Assembly: GCA_016194975.1 (NCBI GenBank)
Contig: JACQAM010000022.1
Location: 186,001-250,000, forward strand
Reading direction: 5' to 3'
DNA: 64,000 nt
Source of the DNA: Bacteroidota bacterium
GTDB taxonomy: Bacteria > Bacteroidota > Bacteroidia > Palsa-965
The notes under the pieces were generated by a model, which saw only the letters and a list, made by a program, of their open reading frames with translations, did not search any database and was not told the origin of the DNA. Positions 1 through 64,000 of this stretch are shown one piece after another. Position numbers and translations under genes: made by a program. The stretch's first letter is position 1. Every line of letters starts with the position of its first letter.

Positions 1-41
1 AAAGGTCTCCTGTGTTTTTTGCATCGCAATAATAAACAATG

Positions 42-67
42 GCCTTTCCCGATGGAAGGGCTTTTTT
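42..67 (+). terminator. Intrinsic terminator upstream of asd
   Basis: GCCUUUCC (42-49) pairs with GGAAGGGC (54-61) through eight pairs, one of them G-U, around a CGAU loop, and six T follow. It probably ends a plus-strand gene lying before the window. Because asd starts 75 bases downstream on the same strand, an attenuator role is possible, but the needed upstream sequence is not in the window. Confidence 0.75.
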
Positions 68-69
68 AT

Positions 70-140
70 TTACGATGTACAATTTGAATCGTACATTATA
101 ATCGGGGCCGTAGTTCAAATCGTAAATTAAAAATTGTAAC
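70..140. repeat. Inverted TACGATTT / GTACAATTT repeat upstream of asd
   Basis: The arms ATTTACGAT (near 69-77) and ATCGTAAAT (near 118-126) are inverted, with a GTACAATTTGAATCGTAC palindrome between them. Related GTACAATTTGTAC words occur upstream of the YbjN-type gene (about 58290-58315) and after the PLP decarboxylase (about 20373-20412). This suggests an interspersed intergenic repeat family, although an operator for asd cannot be excluded. Confidence 0.4.
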
Positions 141-141
141 C

Positions 142-1134
142 ATGAAAATAGCTGTTGTAGGTGCCACCGGATTAGTAGGCACAAAAATGCTGGAAGTGCT
201 CGCAGAGAGAAATTTCCCAGTTACAGAGCTGATCCCGGTTGCTTCGGAAAGATCGGCCGGGAAAGAAATTTCTTTCAAAGGGGAAAAATATAAAGTGGTA
301 ATTCCCGCAGTGGCCATTGGCATGAAACCACAGATCGCATTATTTTCTGCCGGTGGAAACACTTCGCTAGAATGGGCGCCGAAATTTGCTGAAGCAGGAA
401 TCACGGTGATCGATAATTCTTCGGCATGGAGAATGGATACTTCGAAAAAACTCATTGTACCCGAACTGAATGCGGAAGTATTGACACCAAGCGACAGGAT
501 CATTGCCAACCCGAATTGTTCCACCATTCAAATGGTAGTGGCGCTGAATCCGCTGCACAAAAAATACAAAGTGAAAAGAATTGTGGTCAGCACTTACCAA
601 TCGGTGACGGGCACAGGAAAAAAAGCGGTCGATCAGTTGATGAATGAAAGAAAAAATCAAAAAGGAGAAATGGCGTATGCTTACACGATAGACATGAATG
701 CAATTCCGCAGATCGATGTGTTCATGGATAACGGATACACGAAGGAAGAAATGAAAATGGTGAATGAAACGAGGAAGATCATGCGCGATGATTCCATTCG
801 CCTTACCGCAACGGCAGTGCGCATTCCTGTTATGGGTGGCCACTCGGAATCGGTGAATGTGGAATTTGAAAATGAATTTGATCTTGCGGAGGTGCGTACG
901 TTATTGGAGAAATCGCCGGGAATTGCGGTTATCGATGATGTGAAAAATCTGCAGTATCCGATGCCGCTGCTTCATGCGCACAATAAGGATGAGGTTTTTG
1001 TCGGAAGATTGCGCCGCGATGAAACACAACCGAAAACGCTCAATATGTGGATCGTTTCTGATAACCTGCGCAAAGGAGCAGCGACGAACGCAGTACAGAT
1101 CGCAGAATATTTAGTGGAGAAAAAATTAGTGTGA
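142..1134 (+). CDS. asd: Aspartate-semialdehyde dehydrogenase
   Basis: This cytoplasmic enzyme reduces aspartyl phosphate to aspartate semialdehyde, the branch point to lysine/diaminopimelate and to homoserine, methionine and threonine. The 330-residue product has the family's usual length. It starts with the NADP-binding GATGLVG loop (residues 7-13), carries the catalytic cysteine in NPNCST (C126) and the catalytic histidine in GGHSES (H234). It is a single gene running toward lspA, with only 21 bases between the stops. The next enzyme of the homoserine branch, homoserine dehydrogenase, is 45 kb away inside the sulfur operon rather than beside asd. Confidence 0.97.
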   Translation: MKIAVVGATGLVGTKMLEVLAERNFPVTELIPVASERSAGKEISFKGEKYKVVIPAVAIGMKPQIALFSAGGNTSLEWAPKFAEAGITVIDNSSAWRMDTSKKLIVPELNAEVLTPSDRIIANPNCSTIQMVVALNPLHKKYKVKRIVVSTYQSVTGTGKKAVDQLMNERKNQKGEMAYAYTIDMNAIPQIDVFMDNGYTKEEMKMVNETRKIMRDDSIRLTATAVRIPVMGGHSESVNVEFENEFDLAEVRTLLEKSPGIAVIDDVKNLQYPMPLLHAHNKDEVFVGRLRRDETQPKTLNMWIVSDNLRKGAATNAVQIAEYLVEKKLV

Positions 1135-1155
1135 GAGGATGTCTAAAATTCATTT

Positions 1156-2073
1156 TCAGGAATTCTGATCGCCTTGAATTTCGGTTGAAGCAGATGTTGC
1201 ATCTGTTTGTTCTTTTTCAGTCACGTCAACTTTCGCCGGAATTTCTTCTTCATCGGGAATAAATCGCGGGTAACGTTGCAGGAAATAAAACATTCCTGTT
1301 CCGGCAGCAGCGGCAAGTAAAAACACGAGCCCGATCTTCATTCCTGAAAGCGGGTGGATCTTCGAAAAAAGAGTGAAGTAGGTGAGCAGGAGGAAGGAGC
1401 TGATCAGGAAAAAGATGCATCCGAAAAAGATATTGGTAGTCAGAATTTTTTTTTCGGGGAGAGTTGCAAGTTTTCCGAAAAGGCGTTTCTGAAAAATGAT
1501 GAGAAGGAAAACTCCGACAGAAATAGAAGCATCAGCAATATTGAAGACGGGCCGGAAGAAACAGAATTCTTCTCCGCCCCAGAATGGAAAACTTTTCGGA
1601 AAATGCCCGGTATAAACCGGGAAATAAAACATATCCACCACTTGCCCGTGCAGGAATCCTGCATATCCTTTTCCATTGGCAACGAGCTGCGAAACGTTCT
1701 GATCCCAGGGATCACTTGCAGTAAAAAATTTTCCGTAAAAAACACTGTCGATGATATTTCCCATTGCGCCCGCGAAGATGAGCGCTACGCACACGACGAG
1801 CAGCGGGCGAACATTTTTTCTGAAGAGTGTCCACAGGTAATAACCGATGCCGGCTACAGCGAGCAAACGGAAAATGCTGAGCAATAATTTTCCCCACGCG
1901 CCATCAGAAAGTGTGAGGCCGAAAGCCATTCCTGGATTTTCTACGAAATGCAGGAAGAACCAATGGCCCGATACTTCATAGGCCTGGCCGAGATGCATGG
2001 TAGTTTTGATCCAGATCTTGATTGACTGGTCGATGAAAAGTACAGCAAATGCAATGGCGAGAGCTTTTTTCAA
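1156..2073 (-). CDS. lspA: Lipoprotein signal peptidase (signal peptidase II) with C-terminal extension
   Basis: LspA is an inner-membrane aspartyl protease that removes the signal peptide of diacylglyceryl-prolipoproteins. The catalytic aspartates are visible in GNIID (D109) and FNIAD (D181). A loop of about 30 residues between them precedes GQVVDMFYFP, as in many Bacteroidota homologues. The protein has 305 residues against about 160-200 for typical LspA: after the fourth core helix come two more hydrophobic segments (about 205-265) and an acidic polar tail. The only start that keeps the first helix is TTG at 2073, because an in-frame stop lies just upstream. What the extension does is not known. 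Confidence 0.93.
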   Translation of the reverse strand: MKKALAIAFAVLFIDQSIKIWIKTTMHLGQAYEVSGHWFFLHFVENPGMAFGLTLSDGAWGKLLLSIFRLLAVAGIGYYLWTLFRKNVRPLLVVCVALIFAGAMGNIIDSVFYGKFFTASDPWDQNVSQLVANGKGYAGFLHGQVVDMFYFPVYTGHFPKSFPFWGGEEFCFFRPVFNIADASISVGVFLLIIFQKRLFGKLATLPEKKILTTNIFFGCIFFLISSFLLLTYFTLFSKIHPLSGMKIGLVFLLAAAAGTGMFYFLQRYPRFIPDEEEIPAKVDVTEKEQTDATSASTEIQGDQNS

Positions 2074-2215
2074 ATGGTGAACGAATTACGAATGGTGCGA
2101 ATATACTGATTAAGAATGTTGAGAAAATTCATTGACACAGTGCAAAATTACAAATAGAAAAATTGAGAAAAGAGGTCGAAATGATAATTGATGTGAAATC
2201 GATTGTTTAAAAATC

Positions 2216-2245
2216 AAGAGGATTCTCAATGAAGAAAATCCTCTT
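2216..2245 (-). terminator. Hairpin after the DksA-like gene
   Basis: AAGAGGATT and AATCCTCTT form a nine-pair stem. On the minus strand it is followed by GATTTTTAAAC, which is T-rich. It sits 40 bases beyond the stop of the 2284-3027 gene and before lspA. Confidence 0.55.
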
Positions 2246-2283
2246 TATCATTAGCATATTCGAGCAATTTGAAATTCGTTCCC

Positions 2284-3027
2284 CTAATTATGCTGTCCCA
2301 TTTTAGCATCGATGCTGAGGGTTGCATGAGGAACACTGCGCAAACGTTCTTTCGGAATAAGTTTTCCGGTGATGCGGCAGATTCCGTAAGTTTTATTTTC
2401 AATACGGATGAGTGCGTTCTTCAGGTTCTGAATATATTTTTCCTGGCGCGCGGCGAGTTGTGCGGTTTCTTCTTTCGAAAGCACATCCGATCCGTCTTCC
2501 AGTAATTTGAAAGTAGGAGAGGTGTCGTCTGTTCCGTGATCATCTTTGTGTGAAAGCGTATTCTTGAGCAATTCATAATCGCGTGAAGCTTCTGCGAGTT
2601 TCGCGTTGATGAGTTCACGGAATTCTTTCAATTCACTATCGGAATAACGTGTACGGTTATCCACCTGCGATTTTGCTTTTTTGAAGATCACATTGTTTCT
2701 TGCAATAGGAGGAGAGATCACCGGAGGTAATTTCGGCTGAAGCAGGGCGAGCGTAGTCGATTTTTTCGGAGGTGCGGCGACCGGTTTCGATTTCATCACT
2801 GGTTTCGGTGCGGGCTTCACTGCCATTTTCTTTGCGACAGGTTTTGCTTTTGCCGTTTTTTTCGGCGCAACTTTTTTAGCAACCGTTTTTTTCTTCGCTT
2901 TCGAAGCAGGCTTTGCCTTTGCTTTTTTCACAGGTTTCTTCTTCGCCTTTACCGGCGCTTTTTTCTTCTTCGCCACTTTAGAAGTTTTACCTTTTGCACT
3001 TTTTTTTGCAGAAACTTTTTTAGCCAT
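2284..3027 (-). CDS. DksA/TraR-family protein with histone H1-like Lys/Ala N-terminal tail
   Basis: The 247-residue protein has two parts. Residues 1 to about 85 are almost pure Lys/Ala with Pro, Val and Thr, like histone H1 tails or bacterial Hc1/AlgP tails. From about 125 a helical DksA/TraR core follows (YSDSELKEFRELINAKL) and ends in a zinc-finger-like segment, YGICRITGKLIPKERL. Only one of the expected cysteines remains, so zinc binding is doubtful. DksA-family proteins act on RNA polymerase through its secondary channel; here the tail suggests additional DNA or RNA contact, which is inference. The neighbour upstream encodes a free Lys/Ala-rich protein of the same tail type. Confidence 0.8.
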   Translation of the reverse strand: MAKKVSAKKSAKGKTSKVAKKKKAPVKAKKKPVKKAKAKPASKAKKKTVAKKVAPKKTAKAKPVAKKMAVKPAPKPVMKSKPVAAPPKKSTTLALLQPKLPPVISPPIARNNVIFKKAKSQVDNRTRYSDSELKEFRELINAKLAEASRDYELLKNTLSHKDDHGTDDTSPTFKLLEDGSDVLSKEETAQLAARQEKYIQNLKNALIRIENKTYGICRITGKLIPKERLRSVPHATLSIDAKMGQHN

Positions 3028-3049
3028 TTTGATTGGAATAAAAAATTAA

Positions 3050-3097
3050 TTACCCCACTACCATACGCCTTTCTTGCAGGAACAGGCAGTGGGGTAA
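3050..3097 (-). terminator. Terminator between the H1-like and DksA-like genes
   Basis: TTACCCCACT (3050-3059) and AGTGGGGTAA (3088-3097) form a perfect ten-pair stem with a 28-base loop. On the minus strand it is followed by TTAATTTTTTATT. It lies after the stop of the H1-like gene, so the DksA-like gene probably has its own promoter or depends on readthrough. Confidence 0.6.
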
Positions 3098-3132
3098 ATT
3101 GAATCGAATGTTACCGGAAAAATTTCCGTTTA

Positions 3133-3543
3133 TCAGAAATGATCAAAAGCGCCACGCATTTCATCTGATTCAGATGAATTGTTTTCGCTTTCATTTTCCA
3201 TTTCCGGAAGCTCCTCGTTCATTTCCATTGCAGTTTCCGGTTCCGGCATAGTCTCATTATGAGCAACAGGAGGGGTGACAATTTTCTCTGCCGTTGGTTT
3301 TGGTGCCGGAGCTTTTTTAGGAGCTGCTGGTTTCTTCGGAGCTGCTTTTTTCTTTGCAGCGGGTTTCGCTTTCTTAGCCGCCTTTTTCTTAGCTGCCGGT
3401 TTTGCTTTTTTCGCTGCTTTTTTCTTAGCGGGTTTCGCTTTTTTAGAAGCTTTCTTTTTAGGAGCTGCTTTTTTCTTAGCTGCTTTTTTCTTTGCAGTTT
3501 TTGCCTTTTTGGCTTTGCCGCCTTTTTTCGCCTTTTTAGCCAT
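3133..3543 (-). CDS. Lys/Ala-rich histone H1-like protein
   Basis: The 136-residue protein consists of repeated KKA/KAKPA/AAKKK units up to about residue 90. It ends with an acidic tail rich in Glu, Asn and Ser (from about residue 98). The bipolar charge suggests a nucleoid-associated DNA-binding protein of the H1/Hc1-like type; this rests on composition alone. It lies 13 bases downstream of the ileS stop on the same strand. The repetitive DNA gives long open frames on the opposite strand, which are composition artefacts. Confidence 0.75.
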   Translation of the reverse strand: MAKKAKKGGKAKKAKTAKKKAAKKKAAPKKKASKKAKPAKKKAAKKAKPAAKKKAAKKAKPAAKKKAAPKKPAAPKKAPAPKPTAEKIVTPPVAHNETMPEPETAMEMNEELPEMENESENNSSESDEMRGAFDHF

Positions 3544-3556
3544 GGGTGTAGAAATT

Positions 3557-6500
3557 TTAATTGTGTTTTGTGATGTGTACTAAAGTTTTTATCTCGTCAT
3601 CAACTTCTACCGGAACTGCCTCTTTTTCCGAGAGGGTGTGTACCAATTCCAGCGAATCCGCGAGAGTTTCAGAGCAAATATAATTGAAATTATTTCTCAC
3701 AGCAGAGCGAAGAAGATCATGCATTTTTATCTGCACATCTATTCGATCGGTCACTTGAAAATCCTTGTCTTTACGAATATTCTGAATTCGGTTCACCAAC
3801 TCCCTCGCCAGGCCCTCTTCCCTCAATTCCTGTGTCATCGTAATGTCTAATGCTACAGTCAATCGGCCATCCATTGCCACCAGCATACCCGGAAGATCAT
3901 CTACAAGTATCTCTACCTCAGAACGTTCTATTCGAACACGTTCTCCATCGAAATTTAAGTCAAGGAACCCCTGCGTTTCGAGCAGGGAAATGTCGTCCTG
4001 CTTCATAGTAGTAATGGCAGCCGCTGCTGCCTTCATGTGCCGCCCCAGTTTCTTACCCAAAAGCTTGAAATCGGGCTTGATTTTTTTACTGAATATTCCC
4101 GGATCAAGGACAAATTCCAATGTTTTTACATTGGTTTCCGATAAGATCAGGTTTTTTACAAGGTCCAGACGCTCGCGGAATTGCTCATCCAGCACAGGGA
4201 TCATGATCCTAGTTAAGGGCTGACGAACGCGGATATTCTGCTTTTTGCGGAGTGAAAATACCAGCGATGAAAAACGTTCCGCCAATTCCATTCTTTCTTC
4301 CAGTTCTTTGTCAATGAGCGTTGCATTGCTCTTCGGCAATAATGATAAATGCACAGAAGGAATATTTTTTTCTCCGCAAAGATCGAGGTACAAACGATCG
4401 GAAAAAAATGGTGCGAACACACTCGATAATTGTGCAACAACTTTCAGGCACTCGTGCAATGTTTCATAAGCCGCCTTTTTATCATCGCTCATTTCCCCTT
4501 TCCAAAAGCGGCGACGCGAAAGACGCACATACCAGTTCGACAAATGTTCATCCACAAAATTTTCTATCGCGCGCGCTGCAGGAGTCGGATCGTAATCATC
4601 GAGTTTTTCCGTGACAAACTTCACCAATGAATGTAAACGCGAAATGATCCAGCGGTCAAGTTCTGTTCTTTCGGAATAAGGAACAGTGTTTTTCTCATCA
4701 AAAACAAACTGGTCAATATTCGCATACAGCGCAAAAAAAGAATACGTATTATAAAGTGTTCCGAAAAATCCTTTCTGCGATTGAACAATTCCTTCGGAGT
4801 TGAATTTTAAATTATCCCATGGTGATGCGTTCGTGGTCATGTACCAGCGCGTTGCATCCGCACCATATTTTTTCAGTGTTTCGAACGGATCAACCGTATT
4901 TCCCAGTCGCTTCGACATTTTATTTCCATTCTTGTCGAGTACGAGTCCATTGGAAATTACATTCTTGTAAGCAACACTGTCGAATTGCATTACTGCGATC
5001 GCGTGTAAAGTGTAAAACCATCCGCGCGTTTGATCTACACCTTCTGCAATGAAATCGGCCGGAAAATATTTTCGCTCATCGATCAGCTCTTTGTTTTCAA
5101 ACGGATAATGCAATTGCGCATACGGCATTGCCCCTGAATCAAACCAAACATCGATCAAATCCAATTCGCGGAATAATTTTTTTCCGTTGCGTTCCAAAAT
5201 AATTTCGTCGGAATACGGACGATGCAGATCGAACGTGTCGTAATTCTCTTTCGTGAAATTTCCGGGAACAAAATTCTCAAGTGGATTATTTTTCATGTAT
5301 CCCGCTTTCACCGAACGATCAATTTCTTTTTTAAGTTCTTCTGCCGAGCCGACGCAGATCATGTCCTGTTTGTCTTCACTCACCCAGATCGGCAGTGGAA
5401 TTCCCCAATAGCGGGAACGGGAAAGATTCCAGTCCTGCAGATTATTCAGCCATTCACCGAAGCGGCCTGTCCCTGTTGATTCCGGTTTCCAGTTGATGGT
5501 TTTATTCAGTTCGCTCATTCTATCTTTCATCGAAGAAGCTTTGATGAACCAACTGTCGAGCGGATAATACAACACCGGTTTATCTGTTCTCCAGCAATGC
5601 GGATAATTGTGCTCGTATGTTTCTTTCTTGAATAATTTCCCTTCCTGTTCGAGTTTCAGAATGAGACGTTCATCAACACTTAAATATTCATTGGTGCGCG
5701 AAACAATTTTCGAAACGAGATCATTCAATTCATTGCCCGATAATTTTTTCAGTCGTTCGACTTCAGAAACTTTTTCAGCGTCCGATAAATAATCTGCCTT
5801 CACATATTCTCCGGCGAATTCTTTCATCTCCGGACGGAATTTTCCGCGAAGATCTACAAGTGGAACTGCTTTTCCGTTTTCATCAATCACCAGCATTGGA
5901 GGAACGCCAGCTGCTTTTGCCGCGCGCATGTCATCTGCACCGAACGTAGGCGCGATGTGTACGATGCCGGTTCCGTCTTCGGTAGAAACAAAATCTCCGG
6001 CGATCACACGGAACGCTTTGTCGGCGTGCTCGTGCGGAAGTGTGTAAGGAAGGAGTTGTTCGTATTGGAGGTTTAATTTAATAAGCTCTTCTCCATAAAT
6101 GGTGTTTGTATCTACTCGAAAAGTTGTCTTATTGTCATAAGGATATCCAGAATCCCAAACGAGATTTTCAGAAGGAATTTTTTTGTCGCCTGCTTTATAA
6201 TTTTCTAGTGATAAACCAAAATTCTCAAAGGGAAAATACTTTGATGTTGGACTAATAGCCAACACAACTATAATTGGTTTATGGGTGAATGGATGAAAAG
6301 TTTTTGTGAAACCGTAATCAACCCTATTTCCCAAAGCCAAAGCTGTATTCGATGGCAATGTCCATGGAGTTGTTGTCCAAGCCAAAAAATAAAAATCTCC
6401 CCAGTTATTATAATTCTTCACAGCGCGTTCTTTGAGCCAATTTTCAATTTTCAATTTTGAATCTTCAGTCAACTTAAACATCGCCGTCGCCGTTCTGTCT

Positions 6501-7114
6501 TTCACATTCCTATAACATCCCGGCTGATTTAATTCGTGCGAAGACAAACCCGTTCCTGCTGCTGGAGAATATGGCTGAATGGAATATCCTTTGTAGAGCA
6601 GATTTTTTTTGTAGAGTTGCTGCAACAACCACCAAACACTCTCGATGTATTTATTTTCGTAGGTGATGTAAGGATCTTTCATGTCCACCCAATAGCCCAT
6701 CTTGCGCGTGACATCTTCCCACAGGTGCGTGTACTTCATCACTTCCTTGCGGCACGCTTTGTTGTATTCGTCAATGGAAATTTTCTTGCCGATGTCTTCT
6801 TTTGTAATTCCTAAAGTTTTTTCAACGCTCAGCTCAATAGGAAGTCCGTGCGTGTCCCAGCCCGCTTTTCTTTTTACCTGTTTTCCTTTGAGCGTTTGAT
6901 AGCGGCAGAAAATATCTTTCATCGCGCGCGCCATCACGTGGTGAATGCCGGGAATTCCATTGGCAGAAGGGGGGCCTTCGTAAAACACAAAAGGTTCGGC
7001 ACCTTCACGTTCAGAAACGCTGCGTTCGAAAATTCTGTTCTTGTCCCAGTACGCGAGAACTTCTTCCGCTATTTTCGGCAGATCGAGATTATCGTATTCC
7101 GGGTAGATTTTCAT
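3557..7114 (-). CDS. ileS: Isoleucyl-tRNA synthetase
   Basis: IleS charges tRNA-Ile in the cytoplasm. The 1185-residue product is of the long class I type found in Bacteroidota and eukaryotes. The HIGH-type signature appears as GIPGIHH near residues 53-59. The KMSKR loop (NGNKMSKRLGN) is near residue 731. The editing domain lies between, including TTTPWTLPSNTALAL, and an anticodon-binding domain follows. The start is set by a TAnnTTTG promoter element only about 11 bases upstream, which would leave a very short 5' leader. No T-box-like leader is present. Confidence 0.97.
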   Translation of the reverse strand: MKIYPEYDNLDLPKIAEEVLAYWDKNRIFERSVSEREGAEPFVFYEGPPSANGIPGIHHVMARAMKDIFCRYQTLKGKQVKRKAGWDTHGLPIELSVEKTLGITKEDIGKKISIDEYNKACRKEVMKYTHLWEDVTRKMGYWVDMKDPYITYENKYIESVWWLLQQLYKKNLLYKGYSIQPYSPAAGTGLSSHELNQPGCYRNVKDRTATAMFKLTEDSKLKIENWLKERAVKNYNNWGDFYFLAWTTTPWTLPSNTALALGNRVDYGFTKTFHPFTHKPIIVVLAISPTSKYFPFENFGLSLENYKAGDKKIPSENLVWDSGYPYDNKTTFRVDTNTIYGEELIKLNLQYEQLLPYTLPHEHADKAFRVIAGDFVSTEDGTGIVHIAPTFGADDMRAAKAAGVPPMLVIDENGKAVPLVDLRGKFRPEMKEFAGEYVKADYLSDAEKVSEVERLKKLSGNELNDLVSKIVSRTNEYLSVDERLILKLEQEGKLFKKETYEHNYPHCWRTDKPVLYYPLDSWFIKASSMKDRMSELNKTINWKPESTGTGRFGEWLNNLQDWNLSRSRYWGIPLPIWVSEDKQDMICVGSAEELKKEIDRSVKAGYMKNNPLENFVPGNFTKENYDTFDLHRPYSDEIILERNGKKLFRELDLIDVWFDSGAMPYAQLHYPFENKELIDERKYFPADFIAEGVDQTRGWFYTLHAIAVMQFDSVAYKNVISNGLVLDKNGNKMSKRLGNTVDPFETLKKYGADATRWYMTTNASPWDNLKFNSEGIVQSQKGFFGTLYNTYSFFALYANIDQFVFDEKNTVPYSERTELDRWIISRLHSLVKFVTEKLDDYDPTPAARAIENFVDEHLSNWYVRLSRRRFWKGEMSDDKKAAYETLHECLKVVAQLSSVFAPFFSDRLYLDLCGEKNIPSVHLSLLPKSNATLIDKELEERMELAERFSSLVFSLRKKQNIRVRQPLTRIMIPVLDEQFRERLDLVKNLILSETNVKTLEFVLDPGIFSKKIKPDFKLLGKKLGRHMKAAAAAITTMKQDDISLLETQGFLDLNFDGERVRIERSEVEILVDDLPGMLVAMDGRLTVALDITMTQELREEGLARELVNRIQNIRKDKDFQVTDRIDVQIKMHDLLRSAVRNNFNYICSETLADSLELVHTLSEKEAVPVEVDDEIKTLVHITKHN

Positions 7115-7124
7115 TGGGGGGGAG

Positions 7125-7132
7125 CAAAGATA
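7125..7132 (-). promoter_or_regulatory. Putative -7 element (TATCTTTG) of ileS
   Basis: On the minus strand this reads TATCTTTG, an exact match to the Bacteroidota -7 consensus TAnnTTTG. It ends 11 bases before the ileS ATG, so the transcript would begin almost at the start codon. Confidence 0.5.
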
Positions 7133-7230
7133 GAAATTAGCCGTGAGAAGCCGGAGATGGAGATGGACCTGATTTTAGCAGGGGAGAAATGAATTATTTT
7201 CCTTTCGGTGTTTTACATCCTCCATCTTCC

Positions 7231-7950
7231 TCAGTACGATTGAAATTGTGAAATTCCACAAAGCGTATCCGGGAGTGAATTTCCCAATGAATCCCAGCGG
7301 TGCCAGATGCCTATTGCCGATTTATTCACCACATTTCCTTCCGACTGTTTTTTCCCGTTGCTGAAAAAATTAGCGCACGTACCATTGCCAATGGAATCAA
7401 TGTTGAGTTGTTGCTCGGGGTTTCCATTCTCAAAAAATTCGTTGCGCACCATTTTTCCATCGGGAGCAGAATGACTTTCAATATCTGTATTCCCGTTTTC
7501 ATACCATTGCGTGAGCGTGATCAATTTCCCGTTTTCAAATTTCTGCTGTGATCTTTTTTTTCCGCTGCGATAATAATCCATCCACGTGTCTGTAGGAATT
7601 TTCTTTTCGTACGAACGTGTTTCCATCACTTTCATAGTGCGGTACCAGAAAACCGAAGAATAGGTACTGTCGTTCATTTCCTTTTCCGATGCTGCTTTTT
7701 TAAACATAAATAACTGCCCGTTCTCTATGTAGCGGTATTCTTCAAATGCAGAATCGTGATCGGTGTAGTATTCCTGTTTCCATTTTTCACCGAGATATTC
7801 TGTTGTGCCCTGAGAAATAATATGTTTCTTTTTTCCGCAGGAGAATACAGGAAGCAGGAAGCAGAAGGCAGTAAGCAGCCTGCCCGCCGAAGTGATAACG
7901 AAGGAGGGAAAGCCGAAGGCCGAAGTTAGAAGCGAGGAATATTTTTTCAT
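7231..7950 (-). CDS. YwqK/MORN-like repeat lipoprotein
   Basis: The 239-residue product has a lipoprotein signal peptide ending in the lipobox PVFSC. Repeated YENG/FENG/FSNGK units follow (about 125-215), the pattern of MORN-variant or YwqK-like repeats. Such repeats are common in Bacteroidota surface or periplasmic proteins of unknown role; the 'antitoxin component' label often attached to them is weakly founded. The signal peptide is odd: most of residues 5-36 are encoded by intergenic repeat DNA (7849-7935). The gene lies 21 bases after ridA on the same strand. Confidence 0.7.
   Translation of the reverse strand: MKKYSSLLTSAFGFPSFVITSAGRLLTAFCFLLPVFSCGKKKHIISQGTTEYLGEKWKQEYYTDHDSAFEEYRYIENGQLFMFKKAASEKEMNDSTYSSVFWYRTMKVMETRSYEKKIPTDTWMDYYRSGKKRSQQKFENGKLITLTQWYENGNTDIESHSAPDGKMVRNEFFENGNPEQQLNIDSIGNGTCANFFSNGKKQSEGNVVNKSAIGIWHRWDSLGNSLPDTLCGISQFQSY
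7849..7935. repeat. CTGCTTACTGC-type and CGAAGGCCGAAG repeat tract inside a signal peptide
   Basis: On the minus strand the tract reads CTGCTTACTGCCTTCTGC with CTTCCTGC variants. It is preceded by CTTCGGCCTTCGGC and TATCACTTCGGCGGGC words. Close relatives occur at 53428-53460, 55083-55120 and 58860-58890. Here the tract is in frame and encodes the hydrophobic core of a lipoprotein signal peptide. Confidence 0.6.
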
Positions 7951-7971
7951 CAGCGAACTTTGAACCTGGAA

Positions 7972-8388
7972 CTAAACAGCAGCAATTACTTTCAACTCTA
8001 TCGCTATCGGGGTAGGCAGACAATTTATTTCCAAAGTAGTTCTGCACGGAGGATTTTCGGAAAAATATTCTGCCCATAATTTATTATACACTTCGAAATC
8101 GTCTTTCATGTTGGTGAGAAAAACGGTGACGTCCACAATTTTATTCCACGAGCTTCCTGCATCTTCGAGAATGAATTTCACATTCTGAAAAACGCTGCGG
8201 CATTGTTTTTCTATATCGTAAGAAATTATTTTTCCGTTTGCATCCAGTTCCACTCCCGGAATTTTTTTTGTTCCTTTCTCGCGCGGACCTACGCCGGAGA
8301 GAAAAAGTAAATTGCCCACACGTTTTGCATGCGGATAAAGTCCTACAGGATCGGGAGCTTTGGAGGAATTGATGGAATTTTCTGACAT
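7972..8388 (-). CDS. RidA/YjgF-family deaminase, 2-aminomuconate deaminase-like
   Basis: The 138-residue protein belongs to the RidA family of imine/enamine deaminases. It matches the subgroup annotated as 2-aminomuconate deaminase in kynurenine and aminophenol degradation: it has APDPVGLYPHAKRVGNLLFL, GVGPREKGTKKIPGV and CRTTLEI. The conserved Arg of CRTT, which binds the carboxylate in RidA proteins, is present. I chose ATG at 8388; an upstream in-frame start would add nine unrelated residues. The aminomuconate-semialdehyde-type dehydrogenase at 27917-29359 could act one step earlier in the same pathway. Confidence 0.85.
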   Translation of the reverse strand: MSENSINSSKAPDPVGLYPHAKRVGNLLFLSGVGPREKGTKKIPGVELDANGKIISYDIEKQCRSVFQNVKFILEDAGSSWNKIVDVTVFLTNMKDDFEVYNKLWAEYFSENPPCRTTLEINCLPTPIAIELKVIAAV

Positions 8389-8533
8389 GGCACGAAGGTA
8401 ATGCTTGCCCGACAAAATATAACGAAGGCGGTGCTAATGTGCAAATGACAGAGTATGCAAGTGTGTTAATGTGCGAATGAAAATGGAATGAGGAGGTGAA
8501 TTCAACGCGCACTCGTAACCCCAAACGCATCAC
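8389..8533. repeat. Short GCTAATGTGCAAATG repeats
   Basis: The gap between ridA and the kinase gene contains imperfect copies of GCTAATGTGCAAATG and TTAATGTGCGAATG. Related words form the terminator region at 31110-31226. No gene was seen here. Confidence 0.4.
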
Positions 8534-9373
8534 TCAAAACTTCCCCAGTATCATCTTCACATCATTCACATATCCACCACCGAACAAATTTAAATGTACA
8601 AGAAGCGGATACAGATTACAAAATTCAATTCGCGTTTTCCACTTTTTCTCCAATGGAAATTCATTTTCATAACCGGAATAAAAATCTTCATCAAATCCAC
8701 CGAATAATTTTGTCATGGCAAGATCCATTTCACGGTGGCCGTAATAAATAGCCGGATCGAAAACGGCCGGGCCATTCGCAGAATGAAAATAATTTCCGCT
8801 CCACAGATCGCCATGCAGTAAGGAAGGTTTTTCCTCCGGGAAAATCTCACCAATGTACGAGCAGAATTTTTCTGATAATGCAACCAGTGAAGGAGAAATT
8901 TTTCCTGTGTCGCGTGCGCGTTTCACCTGCGGGAGCATGCGCTCGCGTGAAAAGAATTCTTCCCACGAATTATGTTTTGAATTTGATTGATGAAGTGTGC
9001 CGATAAAATTATGATGATCGAGTCCGAATTTTTCTGAAGAATTTTTGTGGAGCTCCGCCAATGATCTTCCCGCATCGAACATTCCGTTTGAATGCGCAGA
9101 TGCGCGCCCGAGAAATTCCATCAGCAAAAAAGAAAAACCATCTTCGTCCCACGCGGCCATCGGTTCGGGAATGCAGAATGAACTTTTTCCCTTCAGCAAA
9201 TTCAAACCTTTTGCTTCTGCCTGAAACATGCTGTTGGAAAAGGAAGCATTGTTTTTTTTCAGAAAATATTTTCCTTTTCCGGTAGTGATGACCGAACATT
9301 GATTGATGCTTCCGCCGCCGGCAGATTCGCGGGCAAGGATCTCATTCATTAGCTCCGGGCGGCTCGGGTTCAT
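8534..9373 (-). CDS. Fructosamine kinase-family protein
   Basis: The 279-residue protein resembles fructosamine-3-kinase and ketosamine-3-kinase proteins, which phosphorylate sugar adducts on lysines or free amines and so help reverse glycation. The catalytic loop is HGDLWSGN (about residues 186-193). VFDPAIYYGHREMDLAM follows and contains the metal-binding Asp. The N-terminal ATP-binding lobe has ITTGKGKYFLKKN. It is an isolated minus-strand gene starting 115 bases from the divergent gene at 9489. Confidence 0.88.
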   Translation of the reverse strand: MNPSRPELMNEILARESAGGGSINQCSVITTGKGKYFLKKNNASFSNSMFQAEAKGLNLLKGKSSFCIPEPMAAWDEDGFSFLLMEFLGRASAHSNGMFDAGRSLAELHKNSSEKFGLDHHNFIGTLHQSNSKHNSWEEFFSRERMLPQVKRARDTGKISPSLVALSEKFCSYIGEIFPEEKPSLLHGDLWSGNYFHSANGPAVFDPAIYYGHREMDLAMTKLFGGFDEDFYSGYENEFPLEKKWKTRIEFCNLYPLLVHLNLFGGGYVNDVKMILGKF

Positions 9374-9488
9374 TTGCGAAATTTACGATACAAAAAGAGC
9401 TTTTTTCTTACATACACCGTCACAAAAAGACAGCCGAATTCGTTAAAGAAGCAGTGCCTGATTACCCTTAACCCCAATTGCCCTGCAC

Positions 9489-10187
9489 ATGACCAAAGTT
9501 GCGCGCCACCTTTTTCTACTTTCGTTTTGCTTCGCGTTGGAACATTATTCGAGCGCGCAGTACCTGCGTGTGCCGGATTCTTTTCATACGATCAATGATG
9601 TTTCAATGGAATTGCGGGTGAGTGGAGATGGATTTGGTCCGCATTATTATCCTTCACTTGGAATTCGCACCGGGCGCAGGACTACTTTGGAGGCGGGAAT
9701 GATAATGCGACAGGACGATTACTCGATGGCCGGAATTTCTTCGGGATTCCGTTATTGTCTCATGACGGTTTCGCGTTCGTTCACGGGAAGAGCTACGATC
9801 TATGTTTTCGGAAGAGCGGAACGGCTTTCATCGCAACAATTAGGTAAGCACGATATTGAATTGCAGGATTACACCGGTGTGATGCATACCCAGGATGCGC
9901 CTTCGGATTTTACGATGGTGCATTATCACGCATATGAAGGTGGTGCAGGATTAGGCGGAGCGATCAATATTTTTTCAGGATTGTTTCTCAACTGGGAAGT
10001 GATGATCTCCTATTACAAATCGTCGCAGGAAAATTATAATTCTTTCAGTCTCTATTACCAGAAATCGGGAATGATCATGGAAGTAGGAGGAGGAATTTCG
10101 TGGCGCTTCAATGAACGTGCGGCCGACTTAGTCACGCTGACAGAGCATCAAGATGAAGATCTGTTAGCCGAAGAAACTTCAGAATAG
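9489..10187 (+). CDS. Predicted outer-membrane beta-barrel protein
   Basis: I do not recognise a specific family. The 232-residue product starts with a signal peptide ending near YSSAQ. Alternating aromatic and glycine-rich strands follow (SGFRYCLMTVSRSF, YEGGAGLGGAINIF, LNWEVMISYYK, IMEVGGGISWRF), typical of a small outer-membrane barrel. The last strand is followed by about 25 acidic residues. Its 3' end overlaps that of the convergent gene at 10132 by 56 bases, so one of the two C-termini is shared DNA. Confidence 0.6.
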   Translation: MTKVARHLFLLSFCFALEHYSSAQYLRVPDSFHTINDVSMELRVSGDGFGPHYYPSLGIRTGRRTTLEAGMIMRQDDYSMAGISSGFRYCLMTVSRSFTGRATIYVFGRAERLSSQQLGKHDIELQDYTGVMHTQDAPSDFTMVHYHAYEGGAGLGGAINIFSGLFLNWEVMISYYKSSQENYNSFSLYYQKSGMIMEVGGGISWRFNERAADLVTLTEHQDEDLLAEETSE

Positions 10188-11559
10188 AATCGGGGCCGGA
10201 ATTATTTTCCAGGAATGATTTGTAAAGTGCGGTGATCTTTTCTTTTTTTCCATTTCCATTCGACAGCGCGACCTTGATGATCTTGACCAATAACACCGCA
10301 TCAGGATATTTTTCTTCCATTTTTTCCGATGATATTTTACGGCTGATGCTGCGCGTGGTGCTTTCCGCAAGATCAGTTTTCCCATCGAAAAAATAGGCAA
10401 ATGCGAGCAGGATTCTCGCTTCCGTTTCTGCGCGGGCATATTTTTTAAAAGAAATTTCGCTGAATAATGAATTGATCTGAGCTGCGCATTCTTTGTAATT
10501 TTTTTCAGCGAAAAATTTTCCGGCATTGAAAAGAGAGATCGAGTAAACGCAATGATCGCCACCGGTGACCGCCATATTAGTATCCATCGCAGGAATGTCG
10601 GATGCATTCGGAGAATTGATATTCATCGCTTTTCTCTCCAATGAAGAAATGAAAAATTTTCCGATGGGCATAGTATGCGCGAGCCGGGCAATCTTCACAG
10701 GTGCAGCGCTGAGCCGGGCAAAAATTTCCGCATTGTTTTTATATAATCCGATTCGATTGTAATATTCGAACCACAGAAAATCGGCAGCAGAAAAAAGATA
10801 ACGGTAGTAACGATCGTTGGGATAAGTTTCGAGTATGGCACAGATCTTTTTCAGGATGTCTTCCACTGTTTCTTCAGAACCGGGAATATTCATTTGCGGA
10901 TCAACGAAAATTCCATAAGCCGCTGCAGCGAATCCGCGCATCACGCGCAGGCGATGCGAATCGTAAAGCCGTTCGAAATTGTCGAGTTCTTTGAGGTAAA
11001 GTTTCATCAGATCGATCTTCGATTCGTCGTCCGAGATCATGTAATTGCCGAGTTCTGCCGAGAAGAGTGATAACAGTTCCTCTGCTTTATCAATGGCCAG
11101 CATGTAAGCGACATTTTTATTGTAGCGCTGCTGGTATTCATAAAACTTCGCAGAGTTGAAATGTAATTTTTTCAAAGCGGTGTAAACCACCACCAGCTCT
11201 GCCGGCATATCGTGTTCCTTCAGTTGCGATTCAAGATACTGCATGAGTACAACCGCAGTTTCACGATTCACCTCGTAGATGAGTGACGGTGCAGTAGCCG
11301 TTGTTTTGAGTAACTCCGCGCGCGAATCTTCCGAAATGCGGAAAAGATATTCCTGGATCTTATCCTGCAAGCGCGAACGCAAAGTGTAGAACGAAGAATT
11401 GTTGGTCGCGGTGAGTTTCTGAATTTCTTCTTCGCTCAATTTATCTTCCCGGTACGAATCAAGAAGCTGGCAGAATTTTTCTGCTTTACTCTGCACAAGT
11501 TCATTGCGGAATGTTTCGTACCGCCCGGCATCCATTTGTATGATCACATCTCGCAGCAT
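10132..11559 (-). CDS. Alpha-helical (TPR-like) protein in a two-component operon
   Basis: No named family is recognised. The protein is about 475 residues, almost wholly helical and acidic, with runs such as DKAEELLSLFSAEL and CAAQINSLFSEISF that suggest TPR-like repeats. It has no signal peptide or membrane segment. The ATG at 11559 lies 5 bases after the stop of the histidine kinase gene; a TTG at 11616 would overlap that gene and is less likely. Its position as third gene after a response regulator and a kinase suggests a role in the same signalling route. Its 3' end overlaps the convergent gene at 9489-10187. Confidence 0.6.
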   Translation of the reverse strand: MLRDVIIQMDAGRYETFRNELVQSKAEKFCQLLDSYREDKLSEEEIQKLTATNNSSFYTLRSRLQDKIQEYLFRISEDSRAELLKTTATAPSLIYEVNRETAVVLMQYLESQLKEHDMPAELVVVYTALKKLHFNSAKFYEYQQRYNKNVAYMLAIDKAEELLSLFSAELGNYMISDDESKIDLMKLYLKELDNFERLYDSHRLRVMRGFAAAAYGIFVDPQMNIPGSEETVEDILKKICAILETYPNDRYYRYLFSAADFLWFEYYNRIGLYKNNAEIFARLSAAPVKIARLAHTMPIGKFFISSLERKAMNINSPNASDIPAMDTNMAVTGGDHCVYSISLFNAGKFFAEKNYKECAAQINSLFSEISFKKYARAETEARILLAFAYFFDGKTDLAESTTRSISRKISSEKMEEKYPDAVLLVKIIKVALSNGNGKKEKITALYKSFLENNSGPDSILKFLRLTDLHLDALSA

Positions 11560-11563
11560 AGTT

Positions 11564-13396
11564 TCAATTGGAAGTGGTGATGGTGAATGTGGTTCTGTAA
11601 TTGATAGATGATTCAACGCTGATGGTGCAACCCATTGCCTCTACAGTTTGCTTCACGATGAATAATCCGAGCCCGGTGCCACTTGCTTTTTCATCACCGC
11701 GATAAAACATTTCGAAAATAGAATTGAGCCGGTCTTTGGCAATGCCTGTTCCATTGTCCTCAATACTCACCAGGATTTTCTCATTGACACGCATCAGGGA
11801 GAGTTTCACATAAGCTTCATCAATATTACGCGAAAATTTTATACTATTACTAAAAAGGTTATTGATAATCACCTGCCAGCGATCTTTATCCGATTTCAGG
11901 ATGATATTGTCGGGGTTGTGATAATAGAAATGCATTCGTGATCCTTTCTCTGAAAATCCCAGCAAGTCGGTAGCGACTTTAAAAATTTCTGCGAAGTCGA
12001 TTGTTTCATGCGTGGGAATGAGGCGCGTATTCCTCGAATAGCGGATAATGTTTGCAATGAAATCATCCAGTCGTTTTATGCTCTGGCTTATTTTGTCGAG
12101 ATAAATTTTTGCGTCTTCGCCATATTTTTCACGCCGCATGAGTGCGGCCAACCCGAGAATGGAATTCAGCGGCGCGCGCAGATCGTGTGAAGCGCCGTAA
12201 ACAAATTTATCCAACTCAATATTCACTTTGGTCAATTCATCATTGTGCTTACGGAGCAGTTCCACATATTTTCTTCTTTCAGTAACATCGCGCTGCACGG
12301 AAACAAGATGTGTGTAATTTCCTTCTGAATCGGAAACAGGAACAAAAACAAGGTTATTCCAGTAAGCAGTACCGTCTTTTTTATATTGCACGATCTCCGC
12401 CTGAATTGTTTCAGATTTTTTGATTGCGGTTTGAATTTCTTCCAGTGTTTTTGCATCGTTATCGCGTGCGAAAAGAAATTCCGGATTTTTTCCTGAAGCT
12501 TCTTCTGTTGCATATCCTGTCATATCCGTAAAAGCGGAATTCACATAAACGATGGGCGTTTTCATATTTCCATTCGACTGGTGAATTTCACAAACCAGTA
12601 TAGCTTCTTTTGAATTCTTTACTACAGATTCAAAGACCTTCAACCGCAACTGTTCCAGTTTTTCATTGGTAATTTCGCGGATCATAATCGCAATTCCTGC
12701 GGGGATACCTTTATTGTCATAAAGGATTTTCATTTGCACGTGCACCCATACCGCTTTACCGATCTTGTTTCTTCCCTGGAATTCGTCAGTGATCTGTTCT
12801 TTTGCCTGCAGGTTGCGAATCGCATTTTGCCAGGTAAAATGCAGATGATCTTCATAAAACACCGAAGAGATATCGGTATCCAGCATTTCCTTCTCCGTGT
12901 ACCCGTAAACTTTTGAAGCGAGCTTGCCCCAGAAAATTATTTTTCCTTCAATCGTGGTGATGATGGAATTATCCATCGCTAAATTAACGAAGGCCTCGTG
13001 CAGGCGCGAGGCAACGCCGGTACGCTCATCAAATTTTTTTTGTTCATCACAATAAATGCGAACTAATTTTTCGAGGAGCAATTCATTCAACTCTTTTTCC
13101 AGGATGAGTTCCTGCACAAATCGATTGCGATAAAGTGAAATGAAATAATCATTGACCTGCTTTATCACCAGCACTACGGGCACACTTCCTGAAGTGATAA
13201 TTCTCCGCTGGATAGTTGCAGGTAAACTTTCTTCTTCACACAGAATAATTAGAAGTGAATATTTTTCCGGAAGTTGCTCAGGCAATGCAGCACAAACTAC
13301 TTCATGATCCTCCGGGAAAGATCCATGAACGAATGAACAGATCTTCTCTGCAAGAAGAGGGTCTCCGGCTATTGCGATCGGTACACGAAATTCCAT
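11564..13396 (-). CDS. PAS-domain sensor histidine kinase with receiver-like N-terminus
   Basis: This 610-residue protein has no membrane segment. Residues 1-125 look like a receiver fold (IAIAGDP, YSLLIILCEEE, VPVVLVIKQ) but lack a phosphoacceptor Asp at the end of the third strand. Two PAS domains follow (about 138-255 and 256-385; KKDGTAYWNNLVFVPV is a typical PAS/PAC stretch). Then come a HisKA box, SHDLRAPLNS, with H about 403, and a HATPase domain ending in GTGLGLFIVKQTVEAMGC. It is preceded by a stand-alone receiver gene and followed by the helical protein, all on the same strand, so the three are probably one operon. Confidence 0.92.
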   Translation of the reverse strand: MEFRVPIAIAGDPLLAEKICSFVHGSFPEDHEVVCAALPEQLPEKYSLLIILCEEESLPATIQRRIITSGSVPVVLVIKQVNDYFISLYRNRFVQELILEKELNELLLEKLVRIYCDEQKKFDERTGVASRLHEAFVNLAMDNSIITTIEGKIIFWGKLASKVYGYTEKEMLDTDISSVFYEDHLHFTWQNAIRNLQAKEQITDEFQGRNKIGKAVWVHVQMKILYDNKGIPAGIAIMIREITNEKLEQLRLKVFESVVKNSKEAILVCEIHQSNGNMKTPIVYVNSAFTDMTGYATEEASGKNPEFLFARDNDAKTLEEIQTAIKKSETIQAEIVQYKKDGTAYWNNLVFVPVSDSEGNYTHLVSVQRDVTERRKYVELLRKHNDELTKVNIELDKFVYGASHDLRAPLNSILGLAALMRREKYGEDAKIYLDKISQSIKRLDDFIANIIRYSRNTRLIPTHETIDFAEIFKVATDLLGFSEKGSRMHFYYHNPDNIILKSDKDRWQVIINNLFSNSIKFSRNIDEAYVKLSLMRVNEKILVSIEDNGTGIAKDRLNSIFEMFYRGDEKASGTGLGLFIVKQTVEAMGCTISVESSINYRTTFTITTSN

Positions 13397-13480
13397 AATG
13401 AACGCGAAGAGAATAACAGCTCTCCGGAAATTCTTAATTGTGAGTCATAAAAATAGGCATCATGAGCGCCGATGAAACGG

Positions 13481-13927
13481 TCATGTAAGAATCTGGGCAA
13501 TATTGGCAGTAGTATTTATCGAGGCGAGCGCTTCTTCTGTAAGTGGTTTGTGAAGGAATGCGCAGATCTCAGGATAATCCTTTGCCTTTGCCAGGTCTTT
13601 AGGATCGATCGAGCTGGTGAGCATGGCCACCTTAATTCCTTTTCTTGCTTTCTCGTCGAGGGAACGGAATTCATCAAGAAACTGGTACCCGTCAAGTATC
13701 GGCATATTAATATCGAGGAAGATCAGTTGGGGCAAATGTTCCTGGCGCAATTCTTTATTGGCAGAAAGGTTAGCCAGAAATTCTATCGCACTTTTTGTAC
13801 CGGTATTTACATACACGGTTTCAGCGAAATTGCAACCCTGTATCATTCGCTCATTAATGAAATTGTCGATGTCATTGTCATCAACAAGCATAACGATAGA
13901 CATTTTTTTAGGCGGTGCTTGAGTCAT
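13481..13927 (-). CDS. Single-domain response regulator
   Basis: The 148-residue protein is a CheY-like receiver with no output domain. It has VMLVDDNDID, the phosphoacceptor in LIFLDINMPILDG, the Ser/Thr of MLTSS and the Lys of LHKPL. I chose ATG at 13927; the longer frame adds 27 residues with no receiver character. It is the first gene of a probable operon with the histidine kinase 84 bases downstream, so it may receive phosphate from that kinase. Confidence 0.92.
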   Translation of the reverse strand: MTQAPPKKMSIVMLVDDNDIDNFINERMIQGCNFAETVYVNTGTKSAIEFLANLSANKELRQEHLPQLIFLDINMPILDGYQFLDEFRSLDEKARKGIKVAMLTSSIDPKDLAKAKDYPEICAFLHKPLTEEALASINTTANIAQILT

Positions 13928-14064
13928 CGTAAAAAAATTATCGTGATGGGGGAATGTATACTTATACGAGGCAAGCATGTAATTGGATGCGCAAAATGGT
14001 GAAAACAAAAACCAAATTCCTTACACCAATTTCATTGAGAAAACGGTTCGTATTAATTATCCGG

Positions 14065-14091
14065 CGAAGAGAAATTCACTCTTCGTTTTTT
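14065..14091 (+). terminator. Plus-strand terminator-like hairpin in a minus-strand region
   Basis: CGAAGAG and CTCTTCG form a seven-pair stem around AAATTCA, followed by six T on the plus strand. Both flanking genes are on the minus strand, so its role is unclear. On the minus strand the stem is not followed by T. Confidence 0.4.
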
Positions 14092-14129
14092 AAAACAGGA
14101 GCCACTTTTATTTAAGCATCTGCAGTGGA

Positions 14130-16373
14130 TTATTCCACCACGAAAACTTTTTTCATTACGGGGTTGCTTCCTGTTGATGTGGCGTGCGGAAAAGAAACGA
14201 GCAGAAAATAATTTCCTTTTGCAAAAGAGCTCACAGGAATTTCTGTTGTTCCCGGGTTGAGCAACTCTTCAAAAATTTTATTTCCATTAACATCGTACAC
14301 GCAGGCATACGCATCATCCTGCATGCAGCGTATGTGCAGCACGTCGCTCGCGGGCACAGGAAAAATAGCAACAGAAAAATTTTCTGATGCTGCATTTACA
14401 CCCAATGGCGCACTCGAACCCAGAGTAACCACGCCATTATTTACCAGCGAAGACGACTGAACAAATCCTGTTGTTGTATTCCCGGTAACAGCGAGCGCTC
14501 CTTTATTCTGCCACATTGTTCCGTCCCACTGCGCAACAATGATCTGTGCAGAAGCGGATGAAGTACAACTCCTCGAAGAATTCCAGCTCAGCCACGCGCG
14601 CACACCTGTCGTGCCCTGCACGTGAGTTACATTCCAATATTCGCAGGAAGAAATGCTGTACACTCCAGCGCCAAGCGACCACGACGGATAAACAGGAGAA
14701 GGATCATTTTCAGAATAAGAAACAATAAATTCATTCGTCACATCATTCGACGCATCGATCTTCAGCGGGGCAAAAACAGTTCCGTTCGTTCCTACAGGGA
14801 ATTCAAAAGCATCGTCTCCTTTTTTACTCACCGGGCCATTTACGAATGAAGAATCGTTTGCGCCCGTGCAGGAAGTGTTGTCGCCGAAAGTGAGGAGGTT
14901 GACGGAAGAAGAAATAATATTTCCTTTTACAAATTCTACCTGCTGGCCGGGAGAAGAAATGAAAAGTGGGGATGAAAGGGTAACCACATCAAGTAATTTA
15001 TTGATCACGATAGTTCCTTTGTAACCGGAAGTGTTTGCAGAAGCGTCGAGTGATTGCGGATTTTTTCCGGAGAATAAAAGTTTTGCATTTCCTCCTGCAT
15101 ATCCAGCGCCAATGGTTACATCACCTTCTGTCTGCATCACACTTCCATTCACCATTCCTTCCTCCAGCAATAAATTTCCTTCGTTGAATAAAGTATCGCC
15201 TGCAGAAATGAGAACAGAAGAATTTGCCGGCGACTGAATATTCCTGACTATAATATTATTGAACGGCGTGTTGCTGCCTGACAGACTCATCGTAAAATTC
15301 AAACCAGTGCTGCCCGATTGCGGATCGAGCACTACCGCTGCATTATTGTGATCGAAAATTCCAACGGTGTGGGTAAACAGTGCACAACTCTGGGAATGAA
15401 TTCCACCAATGAAAAAAGTATCCTGTGGCGCAAGAAAAGTTCCGGAAAGCAAAGAAAAACTTCCAACAGAAAATTTATGTGTATTCAGTGCGGGCAAAAC
15501 CGATCCTGAAATTTTATCAATGACTAAGTGATCCATTCGTGGATTTGAATTCGGCGAAGAATAATATTGTGTGCCGGGACCTTTCAAAATTACATTCGCG
15601 TATCCCCCTGTGGACCCGCTGAGCAGAAAAAGGTTCCCGGCACAACTGATAGCGCCACCGAGCATGCCGTCATTGATATGAAGTTCATGCGAAACGGAAA
15701 GCGTGTCGCTTCCTGCGACAATGAGTTCAGAATTGATGTTTGAATTACAGGTGTTCGCAGCTTCGAAAGTCACATTGTAAAAATCATTCGAAGGCGGAAC
15801 AACAATGAAAAATGTGAGAGCACTGCAACCCGATTCGGGACTGAACGATACATTTGCATTCTGGTGAACGAAATTTCCATTGGTAAAACTGAAAATAGTA
15901 TCGCTCGATGTACGAGTTCCGGTAATATAGAGATCGGATTGAGGAGCAAGAAAGGTTCCGCCGCGCAAGGAAAATTTTCCAAGCACTTCTACATAACCTG
16001 TCTCACCGTCGAATGTTCCGTGACTTTGCGTAAAGCCAAGATCACCGATATAAAAATTGGGGCCATTATGAAGTGCAACAGAAGAATTGAAAGTTGAATT
16101 CAGTTTTATTCCGCGCACGCTTGCATCTGCATCTATCGTGCACGCGCCGTTTCCGTTTCCATCGAATATCGCCACATCATTCGCAGATGGAATTCCCGCT
16201 CCGCCGGGACCGCCGCTTGCAGAAGCCCAGTTCGCAGAGAGTTCCCAGTTGGAAGCCGCAGCGGATACCCAATAAAGATTTGCGGAATAAAGCGGCGCGG
16301 CCATCACGAAAAGTGAAGCCACACAAAGAAAATTTTTTTTAACGCAATTTGCGCAAGGAATAGCAGGAGTCAT
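14130..16373 (-). CDS. T9SS-secreted protein with repeated beta-strand region
   Basis: The 747-residue protein has a signal peptide (to about residue 31, SLFVMAAPLYSA). A long Asn/Ser/Gly-rich beta region follows, in which LPALNTHKFSVGSFSLLSGT-type units recur. A C-terminal T9SS type A sorting domain starts near 665 (AIFPVPASDVLHI, GNKIFEELLNPG, GNYFLLV). The C-terminal domain directs export through the outer membrane and attachment to the surface. Repeats such as GTFLAPQ and SLRGGTFLAPQSD hint at internal duplication. No enzyme motif was seen, so an adhesin or surface-layer-like role is inference. Confidence 0.85.
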   Translation of the reverse strand: MTPAIPCANCVKKNFLCVASLFVMAAPLYSANLYWVSAAASNWELSANWASASGGPGGAGIPSANDVAIFDGNGNGACTIDADASVRGIKLNSTFNSSVALHNGPNFYIGDLGFTQSHGTFDGETGYVEVLGKFSLRGGTFLAPQSDLYITGTRTSSDTIFSFTNGNFVHQNANVSFSPESGCSALTFFIVVPPSNDFYNVTFEAANTCNSNINSELIVAGSDTLSVSHELHINDGMLGGAISCAGNLFLLSGSTGGYANVILKGPGTQYYSSPNSNPRMDHLVIDKISGSVLPALNTHKFSVGSFSLLSGTFLAPQDTFFIGGIHSQSCALFTHTVGIFDHNNAAVVLDPQSGSTGLNFTMSLSGSNTPFNNIIVRNIQSPANSSVLISAGDTLFNEGNLLLEEGMVNGSVMQTEGDVTIGAGYAGGNAKLLFSGKNPQSLDASANTSGYKGTIVINKLLDVVTLSSPLFISSPGQQVEFVKGNIISSSVNLLTFGDNTSCTGANDSSFVNGPVSKKGDDAFEFPVGTNGTVFAPLKIDASNDVTNEFIVSYSENDPSPVYPSWSLGAGVYSISSCEYWNVTHVQGTTGVRAWLSWNSSRSCTSSASAQIIVAQWDGTMWQNKGALAVTGNTTTGFVQSSSLVNNGVVTLGSSAPLGVNAASENFSVAIFPVPASDVLHIRCMQDDAYACVYDVNGNKIFEELLNPGTTEIPVSSFAKGNYFLLVSFPHATSTGSNPVMKKVFVVE

Positions 16374-16394
16374 TTTTCACAGGGGTTAACAGGA

Positions 16395-16402
16395 CAAACA
16401 TA
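16395..16402 (-). promoter_or_regulatory. Putative -7 element (TATGTTTG) of the 747-residue T9SS gene
   Basis: The minus strand reads TATGTTTG, matching TAnnTTTG, 22 bases before the ATG at 16373. No clear TTG -33 box was seen at the usual spacing. Confidence 0.45.
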
Positions 16403-16537
16403 TTCCGACTCCTGCGGATTAATAAACCCACGTGCGTGCGTGCGTTACAGATGTAAGATTTTCATCGTTTTTGTGGAAGGATTTATTTTCTCCTTTACCT
16501 CAGCGGGTAAATACAAAGTCGTTTTTTTTGCAGCCGG

Positions 16538-17740
16538 TTACTGATCGATCCTGCCGTTCAGATGCCTTGCCAGGAAGACTCCCATACTGAAGCAGGCCTG
16601 CAAAAGATAACCACCTGTGGGCGCATCCCAGTCGAGCATTTCTCCAATGACAAAATGATGCGGAAGTTTTTTCAGTTCAAAATTTTCATTCACTTCGTCA
16701 ATCGCAATTCCGCCAACCGTGGAGATCGCTTCATCAATAGGGGCAAGTGCTGTGATGCGTACGGGAATATTTTTTAAACGGTTACAGATCATTTCATCCG
16801 ACAGGAATTCTTCTTTGCTCAGAATATTTTTCAGTAATGCCATTTGTGTTTCTTTGAAATGAAATGCAGAGCGAAGATGAGCAGTACGGTTATTTTCATT
16901 CGCGCAGGCCCGTAATTTTTTTAAAAGAACGGTTTCACTTTCATCCGGGCGCAGATCGATAAAAATTTCTGCAAATGATCTTTCCGACAATTCTCTGCGA
17001 ATGTCAGGCGACAGAAAATAGACCGCGCCACCTTCAAGTCCTGATGAAGTGATAACGATCTCTCCTTTTTTTTCTTTCCCATTGCATTTCACCAAAATAT
17101 TCTTCAGCGCTTTCCCATTATGTTTTTCAATGAACTCCTTTTGCCATTCCGCGAGAACTGTACAGTTCGATGATTGAAACGGAACGATCGCGATATTTTT
17201 TTCTTCAAAATATTTTGCCCACGTGCCGTCGCTTCCCGTTACTTTCCAGCTTGCACCGCCGAGAGAGAAGATGCAGTGGTCGGTTTCAGTTGTCAGTTCA
17301 CCAGATGGAGTATGGAAGAGCAATTTATTTTCTTTCCATCCGCGCCATTCGTGTTCAAAATGAAATCGAACATTTTTATTTTTCAATGCACGAAAGATCG
17401 CATTGAGCACATCAATAGGTTTGATTATTTTTTCCGGGAAAATTCTTTTACTTGTGCCGATGAAGGTGGCGATGCCCATGGAGAGCAGCCATTTCCGCAG
17501 ATCTTCATTGGTAAAATCCAGCAAAGCGGGTTTCAGAAAATATTCCGGCGTATATCTCGTGACGAATGTTTTGATGTTTTCCGAATGCGTGAGATTGAAT
17601 CCGCCGTCACCGGCCACGAGGAATTTTCTCCCCGGAGCGGAATTCTTCTCGTAAATATGAATGTCAAATTTCTTCCCGTCGAGAAAAGCGGCAAGCAGCA
17701 GTGCGGCAGGCCCGCTTCCGATGATCGTTATTTTTTTCAC
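16538..17740 (-). CDS. BaiN/HI0933-family NAD(P)/FAD-dependent oxidoreductase
   Basis: The 400-residue flavoprotein opens with the FAD-binding IIGSGPAALLLA and has NSAPGRKFLVAGDGGFNLTHSE, a hallmark of the HI0933/BaiN family. It closes with DWDAPTGGYLLQACFSMGVFLARHL, the second FAD-binding segment. Its physiological substrate is unknown for most members. The start is GTG at 17740, directly before KKITIIG. It follows tag by 8 bases on the same strand, so the two are probably cotranscribed. Confidence 0.9.
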   Translation of the reverse strand: MKKITIIGSGPAALLLAAFLDGKKFDIHIYEKNSAPGRKFLVAGDGGFNLTHSENIKTFVTRYTPEYFLKPALLDFTNEDLRKWLLSMGIATFIGTSKRIFPEKIIKPIDVLNAIFRALKNKNVRFHFEHEWRGWKENKLLFHTPSGELTTETDHCIFSLGGASWKVTGSDGTWAKYFEEKNIAIVPFQSSNCTVLAEWQKEFIEKHNGKALKNILVKCNGKEKKGEIVITSSGLEGGAVYFLSPDIRRELSERSFAEIFIDLRPDESETVLLKKLRACANENNRTAHLRSAFHFKETQMALLKNILSKEEFLSDEMICNRLKNIPVRITALAPIDEAISTVGGIAIDEVNENFELKKLPHHFVIGEMLDWDAPTGGYLLQACFSMGVFLARHLNGRIDQ

Positions 17741-17743
17741 GCG

Positions 17744-17930
17744 TGCTGTCAGGTCTTATGACCTGGCATTTTATTTCGTGTGCTGTCGGGCCTCTGACCC
17801 GACAAGGAATGCCACGCCGGTTTTTCCCGCGTGCTGTCGGGCCTCTGACCCGACAGGGAATGCCACGCCGGTTTTTCCCGCGTGCTGTCGGGCCTCTGAC
17901 CCGACAGAAAGTGCCACACTGGTTTTTTAG
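17744..17930. repeat. Tandem 51-bp repeats built on a CTGTCGGG palindrome
   Basis: The palindrome TGTCGGG-N7-CCCGACA recurs at about 17784, 17835 and 17886 with a 51-bp period. A degenerate fourth copy (TGTCAGGTC...GACCTGGCA) lies at about 17746. Between palindromes is GGAATGCCACGCCGGTTTTT or a variant. The period is a multiple of three, and three units are read in frame as the tail of Tag. Confidence 0.85.
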
Positions 17931-18450
17931 CAAGCACTTTTTTATAGATCGCGCACGAGGGAATATGCGCACCCGGAAGATAACCAGTGCTCATGAGAAA
18001 TTCATTCACAATTTCACCACCTGTAAAACGAAATTTTTTTTTGAAAACTTTCACCCATTCGTCTTTCGTCAGCGGATGATGATGATCGATCCAATTTTTG
18101 AAGGAACCGAATTCTTTTTGCAAACCAATTATCACATTGGCATTATGGATCGCCGCTTCGATCTTCAACCTGTTGCGGATAATTCCTTCGTTCTTCATCA
18201 GGCGGTCAAAATCTTTCTTCTTGTAGTTCGCCACTTTTTTTATTTCGAACTGATGAAACGCGCTGAAGAAATTTTCTTTCTTTTTCAGAATGGTCGTCCA
18301 GCTTAATCCCGCTTGATTTATTTCCAATACAAGCCGGGCAAATAATTCATTGTCGTTGTGAATAGGAAATCCGTATTCGTGATCGTGGTAATGAACGTGC
18401 ACGTTATTTTTTTCCATTGTGGAAACCGCCTCGCAATAAGAATTCGCCAT
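17749..18450 (-). CDS. tag: DNA-3-methyladenine glycosylase I with repeat-derived C-terminal tail
   Basis: Tag removes N3-methyladenine from alkylated DNA. The first 175 or so residues match the family: YHDHEYG near the N-terminus, QAGLSWTTILKK, FHQF, and GAHIPSC near the end. Cys6, the N-terminal His, and the His and Cys of GAHIPSC fit the zinc ligands of Tag. The protein is 233 residues against about 190. After KKVLAKKPVW come three 17-residue units of the form KPAWHSLSGQRPDSTRE, encoded by the 51-bp palindromic repeats, and then a short end from a degenerate copy. The tail is therefore not a domain but repeat DNA running through the old stop. The baiN-like gene starts 8 bases downstream. 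Confidence 0.9.
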   Translation of the reverse strand: MANSYCEAVSTMEKNNVHVHYHDHEYGFPIHNDNELFARLVLEINQAGLSWTTILKKKENFFSAFHQFEIKKVANYKKKDFDRLMKNEGIIRNRLKIEAAIHNANVIIGLQKEFGSFKNWIDHHHPLTKDEWVKVFKKKFRFTGGEIVNEFLMSTGYLPGAHIPSCAIYKKVLAKKPVWHFLSGQRPDSTREKPAWHSLSGQRPDSTREKPAWHSLSGQRPDSTRNKMPGHKT

Positions 18451-18479
18451 AGGATCTGTTTAGAGCTACAAAGCTGCGA

Positions 18480-18512
18480 AATGTGGACCACAGAGACACA
18501 GAGGCACGGAGA
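18480..18512. repeat. CACAGAGACACAGAGGCACGGAG intergenic repeat
   Basis: The gap between tag and the PLP decarboxylase holds the purine-rich word CACAGAGACACAGAGGCAC, one of several low-complexity words scattered between genes in this window. Confidence 0.4.
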
Positions 18513-18566
18513 AATAATTGGTCTGTAATCTGTATTCCCTACCATCTGTAATCTTCCCCGTTTGGC

Positions 18567-18574
18567 TAACTTTG
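18567..18574 (+). promoter_or_regulatory. Putative -7 element (TAACTTTG) of the PLP decarboxylase
   Basis: TAACTTTG is an exact TAnnTTTG match, 20 bases before the ATG at 18594. The same eight bases precede marC and the large histidine kinase gene. Confidence 0.5.
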
Positions 18575-18593
18575 TTCTCCTAAAAATTACACC

Positions 18594-20333
18594 ATGTCCA
18601 CACCCAAATGGAAATCATTACTGAACGATAAGGTCCGCACGGTTTATCCGCAGCCCGACCGCGACAAAGAAAAAGATTCCAAGCTGGAAGATTTCCTCAA
18701 GCAAACGATCGTGGCGCTCAATGCGATGAAGCATGATCCGGAAGAACAGAAATGGTTCTGGGGCGATATTTCAAAGCGCAAAATGATTTCCAAACCGAAT
18801 TCTCCGGCAAAAGAAATTCTCACCGGCATCAAACAGGACATTCAAATGCCCGCGCACATAGGCGTGCGTGATGATGTGATGAATGCACTGCTCACGCGTT
18901 TCAACGGCGTTCCTCATTGGGGACATACCAAAACGCTCATCAATGTTGTTCCGCAATCTTCTGAACTTTCTGTGGCTGCTGCCATGCTCGGTGCAATGGT
19001 GAATGCAAATCTTGTGGAGTCGGAATTGTCGAGTGATATTGCTGCTGCGGAAGTGGAAGTTATTTCCATGCTCGCCGAAATGTTCGGATGGAATAAAGTG
19101 AAAGCGGGGGGAATCTGCACAACCGGCGGAACAAATAATTATCTCTACGCTACAAAAATTGCATTGACGAATTGTCTCGGATATTCTTCGCGCCACAATG
19201 GAATTCGAGAAGACGTAAAAATTCTTGCGTCGAAAGGATCGCACTATGCGAAATACAATACTGCCGACTGGACAGGACTCGGAAGAAAAAATGTGGTGGA
19301 GATCGATGTGAATCCCGATGGAACAATGAACGTGGATCATCTCGAAGAAGTGTTGCGTTCATTATATAAACAAGGTGTTCCTGTGGCGATGGTAGTTGCC
19401 ACTGCGGGAACGACCGATGCATTTGCCATTGACAATATCCGCGAGATCGCGCATTTGTGCAAAATGATTCCGAAAGAATATTTCGCCGATTCACGTCCGT
19501 TCGTTTATGCTGATGCAGTGATCGGTTGGGCGTGGATGGCATTCCGCGATTATGATTTTGCTGCGAATCCATTGGAGTTTTCTACGCGTGCAATGAAATT
19601 GATCTCCGATTCTATTCTCAAAGCAAGTGGAATGGAAGATGTGGATGCAGTAGGAGTTGATTTTCACAAAACAGGTTTCGCCGCTTATGCGAGTTCTGCT
19701 TTTTGTCTGAAAGACGAACGCATGTTCGATCTGCTGAAATCTCCGGGTGGCGGCGTTTCCTATTTATTTCATTCGCACAAAGACATTTATTATCCCGGAA
19801 AATTCACGCTCGAAGTTTCGCGCGCGTGCGCACCTGCACTCATCGCGTGGACGCACTTGCAGTATTTCGGTTACGAAGGTTATCAGGTGATGATCGGCCA
19901 TCTTATAGAAATGCAACAAGCTTTGCGCGATGAATTGGAATTTCACCAGAATATTGTGGTCGTGAATAAAGACAGTTATGGTGCGGTGACTTTATTCCGC
20001 GTGTATCCGAAATGGATGGACGGAGGATTGCAATACCAGAATGAATTCTTCAAAGAAAAATACGATGAGGAATTAATGAAGTACAACCAGTTCCAGATGG
20101 ATGTGTACAACACACTTTGCGAAATGCACGAGACAGAAGGAATTCCGGCGCCGGCGCTGAGCATCACCACAAAATTCCGCACTACAGAATATGGCAAACC
20201 GGTTTGCGCGCTGAAGGCGTACCTAATGGGCGCGCACACGAATACGGATCCCGCTTATCTGAAGAAAGAAGTTGTTGCACACATTCAGAAGGCAGTGGAG
20301 ATCGTGAGTTCGAAACAGAAAGTGAATGCATGA
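18594..20333 (+). CDS. Group II pyridoxal-phosphate-dependent decarboxylase
   Basis: The 579-residue protein belongs to the glutamate/aromatic amino acid decarboxylase superfamily of PLP enzymes. It shows HWGHTKTLINVV, the glycine-rich CTTGGTNNYLYA, ATAGTTDAFAIDNI, the conserved Asp in YADAVIGW, and the PLP-binding lysine in VDFHKTGF (about residue 359). The exact substrate cannot be assigned; glutamate, aspartate or an aromatic amino acid are possible. It is longer than typical GadB (about 466), mostly through an N-terminal arm and a C-terminal domain. The gene stands alone, with a TAACTTTG promoter element upstream. Confidence 0.88.
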   Translation: MSTPKWKSLLNDKVRTVYPQPDRDKEKDSKLEDFLKQTIVALNAMKHDPEEQKWFWGDISKRKMISKPNSPAKEILTGIKQDIQMPAHIGVRDDVMNALLTRFNGVPHWGHTKTLINVVPQSSELSVAAAMLGAMVNANLVESELSSDIAAAEVEVISMLAEMFGWNKVKAGGICTTGGTNNYLYATKIALTNCLGYSSRHNGIREDVKILASKGSHYAKYNTADWTGLGRKNVVEIDVNPDGTMNVDHLEEVLRSLYKQGVPVAMVVATAGTTDAFAIDNIREIAHLCKMIPKEYFADSRPFVYADAVIGWAWMAFRDYDFAANPLEFSTRAMKLISDSILKASGMEDVDAVGVDFHKTGFAAYASSAFCLKDERMFDLLKSPGGGVSYLFHSHKDIYYPGKFTLEVSRACAPALIAWTHLQYFGYEGYQVMIGHLIEMQQALRDELEFHQNIVVVNKDSYGAVTLFRVYPKWMDGGLQYQNEFFKEKYDEELMKYNQFQMDVYNTLCEMHETEGIPAPALSITTKFRTTEYGKPVCALKAYLMGAHTNTDPAYLKKEVVAHIQKAVEIVSSKQKVNA

Positions 20334-20428
20334 ATTCAAAATTGAGAATTCAAGATTGAAAATTCTGAAGCGGTACAATTTAAGTAATTAACTACCAAAA
20401 TTGTACTAATTACAGTTTGCCAGAAATA

Positions 20429-21778
20429 TCAGAACCTCTTCACAAACACCTCCGCCTGCTCTCTTATTTCTTTCAGCGCAGTTGTTTCCCACAATGCTGA
20501 TTTTCGCATGGGACCAATGCACCAGAGTCCTTCCACTTCATTTGAATTTTTGTCAATGATTTTTCCGTCAACCGTACATTTTATTCCCAAGCCGAGTTCA
20601 TCGGCACAAACAAATCCCTGTTCCATTAAGCTGATGATGATCGGGAATTTCACTTTCCGGTAATCCGATTCGGGCCCGGTGCAATTGACGATCTTCTGAA
20701 AAACAGTTTCAGGTAATTTACTTTTCGAATCGAATGAAACTGAAATTCCTGTATGTGCAATTTTTGCGTTGGCGATCATTCCCTTCGCCATCTGCAATTT
20801 TCCTGAAGCGATCATTTCATTCAGCATCACTGAAGCGGAATGCGGGATACGATGACGGACAATTTCCCAGGAGGGACGCAATCGTTTCAGAAAATAGTTC
20901 CGCTCTTCTTTATTCCAGTTGGTCCAGAAATTCTGTGTCAACGGGCGAAGACCCTCTACAAGCGATTGCCAGGAAATTTCCGGATGCGTTTTCAAAAAAT
21001 TGCTGTAATGTAGCCACACCTCACGCGGATGCAAGTGCGGGGGAAGATTAATTTTCACCGGGGTAACATTCACATCGTGCGCGAGCGGAAGTTTTCCTTT
21101 TCGGGAAATCATCCGAATATTCCCATTGAATTTTTTTTGTTTCAGCGTAAGCACTACATCCACCGCACTGAGACCCGTGCCGGCAACTAGAATATTTTTT
21201 ACTTCGGAAAGTCCGGTATAAATATTCCCGATCCATGGATTTGAAAAATAGCGCGGATCAGAAAAAACAGGATGTTCTTCTTTGAAGAGATCGGCCGGTG
21301 GAAAATTTCCCAGCGCCAGAACAACTTCATCGGCTTCAAAAATATTTTTACGATCAGTTACGGCCAAAAAAATGTTCTCTTTCTTCCTGAGAGAAATTAC
21401 TTCTTCATTTATGATCTGCAATTTTCCCGGATGTGAATGAACGGCCTCGCGCAGATGTTGGGAAATATAATCGCCGAAAAATTTTCTCGGGACAAATGCA
21501 GTTGCAATTTTTTCAGGAAGAATATTGCTATACGTGTTCCGGTTTCGCTCCAGCCATTCTGTAAAATCGTTCGGCTTCTCTGTGAAAAGACTCATTCCTC
21601 CTGTTGTAACATTCAATAACTGGTGTGTGAATTCTTCACTGTAAGCAACACCTCTGCCCGTCATCACCGGATTTTTTTCCAGTAGCATTATTTGGCTTAT
21701 ATTTTTATACGCACACAACCGTATAGCGAGAAGCGATCCGGATAATCCTCCGCCGACAATGAGAATTTTTTTCTTCAT
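20429..21778 (-). CDS. FAD/NAD(P)-binding oxidoreductase (NAD_binding_9 type)
   Basis: The 449-residue flavoprotein has ILIVGGGLSGSLLAIRL at the N-terminus, RGVAYSEEFTHQLLNVTTGGM, a second dinucleotide motif, NILVAGTGLSAVDVVLTL, and a C-terminal GIKCTVDGKII. This pattern belongs to the poorly characterised FAD-NAD(P)-binding family, with some resemblance to hydroxyacylglutathione/lysine monooxygenase-like proteins. The ATG at 21778 is preferred to the GTG at 21784. It is convergent with the PLP decarboxylase. Confidence 0.78.
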   Translation of the reverse strand: MKKKILIVGGGLSGSLLAIRLCAYKNISQIMLLEKNPVMTGRGVAYSEEFTHQLLNVTTGGMSLFTEKPNDFTEWLERNRNTYSNILPEKIATAFVPRKFFGDYISQHLREAVHSHPGKLQIINEEVISLRKKENIFLAVTDRKNIFEADEVVLALGNFPPADLFKEEHPVFSDPRYFSNPWIGNIYTGLSEVKNILVAGTGLSAVDVVLTLKQKKFNGNIRMISRKGKLPLAHDVNVTPVKINLPPHLHPREVWLHYSNFLKTHPEISWQSLVEGLRPLTQNFWTNWNKEERNYFLKRLRPSWEIVRHRIPHSASVMLNEMIASGKLQMAKGMIANAKIAHTGISVSFDSKSKLPETVFQKIVNCTGPESDYRKVKFPIIISLMEQGFVCADELGLGIKCTVDGKIIDKNSNEVEGLWCIGPMRKSALWETTALKEIREQAEVFVKRF

Positions 21779-21853
21779 GATCACAGAACAGAAAACCTGT
21801 TACTGCGGCTAAGATAAAAGAAGATCAATGGGATTTCAATAAAGATTTTCAAA

Positions 21854-22906
21854 CTAAACCTGTTCCGCGTTTATCTTCTTCAGCATTTCAGAACCCGGGC
21901 ATAATTTTTCCTGTGGTACTGCATTCAGCGGCGTGTCTGTTGTGCCGAGAAGATGATGAAGATCCGTAGAACCTTCATTGATGTAAAGTAACCCGGTGAG
22001 AATTTCTCCTTTTAAAAGCGCGTTGTGAACTGCGTTGATCGCAGAAACACGATCGAACGGGTCCCATCCTTTTGCAAGTTTGTGAAGATGCAGCAAGGAA
22101 CCATCGTGCATCGTTACATTCGCAACAGTGCCTTCTTCATATTCTGCAGTGATCTCTTTTGCAGGCGGAACAAAATCAACAGTGCCGGTTGCGTCGATAT
22201 GTTCCCTTACGTAATCATACGATTTTGTAGAACCAACATTATTATTGAAGGTCACGCAAGGCGAGATCACGTTGATGAAAGCAAAGCCGGTATGTTTCAT
22301 CGCCGCTTTTATCAATGGAACCAGTTGTGTTTTATCACCGGAAAAACTTTGTGCAACGAATGGTGCTCCCAACTCGAGCGCTAAACTCACCAGATCGATC
22401 GGGTGAAAATGATTTTCAGATCCGGCTTTACTGATGGAACCGATATCCGCTGTTGCAGAATCCTGTCCCTTGGTCAAACCATAACATCCGTTATTCATCA
22501 CGATGTAAACCATATTCAAATTGCGCCGCACCACGTGAACGAATTGTCCCATTCCTATTGATGCAGAATCACCATCGCCCGAAACACCAATGTAAATGAG
22601 ATCACGATTACCGAGATTCGCTCCTGTAGTTACTGACGGCATTCTTCCGTGAACAGAATTGAATCCGTGAGATTTTCCCAGAAAATAATTCGGAGCTTTC
22701 GATGAACAACCGATGCCCGACATTTTTGCAAGGCGATAAGGTTCAATGTTCGATTCAAAACACGCCTGCATGATCGCTGCGCTGATGGAATCGTGTCCGC
22801 ACCCGGCGCATAATGTGGAGAGCACGCCTTCGTAATACGAGATCGAATGACCGATTTTATTTTCCGGTAATTCGGGATGACGGAACTTTGGTCTTATGTA
22901 AGTCAT
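21854..22906 (-). CDS. korB: 2-oxoacid:ferredoxin oxidoreductase, beta subunit
   Basis: This subunit binds thiamine pyrophosphate and carries out oxidative decarboxylation of a 2-oxoacid, most likely 2-oxoglutarate to succinyl-CoA, with reduction of ferredoxin. CAGCGHDSISAAI and GDGDSASIGMGQF...MNNGCYGLTKGQ form the TPP and Mg-binding site; GCSS provides a conserved Cys. It follows korA with a one-base gap and is the last gene of a three-gene operon. The 2-oxoglutarate specificity is inferred from family resemblance. Confidence 0.92.
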   Translation of the reverse strand: MTYIRPKFRHPELPENKIGHSISYYEGVLSTLCAGCGHDSISAAIMQACFESNIEPYRLAKMSGIGCSSKAPNYFLGKSHGFNSVHGRMPSVTTGANLGNRDLIYIGVSGDGDSASIGMGQFVHVVRRNLNMVYIVMNNGCYGLTKGQDSATADIGSISKAGSENHFHPIDLVSLALELGAPFVAQSFSGDKTQLVPLIKAAMKHTGFAFINVISPCVTFNNNVGSTKSYDYVREHIDATGTVDFVPPAKEITAEYEEGTVANVTMHDGSLLHLHKLAKGWDPFDRVSAINAVHNALLKGEILTGLLYINEGSTDLHHLLGTTDTPLNAVPQEKLCPGSEMLKKINAEQV

Positions 22907-22907
22907 G

Positions 22908-24746
22908 TCAGTTCGTTTTTTTTGTTTTCACTTTCGCAGCGAGATGCGCATTGATCTGTTTGAAAATATTATCTGCAGTCACCGGCGTTCCATCGTAACT
23001 CAGAACAGAAAGTATTTTGCCCGGTTCAATTCCTGCTTCTATCATAAGCAGCGAACGCATCTGCGCATCGCGATTCTGTTCTACGAGCATTACTTTTTCG
23101 TGCGATGAAATAAAATCTTCGATTGCTTTGTTGAATGGGAATGAAAGAATACGCATCGCATCAAGTACAATTCCTTTTTCCTTCAGCATGTCGAGCGCTT
23201 CTAAAACAGGAGGAGTTGATGTGCCGAAGAAAATTACAGCGTAATCAGAATTATTTTTCTTCTGCAGGAATTCTGGCCCCGGCACCCTGTTTTTCGCCGT
23301 GTTGAATTTCCGGATGAGGCGATCCATATTCCGTACGTAAGGTTCCGGCTCTTCAGTATATCCCGCGTACTCATCGCTCGAAGTTCCTCTCGTGAGGAAT
23401 GCGCCTTTTGTCGGATGTGTTCCGGGCAATGTGCGATAAGTTATTCCGTCTTTATCTACGTCAAGAAATCTTCCGTAGCGTTCAATTTTATCAAGCTGTT
23501 CTGCAGTGAGAACTTTTCCGCGTTTGTATTTTCTTTTGTCGTCCCAGGTGAGTGGCGCCGTCATGTGTTCGTTCATGCCGAGATCGAGATCAGACATTAC
23601 GATCACCGGTGTTTGTAATTCTTCGGCGAGATCGAACGCATCAACAGTCATGTTGAAACATTCCGTTGGCGTGGAAGGAAAAAGAAGAACATGTTTCGTG
23701 TCGCCGTGCGAAGCGTACGCTGCGGAAATAATATCGGATTGTTGTGAACGTGTTGGCAATCCTGTTGACGGGCCGGTGCGCTGAACATCGATGAGCACTG
23801 TCGGAACTTCTGCATAATAAGCAAGACCGAGAAATTCACTCATGAGTGAAACACCGGGACCGGAAGTAGCAGTGAACGAACGCGCACCATTCCAGTTTGC
23901 TCCGATCACCATTCCTATTGCGGAAAGTTCATCTTCCGCCTGCACGATCGCGAAATTTTTCTTACCGGTTTCTTTATCCACGCGGTATTCATCGCAATAA
24001 GAATGAAAAGCTTCGACAACAGAAGTAGAAGGAGTAATCGGGTACCACGCAGCAACAGTTGCTCCTGCATAAACAGCGCCGAGTCCGCACGCTGCGTTTC
24101 CTTCTATCATAATGGAATCACCGACAAGATCGCGTCGCTCAATACGGATATTCAATTTGAATTTGAAATTCTCTTTTGCATAATCCGATCCGAGGCGAAG
24201 CGCTTTCACATTCGGCGCAATGAGTTTTTCTTTCCCGGCGAATTGTTCGCTGACCAATTTTTCGATCGCGTCGAATTCTATTCCGAGCAGAGCAGATAAT
24301 GCGCCGACATAAACTACGTTCTTGAAAAGTTGCCGCTGGCGAGGATCACTGAATTCTTTATTGCACATTTCCATTATAGGAATGCCGAGATAATTCACAT
24401 CATCACGAATGAATTCATCGTGCAGAATTTTTGTTGAATCGTAAATAATATATCCGCCGGTTTTTACCGCCGCCACATCCTGTTTCATCGATTGCGGATT
24501 CATCGCCACCATGAAATCAATTCCGTCTCTTCTTCCGAGATACCCTTTTTCACTCACGCGCACTTCATACCACGTAGGCGCGCCCTGTATGTTCGAAGGA
24601 AAAATATTTTTCGGTGAAACAGGAACTCCCATCCGGAAGATGGCTTTCGTGAACAGAAAATTCGCACTTGCCGAACCTGTGCCATTCACATTCGCAAACC
24701 TGATGACGAGGTCATTTATTTTCGCTTTCACTTTACCGTCTGACAT
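22908..24746 (-). CDS. korA: 2-oxoacid:ferredoxin oxidoreductase, fused gamma-alpha subunit
   Basis: The 612-residue protein has the gamma domain at the N-terminus (RFANVNGTGSASANFLFTKAIFRMG, about 1-190). The alpha domain follows, with EGNAACGLGAVYAGATVAAWYPITPST, and ends in a transketolase-C-like CoA-binding part. It is the partner of the beta subunit at 21854. Its start overlaps the upstream GltD-like gene by 19 bases, which points to translational coupling in the order GltD-like, korA, korB. Confidence 0.93.
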   Translation of the reverse strand: MSDGKVKAKINDLVIRFANVNGTGSASANFLFTKAIFRMGVPVSPKNIFPSNIQGAPTWYEVRVSEKGYLGRRDGIDFMVAMNPQSMKQDVAAVKTGGYIIYDSTKILHDEFIRDDVNYLGIPIMEMCNKEFSDPRQRQLFKNVVYVGALSALLGIEFDAIEKLVSEQFAGKEKLIAPNVKALRLGSDYAKENFKFKLNIRIERRDLVGDSIMIEGNAACGLGAVYAGATVAAWYPITPSTSVVEAFHSYCDEYRVDKETGKKNFAIVQAEDELSAIGMVIGANWNGARSFTATSGPGVSLMSEFLGLAYYAEVPTVLIDVQRTGPSTGLPTRSQQSDIISAAYASHGDTKHVLLFPSTPTECFNMTVDAFDLAEELQTPVIVMSDLDLGMNEHMTAPLTWDDKRKYKRGKVLTAEQLDKIERYGRFLDVDKDGITYRTLPGTHPTKGAFLTRGTSSDEYAGYTEEPEPYVRNMDRLIRKFNTAKNRVPGPEFLQKKNNSDYAVIFFGTSTPPVLEALDMLKEKGIVLDAMRILSFPFNKAIEDFISSHEKVMLVEQNRDAQMRSLLMIEAGIEPGKILSVLSYDGTPVTADNIFKQINAHLAAKVKTKKTN

Positions 24747-26521
24747 GCGTGATCTGCTTTAGTTACGTTATAGAAAAATTTCTGCATATCCCATGCTGAG
24801 GTCGGGCAACGTTCGGCGCACAAGCCGCAGTGGAGACAAACATTTTCATCTTTCACCATTATCCTTTTCGTAGGAAGAATATCAGAAACATAAAGATCCT
24901 GTGACATTTCATTTGCCGGCGCTTTCAACCGCGAGCGCAGATCACTTTCATCGCCGTTTTTTGTGAACGTGATGCACGACGTCGGACAAATATCGACGCA
25001 CGCGTCGCACTCGATACATTTATTTTCGGTGAACACAGTTTGCACATCGCAGTTCAGGCAACGCTCCGCTTCTTTGAATGCAGTAGGAAGATCAAAACCG
25101 AGTTCCACTTCTTTTTTGCGATCTCGCAGCGTTACTTTTTTGTCGGCTTGCGGAACGATGTAACGCAGATCTGCAGTCACATCATTATCATAACTCCATT
25201 CGTGAATTCCCATTTTCGTGGAATACAATGTAACGCCGGGAGCAGGGCGATCATTCACATCCAATCCTTCGCAGGAGAGATGCATGGAAATTGCGGCCTG
25301 GTGTCCGTGTGCAACAGCAGTGATCACATTTTTAGGGCCGAAAGCAGCATCACCTCCGAAGTAAACTTTTTTATGCGTCGATTGATATGTTGTCGCATTC
25401 ACAACGGGCATTCCCCATTTATCAAAATCAATTCCGAGATCGCGTTCTATCCACGGAAAAGAATTTTCCTGCCCGATCGCAACGAGCACATCATCTGCTT
25501 CAATGAAAACTTCCGGTTCGCCGGTCGGAACAAGTTTGCGTTTATTATTTTCCCAAACCGCTTTTACTTTTTCGAACATCATTCCTTTCAGTTTCCCATT
25601 CTCGTGCACCACAGATTTCGGAACATGATTATCAATGATCGGAATATCTTCGTGCATCGCATCTTCCTTTTCCCACGGAGATGCTTTCATCTCGGCGAAA
25701 GGAGAACGCACCACCACTTTCACATTTTCTCCGCCCACGCGGCGTGAAGTGCGGCAACAATCCATCGCAGTATTTCCTCCGCCAAGCACGATCACATTTT
25801 TCCCGATCTTATTCGTGTGTTCGAAAGCGACATTCGCAAGCCAGTTGATACCGATGTGAATATTTGCAGCCGCTTCTTTTCTTCCGGGAACATCGAGATC
25901 ACGTCCTTTCGGTGCGCCCGATCCGACGAATACCGCATCATACTTCTGTTCTGAATGCAATAATTCTTTCAGCGATTTCACAAAATGATTGAAATGTTGT
26001 TTGATGCCGAGATCAAGAATATAATTTACTTCTTCATCCAAAACAGATTCGGGCAAACGGAATGAAGGGATCTGGCTGCGCATGAATCCGCCGCCGCCTT
26101 TTTGTTCGTCATACAAATGAATTTCATATCCGAGAGGAGCAAGGTCGCGCGCAACGGTGAGTGATGCGGGCCCTGCGCCTACGAGTGCGACCTTTCTTCC
26201 GTTGGATTTGAACGGACCCTGCGGCATAAATTTTTTTACATCGTCTTTGTGATCTGCAGCAACGCGTTTCAATCTGCAAATTGCGACGGGTTCTTCTTCC
26301 ACGCGTCCGCGGCGGCACGCGGGTTCACATGGGCGATCGCATGTGCGCCCGAGAATTCCCGGAAATACATTTGATTCCCAATTCACCATGTACGCTTCCG
26401 TATATTTTCTTTCCGCGATCAACCGGATATATTCCGGAACAGGAGTATGCGAAGGACATGCGTACTGGCAGTCCACGACTTTATGGAAGTACTCCGGATC
26501 TTTGATTTTTGTTGGCTCCAC
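24728..26521 (-). CDS. GltD-like FAD oxidoreductase with two C-terminal [4Fe-4S] clusters
   Basis: The 597-residue protein resembles the small subunit of glutamate synthase and related NAD(P)H:ferredoxin modules. An N-terminal cysteine cluster (CQYACPSHTPVP, then TCDRPCEPACRRG) binds Fe-S. Two nucleotide motifs follow (VALVGAGPASLTVARDL and VIVLGGGNTAMDCCRT). Two ferredoxin motifs end the protein (CIECDACVDICPTSCITF and CLHCGLCAERCPTSAW). No glutamate synthase large subunit is nearby. Because it opens the korA-korB operon, it probably passes electrons between ferredoxin or Kor and NAD(P). The start is GTG at 26521, since an in-frame stop lies 18 bases upstream with no ATG between. Confidence 0.88.
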   Translation of the reverse strand: MEPTKIKDPEYFHKVVDCQYACPSHTPVPEYIRLIAERKYTEAYMVNWESNVFPGILGRTCDRPCEPACRRGRVEEEPVAICRLKRVAADHKDDVKKFMPQGPFKSNGRKVALVGAGPASLTVARDLAPLGYEIHLYDEQKGGGGFMRSQIPSFRLPESVLDEEVNYILDLGIKQHFNHFVKSLKELLHSEQKYDAVFVGSGAPKGRDLDVPGRKEAAANIHIGINWLANVAFEHTNKIGKNVIVLGGGNTAMDCCRTSRRVGGENVKVVVRSPFAEMKASPWEKEDAMHEDIPIIDNHVPKSVVHENGKLKGMMFEKVKAVWENNKRKLVPTGEPEVFIEADDVLVAIGQENSFPWIERDLGIDFDKWGMPVVNATTYQSTHKKVYFGGDAAFGPKNVITAVAHGHQAAISMHLSCEGLDVNDRPAPGVTLYSTKMGIHEWSYDNDVTADLRYIVPQADKKVTLRDRKKEVELGFDLPTAFKEAERCLNCDVQTVFTENKCIECDACVDICPTSCITFTKNGDESDLRSRLKAPANEMSQDLYVSDILPTKRIMVKDENVCLHCGLCAERCPTSAWDMQKFFYNVTKADHACQTVK

Positions 26522-26624
26522 GGTATGATCTTTAAGTTAAGTTGCCTCCCCGTCCGCGAATCTGCCGTATTTTTTGCGTTTGAATAAAATGAACACAACG
26601 CAAGGATGTTCGATCAGCGGCAGG

Positions 26625-26632
26625 CAAAATTA
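26625..26632 (-). promoter_or_regulatory. Putative -7 element (TAATTTTG) of the kor operon
   Basis: The minus strand reads TAATTTTG, matching TAnnTTTG, about 104 bases before the GTG of the GltD-like gene. It implies an untranslated leader of roughly 100 bases, in which no clear hairpin was found. Confidence 0.4.
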
Positions 26633-26665
26633 TCGTTTTTCATTTAGACTATTATGTAAATATCA

Positions 26666-26752
26666 ATGAAAAAACCGGAAGAAAACGATCCGGTCATCGA
26701 TGAAGAAATACAATCAATCGAAAATTTTTCCGAAAAAAAATATTTTCAGTGA
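26666..26752 (+). CDS. Possible small acidic protein (28 residues)
   Basis: A short frame starts at ATG 26666, encodes a charged, acidic peptide beginning MKKPEENDPVIDEE, and stops at 26750. It lies in the 251-base gap between two minus-strand genes and is the only frame there with gene-like composition. No clear ribosome site or promoter was identified. It may be a real small protein, a remnant, or chance. Confidence 0.25.
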   Translation: MKKPEENDPVIDEEIQSIENFSEKKYFQ

Positions 26753-26772
26753 AATAAAGGAATTTTTCCATT

Positions 26773-27348
26773 TCAATTTTTTTCTCCCGCTTCTTCAAGC
26801 ACTTTGCGCATCACATAAATTTTCGCTCCCGCGCGCAGGCCCATATTGATCGCATCACTCGGGCGCGAATCCACTTCAATTTTTTTTCCGCCTTCGCTGA
26901 GCATGATCACGGCGTAGTACGTACTTGATTCGAGTTTGGTAACGATCACTTTATTTATTTTCATATCGCTCGCAGCAAGCAGGTTCGTGAACATGTCATA
27001 CGTCATGGGCCGCGAAGAAAGCGTTCCGCTTTTATACATTTGAATTCCATTCGTTTCGCATTCGCCTATCACCACCGGAAGATAAACGTCGGTCATTTCA
27101 TATTTCGGTTCAAGCCGCACAATGTAGCCGCCGTAACCGTATGATTCCACATTACCAACATTCACTTCTATCGTGTCGTTTTGCTTAACTGCATCCATGG
27201 GAGGATCCGGATCTTTTTTCGTGGATGCAGAATCAATGGACCATAAAGTTTTTACATCAGCATGATGTTGCGCATTCACATTATTCAGCAGCATGGAGCC
27301 GGTGAAAATTGTCGCGATGATGATGGAGGGGAGGAGGAGTTTTTTCAT
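26773..27348 (-). CDS. Bifunctional nuclease-family (DUF151) protein with signal peptide
   Basis: The 191-residue protein has an N-terminal signal peptide (IIIATIFTGSMLLNNVNAQ) followed by a DUF151/BFN domain: YLPVVIGECETNGIQM, RPMTYDMFTNLL, INKVIVTKLESSTYYAVI and VDSRPSDAINMGLR. BFN proteins were described as intracellular nucleases or stress factors, and most have no signal peptide. Here the domain would be periplasmic or secreted. It lies 11 bases after the gene at 27360 on the same strand and is probably cotranscribed with it. Confidence 0.85.
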   Translation of the reverse strand: MKKLLLPSIIIATIFTGSMLLNNVNAQHHADVKTLWSIDSASTKKDPDPPMDAVKQNDTIEVNVGNVESYGYGGYIVRLEPKYEMTDVYLPVVIGECETNGIQMYKSGTLSSRPMTYDMFTNLLAASDMKINKVIVTKLESSTYYAVIMLSEGGKKIEVDSRPSDAINMGLRAGAKIYVMRKVLEEAGEKN

Positions 27349-27359
27349 GTTGATGTTTG

Positions 27360-27725
27360 TTATTTAGCAGGTGTTTTTACATAAGGAGAATAGAATGCCG
27401 TATCATCGAAATACACATCGATGATTTCCCCGTCCGCTTTTTTTATTTCCGTCATGGAAATTGATTTTGTACTTGTGTTCTGAATAATGATTGATTTAAT
27501 GTAAGTGTATCCGGGATATTTGAACCGGAGCCAGTTGTTCTTCTCTGTAATGACTTTTGTCTCCGATTTCTTTTCATTGATAATCACAGCATCTGCAACA
27601 GACGTTCCACCTCCGGTATGCGCATTCATGAAAGAAGCCGAATCCACGGGCGAATCCCTTTTATGTTTTTGGGAATGGCCCGCCAACGGAATAATCAGAA
27701 AGAGTACGGCTATAAATTTCTTCAT
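27360..27725 (-). CDS. Hypothetical secreted protein
   Basis: No family is recognised. The 121-residue product has a signal peptide (KFIAVLFLIIPLAGHSQ) and then a small beta-rich region (EKNNWLRFKYPGYTYIKSIIIQN). I chose ATG at 27725; the upstream TTG adds only seven residues. It precedes the DUF151 gene on the same strand with 11 bases between, so both products probably go to the periplasm. Confidence 0.6.
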   Translation of the reverse strand: MKKFIAVLFLIIPLAGHSQKHKRDSPVDSASFMNAHTGGGTSVADAVIINEKKSETKVITEKNNWLRFKYPGYTYIKSIIIQNTSTKSISMTEIKKADGEIIDVYFDDTAFYSPYVKTPAK

Positions 27726-27760
27726 AACGTGATTTTGTCGATGCAATTTAGTGAAAAAGA

Positions 27761-27857
27761 ATCTGTGTCCATCTGTGAAATCCGTGGCAACTTTCTGTCG
27801 GGAGTCAGCGATATCGCAACAGTAATTTTGCCACGGATTACACGGATTTTCACCGAT
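27761..27857. repeat. Large inverted repeat (ATCCGTGGC / GCCACGGAT)
   Basis: The left part (27761-27790) contains ATCTGTGTCCATCTGTG and AAATCCGTGGCAA. The right part (27828-27857) contains TTGCCACGGATTACACGG and ATTTTCACCGAT. The halves are imperfect inverted copies. No reading frame is supported here; it is another of the interspersed intergenic repeats. Confidence 0.6.
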
Positions 27858-27891
27858 TAAATGCTTCGGAAGAATTCTCCTGAATTACACC

Positions 27892-27899
27892 TAATTTTG
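27892..27899 (+). promoter_or_regulatory. Putative -7 element (TAATTTTG) of the aldehyde dehydrogenase gene
   Basis: TAATTTTG matches TAnnTTTG and ends 18 bases before the GTG start at 27917. Confidence 0.45.
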
Positions 27900-27916
27900 T
27901 CATTCAGAAATTCATC

Positions 27917-29359
27917 GTGGAAAAACTTCAGAACTACATCAACGGAAAACTCGTCGCACCGGCTTCCGGAAAATACATTGACAATTACAATCCTGCTACC
28001 GGGAAAGTATATTCACTCATTCCCGATTCAGATATCGCCGATGTGAGTGAAGCGGTGCAAGCTGCAAAAGCTGCGTTTGCGAAATGGTCGGTGACACCGG
28101 TGGAAGAACGTTGCCGCATCATGATGAAAATTGCAGACATTATTCGCCGCGATACCGATGCTTATGTGAAAGCAGAATCTGTTGACAATGGAAAATCCGT
28201 TCATACCGCATCGCTTATTGATATTCCCCGTGCTATTTCCAATCTTGAATTTTTTGCAACAGGCATTATGCATTACGCGGCGGAATCGCACATCACGGAC
28301 GATCGCGCAGTGAATTATACCATGCGTCAACCGATCGGAGTTGTTGGTTGCATCTCACCGTGGAATCTTCCGCTTTATCTTTTCACCTGGAAAATTGGTC
28401 CGGCGATCGCGACTGGAAATTGCGTCATTGCAAAACCTTCTGAAATTACTCCTTACACTGCGTGGATGTTTTCCAAAGCCTGCATTGAAGCAGGATTACC
28501 GGCAGGAGTTCTCAATATCATTCACGGACTCGGCACAAAAGCAGGACAAGCGATTGTTGATCATGCAGGAATAAAAGCAATTTCATTTACCGGCGGAACA
28601 AAAACAGGAGCGCACATTGCAGCGAGTGCGGCGCCGAAATTCAAAAAACTTTCGCTGGAACTCGGCGGAAAAAATCCGAATATCATTTTCGCCGACTGCG
28701 ATTTCGATGCCATGATAAAAACCACGATGCAAAGTTCGTTTGCGAATCAAGGAGAAATTTGTTTGTGCGGATCGAGAATTTTTGTGGAACGGCCGCTGTA
28801 TGATAAATTCAAAACAGAATTTGTGAAGAAAGCTGTGGAGATGAAACCTGGCGATCCATCCGATCCGAAAACAAGATTGGGCGCGATCGTTTCGAAACCG
28901 CACATGGAGAAAATTCTTTCTTATGTTGAATTAGCGAAACAGGAAGGCGGAAAAATTCTTGCAGGAGGAAATCAAGTAAAGATGGAAGGAGAATTAAAAG
29001 ACGGATGGTTCATTGCGCCGACCATCATAGAAGGGCTTTCTTACGATTGCAGAACAAACAAAGAAGAAATTTTTGGCCCCGTTGTAACCATCATGCCATT
29101 CGACAAAGAAGAAGAAGCGGTGATGATGGCCAACAGTACGACTTATGGATTGGCAGCTTCCATCTGGACGCAGGACATTACGCGTGCAAATCGCGTGGCT
29201 GCGAATGTGCAGAGCGGAATCATCTGGATCAACTGCTGGTTGTTCCGCGATCTGCGCACACCATTCGGCGGAATGAAAGGAAGCGGAGTAGGAAGAGAAG
29301 GAGGATTCGAGGGATTCCGTTTTTTCACGGAAGCAAAAAATGTCTGCATTAAATTGTAA
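27917..29359 (+). CDS. Aldehyde dehydrogenase, aminomuconate-semialdehyde dehydrogenase-like
   Basis: The 480-residue NAD(P)-dependent enzyme has the family core: SPWNLPLYLFTWKIGPA, SFTGGTKTG, the catalytic Glu of LELGGKNPN, and the catalytic Cys in SFANQGEICLC (C282). The segments SFANQGEICLC and INCWLFRDLRTPFGGMKGSGVGRE resemble the ALDH8A1/2-aminomuconate or 2-hydroxymuconate semialdehyde dehydrogenase subgroup more than other ALDHs. This suggests a role in kynurenine-route tryptophan degradation or aromatic catabolism. The start is GTG. The subgroup assignment is by eye. Confidence 0.88.
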   Translation: MEKLQNYINGKLVAPASGKYIDNYNPATGKVYSLIPDSDIADVSEAVQAAKAAFAKWSVTPVEERCRIMMKIADIIRRDTDAYVKAESVDNGKSVHTASLIDIPRAISNLEFFATGIMHYAAESHITDDRAVNYTMRQPIGVVGCISPWNLPLYLFTWKIGPAIATGNCVIAKPSEITPYTAWMFSKACIEAGLPAGVLNIIHGLGTKAGQAIVDHAGIKAISFTGGTKTGAHIAASAAPKFKKLSLELGGKNPNIIFADCDFDAMIKTTMQSSFANQGEICLCGSRIFVERPLYDKFKTEFVKKAVEMKPGDPSDPKTRLGAIVSKPHMEKILSYVELAKQEGGKILAGGNQVKMEGELKDGWFIAPTIIEGLSYDCRTNKEEIFGPVVTIMPFDKEEEAVMMANSTTYGLAASIWTQDITRANRVAANVQSGIIWINCWLFRDLRTPFGGMKGSGVGREGGFEGFRFFTEAKNVCIKL

Positions 29360-29377
29360 GAATTTTTTTCTGCAATA

Positions 29378-29420
29378 AGAGGCTGTTTAAATTTCAAAAA
29401 ATGAATTTTAAACAGCCTCT
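29378..29420. repeat. Paired inverted GAGGCTGTTTAAATTTCA termini; also a terminator
   Basis: AGAGGCTGTTTAAATTTCA (29378-29396) and its inverted partner (29402-29420) differ by one base and surround an AAAAA spacer. AATA flanks both sides directly, which would fit a 4-bp target duplication. The same 19 bases form the left end of the 139-bp repeats at 53604 and 62844. The hairpin lies 18 bases after the aldehyde dehydrogenase stop and may also end that transcript. Confidence 0.6.
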
Positions 29421-29554
29421 AATATTTTTCCGGGATAATTTTTTGTGATGCATACCTTATATATAAGGTATAGTTCCGTTTTACAGAACTTCATTAATTC
29501 TTACATCGCCAAGTTTTCGGCCGAAATGTGTTTTCGCAGGATTTTCCGCGGGTC

Positions 29555-29562
29555 TATGTTTG
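29555..29562 (+). promoter_or_regulatory. Putative -7 element (TATGTTTG) of the PKD protein gene
   Basis: TATGTTTG matches TAnnTTTG, 42 bases before the ATG at 29605. It supports that start over an upstream in-frame codon lying inside the promoter. Confidence 0.45.
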
Positions 29563-29604
29563 TATCGTAATAATCAAACAACCCAAACCCAAAACACAAC
29601 TACC

Positions 29605-30444
29605 ATGAAAAATTTCCTTGCATACACCGCCGGCCTCCTGTTCACAGGTACTACTATGTTGAACGCGCAGGTCTCCATCACATTCATGAATGAATCCTGT
29701 AATAATTCAGGAGATGGTGCCATAAGAGTACAAACGTATTCCCCGGGATGGACCACTCAAATGATCAAAAACAATGTGGATACGAGTAATTTTACCGTCA
29801 CTCAAACGGATACTATTCTCACCGGGCTAAGCGCAGGAGATTATTTGTTTTATTCTTGTGGAGGATCTGATACAATAACAAATCTTGTTACACTAACAGC
29901 GCCGGCGCCGGTAAACATGACTTTAGCGACGAGTTCTAATTCGGTTAATATTAATGACAACATCGCTTTCACCGGAAGCGGCACAAATATTTCGGCGTAC
30001 TCCTGGAGTTTTGGCGACGGAAATAATTCAGTCGATTCCATTACCAATCATTCTTATGCTACAAGCGGTTCTTTCCTGGTTACGCTTACTGCTACTGATT
30101 TGAATGGTTGCACCGGCAGCAGAACTGCCACGATTGATGTCACTGATCCATTTGCTCCGCTCGCTCACAATAATTCAACCGATCCGCGCAACAGCAATAG
30201 TTCAACCACACGTTACAACACGGTTCATGTTTACAGTGCAAGTGGTTCAGGAAAGATTACGATAGACAACGAAGGAACTTCATCTTACGGAATCCGCGTG
30301 ATGAATATAAACGGACAAACCGTGATCACACCCAATGAAGTAACCGGCCATACAGAATTACAGGTGTCCACACCGGGAATTTACATCGTAAGCATTGTAA
30401 TGCCCGATGGTGATGTAAAAACAGAAAAAGTTTTTGTTCAATAG
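29605..30444 (+). CDS. T9SS-secreted protein with PKD domain
   Basis: The 279-residue protein has a signal peptide (FLAYTAGLLFTGTTMLNAQ). One PKD domain lies near residues 100-185 (AYSWSFGDGNNSVDSITNHSY, followed by GSFLVTLTATDLNGC). A C-terminal T9SS type A sorting domain follows (VHVYSASGSGKITI, SYGIRVMNINGQ, GIYIVSIVMPDG). PKD domains usually bind proteins or sugars on the cell surface. It probably acts outside the cell; its ligand is unknown. Confidence 0.88.
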   Translation: MKNFLAYTAGLLFTGTTMLNAQVSITFMNESCNNSGDGAIRVQTYSPGWTTQMIKNNVDTSNFTVTQTDTILTGLSAGDYLFYSCGGSDTITNLVTLTAPAPVNMTLATSSNSVNINDNIAFTGSGTNISAYSWSFGDGNNSVDSITNHSYATSGSFLVTLTATDLNGCTGSRTATIDVTDPFAPLAHNNSTDPRNSNSSTTRYNTVHVYSASGSGKITIDNEGTSSYGIRVMNINGQTVITPNEVTGHTELQVSTPGIYIVSIVMPDGDVKTEKVFVQ

Positions 30445-30487
30445 AACACAAAAGAAATTTCAGCAGGTTTGACAAGAATGTGGGAAT

Positions 30488-30527
30488 GATCTCCGGGCAA
30501 GGACGGAGATCTTCCTGCATTTTTTTA
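30488..30527 (+). terminator. Terminator-like hairpin after the PKD gene
   Basis: GATCTCCG (30488-30495) and CGGAGATC (30504-30511) form an eight-pair stem. Seven or more T follow eight bases later. It lies 44 bases after the stop at 30444. Confidence 0.5.
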
Positions 30528-30656
30528 TTTAGCAGTATGATAAAATAAAGAGAACGCCGACTTATCAGCATCGGGCTGTTGAATTCCTTGTGGCGAATGG
30601 ATATTCCCGCGCACTTCTTTTATCGTATCTTTTCACCTCACCAAAACCGTAAAAAA

Positions 30657-31097
30657 ATGCTACTCAAAGAATTTTTCTCTCATGCGAATTGGATGGCTAT
30701 CGGTGTTGCAGCAATCGCCTATTTTGCCATTGGAGCCCTTTGGTTCTCCGTACTCTTCGGAAAAACATGGATGGGCGAACATAAAATTGTTATGCCAACC
30801 GATGAAAAAGAAAAAGCAAAAATGAAAGCAATGATGCCTTTTATGATGATCAAGACATTGCTCATGAATATTCTTATGGCGCTTGCTGTTGCAATTGTTC
30901 TGAAAGCAATTCCACAGGCATCTATCAATTGTATGATGGGAATTAAAGTGGGAATACTGATGAGTGGCGTGGCTACCATTCCAATGGTGATGGGCCACAT
31001 GTACACAATGAAATCACTCAAGCTGATGATCGTCGATGCGGGGTATCATATTTTTTCGATCACACTCATGTCGATCATCATTTCGGTTTGGCATTAG
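30657..31097 (+). CDS. DUF1761-family membrane protein
   Basis: The 146-residue protein has four predicted membrane segments: IGVAAIAYFAIGALWFSVLF, IKTLLMNILMALAVAIVL, GIKVGILMSGVATIPMVM and AGYHIFSITLMSIIISVW. It carries the WFSVLFGKTWM motif seen in DUF1761 proteins. The function of the family is not known. ATG at 30657 is preferred; the longer frame adds 26 residues without membrane character. Confidence 0.75.
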   Translation: MLLKEFFSHANWMAIGVAAIAYFAIGALWFSVLFGKTWMGEHKIVMPTDEKEKAKMKAMMPFMMIKTLLMNILMALAVAIVLKAIPQASINCMMGIKVGILMSGVATIPMVMGHMYTMKSLKLMIVDAGYHIFSITLMSIIISVWH

Positions 31098-31125
31098 GAA
31101 GCATTGCTAATGAAATAATGTGCTG

Positions 31126-31160
31126 ATGTGCCAATGAATTTTCGTTGGCACATTTTTTTT
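31126..31160 (+). terminator. Intrinsic terminator of the DUF1761 gene
   Basis: ATGTGCCAA (31126-31134) and TTGGCACAT (31145-31153) form a nine-pair stem followed by eight T. The stem uses the same TGTGC/GCACA words as the intergenic repeats near 8430. Confidence 0.85.
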
Positions 31161-31226
31161 ATGAACTGATGAAAGAAGAAGACATTCGGGACTATTGCCA
31201 TTCATTAGCACATCAGCAATATTGTC

Positions 31227-32771
31227 TCATTTATTCAGTACGATCCTGAACGTCGTTCCTTTTCCGGGCTCCGAACGCTTCACGAAAATTTTTCCATTGT
31301 GATATTGCTCCACAATTCTTTTGCAGAGCGAAAGTCCGAGTCCCCATCCGCGTTGCTTGGTGGTAAAGCCGGGTTCAAAAATGGTGCGTTGTTTCGAGCG
31401 CGGAATTCCTTTGCCGGTATCGGTGATGTCAACATAAACGAATGGCTGAAGATCGGTCACCTCAATCGTGATCGCTCCTGTTCCGTCCATCGCATCCACC
31501 GCATTGCGACAAAGATTCTCGATCACCCACGCAAAGAGCGGAACATTCATGGGCACATCAATTTTTCCTTTCACATTGAAATTAAAATTAACCGTGCGCG
31601 GAGAACGTGAACGGATATAATCAACCGAGTTAGTCAACGCGTCCACAATATTTTCATACGCTAATTTCGGTTGCGATCCTATTTTCGAAAATCGTTCCGT
31701 GATCATTTCAAGCCGTTTCACATCCTGCGCAATTTCTTTCGTCATCTCATCATTCACTCCTTTCATCTTCAAATATTCGAGCCACGCAATGAGAGACGAT
31801 AAAGGTGTGCCCAACTGGTGCGCAGTTTCTTTTGCCATTCCCACCCACACATTATTCTGCTCAGCTCTTCGCGCGGTGCTGAATAAAAGATAAGCCACCA
31901 ATAAAAACATTCCGATCACGATGAACTGGAAAACGGGATAATATCTTAACTGCCGTAATTGAGGCGACTCGGAATAATAAATGATGTTGTATTTATTTTT
32001 ACTGAAAGTCACGCGCACCGTATCGCCGTTATTGGTCAGATCTTTCAACGCTATTTTCAGGTAATGTGCCGAATCATTTTTCAATTGTACGGAATCAAGA
32101 TTTCCGAATGCAATTATTTTTGCTGAAGTGGAATCGTAATAAATGGCGGGAGTAGAAGAAGGATTCGAAGCCACTTCCCTGATGAATGAACGTTCATTCT
32201 CCACGTACGATTCACGGATCTCATCGAAAACTTTTGAGTCGCGGTAAAAAAGATAACACCATTCCGGTTTCGCTTTCGGATCGTTGATACGGTTGCTCAC
32301 GTCGATGGGAATAGAATCATGTTGTTTGCGCATAACCGAAAGTTGTTCTGCAATATAATTTTTATCTCCCCTGATCATTGCCGTATCAAGGTTGCGCGAA
32401 GTTTTGTATTCGCCAATGGAATCTACCACGATCACCGGCACGGTTTCATTATTACGGATCACGTCAACCACGAGTGTGAATGCATTATTATCTTTCACAA
32501 TGATCGGGTCAGACATCAGTCCGCTTGCTTCGGCCCATATCTCCACTTTTTTTCTTTCCTCGCTCGCGATCTTTGCATACAACTGGTTGGTCGCCTCCAT
32601 CATCAGCGCTTTTCTCCGCACGGCATCGGCCCACAATTCCACATTGCGTTTTTCACTCACCGAAATTTTCTTCACCAGCCGGCTCGAATACCAGAGTGAT
32701 GCGGCCACAATGAGCAGCGCCGCTCCGAGCAGAAGCAGTTTCCATAATTGTTTCCTGGAATAGATATTCAC
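31227..32771 (-). CDS. Membrane-bound sensor histidine kinase
   Basis: The 514-residue kinase has an N-terminal membrane helix (LLLLGAALLIVAASLWY). A roughly 230-residue extracytoplasmic region follows, and a second helix (FQFIVIGMFLLVAYLLF, about 275-292). The HisKA-like box ETAHQLGTPLSSL has its His near 318. The HATPase domain includes LCRNAVDAMDGTG and GWGLGLSLCKRIVEQ. The start is GTG. No response regulator gene is adjacent, so its partner is not known. Confidence 0.92.
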   Translation of the reverse strand: MNIYSRKQLWKLLLLGAALLIVAASLWYSSRLVKKISVSEKRNVELWADAVRRKALMMEATNQLYAKIASEERKKVEIWAEASGLMSDPIIVKDNNAFTLVVDVIRNNETVPVIVVDSIGEYKTSRNLDTAMIRGDKNYIAEQLSVMRKQHDSIPIDVSNRINDPKAKPEWCYLFYRDSKVFDEIRESYVENERSFIREVASNPSSTPAIYYDSTSAKIIAFGNLDSVQLKNDSAHYLKIALKDLTNNGDTVRVTFSKNKYNIIYYSESPQLRQLRYYPVFQFIVIGMFLLVAYLLFSTARRAEQNNVWVGMAKETAHQLGTPLSSLIAWLEYLKMKGVNDEMTKEIAQDVKRLEMITERFSKIGSQPKLAYENIVDALTNSVDYIRSRSPRTVNFNFNVKGKIDVPMNVPLFAWVIENLCRNAVDAMDGTGAITIEVTDLQPFVYVDITDTGKGIPRSKQRTIFEPGFTTKQRGWGLGLSLCKRIVEQYHNGKIFVKRSEPGKGTTFRIVLNK

Positions 32772-32805
32772 GGCAACGACAGAATTTAATTAAGGGAGAC
32801 CGCAG

Positions 32806-32813
32806 CAAAGATA
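32806..32813 (-). promoter_or_regulatory. Putative -7 element (TATCTTTG) of the histidine kinase gene
   Basis: The minus strand reads TATCTTTG, matching TAnnTTTG, 34 bases before the GTG at 32771. Confidence 0.45.
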
Positions 32814-32960
32814 CGTTTGAACAGTGTAATAATTGTGAACTGACACGCTGTGTAAAGCGAGCATTTATTAGCCGGAACGCGGAATGAAACATAAAAATTC
32901 TTTTTCTATTCGGGGAATTTCACGAACTTGGTACAACGCATTCAGAAAAAAAATCCAGCC

Positions 32961-33833
32961 ATGAAAAATATTTTTACTACAATTCTCTTCTCGTCACTCG
33001 CGATCGCACTCTTTTCGCAGCCCTGTGCCAACACGGCAAATATTTATTCCTTCTCCTACAACGGAAAAAATTACGAAGTGGTGAAAGAAGTTAAGAACTG
33101 GACCAATGCTTCTGCGTGTGCAGTTTCAAGAGGAGGATATTTGGTTCAGATCAATGACGCCGGCGAACAGGCGGCGGTGTACACTGCAATTACATTTGGA
33201 GCGGGCGTGAACAGCACTTACGCGAGTGTGAGCGACGGAGGCGGGATCGCGTACGTGTGGATAGGCGCCACCGATCGCAATGTAGAAGGAACCTGGTTGT
33301 GGGATGGAAATTATGACAACGTTGGATTTAATTTTTGGATGGGACAGGGAAATGCAGGAGCGGGAGGAGGATATGCGGTGGCTTCGAGCTATGTGAATTG
33401 GGGAGGAACAGGCGCCGGCGCAGCAAATGAACCCGATAATTATATCGGCATCCAGGATTGCGGGGCCATTGGTCTTGCAACATGGCCTTATGGAGTTGCC
33501 GGAGAATGGAATGATATTTCAGGAGCAAATAATCTTTATTACGTGATCGAGTACGACAGTTCATTCGGAATAAATGAGCATCAGAAATTTCATTCACAAC
33601 TTTATCCCAACCCGGCAAATAAAGTTTTCAATATTGCAATGGAAAATTCTTCCCTGCAGATCTCCGGTGTAAAAATGGTTGACCAACTCGGGAATCTTGT
33701 TTTCTCACAGCAGGAAATGAACAGCGACAATATTTCAGTGGACGTAAGTGATCTTGCCGAAGGAATTTATTTTGTGAATGTGTATTTGTCCGACGGCACT
33801 TCGGAATACCAAAAGATTTGTGTAGTGCGTTGA
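32961..33833 (+). CDS. T9SS-secreted C-type lectin-like protein
   Basis: The 290-residue protein has a signal peptide (IFTTILFSSLAIALFSQ). A C-type lectin-like domain spans about residues 25-200 (YEVVKEVKNWTNASACAVSRGG, IGATDRNVEGTWLWDG, ANEPDNYIGIQDCG, GEWNDI). A T9SS sorting domain follows (FHSQLYPNPANKVFNI, GIYFVNVYLSDG). The EPD-N-WND pattern keeps the residues used by lectins for Ca and sugar binding. A secreted carbohydrate- or surface-binding role is likely. Confidence 0.88.
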   Translation: MKNIFTTILFSSLAIALFSQPCANTANIYSFSYNGKNYEVVKEVKNWTNASACAVSRGGYLVQINDAGEQAAVYTAITFGAGVNSTYASVSDGGGIAYVWIGATDRNVEGTWLWDGNYDNVGFNFWMGQGNAGAGGGYAVASSYVNWGGTGAGAANEPDNYIGIQDCGAIGLATWPYGVAGEWNDISGANNLYYVIEYDSSFGINEHQKFHSQLYPNPANKVFNIAMENSSLQISGVKMVDQLGNLVFSQQEMNSDNISVDVSDLAEGIYFVNVYLSDGTSEYQKICVVR

Positions 33834-34118
33834 AAATATTTTGGAGCACGCCCGCCCGTTCCAATAGAATTAAATATCGCAAACGGAATTTATTTTTACA
33901 GAATTATTTCTCAGGGAAATAATCTGGCAGAAGGGAAGCTGGAGATCGTGAGGTGAAAAGATGTTGGTTGTATTTGAATACAACTCCCTCAGCACTATGT
34001 ATCAGAATTTTTTTTTCCAGTCAATTTGTTGCGCTTTTCCACAGAAATTTATTTTCGTGACGCTTTCATTCGCCGACGCTCCGAAATGAAAAAAATTTCA
34101 GCGGTACGTTGTATTTTT

Positions 34119-36632
34119 TCACACACCCTGTTTTTTCATTGCGTATCGGAAGAAAAATATTTTCAGGATATCTGCAGTTACAAGATAAAGAAAAAGAATT
34201 CCGGTAATCATCAGAAGCTGCGCCAGGGGAAGCGATTGAAGTCCGAACAGGGCAGCGAGTGGCGTATAGATAAGCACCATAGTAAATGCAGCCATCAGTA
34301 CGGCAATGAGAATGAGCAGGTGTGATGGTTTGCTTTTCAGGAAAGATCTTGACGAGCGAATGACGAAGAGAATTACAAGTTCTGTGATCACCGATTCGAG
34401 AAACCACCCGGTCTGGAATCCAGATTCTTTCAGGTGAAGCGTAAAGTAGAGATAAAAAAATGTTAGGAAATCGAAAACAGAACTGTGTAAGCCGAAAACA
34501 ATCATGAATCTCCGAACGGTTTTCAGATTCCACCGGCTTGGCTTTTCAATCTGGCTATCATCTACATTATCATCCGACACCGCGAGGTAAGGAAAATCGG
34601 TAAGGAAATTGGTAAGCAGGATTTGTTTTGGAAGCATCGGTAAAAATGGAAGCAGCAACGAAGCTCCCGCAACGCTGAACATATTTCCGAAAGTTGCACC
34701 GGTGCTGATGAAAATGTATTTCAGCGAATTCGCAAATGTTTTCCTTCCTTCTGTAATCCCGTCAGCAAGAACAGAAAGATCTTTTTCCAGCAATACAAAA
34801 TCGGCAGCTTCTTTTGCAACATCTACCGCATCATTTACTGAAATGCCTGTGTCAGCGGCGTGAATGGCTGCTACATCATTTATTCCGTCGCCCATGTACG
34901 CCACCGCTTCGCCCGACTGCTGCAGTGCGCGAATGATGTGCTCTTTCTGCTGCGGTTCTATCTCGGCGAATACCTGAACTGCTTTTACTTTCACCTTCAA
35001 CGCTTCGGGCGACATGGCCGCGATCCCACTTCCAAGCAAAACCTGAGAAGTATCGAGACCAAGTTCCGCTGCAGTATATGCTGCAACATGCCTGTTGTCG
35101 CCGGTAATAATTTTGAGAGTCGTATTCAATTTTTTAAAACGTTCTATTGAATGAAGCACACCTTCCTTGAGCGGATCTTCAAGAAGAATGAAACCGAGAA
35201 AGATCATATTTGCTTCATCAGTTTTTGTAATCTTCTGTGTTGTAAAATTTTTATAAGCGAGCCCGAGAACGCGGAATCCCTGCTCGCCGTATTCGCGGAA
35301 GCGCGACGTGATGCGCGCAAGATCATCTTTCCCGAGCGAGCGAATTTCCTTCGCGGAAAAATAACTTGTGCACACGTCCAGCACATTCGTCAGCGCGCCT
35401 TTCGTGATCATCGTATAGTTGCTGTTCTTTTCAGCGACAATACTCAGGCGTTTGCGTTTGAAATCGTATGGAATTTCTCCACATTTGTTATAACCGGAAA
35501 TATCTTCACCGAGTTTCCGCAGAGCATCATCAATAGGATTTGTAAAACCTCCCTGCAGCGAAGCATTCACTTTTGCCATTCTATAAAGTTCAGCATCTTC
35601 TTTTCCGTCGGCATCCACAATTCTGTTCACACGCGAAACGCCTTCAGTAAGTGTTCCTGTTTTATCCGTACACAGCACCGTGACCTCGCCAAAATTGATG
35701 ATCGAAGTAAGTTTTTTTACGATCACTTTTTTGCGAAGCATTCGTTTTGCCCCTGCAGTCATTGACAAGGTCATGATGGCTGGCAATAATTCCGGCGCCA
35801 TGCCTACTGCAATTGCAAGTGAAAAAAGAATTGAATCGGCGATTGGTTTGTGAAAAATAATATTGATGACAAGAATGCAGATGGAAAGTACCAGTGTGAT
35901 CTTCAAAAGGAAAATGCCGAAATTCCGGATACCCTTTTCAAAAACAGTTTCTTCTTCGTGTTCGAGCGAACTTTTCAGTTGGCCGAAAATGGTATTATTT
36001 CCGGTGAGTACTACCAGCGCCTTCGCCGTTCCGCTGATGATGTGTGTTCCTTTCCATAGGCAATTTGTTTTTTCGGAAATGGAAGCGCCTTCTTTCACAT
36101 CGCCGGAACTTTTCTCTACCGAAAAAGATTCTCCCGTGAGCGCACTCTCATTCACGTGAAGTTCCTCGCTTTCGAGAATGCGGCAATCGGCAGGAATAAT
36201 ATCGCCGGCGCTCAGTTCGAGAATATCTCCCGGAACAATTTCACTGCTTTTCAGTTTCATCGTTTTTTCTTCGCGCAACACGCCGACAGTAACAGCGAGC
36301 ATCTGCTGCAATTTTTCTACCGACCTTCCTGCATTCAGTTCCTGTATGAAGCTCAGGAATCCTGTTGCAAGAAGAATGGCGAGAATGATGAACATGTCCG
36401 TTGTTTCGCGCATGATCCCAGAGAGGAGAACAGCCACGAGCAGCAGAAGGACGAGCGGATTCCGGAATTGCCTGATCAGTAAATGCAACTCGCGGGCAAA
36501 ACGGTTTTGCGTATGTTCTTTCCCCTGTTGCAGCCGCAAACGCCTTTCTGCTTCTGTATGGGTAAGCCCCGCCGCAGAACTTTTAAGTTCATCAAAAAGT
36601 TGTGGGACCGGGTCAGATGCAGGATTGATCAT
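34119..36632 (-). CDS. mgtA: Magnesium-translocating P-type ATPase
   Basis: The 837-residue protein is a P-type ATPase of the MgtA/MgtB (P3B) group, which imports Mg2+. It has the phosphorylation motif CTDKTGTLTEG (Asp about 322), EIVPGDILELSAGDIIPADC in the actuator domain, LTGESFSV, and the hinge MGDGINDVAAIHAADTGISV. Ten membrane segments are predicted. It is slightly shorter than enterobacterial MgtA (about 900), mostly at the N-terminus. MarC is encoded 63 bases upstream on the same strand. No Mg riboswitch-like structure is evident in that gap. Confidence 0.93.
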   Translation of the reverse strand: MINPASDPVPQLFDELKSSAAGLTHTEAERRLRLQQGKEHTQNRFARELHLLIRQFRNPLVLLLLVAVLLSGIMRETTDMFIILAILLATGFLSFIQELNAGRSVEKLQQMLAVTVGVLREEKTMKLKSSEIVPGDILELSAGDIIPADCRILESEELHVNESALTGESFSVEKSSGDVKEGASISEKTNCLWKGTHIISGTAKALVVLTGNNTIFGQLKSSLEHEEETVFEKGIRNFGIFLLKITLVLSICILVINIIFHKPIADSILFSLAIAVGMAPELLPAIMTLSMTAGAKRMLRKKVIVKKLTSIINFGEVTVLCTDKTGTLTEGVSRVNRIVDADGKEDAELYRMAKVNASLQGGFTNPIDDALRKLGEDISGYNKCGEIPYDFKRKRLSIVAEKNSNYTMITKGALTNVLDVCTSYFSAKEIRSLGKDDLARITSRFREYGEQGFRVLGLAYKNFTTQKITKTDEANMIFLGFILLEDPLKEGVLHSIERFKKLNTTLKIITGDNRHVAAYTAAELGLDTSQVLLGSGIAAMSPEALKVKVKAVQVFAEIEPQQKEHIIRALQQSGEAVAYMGDGINDVAAIHAADTGISVNDAVDVAKEAADFVLLEKDLSVLADGITEGRKTFANSLKYIFISTGATFGNMFSVAGASLLLPFLPMLPKQILLTNFLTDFPYLAVSDDNVDDSQIEKPSRWNLKTVRRFMIVFGLHSSVFDFLTFFYLYFTLHLKESGFQTGWFLESVITELVILFVIRSSRSFLKSKPSHLLILIAVLMAAFTMVLIYTPLAALFGLQSLPLAQLLMITGILFLYLVTADILKIFFFRYAMKKQGV

Positions 36633-36695
36633 GTTGATTTATTCCAGGAACCGGAACATCAGTAAAACGTTACGCGTTTATTTTAAGCCGGGAAA

Positions 36696-37289
36696 TTATT
36701 TTACCGTGAAGTGAAGATGTGCCAGTAAATTCGTGCGGAAAAGTTTTACGGCAATAGCCAGCAACACGATCCCGAAAACTTTCCGGAGAATAGCCACGCC
36801 TCCCACACCGAGAATTTTTTCCAGACGGGAAATATTCTTCAGCGTGAAATAAACGATGATCACATTCACCACGATCGCGATGAGAATACTCACAATGTTG
36901 TAGTCGGCGCGCAATGAAAGTAAAGTAGTGAGCGTACCTGTTCCGGCAATGAGCGGAAACGCCAATGGCATTACAGATGCCGTTGCAGGAACTTCATCTT
37001 TGTAAAGACGAATGCCGAGGATCATTTCGAGCGAAAGAAAAAATAAAACGAACGATCCGGCAATGGCAAAATCAGAAACTTCAATGCCGATCAGGTGAAG
37101 AATGGGTTCACCAATGAAAAGAAAACCAATCATGATCAGTAAAGAAGCAATGGAAGCTTTTTCGGAATTCAGTTCCCCTACTTTCTGGCGCAGGCCAATG
37201 ATCACCGGTATAGAACCCACCACATCCACAACGGCGAATAAAACCATCGTCGCTGTGGCGATCTCGCGGATATCAAATTTTAAAACCAT
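36696..37289 (-). CDS. MarC-family membrane protein
   Basis: The 197-residue protein has six hydrophobic segments and the family motifs VVDVVGSIPVIIGL, MPLAFPLIAGTGTLTTLLSL and LFRTNLLAHL. MarC proteins are integral inner-membrane proteins of unknown transport function. A TAACTTTG element lies 20 bases before the ATG. The gene precedes mgtA with the same direction, so the two may form an operon. Confidence 0.85.
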   Translation of the reverse strand: MVLKFDIREIATATMVLFAVVDVVGSIPVIIGLRQKVGELNSEKASIASLLIMIGFLFIGEPILHLIGIEVSDFAIAGSFVLFFLSLEMILGIRLYKDEVPATASVMPLAFPLIAGTGTLTTLLSLRADYNIVSILIAIVVNVIIVYFTLKNISRLEKILGVGGVAILRKVFGIVLLAIAVKLFRTNLLAHLHFTVK

Positions 37290-37308
37290 TTTAAATTGAT
37301 TTTCCCTG

Positions 37309-37316
37309 CAAAGTTA
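37309..37316 (-). promoter_or_regulatory. Putative -7 element (TAACTTTG) of marC
   Basis: The minus strand reads TAACTTTG, matching TAnnTTTG. It lies in the 142-base divergent region between marC and the gene at 37432. Confidence 0.5.
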
Positions 37317-37431
37317 GTATCAAAAATCGACGCGTTTACGTAGAACCCTGAACGAAAAGTCCCTAATTTTAAGCAGTACAGAATTCCGCCTCCCTAAAGC
37401 GAAAAACATGTTGAAAATGATTGCATATCCA

Positions 37432-38700
37432 ATGAAGAAAGTACTCCTGCTTTTTCTCTTTGCGATGTGGTGCGGAAATATTTTTGCGCAGGGCGATATG
37501 CGATTTTTCGGAACAGCTACTGAAGGAGGCAAGCCCCTTGCCGGCGCAACCGTCACTGTGCAGATGGATGGAAAACAGATCATCAATCTCACCACCGGCA
37601 AGAATGGGAAATTTAAATTCACCATCGACGTCGGCCACAGTTACCAGATCAATTACAGCGCGCCCGGTTGTGTTTCCATGTTCATGACCATGGACCTGCA
37701 CACGCCGCCCGATAAAGCGTGGATCTATCCCGATTATGTTGCAGAAATTCCGTTCTTCAGTTCTGGCGATCCGAAAGTGAAAACAGAATTGTTCGCGCAA
37801 AAACCATTCATCAAAGTTGTGTTCGACGGCAATTCCGGTTTTCATGATGATCCTACGTATCGTTTCATTGACGAAATTTTCAAAGACCCGAATGAAGAAT
37901 TGAAAAAACAACAAGAGCTCGCAAAAAAACAAGCGGAAGAACAAGCGCGGCTCGATGCCGAAGAAAAAGCGCGGAAAGATGAAGAGGAACGCCAGCGCTT
38001 GCAGAAAGAAGACGACGACCGTAAGAAAGCAGAGGAAGAAGCAAAGCAGAAACAACACGCAACAGATGCAAATGCAAATAACAACCAGCCACAGGAAGAT
38101 GCTGCACCGGAATCGGACGCAGTGAAACTCGAAAAAGAAAAAGAAGAAAAACTCAATCGCGAAAAACAGAATAAAAATATTAAAGCGCAGTATGAAAACA
38201 ACCTGCTCAAACTCGTTGCGGAAAGTGAACGGCAGAATAATCTTGAGAAATACAATAAAATGAAAGAAGATGCCGAAGGAAGTTCGGTCGTGCAAGTGAT
38301 GAGGAAAGAAGCCGAAGTGAAAGCACAGAATGATTTTCTCATCGAACAGGATAAGGAACGCACCAAACAAACAAAAGCAAATAAACAGATCAAAGAAGAA
38401 CAGATGAGCGCCCTCGTGAGAACAGAAGCACAAATAGAAAAAGATATCCGCGCCAATCAATTGAAACCTGTTGTGCTTTCTTCGCAACTCAATTATTCTC
38501 CTTCACCGAACATCGTCGTCACTACCGAAGACGAATTACTTTCCACCGCTACTTCCACCGTCATCAGTTGGCCCGGCGGTAAACGCACTATTTTCCGCAC
38601 CGATGAATACCTGTGGGGAAGTAAATATTATTACCACGATGGACTGGAGATCGACAGTAAAACTTACGAAGCAGAATTATTCCGTCACAAACGCGGCTGA
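37432..38700 (+). CDS. Secreted coiled-coil protein with carboxypeptidase-regulatory-like domain
   Basis: The 422-residue protein has a signal peptide (VLLLFLFAMWCGNIFAQ). A small beta-sandwich follows at about 20-120 (RFFGTATEGGKPLAGATVTV, TGKNGKFKFTIDVGHSY), like CarboxypepD_reg or DUF4480-type domains. A long charged coiled coil of Lys/Glu/Gln/Ala spans about 150-330, and a short C-terminal beta region ends it. The function is not known. It is followed 6 bases later by the propeller/SpoIIE gene; the pair may be cotranscribed, and its periplasmic domain could contact that protein's sensor. Confidence 0.65.
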   Translation: MKKVLLLFLFAMWCGNIFAQGDMRFFGTATEGGKPLAGATVTVQMDGKQIINLTTGKNGKFKFTIDVGHSYQINYSAPGCVSMFMTMDLHTPPDKAWIYPDYVAEIPFFSSGDPKVKTELFAQKPFIKVVFDGNSGFHDDPTYRFIDEIFKDPNEELKKQQELAKKQAEEQARLDAEEKARKDEEERQRLQKEDDDRKKAEEEAKQKQHATDANANNNQPQEDAAPESDAVKLEKEKEEKLNREKQNKNIKAQYENNLLKLVAESERQNNLEKYNKMKEDAEGSSVVQVMRKEAEVKAQNDFLIEQDKERTKQTKANKQIKEEQMSALVRTEAQIEKDIRANQLKPVVLSSQLNYSPSPNIVVTTEDELLSTATSTVISWPGGKRTIFRTDEYLWGSKYYYHDGLEIDSKTYEAELFRHKRG

Positions 38701-38706
38701 AATTTT

Positions 38707-41700
38707 ATGATCAGAAAATTATTCACTCTTCTTTTTCTTTCCTTCTCTTTTTTCGTTCACGCACAAACGACGAGTTTCATCAATTACGGCGTAGAGCAGG
38801 GACTCGTGCAGTCGCAGGTGCAGACGCTCGTGCAGGACGACAATGGTAATTTGTGGATCGGAACACTTGCGGGATTATCAAAATACAACGGGCTTACCTT
38901 TCAGAATTTCTCGAAGAAAGACGGACTCGCTGAAGATTGGATCACCGCTTCCTATAAAGATGCGAAAGGCGATATCTGGTTCGGACACTGGGCAGGTGGG
39001 GTGAGCCGCTACAATGTGAAATCAGGAAAATTCGAAAGTCTCAATCTCGAAGAGTACACGCGTTTTCATACCGTGACCGCGATCACGGAAGATGAGCAGG
39101 GATATTTCTGGATCGCAACAGAAGGTTCCGGAATTTTTATTTATGATCCTGCAAAAAATAAAATGTTTGCGTTGAATGTGAAAGATGGACTTGCGAGTTC
39201 GAATGTGTATGATCTCGCGATGGACAAGAGCAGCAACATGTGGATCGCAACTGATCACGGGCTCACGATCTGCGATACGAAAGGCGATATCAGTTCGCCG
39301 GCATCGTATGTAAATTTCAATGCAGCCCGCGGATTTGCAAGCGACGTGATCACTGCGCTCGAACTTTCGAAAGACGGATCGGAAATGTGGATAGGCACCG
39401 GCGACAAAGGCGCTGTGGTGCTGCAATTGCCTTCGGGATTCGTGAACAGGAATGTTTCTACGCTCGCCGCTACCATGAAAGTTTTCGGAAGTGCAGAAGG
39501 TACGGGTTCCGATTTCATCAATGAGATCACGCAGGACACGCACGGAAATTTCTGGCTCGGTACAACCGGGGGAGGAGCCGTGAAAATTTCTCCGGCGGTT
39601 TCTACCAATAATCTTTTGTATGCGCTCGATCATGCGGTTGTGAAAGAATACAACACCCGCCAGGGACTGAATTATTTTAATGTGAATTGCATGCTCGAGG
39701 ACCGCGAAGGAAATGTGTGGCTCGGAACGGATGTGGGGTTGAATCAATATCGCGGAGAACGATTCCAGTTGTTCGATCGTCTCGATCAATTGAATAATGA
39801 TATTGTGTGGGCCACTTGCGTTGATCATGATGGAAATGTGTGGCTGGGAACGAATGACGGATTAACGAAACTTACTTTTTACACGGTTCCTGAAACGGGC
39901 GAAAAAAAATTCACGACAAAAAATTATTCCACTGCCGACGGACTCGGAACAAATGTTATTCTTTCGCTCTTCGAAGATGAATCGAATACACTTTGGGTGG
40001 GAACAGGATACGGTGGAGTAAGCCGCCTTTCGCCCGGCTCCGATAAATTCGAAACGTTCAGTACGAAAGACGGGCTCGCCGGCGATGTTGTGTACGCGAT
40101 CAACAGCGATGGCCATGGAAATATCTGGATAGGAACGAAAGAAGGTGCCTCGCGTTTTGATCCGCTTTCAAAAACGTTCCGCAATTACACAATAGAAGAT
40201 GGACTCGGCGGAAATAACGTTTACCGGATTTTCCGCGACAGTCGCGGCACCATCTGGTTTGGTTCTCTCGGCGGATATCTTTCTGCGTACGATGGAAAAG
40301 CATTCACCAAGTACGATGAATCGAGCGGCATTGTTCATCGTTTTATTCTCACCATCAATGAAGATAAAGATCACAACATCTGGTTCGGCGCTTATGGCGG
40401 CGGCATTTATGAATTTGATGGAAGAACTTTTAAAAATTACACCATGAAAAACGGCATGAGCACCGATTCGCCGTATGCCATTATTTGCGACAACGATAAT
40501 AATATCTGGGTGGGAAACAGCAGGGGACTCGATCGTTTTGTGCGCAAGGACAGCAGCTTCATTCATTATGGAAAGAGCGAAGGATTTCTCGGTGTGGAAG
40601 TGAATCCGAACGCTGCTTCATTGGGAAAAGACGGGGCGTTGTGGTTCGGAACGATTATGGGCGCAGTTAAATTCGATCCGAAAGAAGATCGCAAAAACGA
40701 AACGGAACCATTGACCTTCATCAACGGATTGAAAATTTTTATGCGTGATGCAGATTTTCCGCAAGATGGGAAATTCAGTTACGATCAGAATCACATCACA
40801 TTTCAATTCGTGGGAATTTCATTGACGAATCCGGAGAAAGTAAAATACCAGTACAAGCTCGAAGGATTCGACAAAGACTGGTCGCCGCTGCCTACGCATT
40901 ACAACGAAGCAGTTTATTCCAATCTTCCTCCCGGAGAATATTCTTTTTTAGTGAAGGCGTGTAACAATGACGGGAAATGGAATGCGGCCCCGGTCGTTTA
41001 TAAATTTTTCATTCGCCCGCCATTCTGGCAAACCGCAACTTTTTATGTGATCATGATTCTCTTCGTGCTGTTCTGCATTTACGGTTTTGATAAATGGAGA
41101 ACAACAAATCTCAAAAAACAGAAAAAAATACTCGAGGAAAAAGTAGAGGAGCGCACACTGGAACTTGCTTTGAAGAACGAAGAACTCGCGCAGAAAAACA
41201 AAGAAGTAACCGACAGTATCAAGTATGCAAAACGTTTGCAGGATACCATGCTGCTGCCGAGCCGCGAACTCAGAAAACAATTCACAGAATCTTTTATTCT
41301 CTACAAACCGAAAGATATTGTGAGCGGCGATTTTTATTTCTATCGGTTGTTGAATGCGAATGGAAGAAGAAGAGCATTGATCTCTGCAGTGGATTGTACC
41401 GGACACGGCGTTCCCGGCGCGTTTATGAGCATTTTCACCAACGATCTTATTCTGCAGATCCTCGAAGCAAATGCAAATGCAACACCCGCGAAGATGCTCG
41501 ACGAACTGAACAAAGCGATGAGTGAAAAAATGCGGCATACGATCGACGATATACAGGTGCGCGATGGTGTGGATATTTCATTGGCAAGCATTGATGTTGA
41601 TTCGCTCGAAATGAAATATGCGGGCGCATTCAATTCCATTTATATGTTTCGCGGAAAACAATTCCATGAATACAAGGCCGACAAGATTTCTATTGGCGGA

Positions 41701-41970
41701 TTCAAGGAAGAAAGCGCGAAAAATTATTCGGATACAACTGTTCAATTGCAATCGGGCGATACCATTTATCTTTTCTCTGACGGGTATGCCGATCAGTTCG
41801 GCGGCCCGCAGGGAAAAAAATTCAAACTCTCTCAGATGAAAGCTTTACTGCTCAATATGCAGGATCAGGAAATGATAGACCAGCACCGCATACTCGACCA
41901 GGCCATCGAAAACTGGAAAGGAACCTTCGAGCAGGTAGACGACATGCTGGTGATCGGAATCAGAGTCTGA
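38707..41970 (+). CDS. Two-component-propeller sensor with SpoIIE-type phosphatase
   Basis: The 1087-residue protein has a signal peptide and then about 14 repeats of the form DGLxSNxVxxxxEDxxGNxWIGT (20-660). These form the periplasmic beta-propellers of hybrid sensors. A Y_Y_Y domain follows (YQYKLEGFDKDWSPLP), then a membrane helix near 776-796 (FYVIMILFVLFCIYGF). A coiled coil comes next, and a C-terminal PP2C/SpoIIE phosphatase from about 850 (DIVSGDFYFY, DCTGHGVPGAFMS, LFSDGYADQFGG). It converts an extracellular signal to dephosphorylation of a cytoplasmic target, perhaps an anti-sigma-factor antagonist. No such partner is encoded nearby. Confidence 0.92.
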   Translation: MIRKLFTLLFLSFSFFVHAQTTSFINYGVEQGLVQSQVQTLVQDDNGNLWIGTLAGLSKYNGLTFQNFSKKDGLAEDWITASYKDAKGDIWFGHWAGGVSRYNVKSGKFESLNLEEYTRFHTVTAITEDEQGYFWIATEGSGIFIYDPAKNKMFALNVKDGLASSNVYDLAMDKSSNMWIATDHGLTICDTKGDISSPASYVNFNAARGFASDVITALELSKDGSEMWIGTGDKGAVVLQLPSGFVNRNVSTLAATMKVFGSAEGTGSDFINEITQDTHGNFWLGTTGGGAVKISPAVSTNNLLYALDHAVVKEYNTRQGLNYFNVNCMLEDREGNVWLGTDVGLNQYRGERFQLFDRLDQLNNDIVWATCVDHDGNVWLGTNDGLTKLTFYTVPETGEKKFTTKNYSTADGLGTNVILSLFEDESNTLWVGTGYGGVSRLSPGSDKFETFSTKDGLAGDVVYAINSDGHGNIWIGTKEGASRFDPLSKTFRNYTIEDGLGGNNVYRIFRDSRGTIWFGSLGGYLSAYDGKAFTKYDESSGIVHRFILTINEDKDHNIWFGAYGGGIYEFDGRTFKNYTMKNGMSTDSPYAIICDNDNNIWVGNSRGLDRFVRKDSSFIHYGKSEGFLGVEVNPNAASLGKDGALWFGTIMGAVKFDPKEDRKNETEPLTFINGLKIFMRDADFPQDGKFSYDQNHITFQFVGISLTNPEKVKYQYKLEGFDKDWSPLPTHYNEAVYSNLPPGEYSFLVKACNNDGKWNAAPVVYKFFIRPPFWQTATFYVIMILFVLFCIYGFDKWRTTNLKKQKKILEEKVEERTLELALKNEELAQKNKEVTDSIKYAKRLQDTMLLPSRELRKQFTESFILYKPKDIVSGDFYFYRLLNANGRRRALISAVDCTGHGVPGAFMSIFTNDLILQILEANANATPAKMLDELNKAMSEKMRHTIDDIQVRDGVDISLASIDVDSLEMKYAGAFNSIYMFRGKQFHEYKADKISIGGFKEESAKNYSDTTVQLQSGDTIYLFSDGYADQFGGPQGKKFKLSQMKALLLNMQDQEMIDQHRILDQAIENWKGTFEQVDDMLVIGIRV

Positions 41971-41982
41971 TCCATTCCCGGA

Positions 41983-43242
41983 ATGAACAGAATTTCTTAC
42001 AAAAAAATATTTTCTGCTGTGGGAATTTTTCTCGCACTCGCGTTCGTCATCATGCAGGCGCGCGCGTACGGCGATTTTAAAATATTTCTCGAAGCATCAC
42101 AACTCCTCAGCCGGCACAAAGACATTTATAATGTATCGCTCTTTTCTGCGCCCGATGTTTCGGGATTGTATTATTACAGTCCGCTTTGGGCAACGATCCT
42201 GGTTCCGTTCACTTTCATTTCGCCATTCATCCCGAAATTTCTCTGGCTGTCTGCTTCTGTGTTCTGGCTCGTGCGGTCGTGGGTGCTCATTAAAAGAAGA
42301 TTTGATCTGAGCATGTTCAGTGAAAAGCAAAAAATATTTTTTTTGCTCATCTCATTTGCAATGGTCTTTCGTTTTGTGCTCTATAATTTCTCGCTCATAC
42401 AGATGACTGTTTTTATTCTCTGGGCAGTACTCGAAAGTCTTTCGCTGTTTGAAAAGAAAAAAAATATTTACGGAAGCGCGCTACTTGCACTCGCAATCAA
42501 TATTAAATTACTTCCTGTGGTGATTGTTCCTTACCTGGTTTACCGCAGGCAATTTATTCCCGCATTATTCACCACAGTATTTTTTGTCATTTATCTTTTT
42601 CTTCCTGCAATTTTTATCGGAATCAGTTTCAATGATTTTCTGCTTCACGAATGGTGGAGTGTGATCAACCCGGCGCAAACTACACACACGATAGAAGCCG
42701 ATAAATATGTTCACAGTCTTACAGCGCTCATTCCTTCTTTATTTACCCCAACGCAAGGCGATCTGCCGATCACGAGAAATATTCTTTCGCTTTCACCGGA
42801 GGCAGCGGGAATGATCACGAACGTTATTCGTTTTGCGATCATCGCGTGGACACTGTATTTTCTTGGCGTGAAAAAAAATAATTCCCGCGGCGATCTTCAT
42901 GTGTTGCGTGAAGTGAGTTACATCCTCATGGTGATCCCGCTCATTTTTCCGCACCAGCAGAAATATGCATTTTATCTCCTCCTTCCTGCGTGCGCGTATG
43001 TCACGTATTACATGATGCGCGTGCGAACACTCAATGAGAAAAGAACAAAATGGATATCGTGCATGGTACTGCTTCTTTTTTCATTTTTGTTAATGACACT
43101 CACTACCGACGGACTCATTGGCCGGCATTACAATGACATTACACAGCATTTTAAAACCATTACCTGGGGGGCGTTACTTCTTATCGTCGTAATTTCGCTT
43201 TGTGATCCGAAGGATATACTACAAGTGGTCACTGAAAAATAA
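41983..43242 (+). CDS. GT87/DUF2029-like polytopic membrane glycosyltransferase
   Basis: The 419-residue protein has about ten membrane segments. It contains the GT87-type patterns FLEASQLLSRHKDIYN and YYYSPLWATILVPF near the N-terminus, plus LALAINIKLLPVV. GT87 proteins are polyprenyl-phosphate-dependent mannosyltransferases that act on the outer side of the inner membrane. The specific product is unknown. It lies 12 bases after the propeller gene and 10 bases before the next gene. Confidence 0.75.
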   Translation: MNRISYKKIFSAVGIFLALAFVIMQARAYGDFKIFLEASQLLSRHKDIYNVSLFSAPDVSGLYYYSPLWATILVPFTFISPFIPKFLWLSASVFWLVRSWVLIKRRFDLSMFSEKQKIFFLLISFAMVFRFVLYNFSLIQMTVFILWAVLESLSLFEKKKNIYGSALLALAINIKLLPVVIVPYLVYRRQFIPALFTTVFFVIYLFLPAIFIGISFNDFLLHEWWSVINPAQTTHTIEADKYVHSLTALIPSLFTPTQGDLPITRNILSLSPEAAGMITNVIRFAIIAWTLYFLGVKKNNSRGDLHVLREVSYILMVIPLIFPHQQKYAFYLLLPACAYVTYYMMRVRTLNEKRTKWISCMVLLLFSFLLMTLTTDGLIGRHYNDITQHFKTITWGALLLIVVISLCDPKDILQVVTEK

Positions 43243-43252
43243 AAGAACAGCG

Positions 43253-43816
43253 ATGGCAGAAAAATTTCCGGATAGAATTGTTTTTGGCAACTACGAGCGG
43301 CCACTCATCACGAAATGGATGAATGAGCTGAAGTATTTTACTTTTGCCCGCGGCGGACTGAATGAATTTGTGAAAGATGGCGATGAATTCGTTGTAACAT
43401 TCCGGCATAGCGGGAAAGATGATCTTCTCAGAAAACTTTCGTCCATTGGTGTTGAATTACGAGCGATAAAAGAGAATGAGAAAATATTCCGGCCGGAATT
43501 ACCAATTGGTAAAAAAAATTCCGTCGATCTTCCTGATCCCATTCCATCGTTTCCCGATCTTGCCCAACCCAAATGGAAAATGATCGCGGAGGCAGAGTGT
43601 TTCATTTTCGTTGCAGAAGAATATTTCTGGATCGCAGTGAGCAATACCATTGGTTCTGGCGAATGGTGGAAAGTTTTTCCGGAAGATTTCGAAGCGTGCA
43701 AAAGAATAGAAGAAATTTTCGACAAAGTTTCATTGCGCGACAGCCGGATCTACGAAACGGAAAATTACGGCCGGTTCATCAACCGGCACAATTATCCGCA
43801 GTATTTTACCAATTGA
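43253..43816 (+). CDS. Hypothetical cytoplasmic protein
   Basis: No family was recognised. The 187-residue protein is soluble, without signal peptide or membrane segment. It is rich in Phe, Glu and Arg (FPDRIVFGNYERPLITKW, IGSGEWWKVFPEDFEACK). The ATG at 43253 is preferred: an earlier in-frame start would place 17 residues over the end of the previous gene. The next gene begins 2 bases after its stop, so the two are translationally coupled. Confidence 0.6.
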   Translation: MAEKFPDRIVFGNYERPLITKWMNELKYFTFARGGLNEFVKDGDEFVVTFRHSGKDDLLRKLSSIGVELRAIKENEKIFRPELPIGKKNSVDLPDPIPSFPDLAQPKWKMIAEAECFIFVAEEYFWIAVSNTIGSGEWWKVFPEDFEACKRIEEIFDKVSLRDSRIYETENYGRFINRHNYPQYFTN

Positions 43817-43818
43817 AA

Positions 43819-44352
43819 ATGATCATCAGGCAAGCTGTGATCACGGACGCAGAAAAACTCCGTGAACTTTCCATCTCCACATTTTGTAATGCGTATGAAA
43901 AATTCAATACGGAGACGGACATGAAGATGTACGTTGAAAAAAATTTCTCGCCGGAAAATATTCACCTCGAACTTTCCGATCCTGTAAATGTTTTTTTTGT
44001 TGTGGAAGAAAATAAAGAGTTGATGGCTTACCTGAAACTTGCTTTGTTCCCTAAGGAAAATAATGTGAATGCAGAAAAACCAATTGAGATATTACGATTC
44101 TATACTTCAGTCGGCCATGCAGGAAAAGGCATCGGGAAACTTTTATTCGACCATTGCGTTTCCTTCGCAACCGAACGCGGGTATGATAAAATTCAACTCG
44201 GTGTGTGGCAGAAGAACGAAGGAGCTATTGCAGTTTACAAAAAATGGAATTTCAAAATTACCGGCAGCGTCAAATTCATTTTCGGAACCGATGTGCAGGA
44301 CGACTTTATTATGGAGTACGAAATCGTGCCGTGGTCATTGCGAACAGGGTGA
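43819..44352 (+). CDS. GNAT-family N-acetyltransferase
   Basis: The 177-residue protein has the GNAT fold: IIRQAVITDAEKLREL at the N-terminus, FYTSVGHAGKGIGKLLFDH (acetyl-CoA pyrophosphate loop, with a G-KGIGK pattern), and NEGAIAVYKKWNF near the end. It resembles the diamine/spermine N-acetyltransferase or MSMEG-type subgroup, but the substrate is not predictable. The start follows the previous stop by 2 bases. Its last residues (WSLRTG) and stop codon are encoded by the left arm of a palindromic repeat (44331-44426), so the original C-terminus may have been altered. Confidence 0.88.
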   Translation: MIIRQAVITDAEKLRELSISTFCNAYEKFNTETDMKMYVEKNFSPENIHLELSDPVNVFFVVEENKELMAYLKLALFPKENNVNAEKPIEILRFYTSVGHAGKGIGKLLFDHCVSFATERGYDKIQLGVWQKNEGAIAVYKKWNFKITGSVKFIFGTDVQDDFIMEYEIVPWSLRTG

Positions 44353-44426
44353 AGCAATCTTGCGGGATAGAGTGAGTACTCCACATGCCTCCCGCAAGAT
44401 TGCAGCGCTACGCTCTCAATGACCAC
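44331..44426. repeat. Palindromic GTGGTCATTG...CAATGACCAC repeat
   Basis: The outer arms GTGGTCATTG (44331-44340) and CAATGACCAC (44417-44426) pair over ten bases. The inner arms GCAATCTTGCGGGA (44354-44367) and TCCCGCAAGATTGC (44390-44403) pair over fourteen. The left arm lies within the GNAT coding sequence and supplies its stop. The sequence resembles a TCATTGCGA...GCAATCT repeat that is common in bacterial genomes. Confidence 0.8.
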
Positions 44427-44453
44427 CGCACGATTCCGGTATGAAAAAAATAT

Positions 44454-44831
44454 ATGTCAACAAGAAAAATATTATTCTGGTTAATGCCGCCACTTTACAT
44501 ACTGGCGGGAATCTATCATTTCATCAATCCTGAATTCTACAACAGATTAATGCCGCTGTGGATCCCGCAGCATTCATTGCTCATCTTCGTAAGCGGAATA
44601 ATTGAAATTCTGCTTGGAGTTTTTTTATATCCTTTACAAACAAGAAAAATTTCCGCCTGGCTCATTATCGCCATGCTCGTCGTTTTCTTTTTTCTCATTC
44701 ACATCCCGATGACGATATCTTTTTATGGAACCAATGAGAAATGGTTCTGGATCTCTGTCGTGAGAATTCCGCTACAGTTCTACCTGATCTGGTGGGCGAA
44801 AAAATTTACAAGAGTACGAATTACGAATTGA
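44454..44831 (+). CDS. DoxX-like membrane protein
   Basis: The 125-residue protein has four membrane segments and the DoxX-type pattern FWLMPPLYILAGIYHFINPEFYNRLMP. In DoxX proteins this first segment lies near the quinone-side surface. The function of this subgroup is unknown. It follows the GNAT gene by 101 bases occupied mostly by the palindromic repeat. Confidence 0.7.
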   Translation: MSTRKILFWLMPPLYILAGIYHFINPEFYNRLMPLWIPQHSLLIFVSGIIEILLGVFLYPLQTRKISAWLIIAMLVVFFFLIHIPMTISFYGTNEKWFWISVVRIPLQFYLIWWAKKFTRVRITN

Positions 44832-44917
44832 TCGAGTATTCGAATCGGACCCCGGCACTTATTAACTCATTTTTAGGATAACAGATTCGCCAGTCCGCAG
44901 GTAATTTATTCCCCGAT

Positions 44918-45583
44918 TCAACACAATTTCAACCGAGCAATACATTTCCCGATATAACGGTCTGTAGGTAGAAGAGAAGTTTGAATTCTTCTTGCGTAAC
45001 GGATACTGCTGAGTAACTCTTTGTTTTTTTCTTCGATGATCTCTTTCTGCAATTCAATTTTTTTATTTGCCGAAAGAATCTCCCGCCCCTGGAAAAGTGT
45101 GAACTGGAGCAACCGGAACAGAATGATAATAACACAAATAAGCACCATCAGAATCATAAATATTTCAGTCGGTTTTTTTCCGGTCAGGTAAGATCCCCAA
45201 CTGATCATTCCCAACGCAATGACCAGCGTAACGAGAAGATCGCCGCGATGAGTGGAAGAAAGTACATTGGCGCCGATGAAGGTTATTCCAATAAGAAATC
45301 CCGGTGAATTAGGTCCGGCAAACCAACAGATCAGAAATAAGTTGAAGGAATTCAGTAATGCAGAACTTATTTTGAAGAAACGCTGTTGGTCAAAATGAAT
45401 ACCCAGTTTCAGAAAACCAATGCCTATAGATAAAAACAAAAACCAAACGCCAATGCAAGCCCATTTGTTAGTTGCGGTCACCGCAACAGCTGCGATGAGA
45501 AGAATGCTGGTAAGCGGAAATACGGCAGAAACGAATCCCACTCTTTGCGTATGCGTTAAAAAATCAGATTCTTTTTCTTTCAT
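44918..45583 (-). CDS. Membrane protein ending at the start of a SpoIIE-phosphatase module
   Basis: The 221-residue protein has about six hydrophobic segments, then a coiled coil (KIELQKEIIEEKNKELLSSI) and the line SIRYARRIQTSLLPTDRYI. In the 1087-residue propeller protein the equivalent line, DSIKYAKRLQDTMLLP, leads directly into the PP2C domain. Here the protein ends 12 residues later, so the phosphatase is absent. No phosphatase-like remnant was seen downstream. It may be a natural short member of a Bacteroidota family or a truncated gene. Confidence 0.6.
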   Translation of the reverse strand: MKEKESDFLTHTQRVGFVSAVFPLTSILLIAAVAVTATNKWACIGVWFLFLSIGIGFLKLGIHFDQQRFFKISSALLNSFNLFLICWFAGPNSPGFLIGITFIGANVLSSTHRGDLLVTLVIALGMISWGSYLTGKKPTEIFMILMVLICVIIILFRLLQFTLFQGREILSANKKIELQKEIIEEKNKELLSSIRYARRIQTSLLPTDRYIGKCIARLKLC

Positions 45584-45721
45584 GAGGAATGGAATTAAAA
45601 TGTGGCATCAGTACTTTGCTAACTGAAATATATTCCGGGTCTCTTCCTCTAATCTACAAAACATCACCACGAAAACACCCGAACTTTTCGTAATTTTCTT
45701 TAATAAGTAATTCCCGCATCC

Positions 45722-45754
45722 GTAATTCGCATATCTGTACGATTGGTAATTCAC
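45722..45754. repeat. GTAATTCGCATATCTG repeat after hom
   Basis: This 33-base stretch matches 52338-52370 at 27 of 33 positions. The two copies flank the sulfur operon on its downstream and upstream sides. A third, less similar copy lies near 58205-58245. Confidence 0.6.
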
Positions 45755-45759
45755 CCCCC

Positions 45760-46971
45760 TCACTCCACTGCACAAACAAAAACTCTCGACTCTTTATTTC
45801 CTTTCTGTTTGTACAACGAACGGAATCCGACATCAGCAATGATGAAATTCATTCCCGGCGAACGGTATTCCTCCACCACATTTTTTATATCGAAATCTTT
45901 CAGTTCACTTTCGTTGTTGTAACGAATGTAAACACGCAGATCAAAATCAGTGTCCAATAATTTTTCTCCGTTGTATTCTTTGCCAAGTGTATGTTGCAGC
46001 TTTTTCAGTTTCTTGTAAGAATATTTATAGTTGTAGGTCAATGCAGAAATATCGGAGAGCACAGCACTCCCGGTTGGATGCGCGCCCGCGCCCTTGCCCG
46101 TGAACACCTGCGTGCAGGAAAATGCGCCTTCTACTTCTATGCCGTTGTACTCGTAAAGAATTTTAAAAAGTTCATCGTTTGCTTTTACAAACCGCGGCAT
46201 CACGTACACGCGGAAAGCATCTCCCGCTTTTGCAGCGCTCGCCACTAATTTTATGCGCAAACCTTTTTCGCGCGCGTAGCGGATGTCGTTGAAAGTTATA
46301 TTCTGAATTCCGAGCGCGAGTACATTTTCCGGTTTGAGAATCACACCGAAGGCATGCACACTCAACAAGCATAATTTGTAAAGTGTATCGAATCCTGCAA
46401 CATCGAGCCATGGATCGATCTCGGCAAAACCACTTTTCTGCGCGTCTTTAAGCACATCAGAATAATCTTTGCTTTCCAGTTCCATCCGGGTGAGAATGTA
46501 ATTGGTGGTTCCGTTTAAAATTCCACGCAGCGAACTGAGCAACTCATTGTCATAATATTCTTCGAGCGTGCGGATGATGGGAATACTTCCGCCGGCCGAT
46601 CCCTCGTAAATGAGCGCCACATTATTTTCCTGCTGTAGTTTGTACAATTCTTCGAAATAAGACGCCAGCATTTTTTTACTTGCACTCACCACCGAAGTTT
46701 TATTTTCCATCGCACGCTTCACGATCTTAAAAGCTTCTTCAGTATCGTTGATCATTTCCACCACCACGTCGAGATCGTTGCGATCAAGAATATCATTCTT
46801 ATCGTAAGTAATGAGCGACATTTCCACCGATCTTTTTTTCTTCGGATCCTTCACGCAGATCCGGCTGATGTCGGCCTGCAAAACTTCTGAGTGATTGAGT
46901 ACATCGTACAATCCCTGTCCCACGCATCCGAACCCGAAGAGCGCTACTTTTATTTTGTTGTTATCTGTCAT
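45760..46971 (-). CDS. hom: Homoserine dehydrogenase
   Basis: Homoserine dehydrogenase reduces aspartate semialdehyde to homoserine, the precursor of methionine and threonine. The 403-residue protein has the NAD(P) motif VALFGFGCVGQGLYDVL and the substrate-site region SAGGSIPIIRTL...ILNGTTNYILTRM, DPWLDVAGFDTLYKLCLL and GKGAGAHPTGSAVLSDI. No fused aspartate kinase is present. It follows the APS reductase gene by 73 bases on the same strand. Placement at the end of a sulfur-assimilation operon makes sense, since homoserine provides the carbon skeleton for methionine. Confidence 0.93.
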   Translation of the reverse strand: MTDNNKIKVALFGFGCVGQGLYDVLNHSEVLQADISRICVKDPKKKRSVEMSLITYDKNDILDRNDLDVVVEMINDTEEAFKIVKRAMENKTSVVSASKKMLASYFEELYKLQQENNVALIYEGSAGGSIPIIRTLEEYYDNELLSSLRGILNGTTNYILTRMELESKDYSDVLKDAQKSGFAEIDPWLDVAGFDTLYKLCLLSVHAFGVILKPENVLALGIQNITFNDIRYAREKGLRIKLVASAAKAGDAFRVYVMPRFVKANDELFKILYEYNGIEVEGAFSCTQVFTGKGAGAHPTGSAVLSDISALTYNYKYSYKKLKKLQHTLGKEYNGEKLLDTDFDLRVYIRYNNESELKDFDIKNVVEEYRSPGMNFIIADVGFRSLYKQKGNKESRVFVCAVE

Positions 46972-47044
46972 GATTGGTTGATTCAGTTTATTCGTTGGTT
47001 GTATTTGTTAAGTTGATTAAGGTTAAATAAAATCCATTGGTAAA

Positions 47045-47692
47045 TTATAGATGCAATCCGCATTCCGTTTTATTCCTGTTCACCCATCTTCCTTCGCGCC
47101 CTCTTCCTTTTACAGTGCAGTGAATGCAGCCGACAGAGGCGAATCCGTGCGTGACGAGCGGATGTGATGGTAAATTATTTTTCTTCATGTAACTCCTGGC
47201 GTCTTCAAAAGTAAAATCGATGATCGGGTAAAACTTGATGATCCCGTCTTTCTCTTCGAAGATCTTCATTTTTTTCCGGTAAGAATTCTGCGATTGCATC
47301 AGTCCGGAAACCCATATCCGGAAATCGGGTTTTATTTTATCGAGCGGTTCTACTTTATTGATGGAGCAGCACAGGTCAGGATCTTTCGACCAGGTCTGAT
47401 CTTCATTGGTGAATTTGTTTTTCCATTCTTCAGGCAATACCGTGATCACATCGAGATTCAGCAATGATTCCAATTGATCTTTGTACTGCAGTGTTTCTGC
47501 AAAATGATAAGTGGTATCGAGAAAATGAATTTTCTGTTTTGGATTTTCTTTGCTGAACAAATGGAGAAGAATAGCCGACGTAGTACCGAATGATGAAGTA
47601 AAAAGCACGCGATCAAAATCGTTGTACAATTCTTTCACGCGTTGTCCCGGCGTCAACAGAATATATTTTTCGTTCAATTCCCCGATCGTCAT
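47045..47692 (-). CDS. cysH: APS reductase (thioredoxin-dependent, [4Fe-4S] type)
   Basis: The 215-residue enzyme reduces adenylyl sulfate to sulfite. It has SSFGTTSAILLHLF (the P-loop-like nucleotide site), the paired cysteines DLCCS (C108-C109) and CIHC (C189 and C192), and the C-terminal catalytic motif ECGLHL. The CC plus CxxC set binds a [4Fe-4S] cluster and indicates APS rather than PAPS as substrate. The ATG at 47692 overlaps the stop of the upstream gene as ATGA. A longer frame running back over that gene is an artefact. Confidence 0.92.
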   Translation of the reverse strand: MTIGELNEKYILLTPGQRVKELYNDFDRVLFTSSFGTTSAILLHLFSKENPKQKIHFLDTTYHFAETLQYKDQLESLLNLDVITVLPEEWKNKFTNEDQTWSKDPDLCCSINKVEPLDKIKPDFRIWVSGLMQSQNSYRKKMKIFEEKDGIIKFYPIIDFTFEDARSYMKKNNLPSHPLVTHGFASVGCIHCTVKGRGREGRWVNRNKTECGLHL

Positions 47693-49218
47693 TTTACAAA
47701 GGTCGTAATCAGGATGCGGATACTGATGATGATCACCACAAATCCTACAAGGATCAATCCGTTCCGTACTGAAATTTTTGTTGATAGCCACACCGAGATG
47801 GGCGCTGCGATAGCCGCACCAATGATCAGTCCGAGAATTATTTCCCATTGCCCGATGCCCAGCAAACAGATGTAAGTGATCGTTGCCATGAGCGCAACAA
47901 AAAATCTTGCCGCGTGCGCACTCCCGATCGTGTAACGCAGGTCGCGCCCGCCTGCGACGAGCGTCGAAGTCACGATTGGCCCCCATCCGCCTCCGCCCGC
48001 AGCATCGAGAAATCCTCCTGCGGCAGCAAGCGGCCAGATCCGATTGAATTTTTTCTTCTGGATGATGCGCGATACAATGGCTTTACGCAGAATGAGAATT
48101 CCCAATACGAGTGTGTAAACAGCGACGACAGGTTTTACATAGAACATATATTTTTTCAGCAACGATAATGTGCATGCGCCGATGATCGCACCAATTGCGC
48201 CGGGAACAAAAAGATTTTTGAAAAGTTTTACGTTGATGTTGCGATAGCGCATGTAAAAAAGCGAAGAAGCTCCCGTTGTAAAAATTTCGCTGGCGTGCAT
48301 GCTCATACTCGCGATCTGCGGTGCAACACCAAATGAAAGTAAAAATGTAGTTGTGCTCACACCATAAGCCATTCCCAGTGCGCCATCAATCATCTGTGCA
48401 ATAAATCCGCCGAGTATCCACCACAGGATTTGCGAATCGACGGAAGAAAATAATCCGACAGTTGCATTCCCGATCGAATGAAAGGGAATAATTGTGAAGA
48501 GAAGATGGCCGGTGATCAGCAACGCAAGAATGGAAATGGAATAAAGAAAAGCGGTTCTCACCCGACGGCGGAAAACTTTTTTCTTGTCTTTGCGCTCGAT
48601 AAGAATTGCCGTGGCTTTGTTCAGCACTTTTACTTTTTCGGCGAAATCACCGCGGAGCGTTGTTCTTAGTTTGTTGAGCTGATTGATGGAATCATTCGTT
48701 TCAGCCGGAATATTTTCATCCAGCACTTCACGCAAACGTTTAGCAAGTGTCGGCGATTTTCCATTGGTAGAGATCGCAATTTTCAAATCTCCTTTGCGCA
48801 CGACAGACGACAGATAAAAATCACAAAGCTCCGGCGTGTCAGCCACATTCACAAGCAGATTTCTGCGATGCGCTTCTTCCGCGAGTTCTTCAGAAGCAAG
48901 ACGATCGTTGATAGCAATGAAAACAAGATCGGTCTCGTCAAAATCCATAATGATCGCTTCTCTTTCAAATAGAATGAGATTTGTGAACTCTCTTGAAATA
49001 TCGACGATCTCTTTGCTGATATCTGTTGCAACGAGCGTGATAGCAACCGATGGACTATTCGATAGAATGGCCTGCAGTTTTTCCAACGCAACATTCCCCC
49101 CGCCAATGAGCAGCACACGCAGTTCTTCCAGTTTCAGAAAAACAGGGAAAAGTTCATTCGATTCCGTTTCGGTTTCTTTCTCTTTCAATTCCACTTCGTA
49201 TGGGACTGCAAAATTCAT
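47689..49218 (-). CDS. Siroheme synthase (CysG N-terminal type) fused to TauE/SafE-family transporter
   Basis: The 509-residue protein joins two functions. Residues 1 to about 190 are a precorrin-2 dehydrogenase/sirohydrochlorin ferrochelatase like Met8p or the CysG N-terminus (FLKLEELRVLLIGGGNVALEKL, VFIAINDRLASEELAEEAHRR, LVNVADTPELCDFYLSSVVRKGDLKIAISTNG). Residues from about 215 to the end have eight membrane segments and TauE/SafE features (GGFIAQMIDGALGMAYG, GGFLDAAGGGGWGPI). The transporter family moves sulfite, sulfonates or related anions. The fusion couples siroheme production for sulfite reductase with sulfite handling. cobA ends 17 bases upstream. Confidence 0.9.
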   Translation of the reverse strand: MNFAVPYEVELKEKETETESNELFPVFLKLEELRVLLIGGGNVALEKLQAILSNSPSVAITLVATDISKEIVDISREFTNLILFEREAIIMDFDETDLVFIAINDRLASEELAEEAHRRNLLVNVADTPELCDFYLSSVVRKGDLKIAISTNGKSPTLAKRLREVLDENIPAETNDSINQLNKLRTTLRGDFAEKVKVLNKATAILIERKDKKKVFRRRVRTAFLYSISILALLITGHLLFTIIPFHSIGNATVGLFSSVDSQILWWILGGFIAQMIDGALGMAYGVSTTTFLLSFGVAPQIASMSMHASEIFTTGASSLFYMRYRNINVKLFKNLFVPGAIGAIIGACTLSLLKKYMFYVKPVVAVYTLVLGILILRKAIVSRIIQKKKFNRIWPLAAAGGFLDAAGGGGWGPIVTSTLVAGGRDLRYTIGSAHAARFFVALMATITYICLLGIGQWEIILGLIIGAAIAAPISVWLSTKISVRNGLILVGFVVIIISIRILITTFVK

Positions 49219-49235
49219 ATTTTTTCGCTTAGGAA

Positions 49236-50039
49236 TTACGATTGCAGCAAATGATCTTCGAGCGAAAGTAAATAAGCTGCCTGCGGATTTTTCCGCACCA
49301 CTTCGCCAATGACGATCACTGCAGGAGCGCCGATATTTTCTGCTTCTACTGCGTGCACGATCGTATCGATGGAACCGATCGCAATTTTTTCTGAAGGCAA
49401 TGTTCCGTCCTGTATCACCGCAACCGGTAAATTTCCGCGGCCAAACGACTGATAAATTTTTATGATCTCAGGAAGTTTTTTCAAACCCATCAGGATAACT
49501 ACCGTTGCTTCTGATTTTGCAGCGAGTTTTACATCTTCCGGAACTTTTCCCTGTCCGACCGTGCCGTCCGGGCGGGTTTCTGAATTTCTTCCCGTGATCA
49601 CCCAAAAACTTTCACTTATTCCGCGATGCGTAACAGGAATTCCCTGTGAAGCAGGAACGCCGATGGAACTGGAAATGCCGGGGATCCATCCTACAGGAAT
49701 ATTGAACGATTCTGCGAATTCAATTTCTTCTATGCCGCGGCCGAATACAAATGGATCTCCGCCTTTTAGGCGCACTACGTGCCCGTGTGTGTACGCGTAA
49801 TCGACCAGCAGCGTGTTGATCTGTTCCTGTGTGTAGGAATGTTGTCCGTCGCGTTTCCCGACAAAAACTTTTTTCGAATTCATCGGCGCATATTTCAGCA
49901 ATTCTTCATTCACGAGCGCATCGTAAAGAACAACATCGGCATCACCAAGTGCATTGATGCCTTTGAGTGTAATGAGTTCTGCATCGCCCGGGCCTGCGCC
50001 TACGAGCGTGATCTTTGGTTGTCTATTTTCGTATGACAT
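49236..50039 (-). CDS. cobA: Uroporphyrinogen-III C-methyltransferase
   Basis: This SAM-dependent enzyme methylates uroporphyrinogen III twice to give precorrin-2, the substrate of the siroheme synthase encoded next. The 267-residue protein shows VGAGPGDAELITLKG, GKRDGQHSYTQEQIN, VVRLKGGDPFVFGRG and the SAM-site segment SEATVVILMG, all typical of SumT. It lies between the sulfite reductase and siroheme synthase genes, so the operon makes the cofactor together with the enzyme using it. Confidence 0.95.
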   Translation of the reverse strand: MSYENRQPKITLVGAGPGDAELITLKGINALGDADVVLYDALVNEELLKYAPMNSKKVFVGKRDGQHSYTQEQINTLLVDYAYTHGHVVRLKGGDPFVFGRGIEEIEFAESFNIPVGWIPGISSSIGVPASQGIPVTHRGISESFWVITGRNSETRPDGTVGQGKVPEDVKLAAKSEATVVILMGLKKLPEIIKIYQSFGRGNLPVAVIQDGTLPSEKIAIGSIDTIVHAVEAENIGAPAVIVIGEVVRKNPQAAYLLSLEDHLLQS

Positions 50040-50102
50040 TGTTTCGAGTTTTGAGTTAATGATTTTTACGTTTGAAAAAATGGTTGATGATGTTTTTCAT
50101 TT

Positions 50103-52247
50103 TCAGTTGAGATTCAAGTTGGATAATTCTTTTTGTTGTTCGCGATAGTTTTCTACAGTGAAAACAAATTCTTTTGCATCGTTCAGATAGATCCGTGCAA
50201 ACAATTCCGTTGCCGCATGGCGATTGAAGCGAAGAACATATTCACTGAAATTATTTACCGAACGGAAAGCGGGATGTTCTCCATAATTTTTTTCAAAATC
50301 GGACAACACGCCGTGATGCGTATTCACCAAAACATTTTTGTCGAGCAACAATGCTTTCGCGGCGTGAATGAATGCGTTGTAAGCGGTGTACAAAGCGTCT
50401 GAATATTTTTTCTCATTAAAATTTTCTTCTGAAGCGGCAAGTGCATCTTTTGCTTCGAACAACAGTGTAGAAACAAGATCAATCTTCACGCCCGCGCACT
50501 CGCCTGTGCCTATCGCCGTTTCAAATTTTGTTTCCTGTCCCCAGTCTATGAACTCCTCGTCGCTAAGTGAAGTTGTGTCTGCAACCGGTTTTAGTAAATG
50601 ATAGAAATAATTTTTTCCGGCGCGGTCATAATAATCGTTGAACGATTCATTTTTCGAATTCACTTCGAAATCGGAAAGAAGAATTCTCAACACGGCAGGA
50701 GCGCGCTTCGAGGGAAATTTGATCACCTTCTCTGCAATTCTTCCAGGGCCACTGCCCGTTGCTCCACCACCGAGTAAAAGCTGCAGGGCGGGAATAACAT
50801 GCTCGCCGGCTTTCTGCGAACTTCCGTGAAAACCGATCTGGGCGAGCCCATGTTGTCCGCAACTGTTTATGCAGCCGCTGATCCTGATGCGGATATTTTT
50901 TTCTGCAACGAGATGCGGAAATTCTTCGCTGATTATTTTTTCCAGTTCGGCGGAAACGCCGGTGCTGTTGGAAATTCCGAGATTACACGTGTCGGTTCCC
51001 GGGCAGGAAGTTATATCTCCGAGTGCATCTGATCCGGATGAAGCAAGCCCCAGGTTTTTCAGCTCATGAAATAATGCGGGCAATGCATTTTTAGGAATGA
51101 AACGAAGAAGAAAACTCTGTCCCGGAGTGATGCGGATATCTTTCGACGCATAACGCTCCGCAATTGCGGAAAATTTTCTTGCAAGCACTGAAGAAATATT
51201 TCCCTGCGGGATTTTTACACCGGCAGCAAAACTATTTTTCTGTTTCTGCTCCCACACATTTGCTTTCAGCCAGGAAGAATATTCGCTGGTTCCCGAAATG
51301 CGGAAGGTGGTAAAAACCTCCGCATGGTTATTTTCAAAGATCGCTTCTGCCGGCTTCACTGAAGAAATAAAATTTCCCGGCACTTTTCTTTCTTCTGCTG
51401 CAAGACGAAGAATTTCGCTGAGGCCGATCTTGTCCACGAGATATTTTAACCGCGCTTTGTGACGGTTGTTTCTTTCGCCATAGCGATCGAATACCCGGAG
51501 AACAGATTCTGTGAATGGAATAATTTCATTGGCCGGCAAAAATTCAAAAGCCGTTTCTGCGGGGAATGGTTGTGCGCCGAGCCCTCCGCCGATCAGCACT
51601 TTGAATCCTCGGATTATTTTATTTCCGGAAATTTCTACGCGCGGAATAAAACCAAAATCGTGAATGAAAGTGAATGCAGAATCTTTTTCAGAAGAAGAGA
51701 ATGCAATTTTTATTTTGCGGCCCAGGTCCTGGCCAACAGGATTGCGCAAAAAATAACGGAACAATTCATCAGCGTAAGGCGTTACATCGAACGGTTCCTC
51801 CGGATCAATTCCTGCCGAAGGAGAAGCGGTTACATTTCTCACTGTGTTTCCGCACGCCTCGCGCAAAGTGATCCCTTCTTCTTCGTAACCGCGTTCGAGT
51901 TTTTCCCAGAGCTCCGGCGTATCGTCAAGTGAAATGTGATGCAGCTGAATATCCTGACGCGTGGTAAGGTGAAGATTCCCATTGGAGAATTCATCGGAGA
52001 GCGATGCGATGCGGCGCAACTGACCGGGAGAAATTTTTCCGTACGGAATTTTTATGCGCACCATCTGCACGCCTTGCTGGCGCTGGCCGTACACGCCGCG
52101 CGCGAGACGGAGCGAACGGAATTTTTCAGGATCCATAGTTCCATTGCGGAAAAGCCGGATCTTTTCTTCGAGATCAATAATGTCGCGTTCTACAAGCGTT
52201 GTTTTGTCCGTTGTAATATTTTCGAGTTCTGTTCTGAAGCTTTGCAT
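50103..52247 (-). CDS. Siroheme [4Fe-4S] sulfite reductase with C-terminal HEPN-like domain
   Basis: The enzyme reduces sulfite to sulfide with six electrons, probably from ferredoxin. The 714-residue protein contains both parts of the siroheme-[4Fe-4S] cysteine set: CPGTDTCNLGIS (about 412-418) and ISGCINSCGQHG (about 455-459). The substrate-binding arginines lie in the N-terminal half (VYGQRQQGVQMVRIKIPYG). After the core, about 140 residues form a helical HEPN-like domain (KYSDALYTAYNAFIHAAKALLL). It is the first structural gene of the operon; the attenuator leaders lie immediately upstream. Confidence 0.92.
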   Translation of the reverse strand: MQSFRTELENITTDKTTLVERDIIDLEEKIRLFRNGTMDPEKFRSLRLARGVYGQRQQGVQMVRIKIPYGKISPGQLRRIASLSDEFSNGNLHLTTRQDIQLHHISLDDTPELWEKLERGYEEEGITLREACGNTVRNVTASPSAGIDPEEPFDVTPYADELFRYFLRNPVGQDLGRKIKIAFSSSEKDSAFTFIHDFGFIPRVEISGNKIIRGFKVLIGGGLGAQPFPAETAFEFLPANEIIPFTESVLRVFDRYGERNNRHKARLKYLVDKIGLSEILRLAAEERKVPGNFISSVKPAEAIFENNHAEVFTTFRISGTSEYSSWLKANVWEQKQKNSFAAGVKIPQGNISSVLARKFSAIAERYASKDIRITPGQSFLLRFIPKNALPALFHELKNLGLASSGSDALGDITSCPGTDTCNLGISNSTGVSAELEKIISEEFPHLVAEKNIRIRISGCINSCGQHGLAQIGFHGSSQKAGEHVIPALQLLLGGGATGSGPGRIAEKVIKFPSKRAPAVLRILLSDFEVNSKNESFNDYYDRAGKNYFYHLLKPVADTTSLSDEEFIDWGQETKFETAIGTGECAGVKIDLVSTLLFEAKDALAASEENFNEKKYSDALYTAYNAFIHAAKALLLDKNVLVNTHHGVLSDFEKNYGEHPAFRSVNNFSEYVLRFNRHAATELFARIYLNDAKEFVFTVENYREQQKELSNLNLN

Positions 52248-52337
52248 GTCAGAGAATTTTTAGATTATTTTTTATCGGAGCCGGCCATTGGCCAACCCGT
52301 TGTTGCTTTGTTGATATTCCTGGTTTCGCACTGATCT

Positions 52338-52370
52338 GTAATTCGTATATCCGTATGATTCGTAATTCGC
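52338..52370. repeat. GTAATTCGTATATCCG repeat before the sulfite reductase gene
   Basis: This is a 33-base copy of the repeat at 45722-45754. It lies between the second attenuator terminator and the sulfite reductase ATG. Confidence 0.6.
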
Positions 52371-52406
52371 AAAAGAAAAAGCCCTCTCGTTTTACCGGGA
52401 GGGCTT
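52371..52406 (-). terminator. Attenuator terminator 2 of the sulfur operon
   Basis: On the minus strand AAGCCCTC (52406-52399) and GAGGGCTT (52386-52379) form an eight-pair stem, followed by five T, C and four T (52380-52371). It lies 24 bases after the stop of leader peptide 2 and 124 bases before the sulfite reductase ATG. A seven-base stretch in its 5' arm and loop, CTCCCGG (52401-52395), is complementary to CCGGGAG near the end of leader peptide 2 (52454-52448), so an antiterminator can form. Confidence 0.8.
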
Positions 52407-52430
52407 CGCTCAACACACCAACAATCAACT

Positions 52431-52532
52431 TCACGACGAATACAACACTCCCGGGCTACTGCGCATGCAGCAGCACATACACATGCTTGCGCACATGTAA
52501 GTGGAGTGGAAGTGGTTCGTCGCAGTTTTCAT
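52431..52532 (-). CDS. Cys/Met-rich leader peptide 2 of the sulfur operon
   Basis: The 33-residue frame starts at ATG 52532 and stops at TGA 52433-52431. It begins MKTATNHF and contains YMCASMCMCCCMR: five Cys (residues 14, 18, 20, 21 and 22) and four internal Met. AAAGAGA lies about nine bases before the ATG as a possible ribosome site. The run of Cys codons lies in the left arm of a short hairpin, UGCUGC-AUGC-GCAGUA. A ribosome slowed by scarce Cys-tRNA would open that hairpin and free CCGGGAG to pair with the terminator. The peptide itself probably has no function. Confidence 0.75.
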   Translation of the reverse strand: MKTATNHFHSTYMCASMCMCCCMRSSPGVLYSS

Positions 52533-52577
52533 GTTGATTCTCTTTGAAATATTTTTTTGTGAGTTGGTATTAAAAGG

Positions 52578-52610
52578 GAAAAGCTTCTCCGCATAACGGA
52601 AAAGCTTTTC
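52578..52610 (-). terminator. Attenuator terminator 1 of the sulfur operon
   Basis: On the minus strand GAAAAGCTTTTCCG and CGGAGAAGCTTTTC form an almost perfect 14-base stem around TTATG, and CCTTTTAATA follows. It lies 20 bases after the stop of leader peptide 1 and upstream of leader peptide 2. Weak complementarity (CGGAA after leader 1 with TTCCG in the stem) could form an antiterminator. The T-run is poor, so termination may be partial. Confidence 0.6.
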
Positions 52611-52630
52611 TTATTGATTGGCAATTCCGG

Positions 52631-52699
52631 TTAAGGTATGATCATGCAACACATGTTGCAGTTGATCTTTGATTGGTTATGGAATTGCGGTGTTTTCAT
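52631..52699 (-). CDS. Cys-containing leader peptide 1 of the sulfur operon
   Basis: The 22-residue frame starts at ATG 52699 and ends at TAA 52633-52631. It begins MKTPQFHN and has CNMCCM (Cys 14, 17 and 18). The Cys codons fall in a perfect hairpin, TGCAAC-ATGT-GTTGCA (52660-52645). The peptide shares the MKT start, the position of a His near residue 7-8 and the CxxCC-type cluster with leader peptide 2, which suggests that the leaders are duplicated. The ATG lies about 12 bases after the promoter's -7 box, so the mRNA may be leaderless. Confidence 0.65.
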   Translation of the reverse strand: MKTPQFHNQSKINCNMCCMIIP

Positions 52700-52710
52700 G
52701 TTTACCGGCG

Positions 52711-52742
52711 CAAATATAATGCGGAAAAACAATACGGAGCAA
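52711..52742 (-). promoter_or_regulatory. Promoter of the sulfur operon
   Basis: On the minus strand TTG (52742-52740), a 21-base spacer and TATATTTG (52718-52711) match the Bacteroidota TTG...TAnnTTTG promoter. Transcription would start around 52703-52708, a few bases before the ATG of leader peptide 1. The promoter lies 24 bases beyond the stop of the lipoprotein gene at 52766. Confidence 0.65.
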
Positions 52743-52765
52743 GTTTCAGCGAAAATAATTCTGAA

Positions 52766-53485
52766 TCACTTCACTTTATCGAATGTAGCAACCGGACGGA
52801 AGAGCCCGCGGCGATCGAGATTTTTCAGTTGATCCGGTGTGGCCGCCACTACGTAATAGGTCTGATCGGAAGATCGTGTGAATGGAGTAACGCATGAAAA
52901 AACGCCGGTGGAATCTACGGTTGATTTTTTTTCATCCATGCGGTCCGACATTTTTCTTTTTTCGTCTTTAGGCAACGAAGGAACAGCGATCGACAATTTA
53001 TTTTTGTGCAGCGTGATCTGCATTACTTTCCATTCCTCTTTATTATCGGCCGTAATATTTTTCATGCTCAGCCAGTAATCGCCGTTGAAAATTTTGAGCA
53101 CGGTATCTTTCCCCAGTTTGTAAACCTGTGTGTTACGCGTGACGATCGTTGCAGAATCATTATTCATTTTTTCCACGTAACGGTCTTCTCCTGCTTTGAA
53201 ATAATACTTTCCGTTTTTGCCTTTCGATAAACCAATTTTGGAAGTATCAGCAATGGGAATAGTGATGCGCGTGGGCCGAATGAGTGTCATGGAATTTGCG
53301 CGCACATAAAGAGAATCGTTGTTGCTCACATAATCGCCCTGCAGGGAAGCGGGAACTTCTTTGAGTGCAGGAACAGAATTCGGTTGTTGTGTTGTGAAAC
53401 GAACGTCGCCTTCGCAGGAAAAAAGAAGAAGGCAGGAGGCAGAAAGCAGTAAGCAGTAAAGAGAAGTTGTGCAGCGGAGATGCAT
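52766..53485 (-). CDS. Hypothetical lipoprotein
   Basis: No family was recognised. The 239-residue product has a lipoprotein signal peptide with lipobox LLFSC. A mostly beta domain follows (LQGDYVSNNDSLYVRANSMTL, TQVYKLGKDTVLKIFNGDYW, MQITLHKNKLSIAVPSL). The hydrophobic part of the signal peptide, SLYCLLLSASCLLLFSC, is encoded by repeat DNA (53428-53460) of the same kind as in the lipoprotein at 7231. The gene is on the same strand as the sulfur operon, but that operon has its own promoter. Confidence 0.65.
   Translation of the reverse strand: MHLRCTTSLYCLLLSASCLLLFSCEGDVRFTTQQPNSVPALKEVPASLQGDYVSNNDSLYVRANSMTLIRPTRITIPIADTSKIGLSKGKNGKYYFKAGEDRYVEKMNNDSATIVTRNTQVYKLGKDTVLKIFNGDYWLSMKNITADNKEEWKVMQITLHKNKLSIAVPSLPKDEKRKMSDRMDEKKSTVDSTGVFSCVTPFTRSSDQTYYVVAATPDQLKNLDRRGLFRPVATFDKVK
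53428..53460. repeat. CTGCTTACTGC-type repeat inside a signal peptide
   Basis: The minus strand reads TTTACTGCTTACTGCTTTCT followed by GCCTCCTGCC. It is in frame and encodes the hydrophobic core of the lipoprotein at 52766-53485. Compare 7849-7935. Confidence 0.65.
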
Positions 53486-53804
53486 TGTGCGTGATTAGGT
53501 AAGTAAATCTATGTAAAAATCGTGCCAATGAAATTCAAGAATTCAAAGATTCAAGATTCAAAGATTCAAGGATTGGGAAATTCAATTATTGGGCCGTGGT
53601 ATAAGAGGCTGTTTAAATTTCATCCTTCTGTTTTGTTATGCGCCATTTTTGTTCATCCTTCCCTGCCCGCCCACGCACGACCCATTTTCCTTTAGCAGGC
53701 GGGGTTGCATTTCTTGGCCGTAGTCGCTCCACTATGGCCTGCTGCACCTATGCCGTTTTTTACTATATTCACTATGGCAAATTAACCCTCTAATCCTTCT
53801 TCAC
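53486..53804. repeat. 319-base intergenic stretch made mainly of repeats
   Basis: It holds GATTCAAA/GATTCAAG tandem words (53533-53572) and then the 139-bp repeat at 53604-53742. No gene or convincing promoter was found; the SprB-repeat gene at 53805 begins at its right end. Confidence 0.6.
53604..53742. mobile_element. 139-bp interspersed repeat, copy A (possible MITE)
   Basis: It starts AGAGGCTGTTTAAATTTCA and ends CACTATGGCCTGC, and differs from copy B (62844-62982) at one of 139 positions. Its left end equals the arms of the hairpin at 29378-29420, so it looks like the terminus of a transposable element. No matching right inverted end or transposase was seen, so it may be a one-ended remnant. 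Confidence 0.65.
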
Positions 53805-55082
53805 ATGAAAAAATTCTACTCCATCCTATTATTTGCATGCGCAACTTTTTTTGCAAACGCAACGCAGCATACGATATTCGTTTATTGTACAGGAATAAAT
53901 CCTACGACTACCACCGCAGTTTGCGGCGACAGTATAAAATGGACCTGGGGCGGATGTTCAGACAGCGTTAGATCTACCCTCATTCCTGCTTGTGCTACTC
54001 CATGGTACTTTCCGATCAACACTACAACTCCTGTTTACACGGTAGTTCCCTGTGCGGGCAATTATAATTTTACGTGCTATTGCAACACCAGTTATTATTC
54101 AGGAATAATTGTTGTTTCCTGTTCTTCTCCTCTTACTGTTACCACTTCGCACACGAATGTTTTGTGTAACGGGCAATGCAACGGAACGGCTACGGCAACA
54201 GCAAGCGGGGGAACTGCGCCTTATACTTACTCATGGTCACCCGCAGGAGGAACAGCGCCAACTGCACCGGGATTGTGCGCCGGCAATTACACCGTTACAG
54301 TTATGGATGCTGTTGGTGCGACAGCCACTTCTACAGTTGCCATAACACAACCAACACCGCTCGCAGTAACTCCATCGCAGGTGAATGTTACCTGTAATGG
54401 TAATTGTAATGGAGTTGCTCAGGTAATTGTTTCCGGTGGTACGCCGGGTTATACTTATTCGTGGGCGCCTACAGGAACAACCACCTCTACTGCCAGCGGA
54501 CTTTGCCCGGGCAGCTATACGTGTACGATAGCGGATGCGAATGGTTGTACTATAACACAAACCTTCATAATCACCCAGCCAACAGCGCTCAGCGTTAATA
54601 CTTCAACTGTTCCTGCTTCCTGTAGTTCCTGCTGTGATGGATCTGCCTCTGCAATTGCAACGGGTGGAAATCCTGCTTACACGTACGTGTGGTCGCCGGG
54701 CGGACAAACGACAGCAACGATCACCAATCAATGCATAGGATCTTATACTTGTTGTGTGACGGATGCGAATGGATGCATGTCTTGCCAGGTGGTGACAATC
54801 ACATTTACGACCGGCGTGCAGGATCCGTCAGTAAAAAGTAATCTGAATTTATTCCCGAGCCCGGCCACTGAATTTCTGACGGTGAAAGAAACATTTGCAA
54901 ATTCTGTTTCTGCAACGATCACGGTTTCAAATATTCTTGGCGAAACTGTTTTCACGAAATCAGTTTCCGCAGCAGTCGAATTGAATGAAACGATAAATCT
55001 TGCAGGGTATGATCCGGGAGTTTATTTTATTTCCGTAAAAACTTCTTCCGGAACTTCCACGCGGAGATTTGTGAAAGAGTGA
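53805..55082 (+). CDS. T9SS-secreted SprB-repeat protein
   Basis: The 425-residue protein has a signal peptide (FYSILLFACATFFANA). Three SprB-type repeats of about 75 residues follow (100-330), each with VxCNGxCNGTA, GGTxxYTYSW, P-G-T, and GLCxGxYTVTVxDAxG. A C-terminal T9SS domain starts near 345 (LNLFPSPATEFLTV, SNILGETVFTKSV, PGVYFISV). SprB repeats occur in surface adhesins that support gliding in Flavobacterium. Three repeats make this a short member, and gliding is inference. The Cys-rich repeats are unusual in having paired CNGxCNG. Confidence 0.88.
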   Translation: MKKFYSILLFACATFFANATQHTIFVYCTGINPTTTTAVCGDSIKWTWGGCSDSVRSTLIPACATPWYFPINTTTPVYTVVPCAGNYNFTCYCNTSYYSGIIVVSCSSPLTVTTSHTNVLCNGQCNGTATATASGGTAPYTYSWSPAGGTAPTAPGLCAGNYTVTVMDAVGATATSTVAITQPTPLAVTPSQVNVTCNGNCNGVAQVIVSGGTPGYTYSWAPTGTTTSTASGLCPGSYTCTIADANGCTITQTFIITQPTALSVNTSTVPASCSSCCDGSASAIATGGNPAYTYVWSPGGQTTATITNQCIGSYTCCVTDANGCMSCQVVTITFTTGVQDPSVKSNLNLFPSPATEFLTVKETFANSVSATITVSNILGETVFTKSVSAAVELNETINLAGYDPGVYFISVKTSSGTSTRRFVKE

Positions 55083-55322
55083 AAAGCAGAAGGCAGCAGT
55101 AGTTGTCAGCGGCAGTCTGAATTTGAAAAATGTTTGACGTTTGATGAAAAGCCACGAAGTTCAAAGGAAGTCACAGGAGAAAATTTAAAGTGATGCAGTG
55201 ACAACGCTTAGCCCCGGTGCATGCATTTCCCGAATACGTTCGGGATTGCATGCGACGGGAACGCAGAAAATTCAGTGAGCAGAAGTTGCGCTCCTAAAAA
55301 AAATTCAGAAAAAAAATTGAAA
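55083..55322. repeat. Intergenic repeats and GCATGCA hairpin
   Basis: This 240-base gap has GCAGAAGGCAGCAG and GTTGTCAGCGGCAG words. It also has a hairpin, GCATGCATTTCCCGAA (55219-55234) with TTCGGGATTGCATGC (55239-55253). No coding frame is convincing. Confidence 0.5.
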
Positions 55323-55730
55323 TCAATTTCTCCGGTGATTCTTCACGTACTCCGTCATGTAATCGACGATCGTTTTTGTTTCGGTGCCGGGAGGAAATAA
55401 TTTTCCGACTCCCATTTCATTCAGCTTTTTCATATCGGCATCGGGAATAATTCCTCCGCCGGTGAGCAGCACATCGCCGAGATTTTTTTCTTTCATGAGT
55501 TTCATGATCTTCGGAAAAACGGTCATGTGCGCGCCCGAGAGAATACTTACGCCAATCACATCCACATCTTCCTGCAGCGCGGCATTCACCACCATCTCGG
55601 GAGTTTGACGAAGGCCGGTGTAAATAACTTCCATCCCCGCATCGCGCAAAAAACTTGCAATCACTTTTGCTCCGCGGTCATGCCCGTCGAGGCCAACTTT
55701 TGCAACGAGAACACGGATGGGACGATTCAT
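55323..55730 (-). CDS. Cobalamin-binding subunit of a methylmalonyl-CoA mutase-type enzyme
   Basis: The 135-residue protein is a stand-alone B12-binding domain. The cofactor-binding signature is GLDGHDRG (DxHxxG, residues 14-21), followed by GVSILSGAH and [12 protein letters not shown]. It corresponds to the C-terminal part of methylmalonyl-CoA mutase or the small subunit of isobutyryl-CoA-type mutases. These make branched acyl-CoA rearrangements with adenosylcobalamin. The large catalytic subunit is not in this window. Confidence 0.9.
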
Positions 55731-55744
55731 TTGGTAAAGATAAG

Positions 55745-55891
55745 AGTTGTCAGTTGTCAGTGTCAGCGGCAGTTGTCAGCGTTAGTGTAAACGTTTTTAT
55801 TCGGTTATAAACAGATATAAATTTATTCCAAGGACACGTTCTGAATCCTGACAACTGACAACTGAATCCTGACAACCGCCGCTGACAACTG
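55745..55891. repeat. TTGTCAG inverted repeat arrays
   Basis: TTGTCAG words repeat on the plus strand at 55745-55782. The complementary CTGACAAC words repeat at 55847-55891, so the gap forms a large imperfect palindrome between the B12 gene and the ABC permease gene. No gene was seen in it. Confidence 0.6.
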
Positions 55892-55899
55892 TAAACTTC

Positions 55900-57126
55900 C
55901 TAAGCTAATTTCAGAACATTCCTCTTGAAAAACACCTGGCTGAGAATCATCATTCCTGTTCCGATGAGAAATAACATGAGCGGGCGAAGCAGAAATGCGG
56001 TATCGCTGAATGCGAGATTTCTCCAATAGATATCGTAAAATCCCTGGATGCTCCAGTAGTTGACGGAGAAGAGCGACATTTTCTGCATAAACGCAGGCAT
56101 GAGAAAAGTGGGAATCATACTTCCACCGATGGCCGACATGGAAAGCACGATGATGGAAGAAAGCATTTGCACCTGCTGGCGACTTTTTGCAATGGAAGCG
56201 AGGAACATTCCGAATCCTGCGCAGGCGTAGGCGGTGGTGAGCATCATGAGTAGGAGCGCAGGAACATTTTTTCCGAGATCGAGATGAAATGCATATGATG
56301 CGTAGAGAAACAAAACAGAAAGCTGCATAAGCGCGAGCAGGATAGATGCAATAGTTTTTCCGAGGAGAATGTGAATGGATTTAACCGGCGAATAAAGCAA
56401 ACGTTTTAAAGTTCCGTTCTCTTTTTCTTCGAGCATGCCTGCGCCCATTGCAGCGAGTCCGAATAAAAGCATCATCACCGCAGTACCGGCAACCGCTTGT
56501 ATCAATCCGGGACTACTTTGTTTTTCTTCTACAACAGATGACATTTCAATATTGATAGGCGGGCCGCCGCTGTTATCACCGCCGCCGAAATTTGAAGCGA
56601 ACATGTTCTGCATATTTGATTTTGCTGAAGAGTCGAGTGGGGCGCCGCCGTTCATCTTCTCTACTTTTTTCATTACACGTTTCATCACAAAATCTTTTCC
56701 TATCATGCGCATGAGACTGCTCATGAGCGCCTGCTGCATCATTCCTGTTTCTGCTGCTTTAGAAGGATCGTATTTCATTTCGAGTGGCAGGGGATTTGCA
56801 TTCTCCAGCGAATCGCCGAAACCTTTATTGAAAATGAGCAATTCACTTTCTTCCCCGGTTTTCACAAGACGTGTTCCGGAGTCGAGCGGAATTCTTGTAA
56901 CAGAAATATTTTTCAGCGAATCGATTTGTGTGATAATGTCTTTGCTGCTTTTCGTCTGATCGAGATCGGCCACGAGCAAATTCATTGGTTTGGCATTGTG
57001 TTCGCGTTCTCCGCCAAAAGCCATTGCGAAAATGGAGATGAGCGCAACAGGCATGAAAAAAGTCATCAGCAGTGCACGGCGATCGGTGATGAAAAGCTTA
57101 ATGTCTTTGAGAGCGATTTTTATCAT
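55900..57126 (-). CDS. ABC-2 type transporter permease
   Basis: The 408-residue protein has an N-terminal membrane segment (LLMTFFMPVALISIFAMAFGG), a large periplasmic domain (about 40-215), and then five membrane segments in the ABC2_membrane pattern (GTAVMMLLFGLAAMGAGMLEEKENGTLKRLLYSPV). It forms the export channel together with the ATPase encoded upstream (79 bases away). The cargo is not known. Drug, lipid or polysaccharide export are all possible. Confidence 0.88.
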   Translation of the reverse strand: MIKIALKDIKLFITDRRALLMTFFMPVALISIFAMAFGGEREHNAKPMNLLVADLDQTKSSKDIITQIDSLKNISVTRIPLDSGTRLVKTGEESELLIFNKGFGDSLENANPLPLEMKYDPSKAAETGMMQQALMSSLMRMIGKDFVMKRVMKKVEKMNGGAPLDSSAKSNMQNMFASNFGGGDNSGGPPINIEMSSVVEEKQSSPGLIQAVAGTAVMMLLFGLAAMGAGMLEEKENGTLKRLLYSPVKSIHILLGKTIASILLALMQLSVLFLYASYAFHLDLGKNVPALLLMMLTTAYACAGFGMFLASIAKSRQQVQMLSSIIVLSMSAIGGSMIPTFLMPAFMQKMSLFSVNYWSIQGFYDIYWRNLAFSDTAFLLRPLMLFLIGTGMMILSQVFFKRNVLKLA

Positions 57127-57179
57127 GGGAGGATTACTTGGTGGAAGGATTACGGATTTAAACTGATGTAAGGATGATT

Positions 57180-57206
57180 GTCAGACTGAGCTTGTCGAAG
57201 GCTGAC
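57180..57206. repeat. ACTGAGCTTGTCGAAG repeat hairpin
   Basis: GTCAG and CTGAC surround ACTGAGCTTGTCGAAGG. The word is a widespread bacterial intergenic repeat. It abuts the stop codon of the ABC ATPase gene. Confidence 0.5.
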
Positions 57207-58132
57207 TAATCTCTCAATTGTTTTCCCGTGAGTTTTAAAAAGATGGTTTCGAGATTTACTTTTTGAATGTCAATGTGCGAAAGTTCGAGCCCGGCTTCGG
57301 CGCACTGATTGATGGCGCGTGGAAGATCGGACCGAAGATCGTTGCTGGCAAAAATAATTTCTCCGTCAGAAAGTGTGTATTCTCCTTTGAGATGATCTTT
57401 TATTTTCTGTTCCGTTCCATTACCGGCATTTGTGTAGCGTACAAGAATGGATTCTTTCATTTTCGAAAAATCTCTCAGCTCTTTTAAAGTTCCCTGCACA
57501 ATGATCTCTCCTTTGTCAATGATCCCGATACGATCGCAGAAACGTTCTGCTTCTTCCATGTAATGTGTGGTGTACACAATGGTCATTCCTCGCTTGTGTA
57601 ATTTTTCCACCACTTCGAAAATGAGATTGCGGCTCTGCGGATCGATACCAACTGTGGGTTCATCCATGAAAAGAATTTTCGGTTCGTGTAAAAGTGCGGA
57701 GGCGATGTTGATGCGGCGTTTCATTCCGCCGGAATAATCTTTCACTTTATCATTTTTCCTGTCGGAGAGCCCGAGCAGTTCAAGCGTTTCATCAATTCTT
57801 TTATTCAGCAGATTTTTTTCCACGTCATACAGTGAGCCCCAGAATTCCAGATTCTGCAGTGCAGTGAGTTTATCATACAAAGCGATCTCCTGCGGAACAA
57901 CGCCGATTATTTTTTTGCATGCAGTTTTATTTTTATCGAGCGGCATTCCGTTGATCATGATCGTTCCGCTGTCCGGATCGAGAATGGTGCTGATGATGGA
58001 AATGGTTGTTGTTTTTCCCGCGCCGTTTGGTCCGAGCAAACCGTAGAATTCTCCGTCGGCAATGGAGAAAGAAATTCCATTGAGCGCCACCTGTGTGCCG
58101 TAGGATTTTTTTAGATCTTTTACTTCTATCAT
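57206..58132 (-). CDS. ABC transporter ATP-binding protein
   Basis: The 308-residue protein energises the ABC-2 exporter. It has Walker A GPNGAGKTT, the Q-loop VVPQEIALYD, the signature SGGMKRR, Walker B ILFMDEPTVGID and the switch histidine in YTTHYM. A C-terminal DUF4162-type extension (about 220-308) is typical of drug- or antibiotic-exporting DrrA-like ATPases. It precedes the permease gene, same strand. Confidence 0.93.
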   Translation of the reverse strand: MIEVKDLKKSYGTQVALNGISFSIADGEFYGLLGPNGAGKTTTISIISTILDPDSGTIMINGMPLDKNKTACKKIIGVVPQEIALYDKLTALQNLEFWGSLYDVEKNLLNKRIDETLELLGLSDRKNDKVKDYSGGMKRRINIASALLHEPKILFMDEPTVGIDPQSRNLIFEVVEKLHKRGMTIVYTTHYMEEAERFCDRIGIIDKGEIIVQGTLKELRDFSKMKESILVRYTNAGNGTEQKIKDHLKGEYTLSDGEIIFASNDLRSDLPRAINQCAEAGLELSHIDIQKVNLETIFLKLTGKQLRD

Positions 58133-58359
58133 GAGGGAGGATTACGGATTTATACGAAGACTACGCCCGCCTGCCAATGCGAGGGCTTGCGCTGCTGCGG
58201 GCAGGGATTACGAATTACGCGAATATACAAATTACGCTATACGGAGTAGCACAAATTGTCTGCCTGCCGGGCGGCCTGATAAATTGTAAATCGTACAGTA
58301 CAAATTGTACATTTACTGCGGTTGTTTTCTCAGTACTAACAAACTCAAAAAAAATTGTC

Positions 58360-58806
58360 ATGGAACACATCAATCATTACACCAATCTGGTGGAAGAAGT
58401 AATCCGCGATCTCGGCGTAGATCCGGCAACTGCACGCGGTGAAAAACCCGGTACTTGGAATATGCGCCTTGGTTCTGCAAACGTTTGGATCGATGTTTGG
58501 CAGTCGAAAGACAAAGATGGAAATCCCGTTGACGGAGGATACATGCAGATCATGGCTCCCATTTGTGAAGTGCCTGTAGAAAACCAGGCGGCATTCACCA
58601 AAGAATTACTCGAGATCAATCACACGCTTTACGGAGTGGGTTTCACTATTTTCGAAAAGTGGGCGTACATCAAAGCGATCCGCGAACTCGAAGGACTCGA
58701 CAAATCGGAAGTGCGCGCAACATTTGACCGTATCGGAATTTATGCCGATGATTATGATGATGTGTTGAAAGCGAAATACTGGCCGGCGCAGGGTGGAAGG
58801 GGGTAA
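58360..58806 (+). CDS. YbjN-domain protein (T3SS-chaperone-like fold)
   Basis: The 148-residue protein is soluble and acidic, with PGTWNMRLGSANVWIDVW, GGYMQIMAPICEVP and NHTLYGVGFTIFEKWAYIKAIRELEGLD. These fit the YbjN/type III chaperone-like family. Members bind protein partners and their roles are mostly unknown. I chose ATG at 58360; the longer frame runs through intergenic repeats. It is a single gene with its own terminator. Confidence 0.75.
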   Translation: MEHINHYTNLVEEVIRDLGVDPATARGEKPGTWNMRLGSANVWIDVWQSKDKDGNPVDGGYMQIMAPICEVPVENQAAFTKELLEINHTLYGVGFTIFEKWAYIKAIRELEGLDKSEVRATFDRIGIYADDYDDVLKAKYWPAQGGRG

Positions 58807-58912
58807 CAGCGGCCGTCCGACCGGGTCATCCCCGTCCGTACCGGCACGGGCGGGCGGGCGGGAAGTTGTAAGCGGCAGCAGGCAGAATGCATTAGATTAA
58901 AAAGCACAAGGG

Positions 58913-58942
58913 AAGAGATTCGGGAAATCGGGTCTCTTTTTT
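58913..58942 (+). terminator. Intrinsic terminator of the YbjN-type gene
   Basis: AAGAGAUUCG (58913-58922) pairs fully with CGGGUCUCUU (58929-58938) through ten pairs, two of them G-U, around GGAAAU. It is followed by a T-run. It lies about 105 bases after the stop; the intervening bases are GC-rich CGGGCGGGCGGG repeats. Confidence 0.8.
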
Positions 58943-59019
58943 ATTGCCGTAGACACAAGTTGTGTAATAGCACAACCTCCATTTGTTCCCGCCAATTATT
59001 ACTCATTATCAATTATACA

Positions 59020-62000
59020 TTATTCATTAACATACTCCGGGAATCCCACTGAAAAAGTGGTCCCTTTATCTTTCGCTGTTTCAAACCAGATGGTTCCATT
59101 GCAACTCTCCACAATATTTTTTACCATCGCAAGTCCTAATCCCATTCCTGTGGTCTTGGTCGTGAAATTTGGAACAAAAATTTTATCGAGCACTTCATCT
59201 GCAATTCCATGGCCGTTGTCTTTCACTGCCACAATGAAATTTTTTCCGTGCCGGGAAAGTGTAACCTCTATTTTTCCTTTGCGGTCTTCGGGAATGGCCT
59301 GTATCGCATTGCGGAATAAATTATTGAACACACGAAGCAATTGTTCCTTGTCAGCAAAAATTATTGCCGTGTTGATCCCATTGTCCTTGAAAGTAAAATC
59401 CGTACGCTCGCTGGTTTCATGAAAAAGATCGATTGCATTTTTTACCAATGAGCGCAGGTCCATTTCTTCATTGCTCGGTTTCGGCATTTTTGCAAAATCA
59501 GAAAATGCTCCTGCAATGGAAGAAAGCGTATCGATCTGTTCGAGCATTGTTTTCGTCAACCGTTCTACTTTCTGATCGATGTCGGGCGCCTTGTCGCGGT
59601 ACGCACGCTCGAGCAGTTGTATGCTCAGGCGCATAGGCGTAAGCGGATTTTTTATTTCGTGCGCCACCTGCTTCGCCATTTCTCTCCACGCACTTTCTCT
59701 TTCGCTCTGTGCAAGTAACTCCGCGCTCGTGGCGAGTTCCATGATCATGCGGTTGTATTCGCTCACGAGCGATCCTATCTCGTCTTTATTTTTCCATTCG
59801 ATCTGATCCGATTTTCTTCCGAGTTTCACCTGGCGCATTTTATCCTGTATCAATCGCAGTGGATGCGTGAGATAATTGGAAATGAAAATTGCCGCGAGAA
59901 CAGAAAGAGCAAAAAGGAAAACGTACACGTTAATGAGCGCAACGAGGAAGGAAGAAATTTCTTTCTGGAGATCACTTTGTTTTGCGAAGTAGGGAAGATT
60001 GATATACGCCTGCACATTTCCGTTTCCGTCTTTGAGCGGAAAATACGCGGAGAGATAAGCGAGGTTACCGATGTTCTCATCGTGAATGAATTCCGATTGT
60101 TTGCGGATGCTGAGTTGCGTATAAGCTTCAGGATTCATTTTCCTTCCCGTCAATCCTTCGTCGTAAATTTTCGGGCGCGATGTGGCGTAGAGATTTCCCT
60201 TTACATCGAACAGGTTGATGTCGGTGAAAAAAGTATTGGAAAGAATTTTCAGAACATAAGTAGCGTAGTCGCGGTAATTGTCCCTGAGTTTTGTGTCTGC
60301 AAGTTTTTCCTCCACTTCAAGGATCACAGAATGCCCTTTCTCTTCGATGATCTCGCTGTTCTTCGCCTGATATTGTTGTTTGATGTAATAAATGGATCCT
60401 CCTCCGAAAAGAGCGAGAGAAACTAAAACGATGATCACCAGTACAAGCTGTATCCTGTATTTGAAACTGAGATTTGAAAAAGTAAATCCAACCGTGAGGA
60501 TCTGTCGAAGTGAAAGTGCCGCGATGAGCAGTAAACTGAAAATGGCGAAGATGTAGGAAAAACTGGTTGTTACATTCAGCCAGTCTTCATCGGGTTTACT
60601 GAGAATGACCACCGTTTCTTTATCGGGACGATGCACTAAATGACACCACCCGTCTATTTCATGAAATTTATTCAGCGCATTATCTTTCCCGAACTGATCT
60701 TGCGCAAGCGAATATTGGAATTTTCCGGAATGGCCCACGAGTTGCCCGTTCTTGTATTTCGCATAAGAATAATTCTGCAGTTTCTGGTTGATGCCCAACT
60801 CGCGATCGAGTAATAATTCCGGGAAACCAATTTCTTCCGACATCAGTTTTGAATCGAGCTCAACGATGAGCGTTCCGCGGCCGAGAAAACTTTCATGCCC
60901 CGGTTCCTGCAGGATAAGTTTCACCAGATAACTGATGCGGCCGGATGTACTGTTGAGGTAATAAAAATTCTGGCTGAACGTGGGAACGCCGAATTTCTCA
61001 ATGAGCTCATCGTACTTCGTGATGTTGTCGGAAAGCACTCCGTTCCCTTTGAGCATGGGCGTGCACATCGTATCGAAGAAAGAAACTTTTGTTTCGTAGC
61101 GGTCCCAGTATCCCGAAAAATATTGTTGCTTCACTCTTTTCTCGAATAAACTGAAATCTGCACCGGGCGGTTGCGACAAACGAATAAGCGCAGTATCGTG
61201 CGCCAATTTATTTTCAAATTCAGTAAAGAGATGTTCGCCTATAGGATCTTGTTCCGCCGCAATTTTTTCTGCAAAGAGTTCACGGCTGTCGTGTTCTTTG
61301 TGCATGCTTTCCTTGAGCAGCATGTGGGTTGTGTAGAATGCAAAAATGAAAACGAGAAAAACAATAAGAGAGAAAGTGTAAGTCGTTTCATCAGGATCTT
61401 TTCTCCACAGCATCAGGATGAGGATCACTGCGTAGGGCCACATATCGGCAATGAGATCCACATTTCCGAAAAGATGAAGAACGCCGGCTTGCAGGAGCGC
61501 TGCGGCAATAAAAATATTCCATCGCGTAGCAGGAGAAATAAAAAGATGCTGGAATACACGCACGCAACGGTCAACGACAATAAAAAATCCCGAGAGCAGG
61601 ATCGCGATCAAACCGAAACCGGTATAGCTGTACCTGTTCAACCCGAAAAGATCATTCACATTAAAAGAGATGTCGGAATTTTTCACCAGCCCGATGATCA
61701 TTCCATTGATGGCCCAGGTGCAGAATGAAGGAACGCAGAGCAGCAGTAAACCGAGAATGATCCTGTTCACCGGCTTCATGGTTTTCGGGAAAGAAACTTT
61801 GCGGAGATGCTTTGTGAATTTCACGCAAATGAAAAGTAAAAGCACTGCATTGATGATGAAATCACCGAGATTGGAATTCCAGAACGATTCTGCATCGCCG
61901 TAATCTTTCGGGCCGAAGAGTGCAAGATCATAGAAGGAAGAAGGAAAATGGATCCTGATGGAAAGAAAACGCAACAGCACCAGCGAAGCGACGAAGATCA

Positions 62001-62760
62001 GAAATGAACCGTTTTTACCAATGGAATTTTCCAGCTCTTTACTTTCACGGTCAAGAAAAAAAAGAAGCAGAATGAAACCAATGACGTTGAATGCAATGTT
62101 GAGTCCGAGTTGCCAGAGCGGAGTTTCCGGCGGCCCCTGCGATTTGAAGACGAGTGAGAATAAATATTTTCCGTCGGAGCCCTTCACTGCATTGCTTGAT
62201 CCCGGCGTTCCGGTAGCAATGGAAGATTCCGGAGGAAGCTGAAAATCTTTTTCGAAAGAATTAACGAGGTATTGATTCTCGTAGGAATATTCGTTCTTCA
62301 GGCGGATGAGCCCGATATAAGTTCTTCCCTGCTTGTCGGTCCTGTTCTGCGTATCAAACCATCCGTTCTTCAGTTTCACGATGCGATCATCAAGACAAAC
62401 ATCTTTCATTAAATTCTCCACCGAAACAGAATTGTCGGACCAGAATTTCAACGAATCGCCGAAATAAATGTAAAGCACGAATCCGCGGTCGTTGTAAAGT
62501 GAATTGTAACGCGGCGGCCTTTCCCGGAAAATATCATCAAAACTTTTTCCCTGCGCCAGTTTCACGAGTGAATCGAGTTCGGTTCGCATCGCGGCCTCTT
62601 TTGCATGAAGTGTTTTTTCGAACGATTCTACTGTGGGTTCCGAAGAATTTTCTGAAACGGAAAGTGTGAGCAGGTAAGCCGCAGCAAATGCGGTTGTGGC
62701 CAGGATCAGTTTACTGAAACGGTTGGAGAGGAATTGCCCGATGATCCGGAAAAATTGCAT
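59020..62760 (-). CDS. Very large polytopic NtrY-like sensor histidine kinase
   Basis: This 1246-residue protein has about twelve membrane segments: one at the N-terminus, a cluster (about 215-500), and more around 740-800 and 935-960, between long extracytoplasmic regions. After the last comes a HAMP domain (LTHPLRLIQDKMRQVKLGRKSD), then the HisKA box VAHEIKNPLTPMRLSIQLL (His about 1035), the pattern of NtrY-type kinases. A HATPase ends it (LFRNAIQAIPEDRKGK, GMGLGLAMVKNIVESCNG). ATG at 62760 is preferred to a TTG at 62787. No partner regulator is adjacent. Confidence 0.93.
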   Translation of the reverse strand: MQFFRIIGQFLSNRFSKLILATTAFAAAYLLTLSVSENSSEPTVESFEKTLHAKEAAMRTELDSLVKLAQGKSFDDIFRERPPRYNSLYNDRGFVLYIYFGDSLKFWSDNSVSVENLMKDVCLDDRIVKLKNGWFDTQNRTDKQGRTYIGLIRLKNEYSYENQYLVNSFEKDFQLPPESSIATGTPGSSNAVKGSDGKYLFSLVFKSQGPPETPLWQLGLNIAFNVIGFILLLFFLDRESKELENSIGKNGSFLIFVASLVLLRFLSIRIHFPSSFYDLALFGPKDYGDAESFWNSNLGDFIINAVLLLFICVKFTKHLRKVSFPKTMKPVNRIILGLLLLCVPSFCTWAINGMIIGLVKNSDISFNVNDLFGLNRYSYTGFGLIAILLSGFFIVVDRCVRVFQHLFISPATRWNIFIAAALLQAGVLHLFGNVDLIADMWPYAVILILMLWRKDPDETTYTFSLIVFLVFIFAFYTTHMLLKESMHKEHDSRELFAEKIAAEQDPIGEHLFTEFENKLAHDTALIRLSQPPGADFSLFEKRVKQQYFSGYWDRYETKVSFFDTMCTPMLKGNGVLSDNITKYDELIEKFGVPTFSQNFYYLNSTSGRISYLVKLILQEPGHESFLGRGTLIVELDSKLMSEEIGFPELLLDRELGINQKLQNYSYAKYKNGQLVGHSGKFQYSLAQDQFGKDNALNKFHEIDGWCHLVHRPDKETVVILSKPDEDWLNVTTSFSYIFAIFSLLLIAALSLRQILTVGFTFSNLSFKYRIQLVLVIIVLVSLALFGGGSIYYIKQQYQAKNSEIIEEKGHSVILEVEEKLADTKLRDNYRDYATYVLKILSNTFFTDINLFDVKGNLYATSRPKIYDEGLTGRKMNPEAYTQLSIRKQSEFIHDENIGNLAYLSAYFPLKDGNGNVQAYINLPYFAKQSDLQKEISSFLVALINVYVFLFALSVLAAIFISNYLTHPLRLIQDKMRQVKLGRKSDQIEWKNKDEIGSLVSEYNRMIMELATSAELLAQSERESAWREMAKQVAHEIKNPLTPMRLSIQLLERAYRDKAPDIDQKVERLTKTMLEQIDTLSSIAGAFSDFAKMPKPSNEEMDLRSLVKNAIDLFHETSERTDFTFKDNGINTAIIFADKEQLLRVFNNLFRNAIQAIPEDRKGKIEVTLSRHGKNFIVAVKDNGHGIADEVLDKIFVPNFTTKTTGMGLGLAMVKNIVESCNGTIWFETAKDKGTTFSVGFPEYVNE

Positions 62761-62766
62761 GACGAA

Positions 62767-62774
62767 CAAAGTTA
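62767..62774 (-). promoter_or_regulatory. Putative -7 element (TAACTTTG) of the large histidine kinase
   Basis: The minus strand reads TAACTTTG only 6 bases before the ATG at 62760, which would make the mRNA leaderless. No good -33 box was seen at the usual distance. Confidence 0.4.
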
Positions 62775-62843
62775 ACCGTAATCGCAATGCGGGTGCGAGT
62801 GGTTACGAGTGTGCGTCATTGCAAAAATTATTCCTCAATTCTG

Positions 62844-62982
62844 AGAGGCTGTTTAAATTTCATCCTTCTGTTTTGTTATGCGCCATTTTTGTCCATCCTT
62901 CCCTGCCCGCCCACGCACGACCCATTTTCCTTTAGCAGGCGGGGTTGCATTTCTTGGCCGTAGTCGCTCCACTATGGCCTGC
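62844..62982. mobile_element. 139-bp interspersed repeat, copy B, inside a gene's 3' end
   Basis: Identical to copy A except for one base. It begins AGAGGCTGTTTAAATTTCA and ends GGCCTGC. The right end joins the SUMF1-domain coding sequence, so the last 40 or so residues of that frame are encoded by the element. Confidence 0.75.
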
Positions 62983-63926
62983 ACGCATTCAGCCGAAACA
63001 TTCGTGCTGTCGGTATAAATTTCATCCACTTCATTTCTCAGGTAATATCCCGGATCTTTCCAGCTTCCTCCTTTGGTAATTCCTTTTTCATTCACCATTT
63101 CTTCCACGTTACCCGCCATGTTGAACAAACCATATCCATTCGCAGAATATGAATTTACAGGAGCGGTGATGTACGCGCCATCGTCGAGCGAACCCGCAAT
63201 TCCCATCGTTTCGCCACCGCGCATTCCCACGAGATAAGTATTCTCTACTTTATTTCCATTCACATTTTCTTCCGGAACTGTTTTCCGGTAAACACTTCCC
63301 TGATCAATGACGCAGAAGTTCGCCATCCATTTGCCGTCTTTATTCATCATGTAGGGCCCGCCCCATGGGAAAGGAGATAATTCCAATCCGCCTTTCGCTG
63401 CGGCCATCCATTGGTTTTTTGATGGCAGATCGAATTTTACATTTTTAAATTTTTTCTCCGGCCATGCGTTGTAAGTTTTTGTCAGCCATTCGCAGAATTT
63501 TTCTGCCTGGTCATAACGTACTCCTACCAATGGATAATTTGCATAAGCCGGATGACGCAGATAATATTCAACGTAAGGTTCATTGTATGCAAGATGATCG
63601 CGCCATACTAATGTGTCGGGAAGTGCGCGGCGATAAGCGGGGGTATCTGTTTTTTCAAGTTGAAGCTGTTGCAGGTAATAGCAATAAAGCCCATTGGTAA
63701 TTTCAAACTTATTCATGTAAAAAGATCCGACAGACACCACCTGTGATTTTGTTTCATGATTTACCGGAATGTCTTCATCAGCGGATCCGATGACGAATGA
63801 CAGGATTGGAATGTAAACCATGTTCTGTTCCACATAATGCAGATCGTACGGAAGTTTTTTTTCTTTTTTCGCGGAGATGAATAATGCGAAGAGTAAAATC
63901 GGGAGGAGAATGCGCGTGGTTTTCAT
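62853..63926 (-). CDS. SUMF1/FGE-like (GldJ/GldK-like) protein with repeat-derived C-terminus
   Basis: The 357-residue protein has a signal peptide (ILLPILLFALFISA) and a formylglycine-generating-enzyme-like fold (SFYMNKFEITNGLYCYYL, GVRYDQAEKFCEWL, FDLPSKNQWMAAAKGG, GLFNMAGNVEEMVNEKGITKGGSW). This fold is used in the Bacteroidota gliding and secretion proteins GldJ and GldK. Catalytic FGE cysteines are not evident. The domain should end with a GFR strand, but after ECV the frame enters the 139-bp repeat (62844-62982) and continues for about 40 basic residues. The native end has probably been lost by insertion, so the gene may be damaged. Confidence 0.75.
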   Translation of the reverse strand: MKTTRILLPILLFALFISAKKEKKLPYDLHYVEQNMVYIPILSFVIGSADEDIPVNHETKSQVVSVGSFYMNKFEITNGLYCYYLQQLQLEKTDTPAYRRALPDTLVWRDHLAYNEPYVEYYLRHPAYANYPLVGVRYDQAEKFCEWLTKTYNAWPEKKFKNVKFDLPSKNQWMAAAKGGLELSPFPWGGPYMMNKDGKWMANFCVIDQGSVYRKTVPEENVNGNKVENTYLVGMRGGETMGIAGSLDDGAYITAPVNSYSANGYGLFNMAGNVEEMVNEKGITKGGSWKDPGYYLRNEVDEIYTDSTNVSAECVQAIVERLRPRNATPPAKGKWVVRGRAGKDGQKWRITKQKDEI

Positions 63927-64000
63927 AGAGATGTTTATTGTATAACGCAGAAATACATATTTGTTACATATTCTTCAGGGCCGAATATGCCGGATGCCGT

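Follow-up and report, generated by a model that had tools for sequence, protein, structure and literature searches.

Attenuators of the trp, his, leu and ilv type place a leader with runs of codons for the regulated amino acid, followed by mutually exclusive antiterminator and terminator structures, upstream of a biosynthetic operon. In mycobacteria and other Actinobacteria, runs of cysteine codons lie near the end of short open reading frames (ORFs) upstream of cys genes; these polycysteine leaders have no conserved intrinsic terminators, and mechanisms based on Rho or on translation are considered for them (PMC1262725; Canestrari et al., 2020, as cited in PMC13236596). In Rhodobacterales the cysS gene is preceded by uORFC-8-2, which carries two Cys codons and is followed by an intrinsic terminator, an arrangement that is a prediction only (PMC8632094). 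Two leader ORFs in series, each within its own attenuator, are found in the Salmonella mgtCBR operon, where mgtM and mgtP sense ATP and proline (PMC3641672). A Flavobacterium transcriptome paper describes leader-peptide attenuation before amino-acid operons, and its main text does not name cysteine biosynthesis. The open-access literature yielded no cysteine attenuator from Bacteroidota, subscription papers and supplements lying outside the scope of the search, and the control of cysteine and methionine synthesis in these major environmental and gut bacteria is little described.

The window considered here, by which we mean the whole 64,000-nucleotide stretch of DNA analysed, is part of contig 22 of a Bacteroidota genome (4.1 Mb, 28 contigs). 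An original prediction placed a promoter, two leader ORFs and two terminator-like hairpins upstream of a sulfite reductase gene, and all five are present on the minus strand, base for base. The Bacteroidota-type promoter TTG-N21-TATATTTG (52711..52742) lies directly upstream of leader ORF 1, MKTPQFHNQSKINCNMCCMIIP (52631..52699), and its -7 box is only 11 nt from the leader ATG, which makes this a near-leaderless start. The Cys core of leader 1 (52660-52646) sits close to the end of the ORF, and intrinsic terminator hairpin 1 (52578..52610; -21.2 kcal/mol, z -7.0) follows, then CCTTTTAATA. About 100 nt separate the two Cys-ORF/terminator units. In leader ORF 2, MKTATNHFHSTYMCASMCMCCCMRSSPGVLYSS (52431..52532), the Cys/Met core (52493-52467) is followed by an 11-codon tail, and the second intrinsic terminator with its T-tract (52371..52407) consists of a hairpin at 52407-52378 (about -19 kcal/mol, z -3.0) and then TTCTTTT. 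Both terminators are predicted from sequence. No strong Shine-Dalgarno sequence was seen upstream of leader 1 or leader 2; Bacteroidota often initiate translation without one. Directly after hairpin 2 lies a short repeat, ATTACGAATCATACGGATATACGAAT (52339-52370), with copies 88-89% identical on contigs 9 and 7, and matches of 32-35 bases elsewhere in the genome, considered as a further attenuator, were rejected as this dispersed repeat.

The first structural gene downstream encodes a NirA-like, assimilatory sulfite reductase (50103..52247), recognised by NCBIfam nitrite/sulfite reductase matches of which none is above the equivalog cut-off. It is followed on the same minus strand by genes for uroporphyrinogen-III C-methyltransferase of the siroheme pathway (49236..50039, match above cut-off), for a siroheme synthase N-terminal (CysG_N) domain at residues 24-193 with a fused membrane region read from the protein itself (47689..49218), for phosphoadenylyl-sulfate reductase (CysH; 47045..47986), in which the match begins at residue 100 and the true start is probably inside the annotated ORF, and for homoserine dehydrogenase (45760..46971, match above cut-off). 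On the opposite side, the attenuator region is bordered by a lipoprotein-like gene (52766-53485), and beyond it a Cys-rich protein with repeats and a C-terminal domain of sorting type is encoded on the plus strand (53805-55082), divergent from the sulfur operon.

Set beside the trp, his, leu and ilv attenuators, this locus differs in its amino acid (cysteine, with methionine), its phylum, the nearly leaderless leader 1 and the presence of two units for the same signal in series. It does not belong with the actinobacterial polycysteine leaders, a class without conserved intrinsic terminators, each unit in the window having both a terminator and an antiterminator. Nor does it fit uORFC-8-2, as it precedes sulfite reductase rather than cysS, lies in another phylum, has more Cys codons and is tandem rather than single. 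In mgtCBR, mgtM and mgtP respond to different signals, whereas both leaders in the window have Cys/Met codons. The locus is not recognised as a T-box or SAM riboswitch either, Rfam covariance models at gathering score giving no match in the 64 kb window, riboswitches and T-boxes included.

How often such a unit would arise by chance was estimated with a loose rule, a short ORF with a CysCys pair, at least three Cys and a terminator within 100 nt. Dinucleotide-shuffled 64 kb windows contained 0.4 units each (30 shuffles), so two in series between a promoter and a sulfur gene are already unusual. Two further, isolated stretches of the real window also satisfy the rule, and a single unit alone would therefore be unconvincing without relatives. 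The tandem pair together with its conservation is convincing, and the element is real.

Of 58 related genomes, 19 proved to have sulfite reductase homologues, as did 44 further contigs. Upstream of these genes there are many leaders, e.g. MKNTSKQNFSFHMCMCMCMCCCMRGDSGDLYSS, MKFTNNQNLNSYMMCMMMCCCMRSDAGGYLAE, MNYTIHTILNKGMMCCMMCCCPRGMEMSC and MIQEYIRNFSMRNQGANTTCMCCCCCYYARRGIS, which have divergent N-terminal parts and keep a cluster of Cys codons, interspersed with Met codons, ahead of an intrinsic terminator whose hairpin and T-tract lie 18-57 nt past the leader stop codon. This is the comparison that the original prediction had proposed, naming loss of the ORFs or random replacement of their Cys codons as what would refute it; among loci that have the leader, neither is seen, and ORFs, Cys codons, hairpin and T-tract are all retained, in support of the proposed layout of ribosome-mediated attenuation. 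The significance it attached to the MKT start and early His shared by the two peptides is not confirmed, since the N-termini diverge among relatives, although an FFH-like motif does recur in leader 1. A promoter match (TTG-N18-21-TAnnTTTG) stands 5' of leader 1 in twelve related loci (L005, L008, L010, L016, L021, L146, L147, L149, L150, L157, L166 and L190). Some sulfite reductase loci have no Cys leader at all, and at several of these a gene for an Rrf2-family regulator lies directly upstream instead, which we read as alternative control; the cysteine regulator CymR is a member of the same family. Such Rrf2-type genes stand at L015, L027, L030, L059 and L067 (Pfam was run on the L027 protein only, and the others may rest on shared sequence).

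Across 68 non-redundant units the Cys codons comprise 127 TGC and 156 TGT, and the use of both indicates that the amino acid is conserved and not a single DNA word. Of the 78 residues in the Cys cores that are not Cys, 42 are Met, whereas Met makes up 5% of the N-terminal parts (p 5e-27; here as throughout, p-values are optimistic because related loci are not independent). This strengthens the earlier suggestion that Met-tRNA is also read, and the homoserine dehydrogenase gene of the window operon and the presence of the leader at metY operons point the same way. It remains a real possibility, towards which we lean a little less than against, that the Cys codons are the only sensor and that Met is there incidentally, ATG ahead of TGY being, for example, convenient for structure, with tandem attenuation otherwise unchanged. 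Cys is after all the invariant feature of the leaders, some runs contain few Met (MCCCCCCSC in L054, CCCCCK in L223), and there are Cys leaders ahead of cysCDN too, genes not specific to Met; the enrichment of Met in the cores counts against such a reading.

The original prediction contained no antiterminator, and one was identified in the present analysis for each unit. In leader 1, antiterminator arm 1, CCGGAATTGCC (52620..52630, minus strand), is immediately 3' of the stop codon and complements the 5' arm of hairpin 1, with CGGAA directly past the stop pairing with TTCCG (duplex -10.2 kcal/mol, p 0.027 against shuffled linkers). In leader 2, arm 2, CCCGGGAGTGTTG (52443..52455, minus strand), is within the coding tail and complements GCCCTCCCGG of hairpin 2, where CCGGGAG faces CTCCCGG of the terminator 5' arm (-16.8 kcal/mol, p 0.009). 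The antiterminator segment CCCGGGAG is likewise predicted to pair with the terminator arm. Units found by covariance model are biased towards the consensus, and the antiterminator statistics therefore rest on 26 units for which just an ORF and a hairpin were required, with no antiterminator criterion and no covariance model. In this set, linker-to-arm duplexes are stronger than those of shuffled linkers (Fisher combined p 1.7e-16), individually at p<0.05 in 16 units and not in the other 10. In 21 units, both sides of the antiterminator helix have changed in 14 cells, a count reached by 1 of 500 shuffles, and the helix has a covariation score of 0.30 (2 of 500 as high) that drops when it is slid by at least one column; its double-change pairs alone, five of eight, do not exceed shuffles. 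Covariation is stronger in the terminator helix, where 8 of the 12 pairs show changes of both partners in the 21 units. One example of helix covariation is columns 62-134, A-U in 16 and G-C in 4.

The antiterminator arm begins some 8-15 nt past the last Cys codon (median 11-14), with a standard deviation of 5.5 nt measured from the Cys codon, compared with 14.2 from the stop codon and 10.6 from the terminator. Its place is thus fixed relative to the Cys codons and not to the stop, which fits the footprint required of a stalled ribosome. When a ribosome was simulated by masking, in a set to which the units of L006, L007, L008 and L009 (likewise found by ORF and hairpin) were added, mean sequestration of the terminator 5' arm was 0.60 when the ribosome occupied the last Cys codon and 0.19 when it stood at the stop, and was higher at the Cys codon in 32 of 33 units, L032 going in the opposite direction. 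Shuffled linkers at the Cys position gave 0.40 against the real 0.60 (p 2.7e-13, within this model and among related loci). Equilibrium folding without a ribosome does not predict strong termination (mean 0.53).

This geometry bears on two quite different accounts of the locus. Attenuation might instead be translation- or Rho-based, as in the mycobacterial polycysteine type, the short ORFs controlling ribosome access or Rho and the hairpins playing a minor part; the actinobacterial leaders lack conserved intrinsic terminators (PMC1262725), and the near-leaderless leader 1 resembles mycobacterial leaderless cases. We consider this improbable in view of the strong covarying hairpins and T-runs, each with an antiterminator arm whose spacing from the Cys codons is fixed, and because hairpin 1 is over 300 nt away from the structural gene and so cannot hide the start of sulfite reductase. 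It is more improbable still, and we give it very little weight, that the ORFs encode functional small Cys-rich peptides, such as metal or sulfur carriers, separated from neighbouring genes by ordinary terminators. Cys-rich small proteins do exist and the Cys/Met core is conserved, but neither the N-termini nor the tails show conservation at the protein level, tail motifs that recur, MRK for example, fall on the RNA antiterminator arm, the ORFs recur with the terminator and antiterminator geometry, and NCBIfam gave no match to the eight leader peptides searched.

The tandem layout is not peculiar to the window. Two complete units in series precede sulfite reductase at 20 loci in nine family-level groups (spread being counted by family-level labels, and L157, with masked bases, being included). 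These are in six genomes of the window genome's own family (the window genome, G001, G007, G008, G009 and G011), in thirteen others (G029, G020, G064, G218, G035, G199, G316, G251, G336, G136, G069, G092 and G144) and on a Saprospiraceae contig (L054), while about 20 other sulfite reductase loci have a single unit. One Cys leader unit by itself is also seen at locus L053 of a cultured relative, Marivirga sericea DSM 4125. The order of the pair is fixed. In all 20 tandem loci, and so in 9/9 family groups, the leader 1 tail after the Cys core is shorter than that of leader 2. As in the window, the units are of type 1, with the antiterminator arm at or past the stop codon, and type 2, with the arm inside the coding tail, and type 1 always comes first. 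Leader 1 peptides from different families are closer to each other than to leader 2 (p 3e-13, from non-independent pairs), and a weaker resemblance between families is seen for leader 2 (p 0.02). The likeness of leader 1 between families suggests, from these comparisons of sequence, that the pair may be old and not a product of repeated recent duplication. In nearly all tandem loci no promoter match was found between the two units and the only one precedes leader 1, so that polymerase must pass both. Same-signal attenuators stacked in a fixed order across families are an unusual design, and one suited to testing a sharper against a deeper response. At some loci a further gene lies between the leaders and sulfite reductase, a peroxiredoxin gene in L006, L007 and L009 and an aldo/keto reductase-like gene in L145 and L147.

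With high confidence, we interpret the locus as two ribosome-mediated transcription attenuators in series that respond to Cys-tRNA and probably also to Met-tRNA; that the leaders are translated, that transcription ends at the hairpins and that these tRNAs are the signals is inferred. Four features expected of an attenuator are present, namely a short leader ORF in which codons for the regulated amino acid are frequent, an intrinsic terminator between leader and structural genes (so far a sequence prediction only), exclusive antiterminator and terminator structures with an arm that a stalled ribosome would free (supported by base complementarity and predicted folding), and downstream genes for biosynthesis of the sensed amino acid. 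Polymerase would start at the single promoter with a ribosome trailing on leader 1. Given an ample supply of Cys-tRNA, and probably of Met-tRNA, the ribosome would reach the stop codon and cover or disrupt the segment just downstream, allowing the terminator hairpin to form and transcription to stop. When Cys-tRNA is scarce, the ribosome would stall in the Cys core and leave that segment free to pair with the terminator 5' arm once it is made, and polymerase would proceed to leader 2, where the identical decision would be repeated. Only polymerases past both checks would transcribe the sulfite reductase, siroheme, PAPS reductase and homoserine dehydrogenase genes, and two stages could be expected to reduce basal expression and to make the response steeper. 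As the same design occurs across Bacteroidota, sulfide production is probably switched on when charged cysteine tRNA is short, the response to cysteine itself being inferred. The result offers a concrete, testable mechanism and a predicted regulon.

The extent of that regulon was explored with a covariance model, R1, built from 21 units, leader 2 of the window among them, and used for genome searches. R1 has three strong matches in the window genome, both window units (leader 1 with E 1.4e-6) and a third Cys-leader attenuator on another contig (G000:C8:201735-201837, minus strand, L099), where the leader MKNNFHIYNSCSMMCCMCF and a terminator precede cysC-cysD-cysN. A Cys leader before cysC-cysD-cysN also occurs in four other genomes (G003, L101; G007, L106; G002, L191; G092, L168). 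Across relatives, R1 finds Cys leaders before cysCDN, homoserine dehydrogenase, metY, a cysteine-synthase-like (cysK-like) gene and 2-oxoacid:ferredoxin oxidoreductase, and in other classes of Bacteroidota before metY and the cysteine-synthase-like gene. R1 matches without a Cys ORF were discarded as ordinary terminators. We tentatively propose, with belief falling somewhat short of doubt, that an RNA regulon spanning the phylum Bacteroidota governs sulfur amino acids. At its sulfite reductase operon, an ancient pair of attenuators that differ in structure and keep a fixed order would act as an AND gate, with different thresholds and a joint reading of Cys- and Met-tRNA.

No convincing Cys leader was found before 2-oxoacid:ferredoxin oxidoreductase in the window genome and its genus, and none is present upstream of the orthologue L220. 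In four relatives the korAB genes for this enzyme do have one (L117 in G007, L104 in G009, L217 in G008 and L148 in G092), which may tie the supply of reduced ferredoxin to sulfur starvation and sulfite reduction. A Cys leader, MNTTFTHIMSTKPVHYFNNVAKVMCCCHVWMCGNYLCLN, was also seen before the gene of a small membrane protein (L226, G086:C9:294788-294899).
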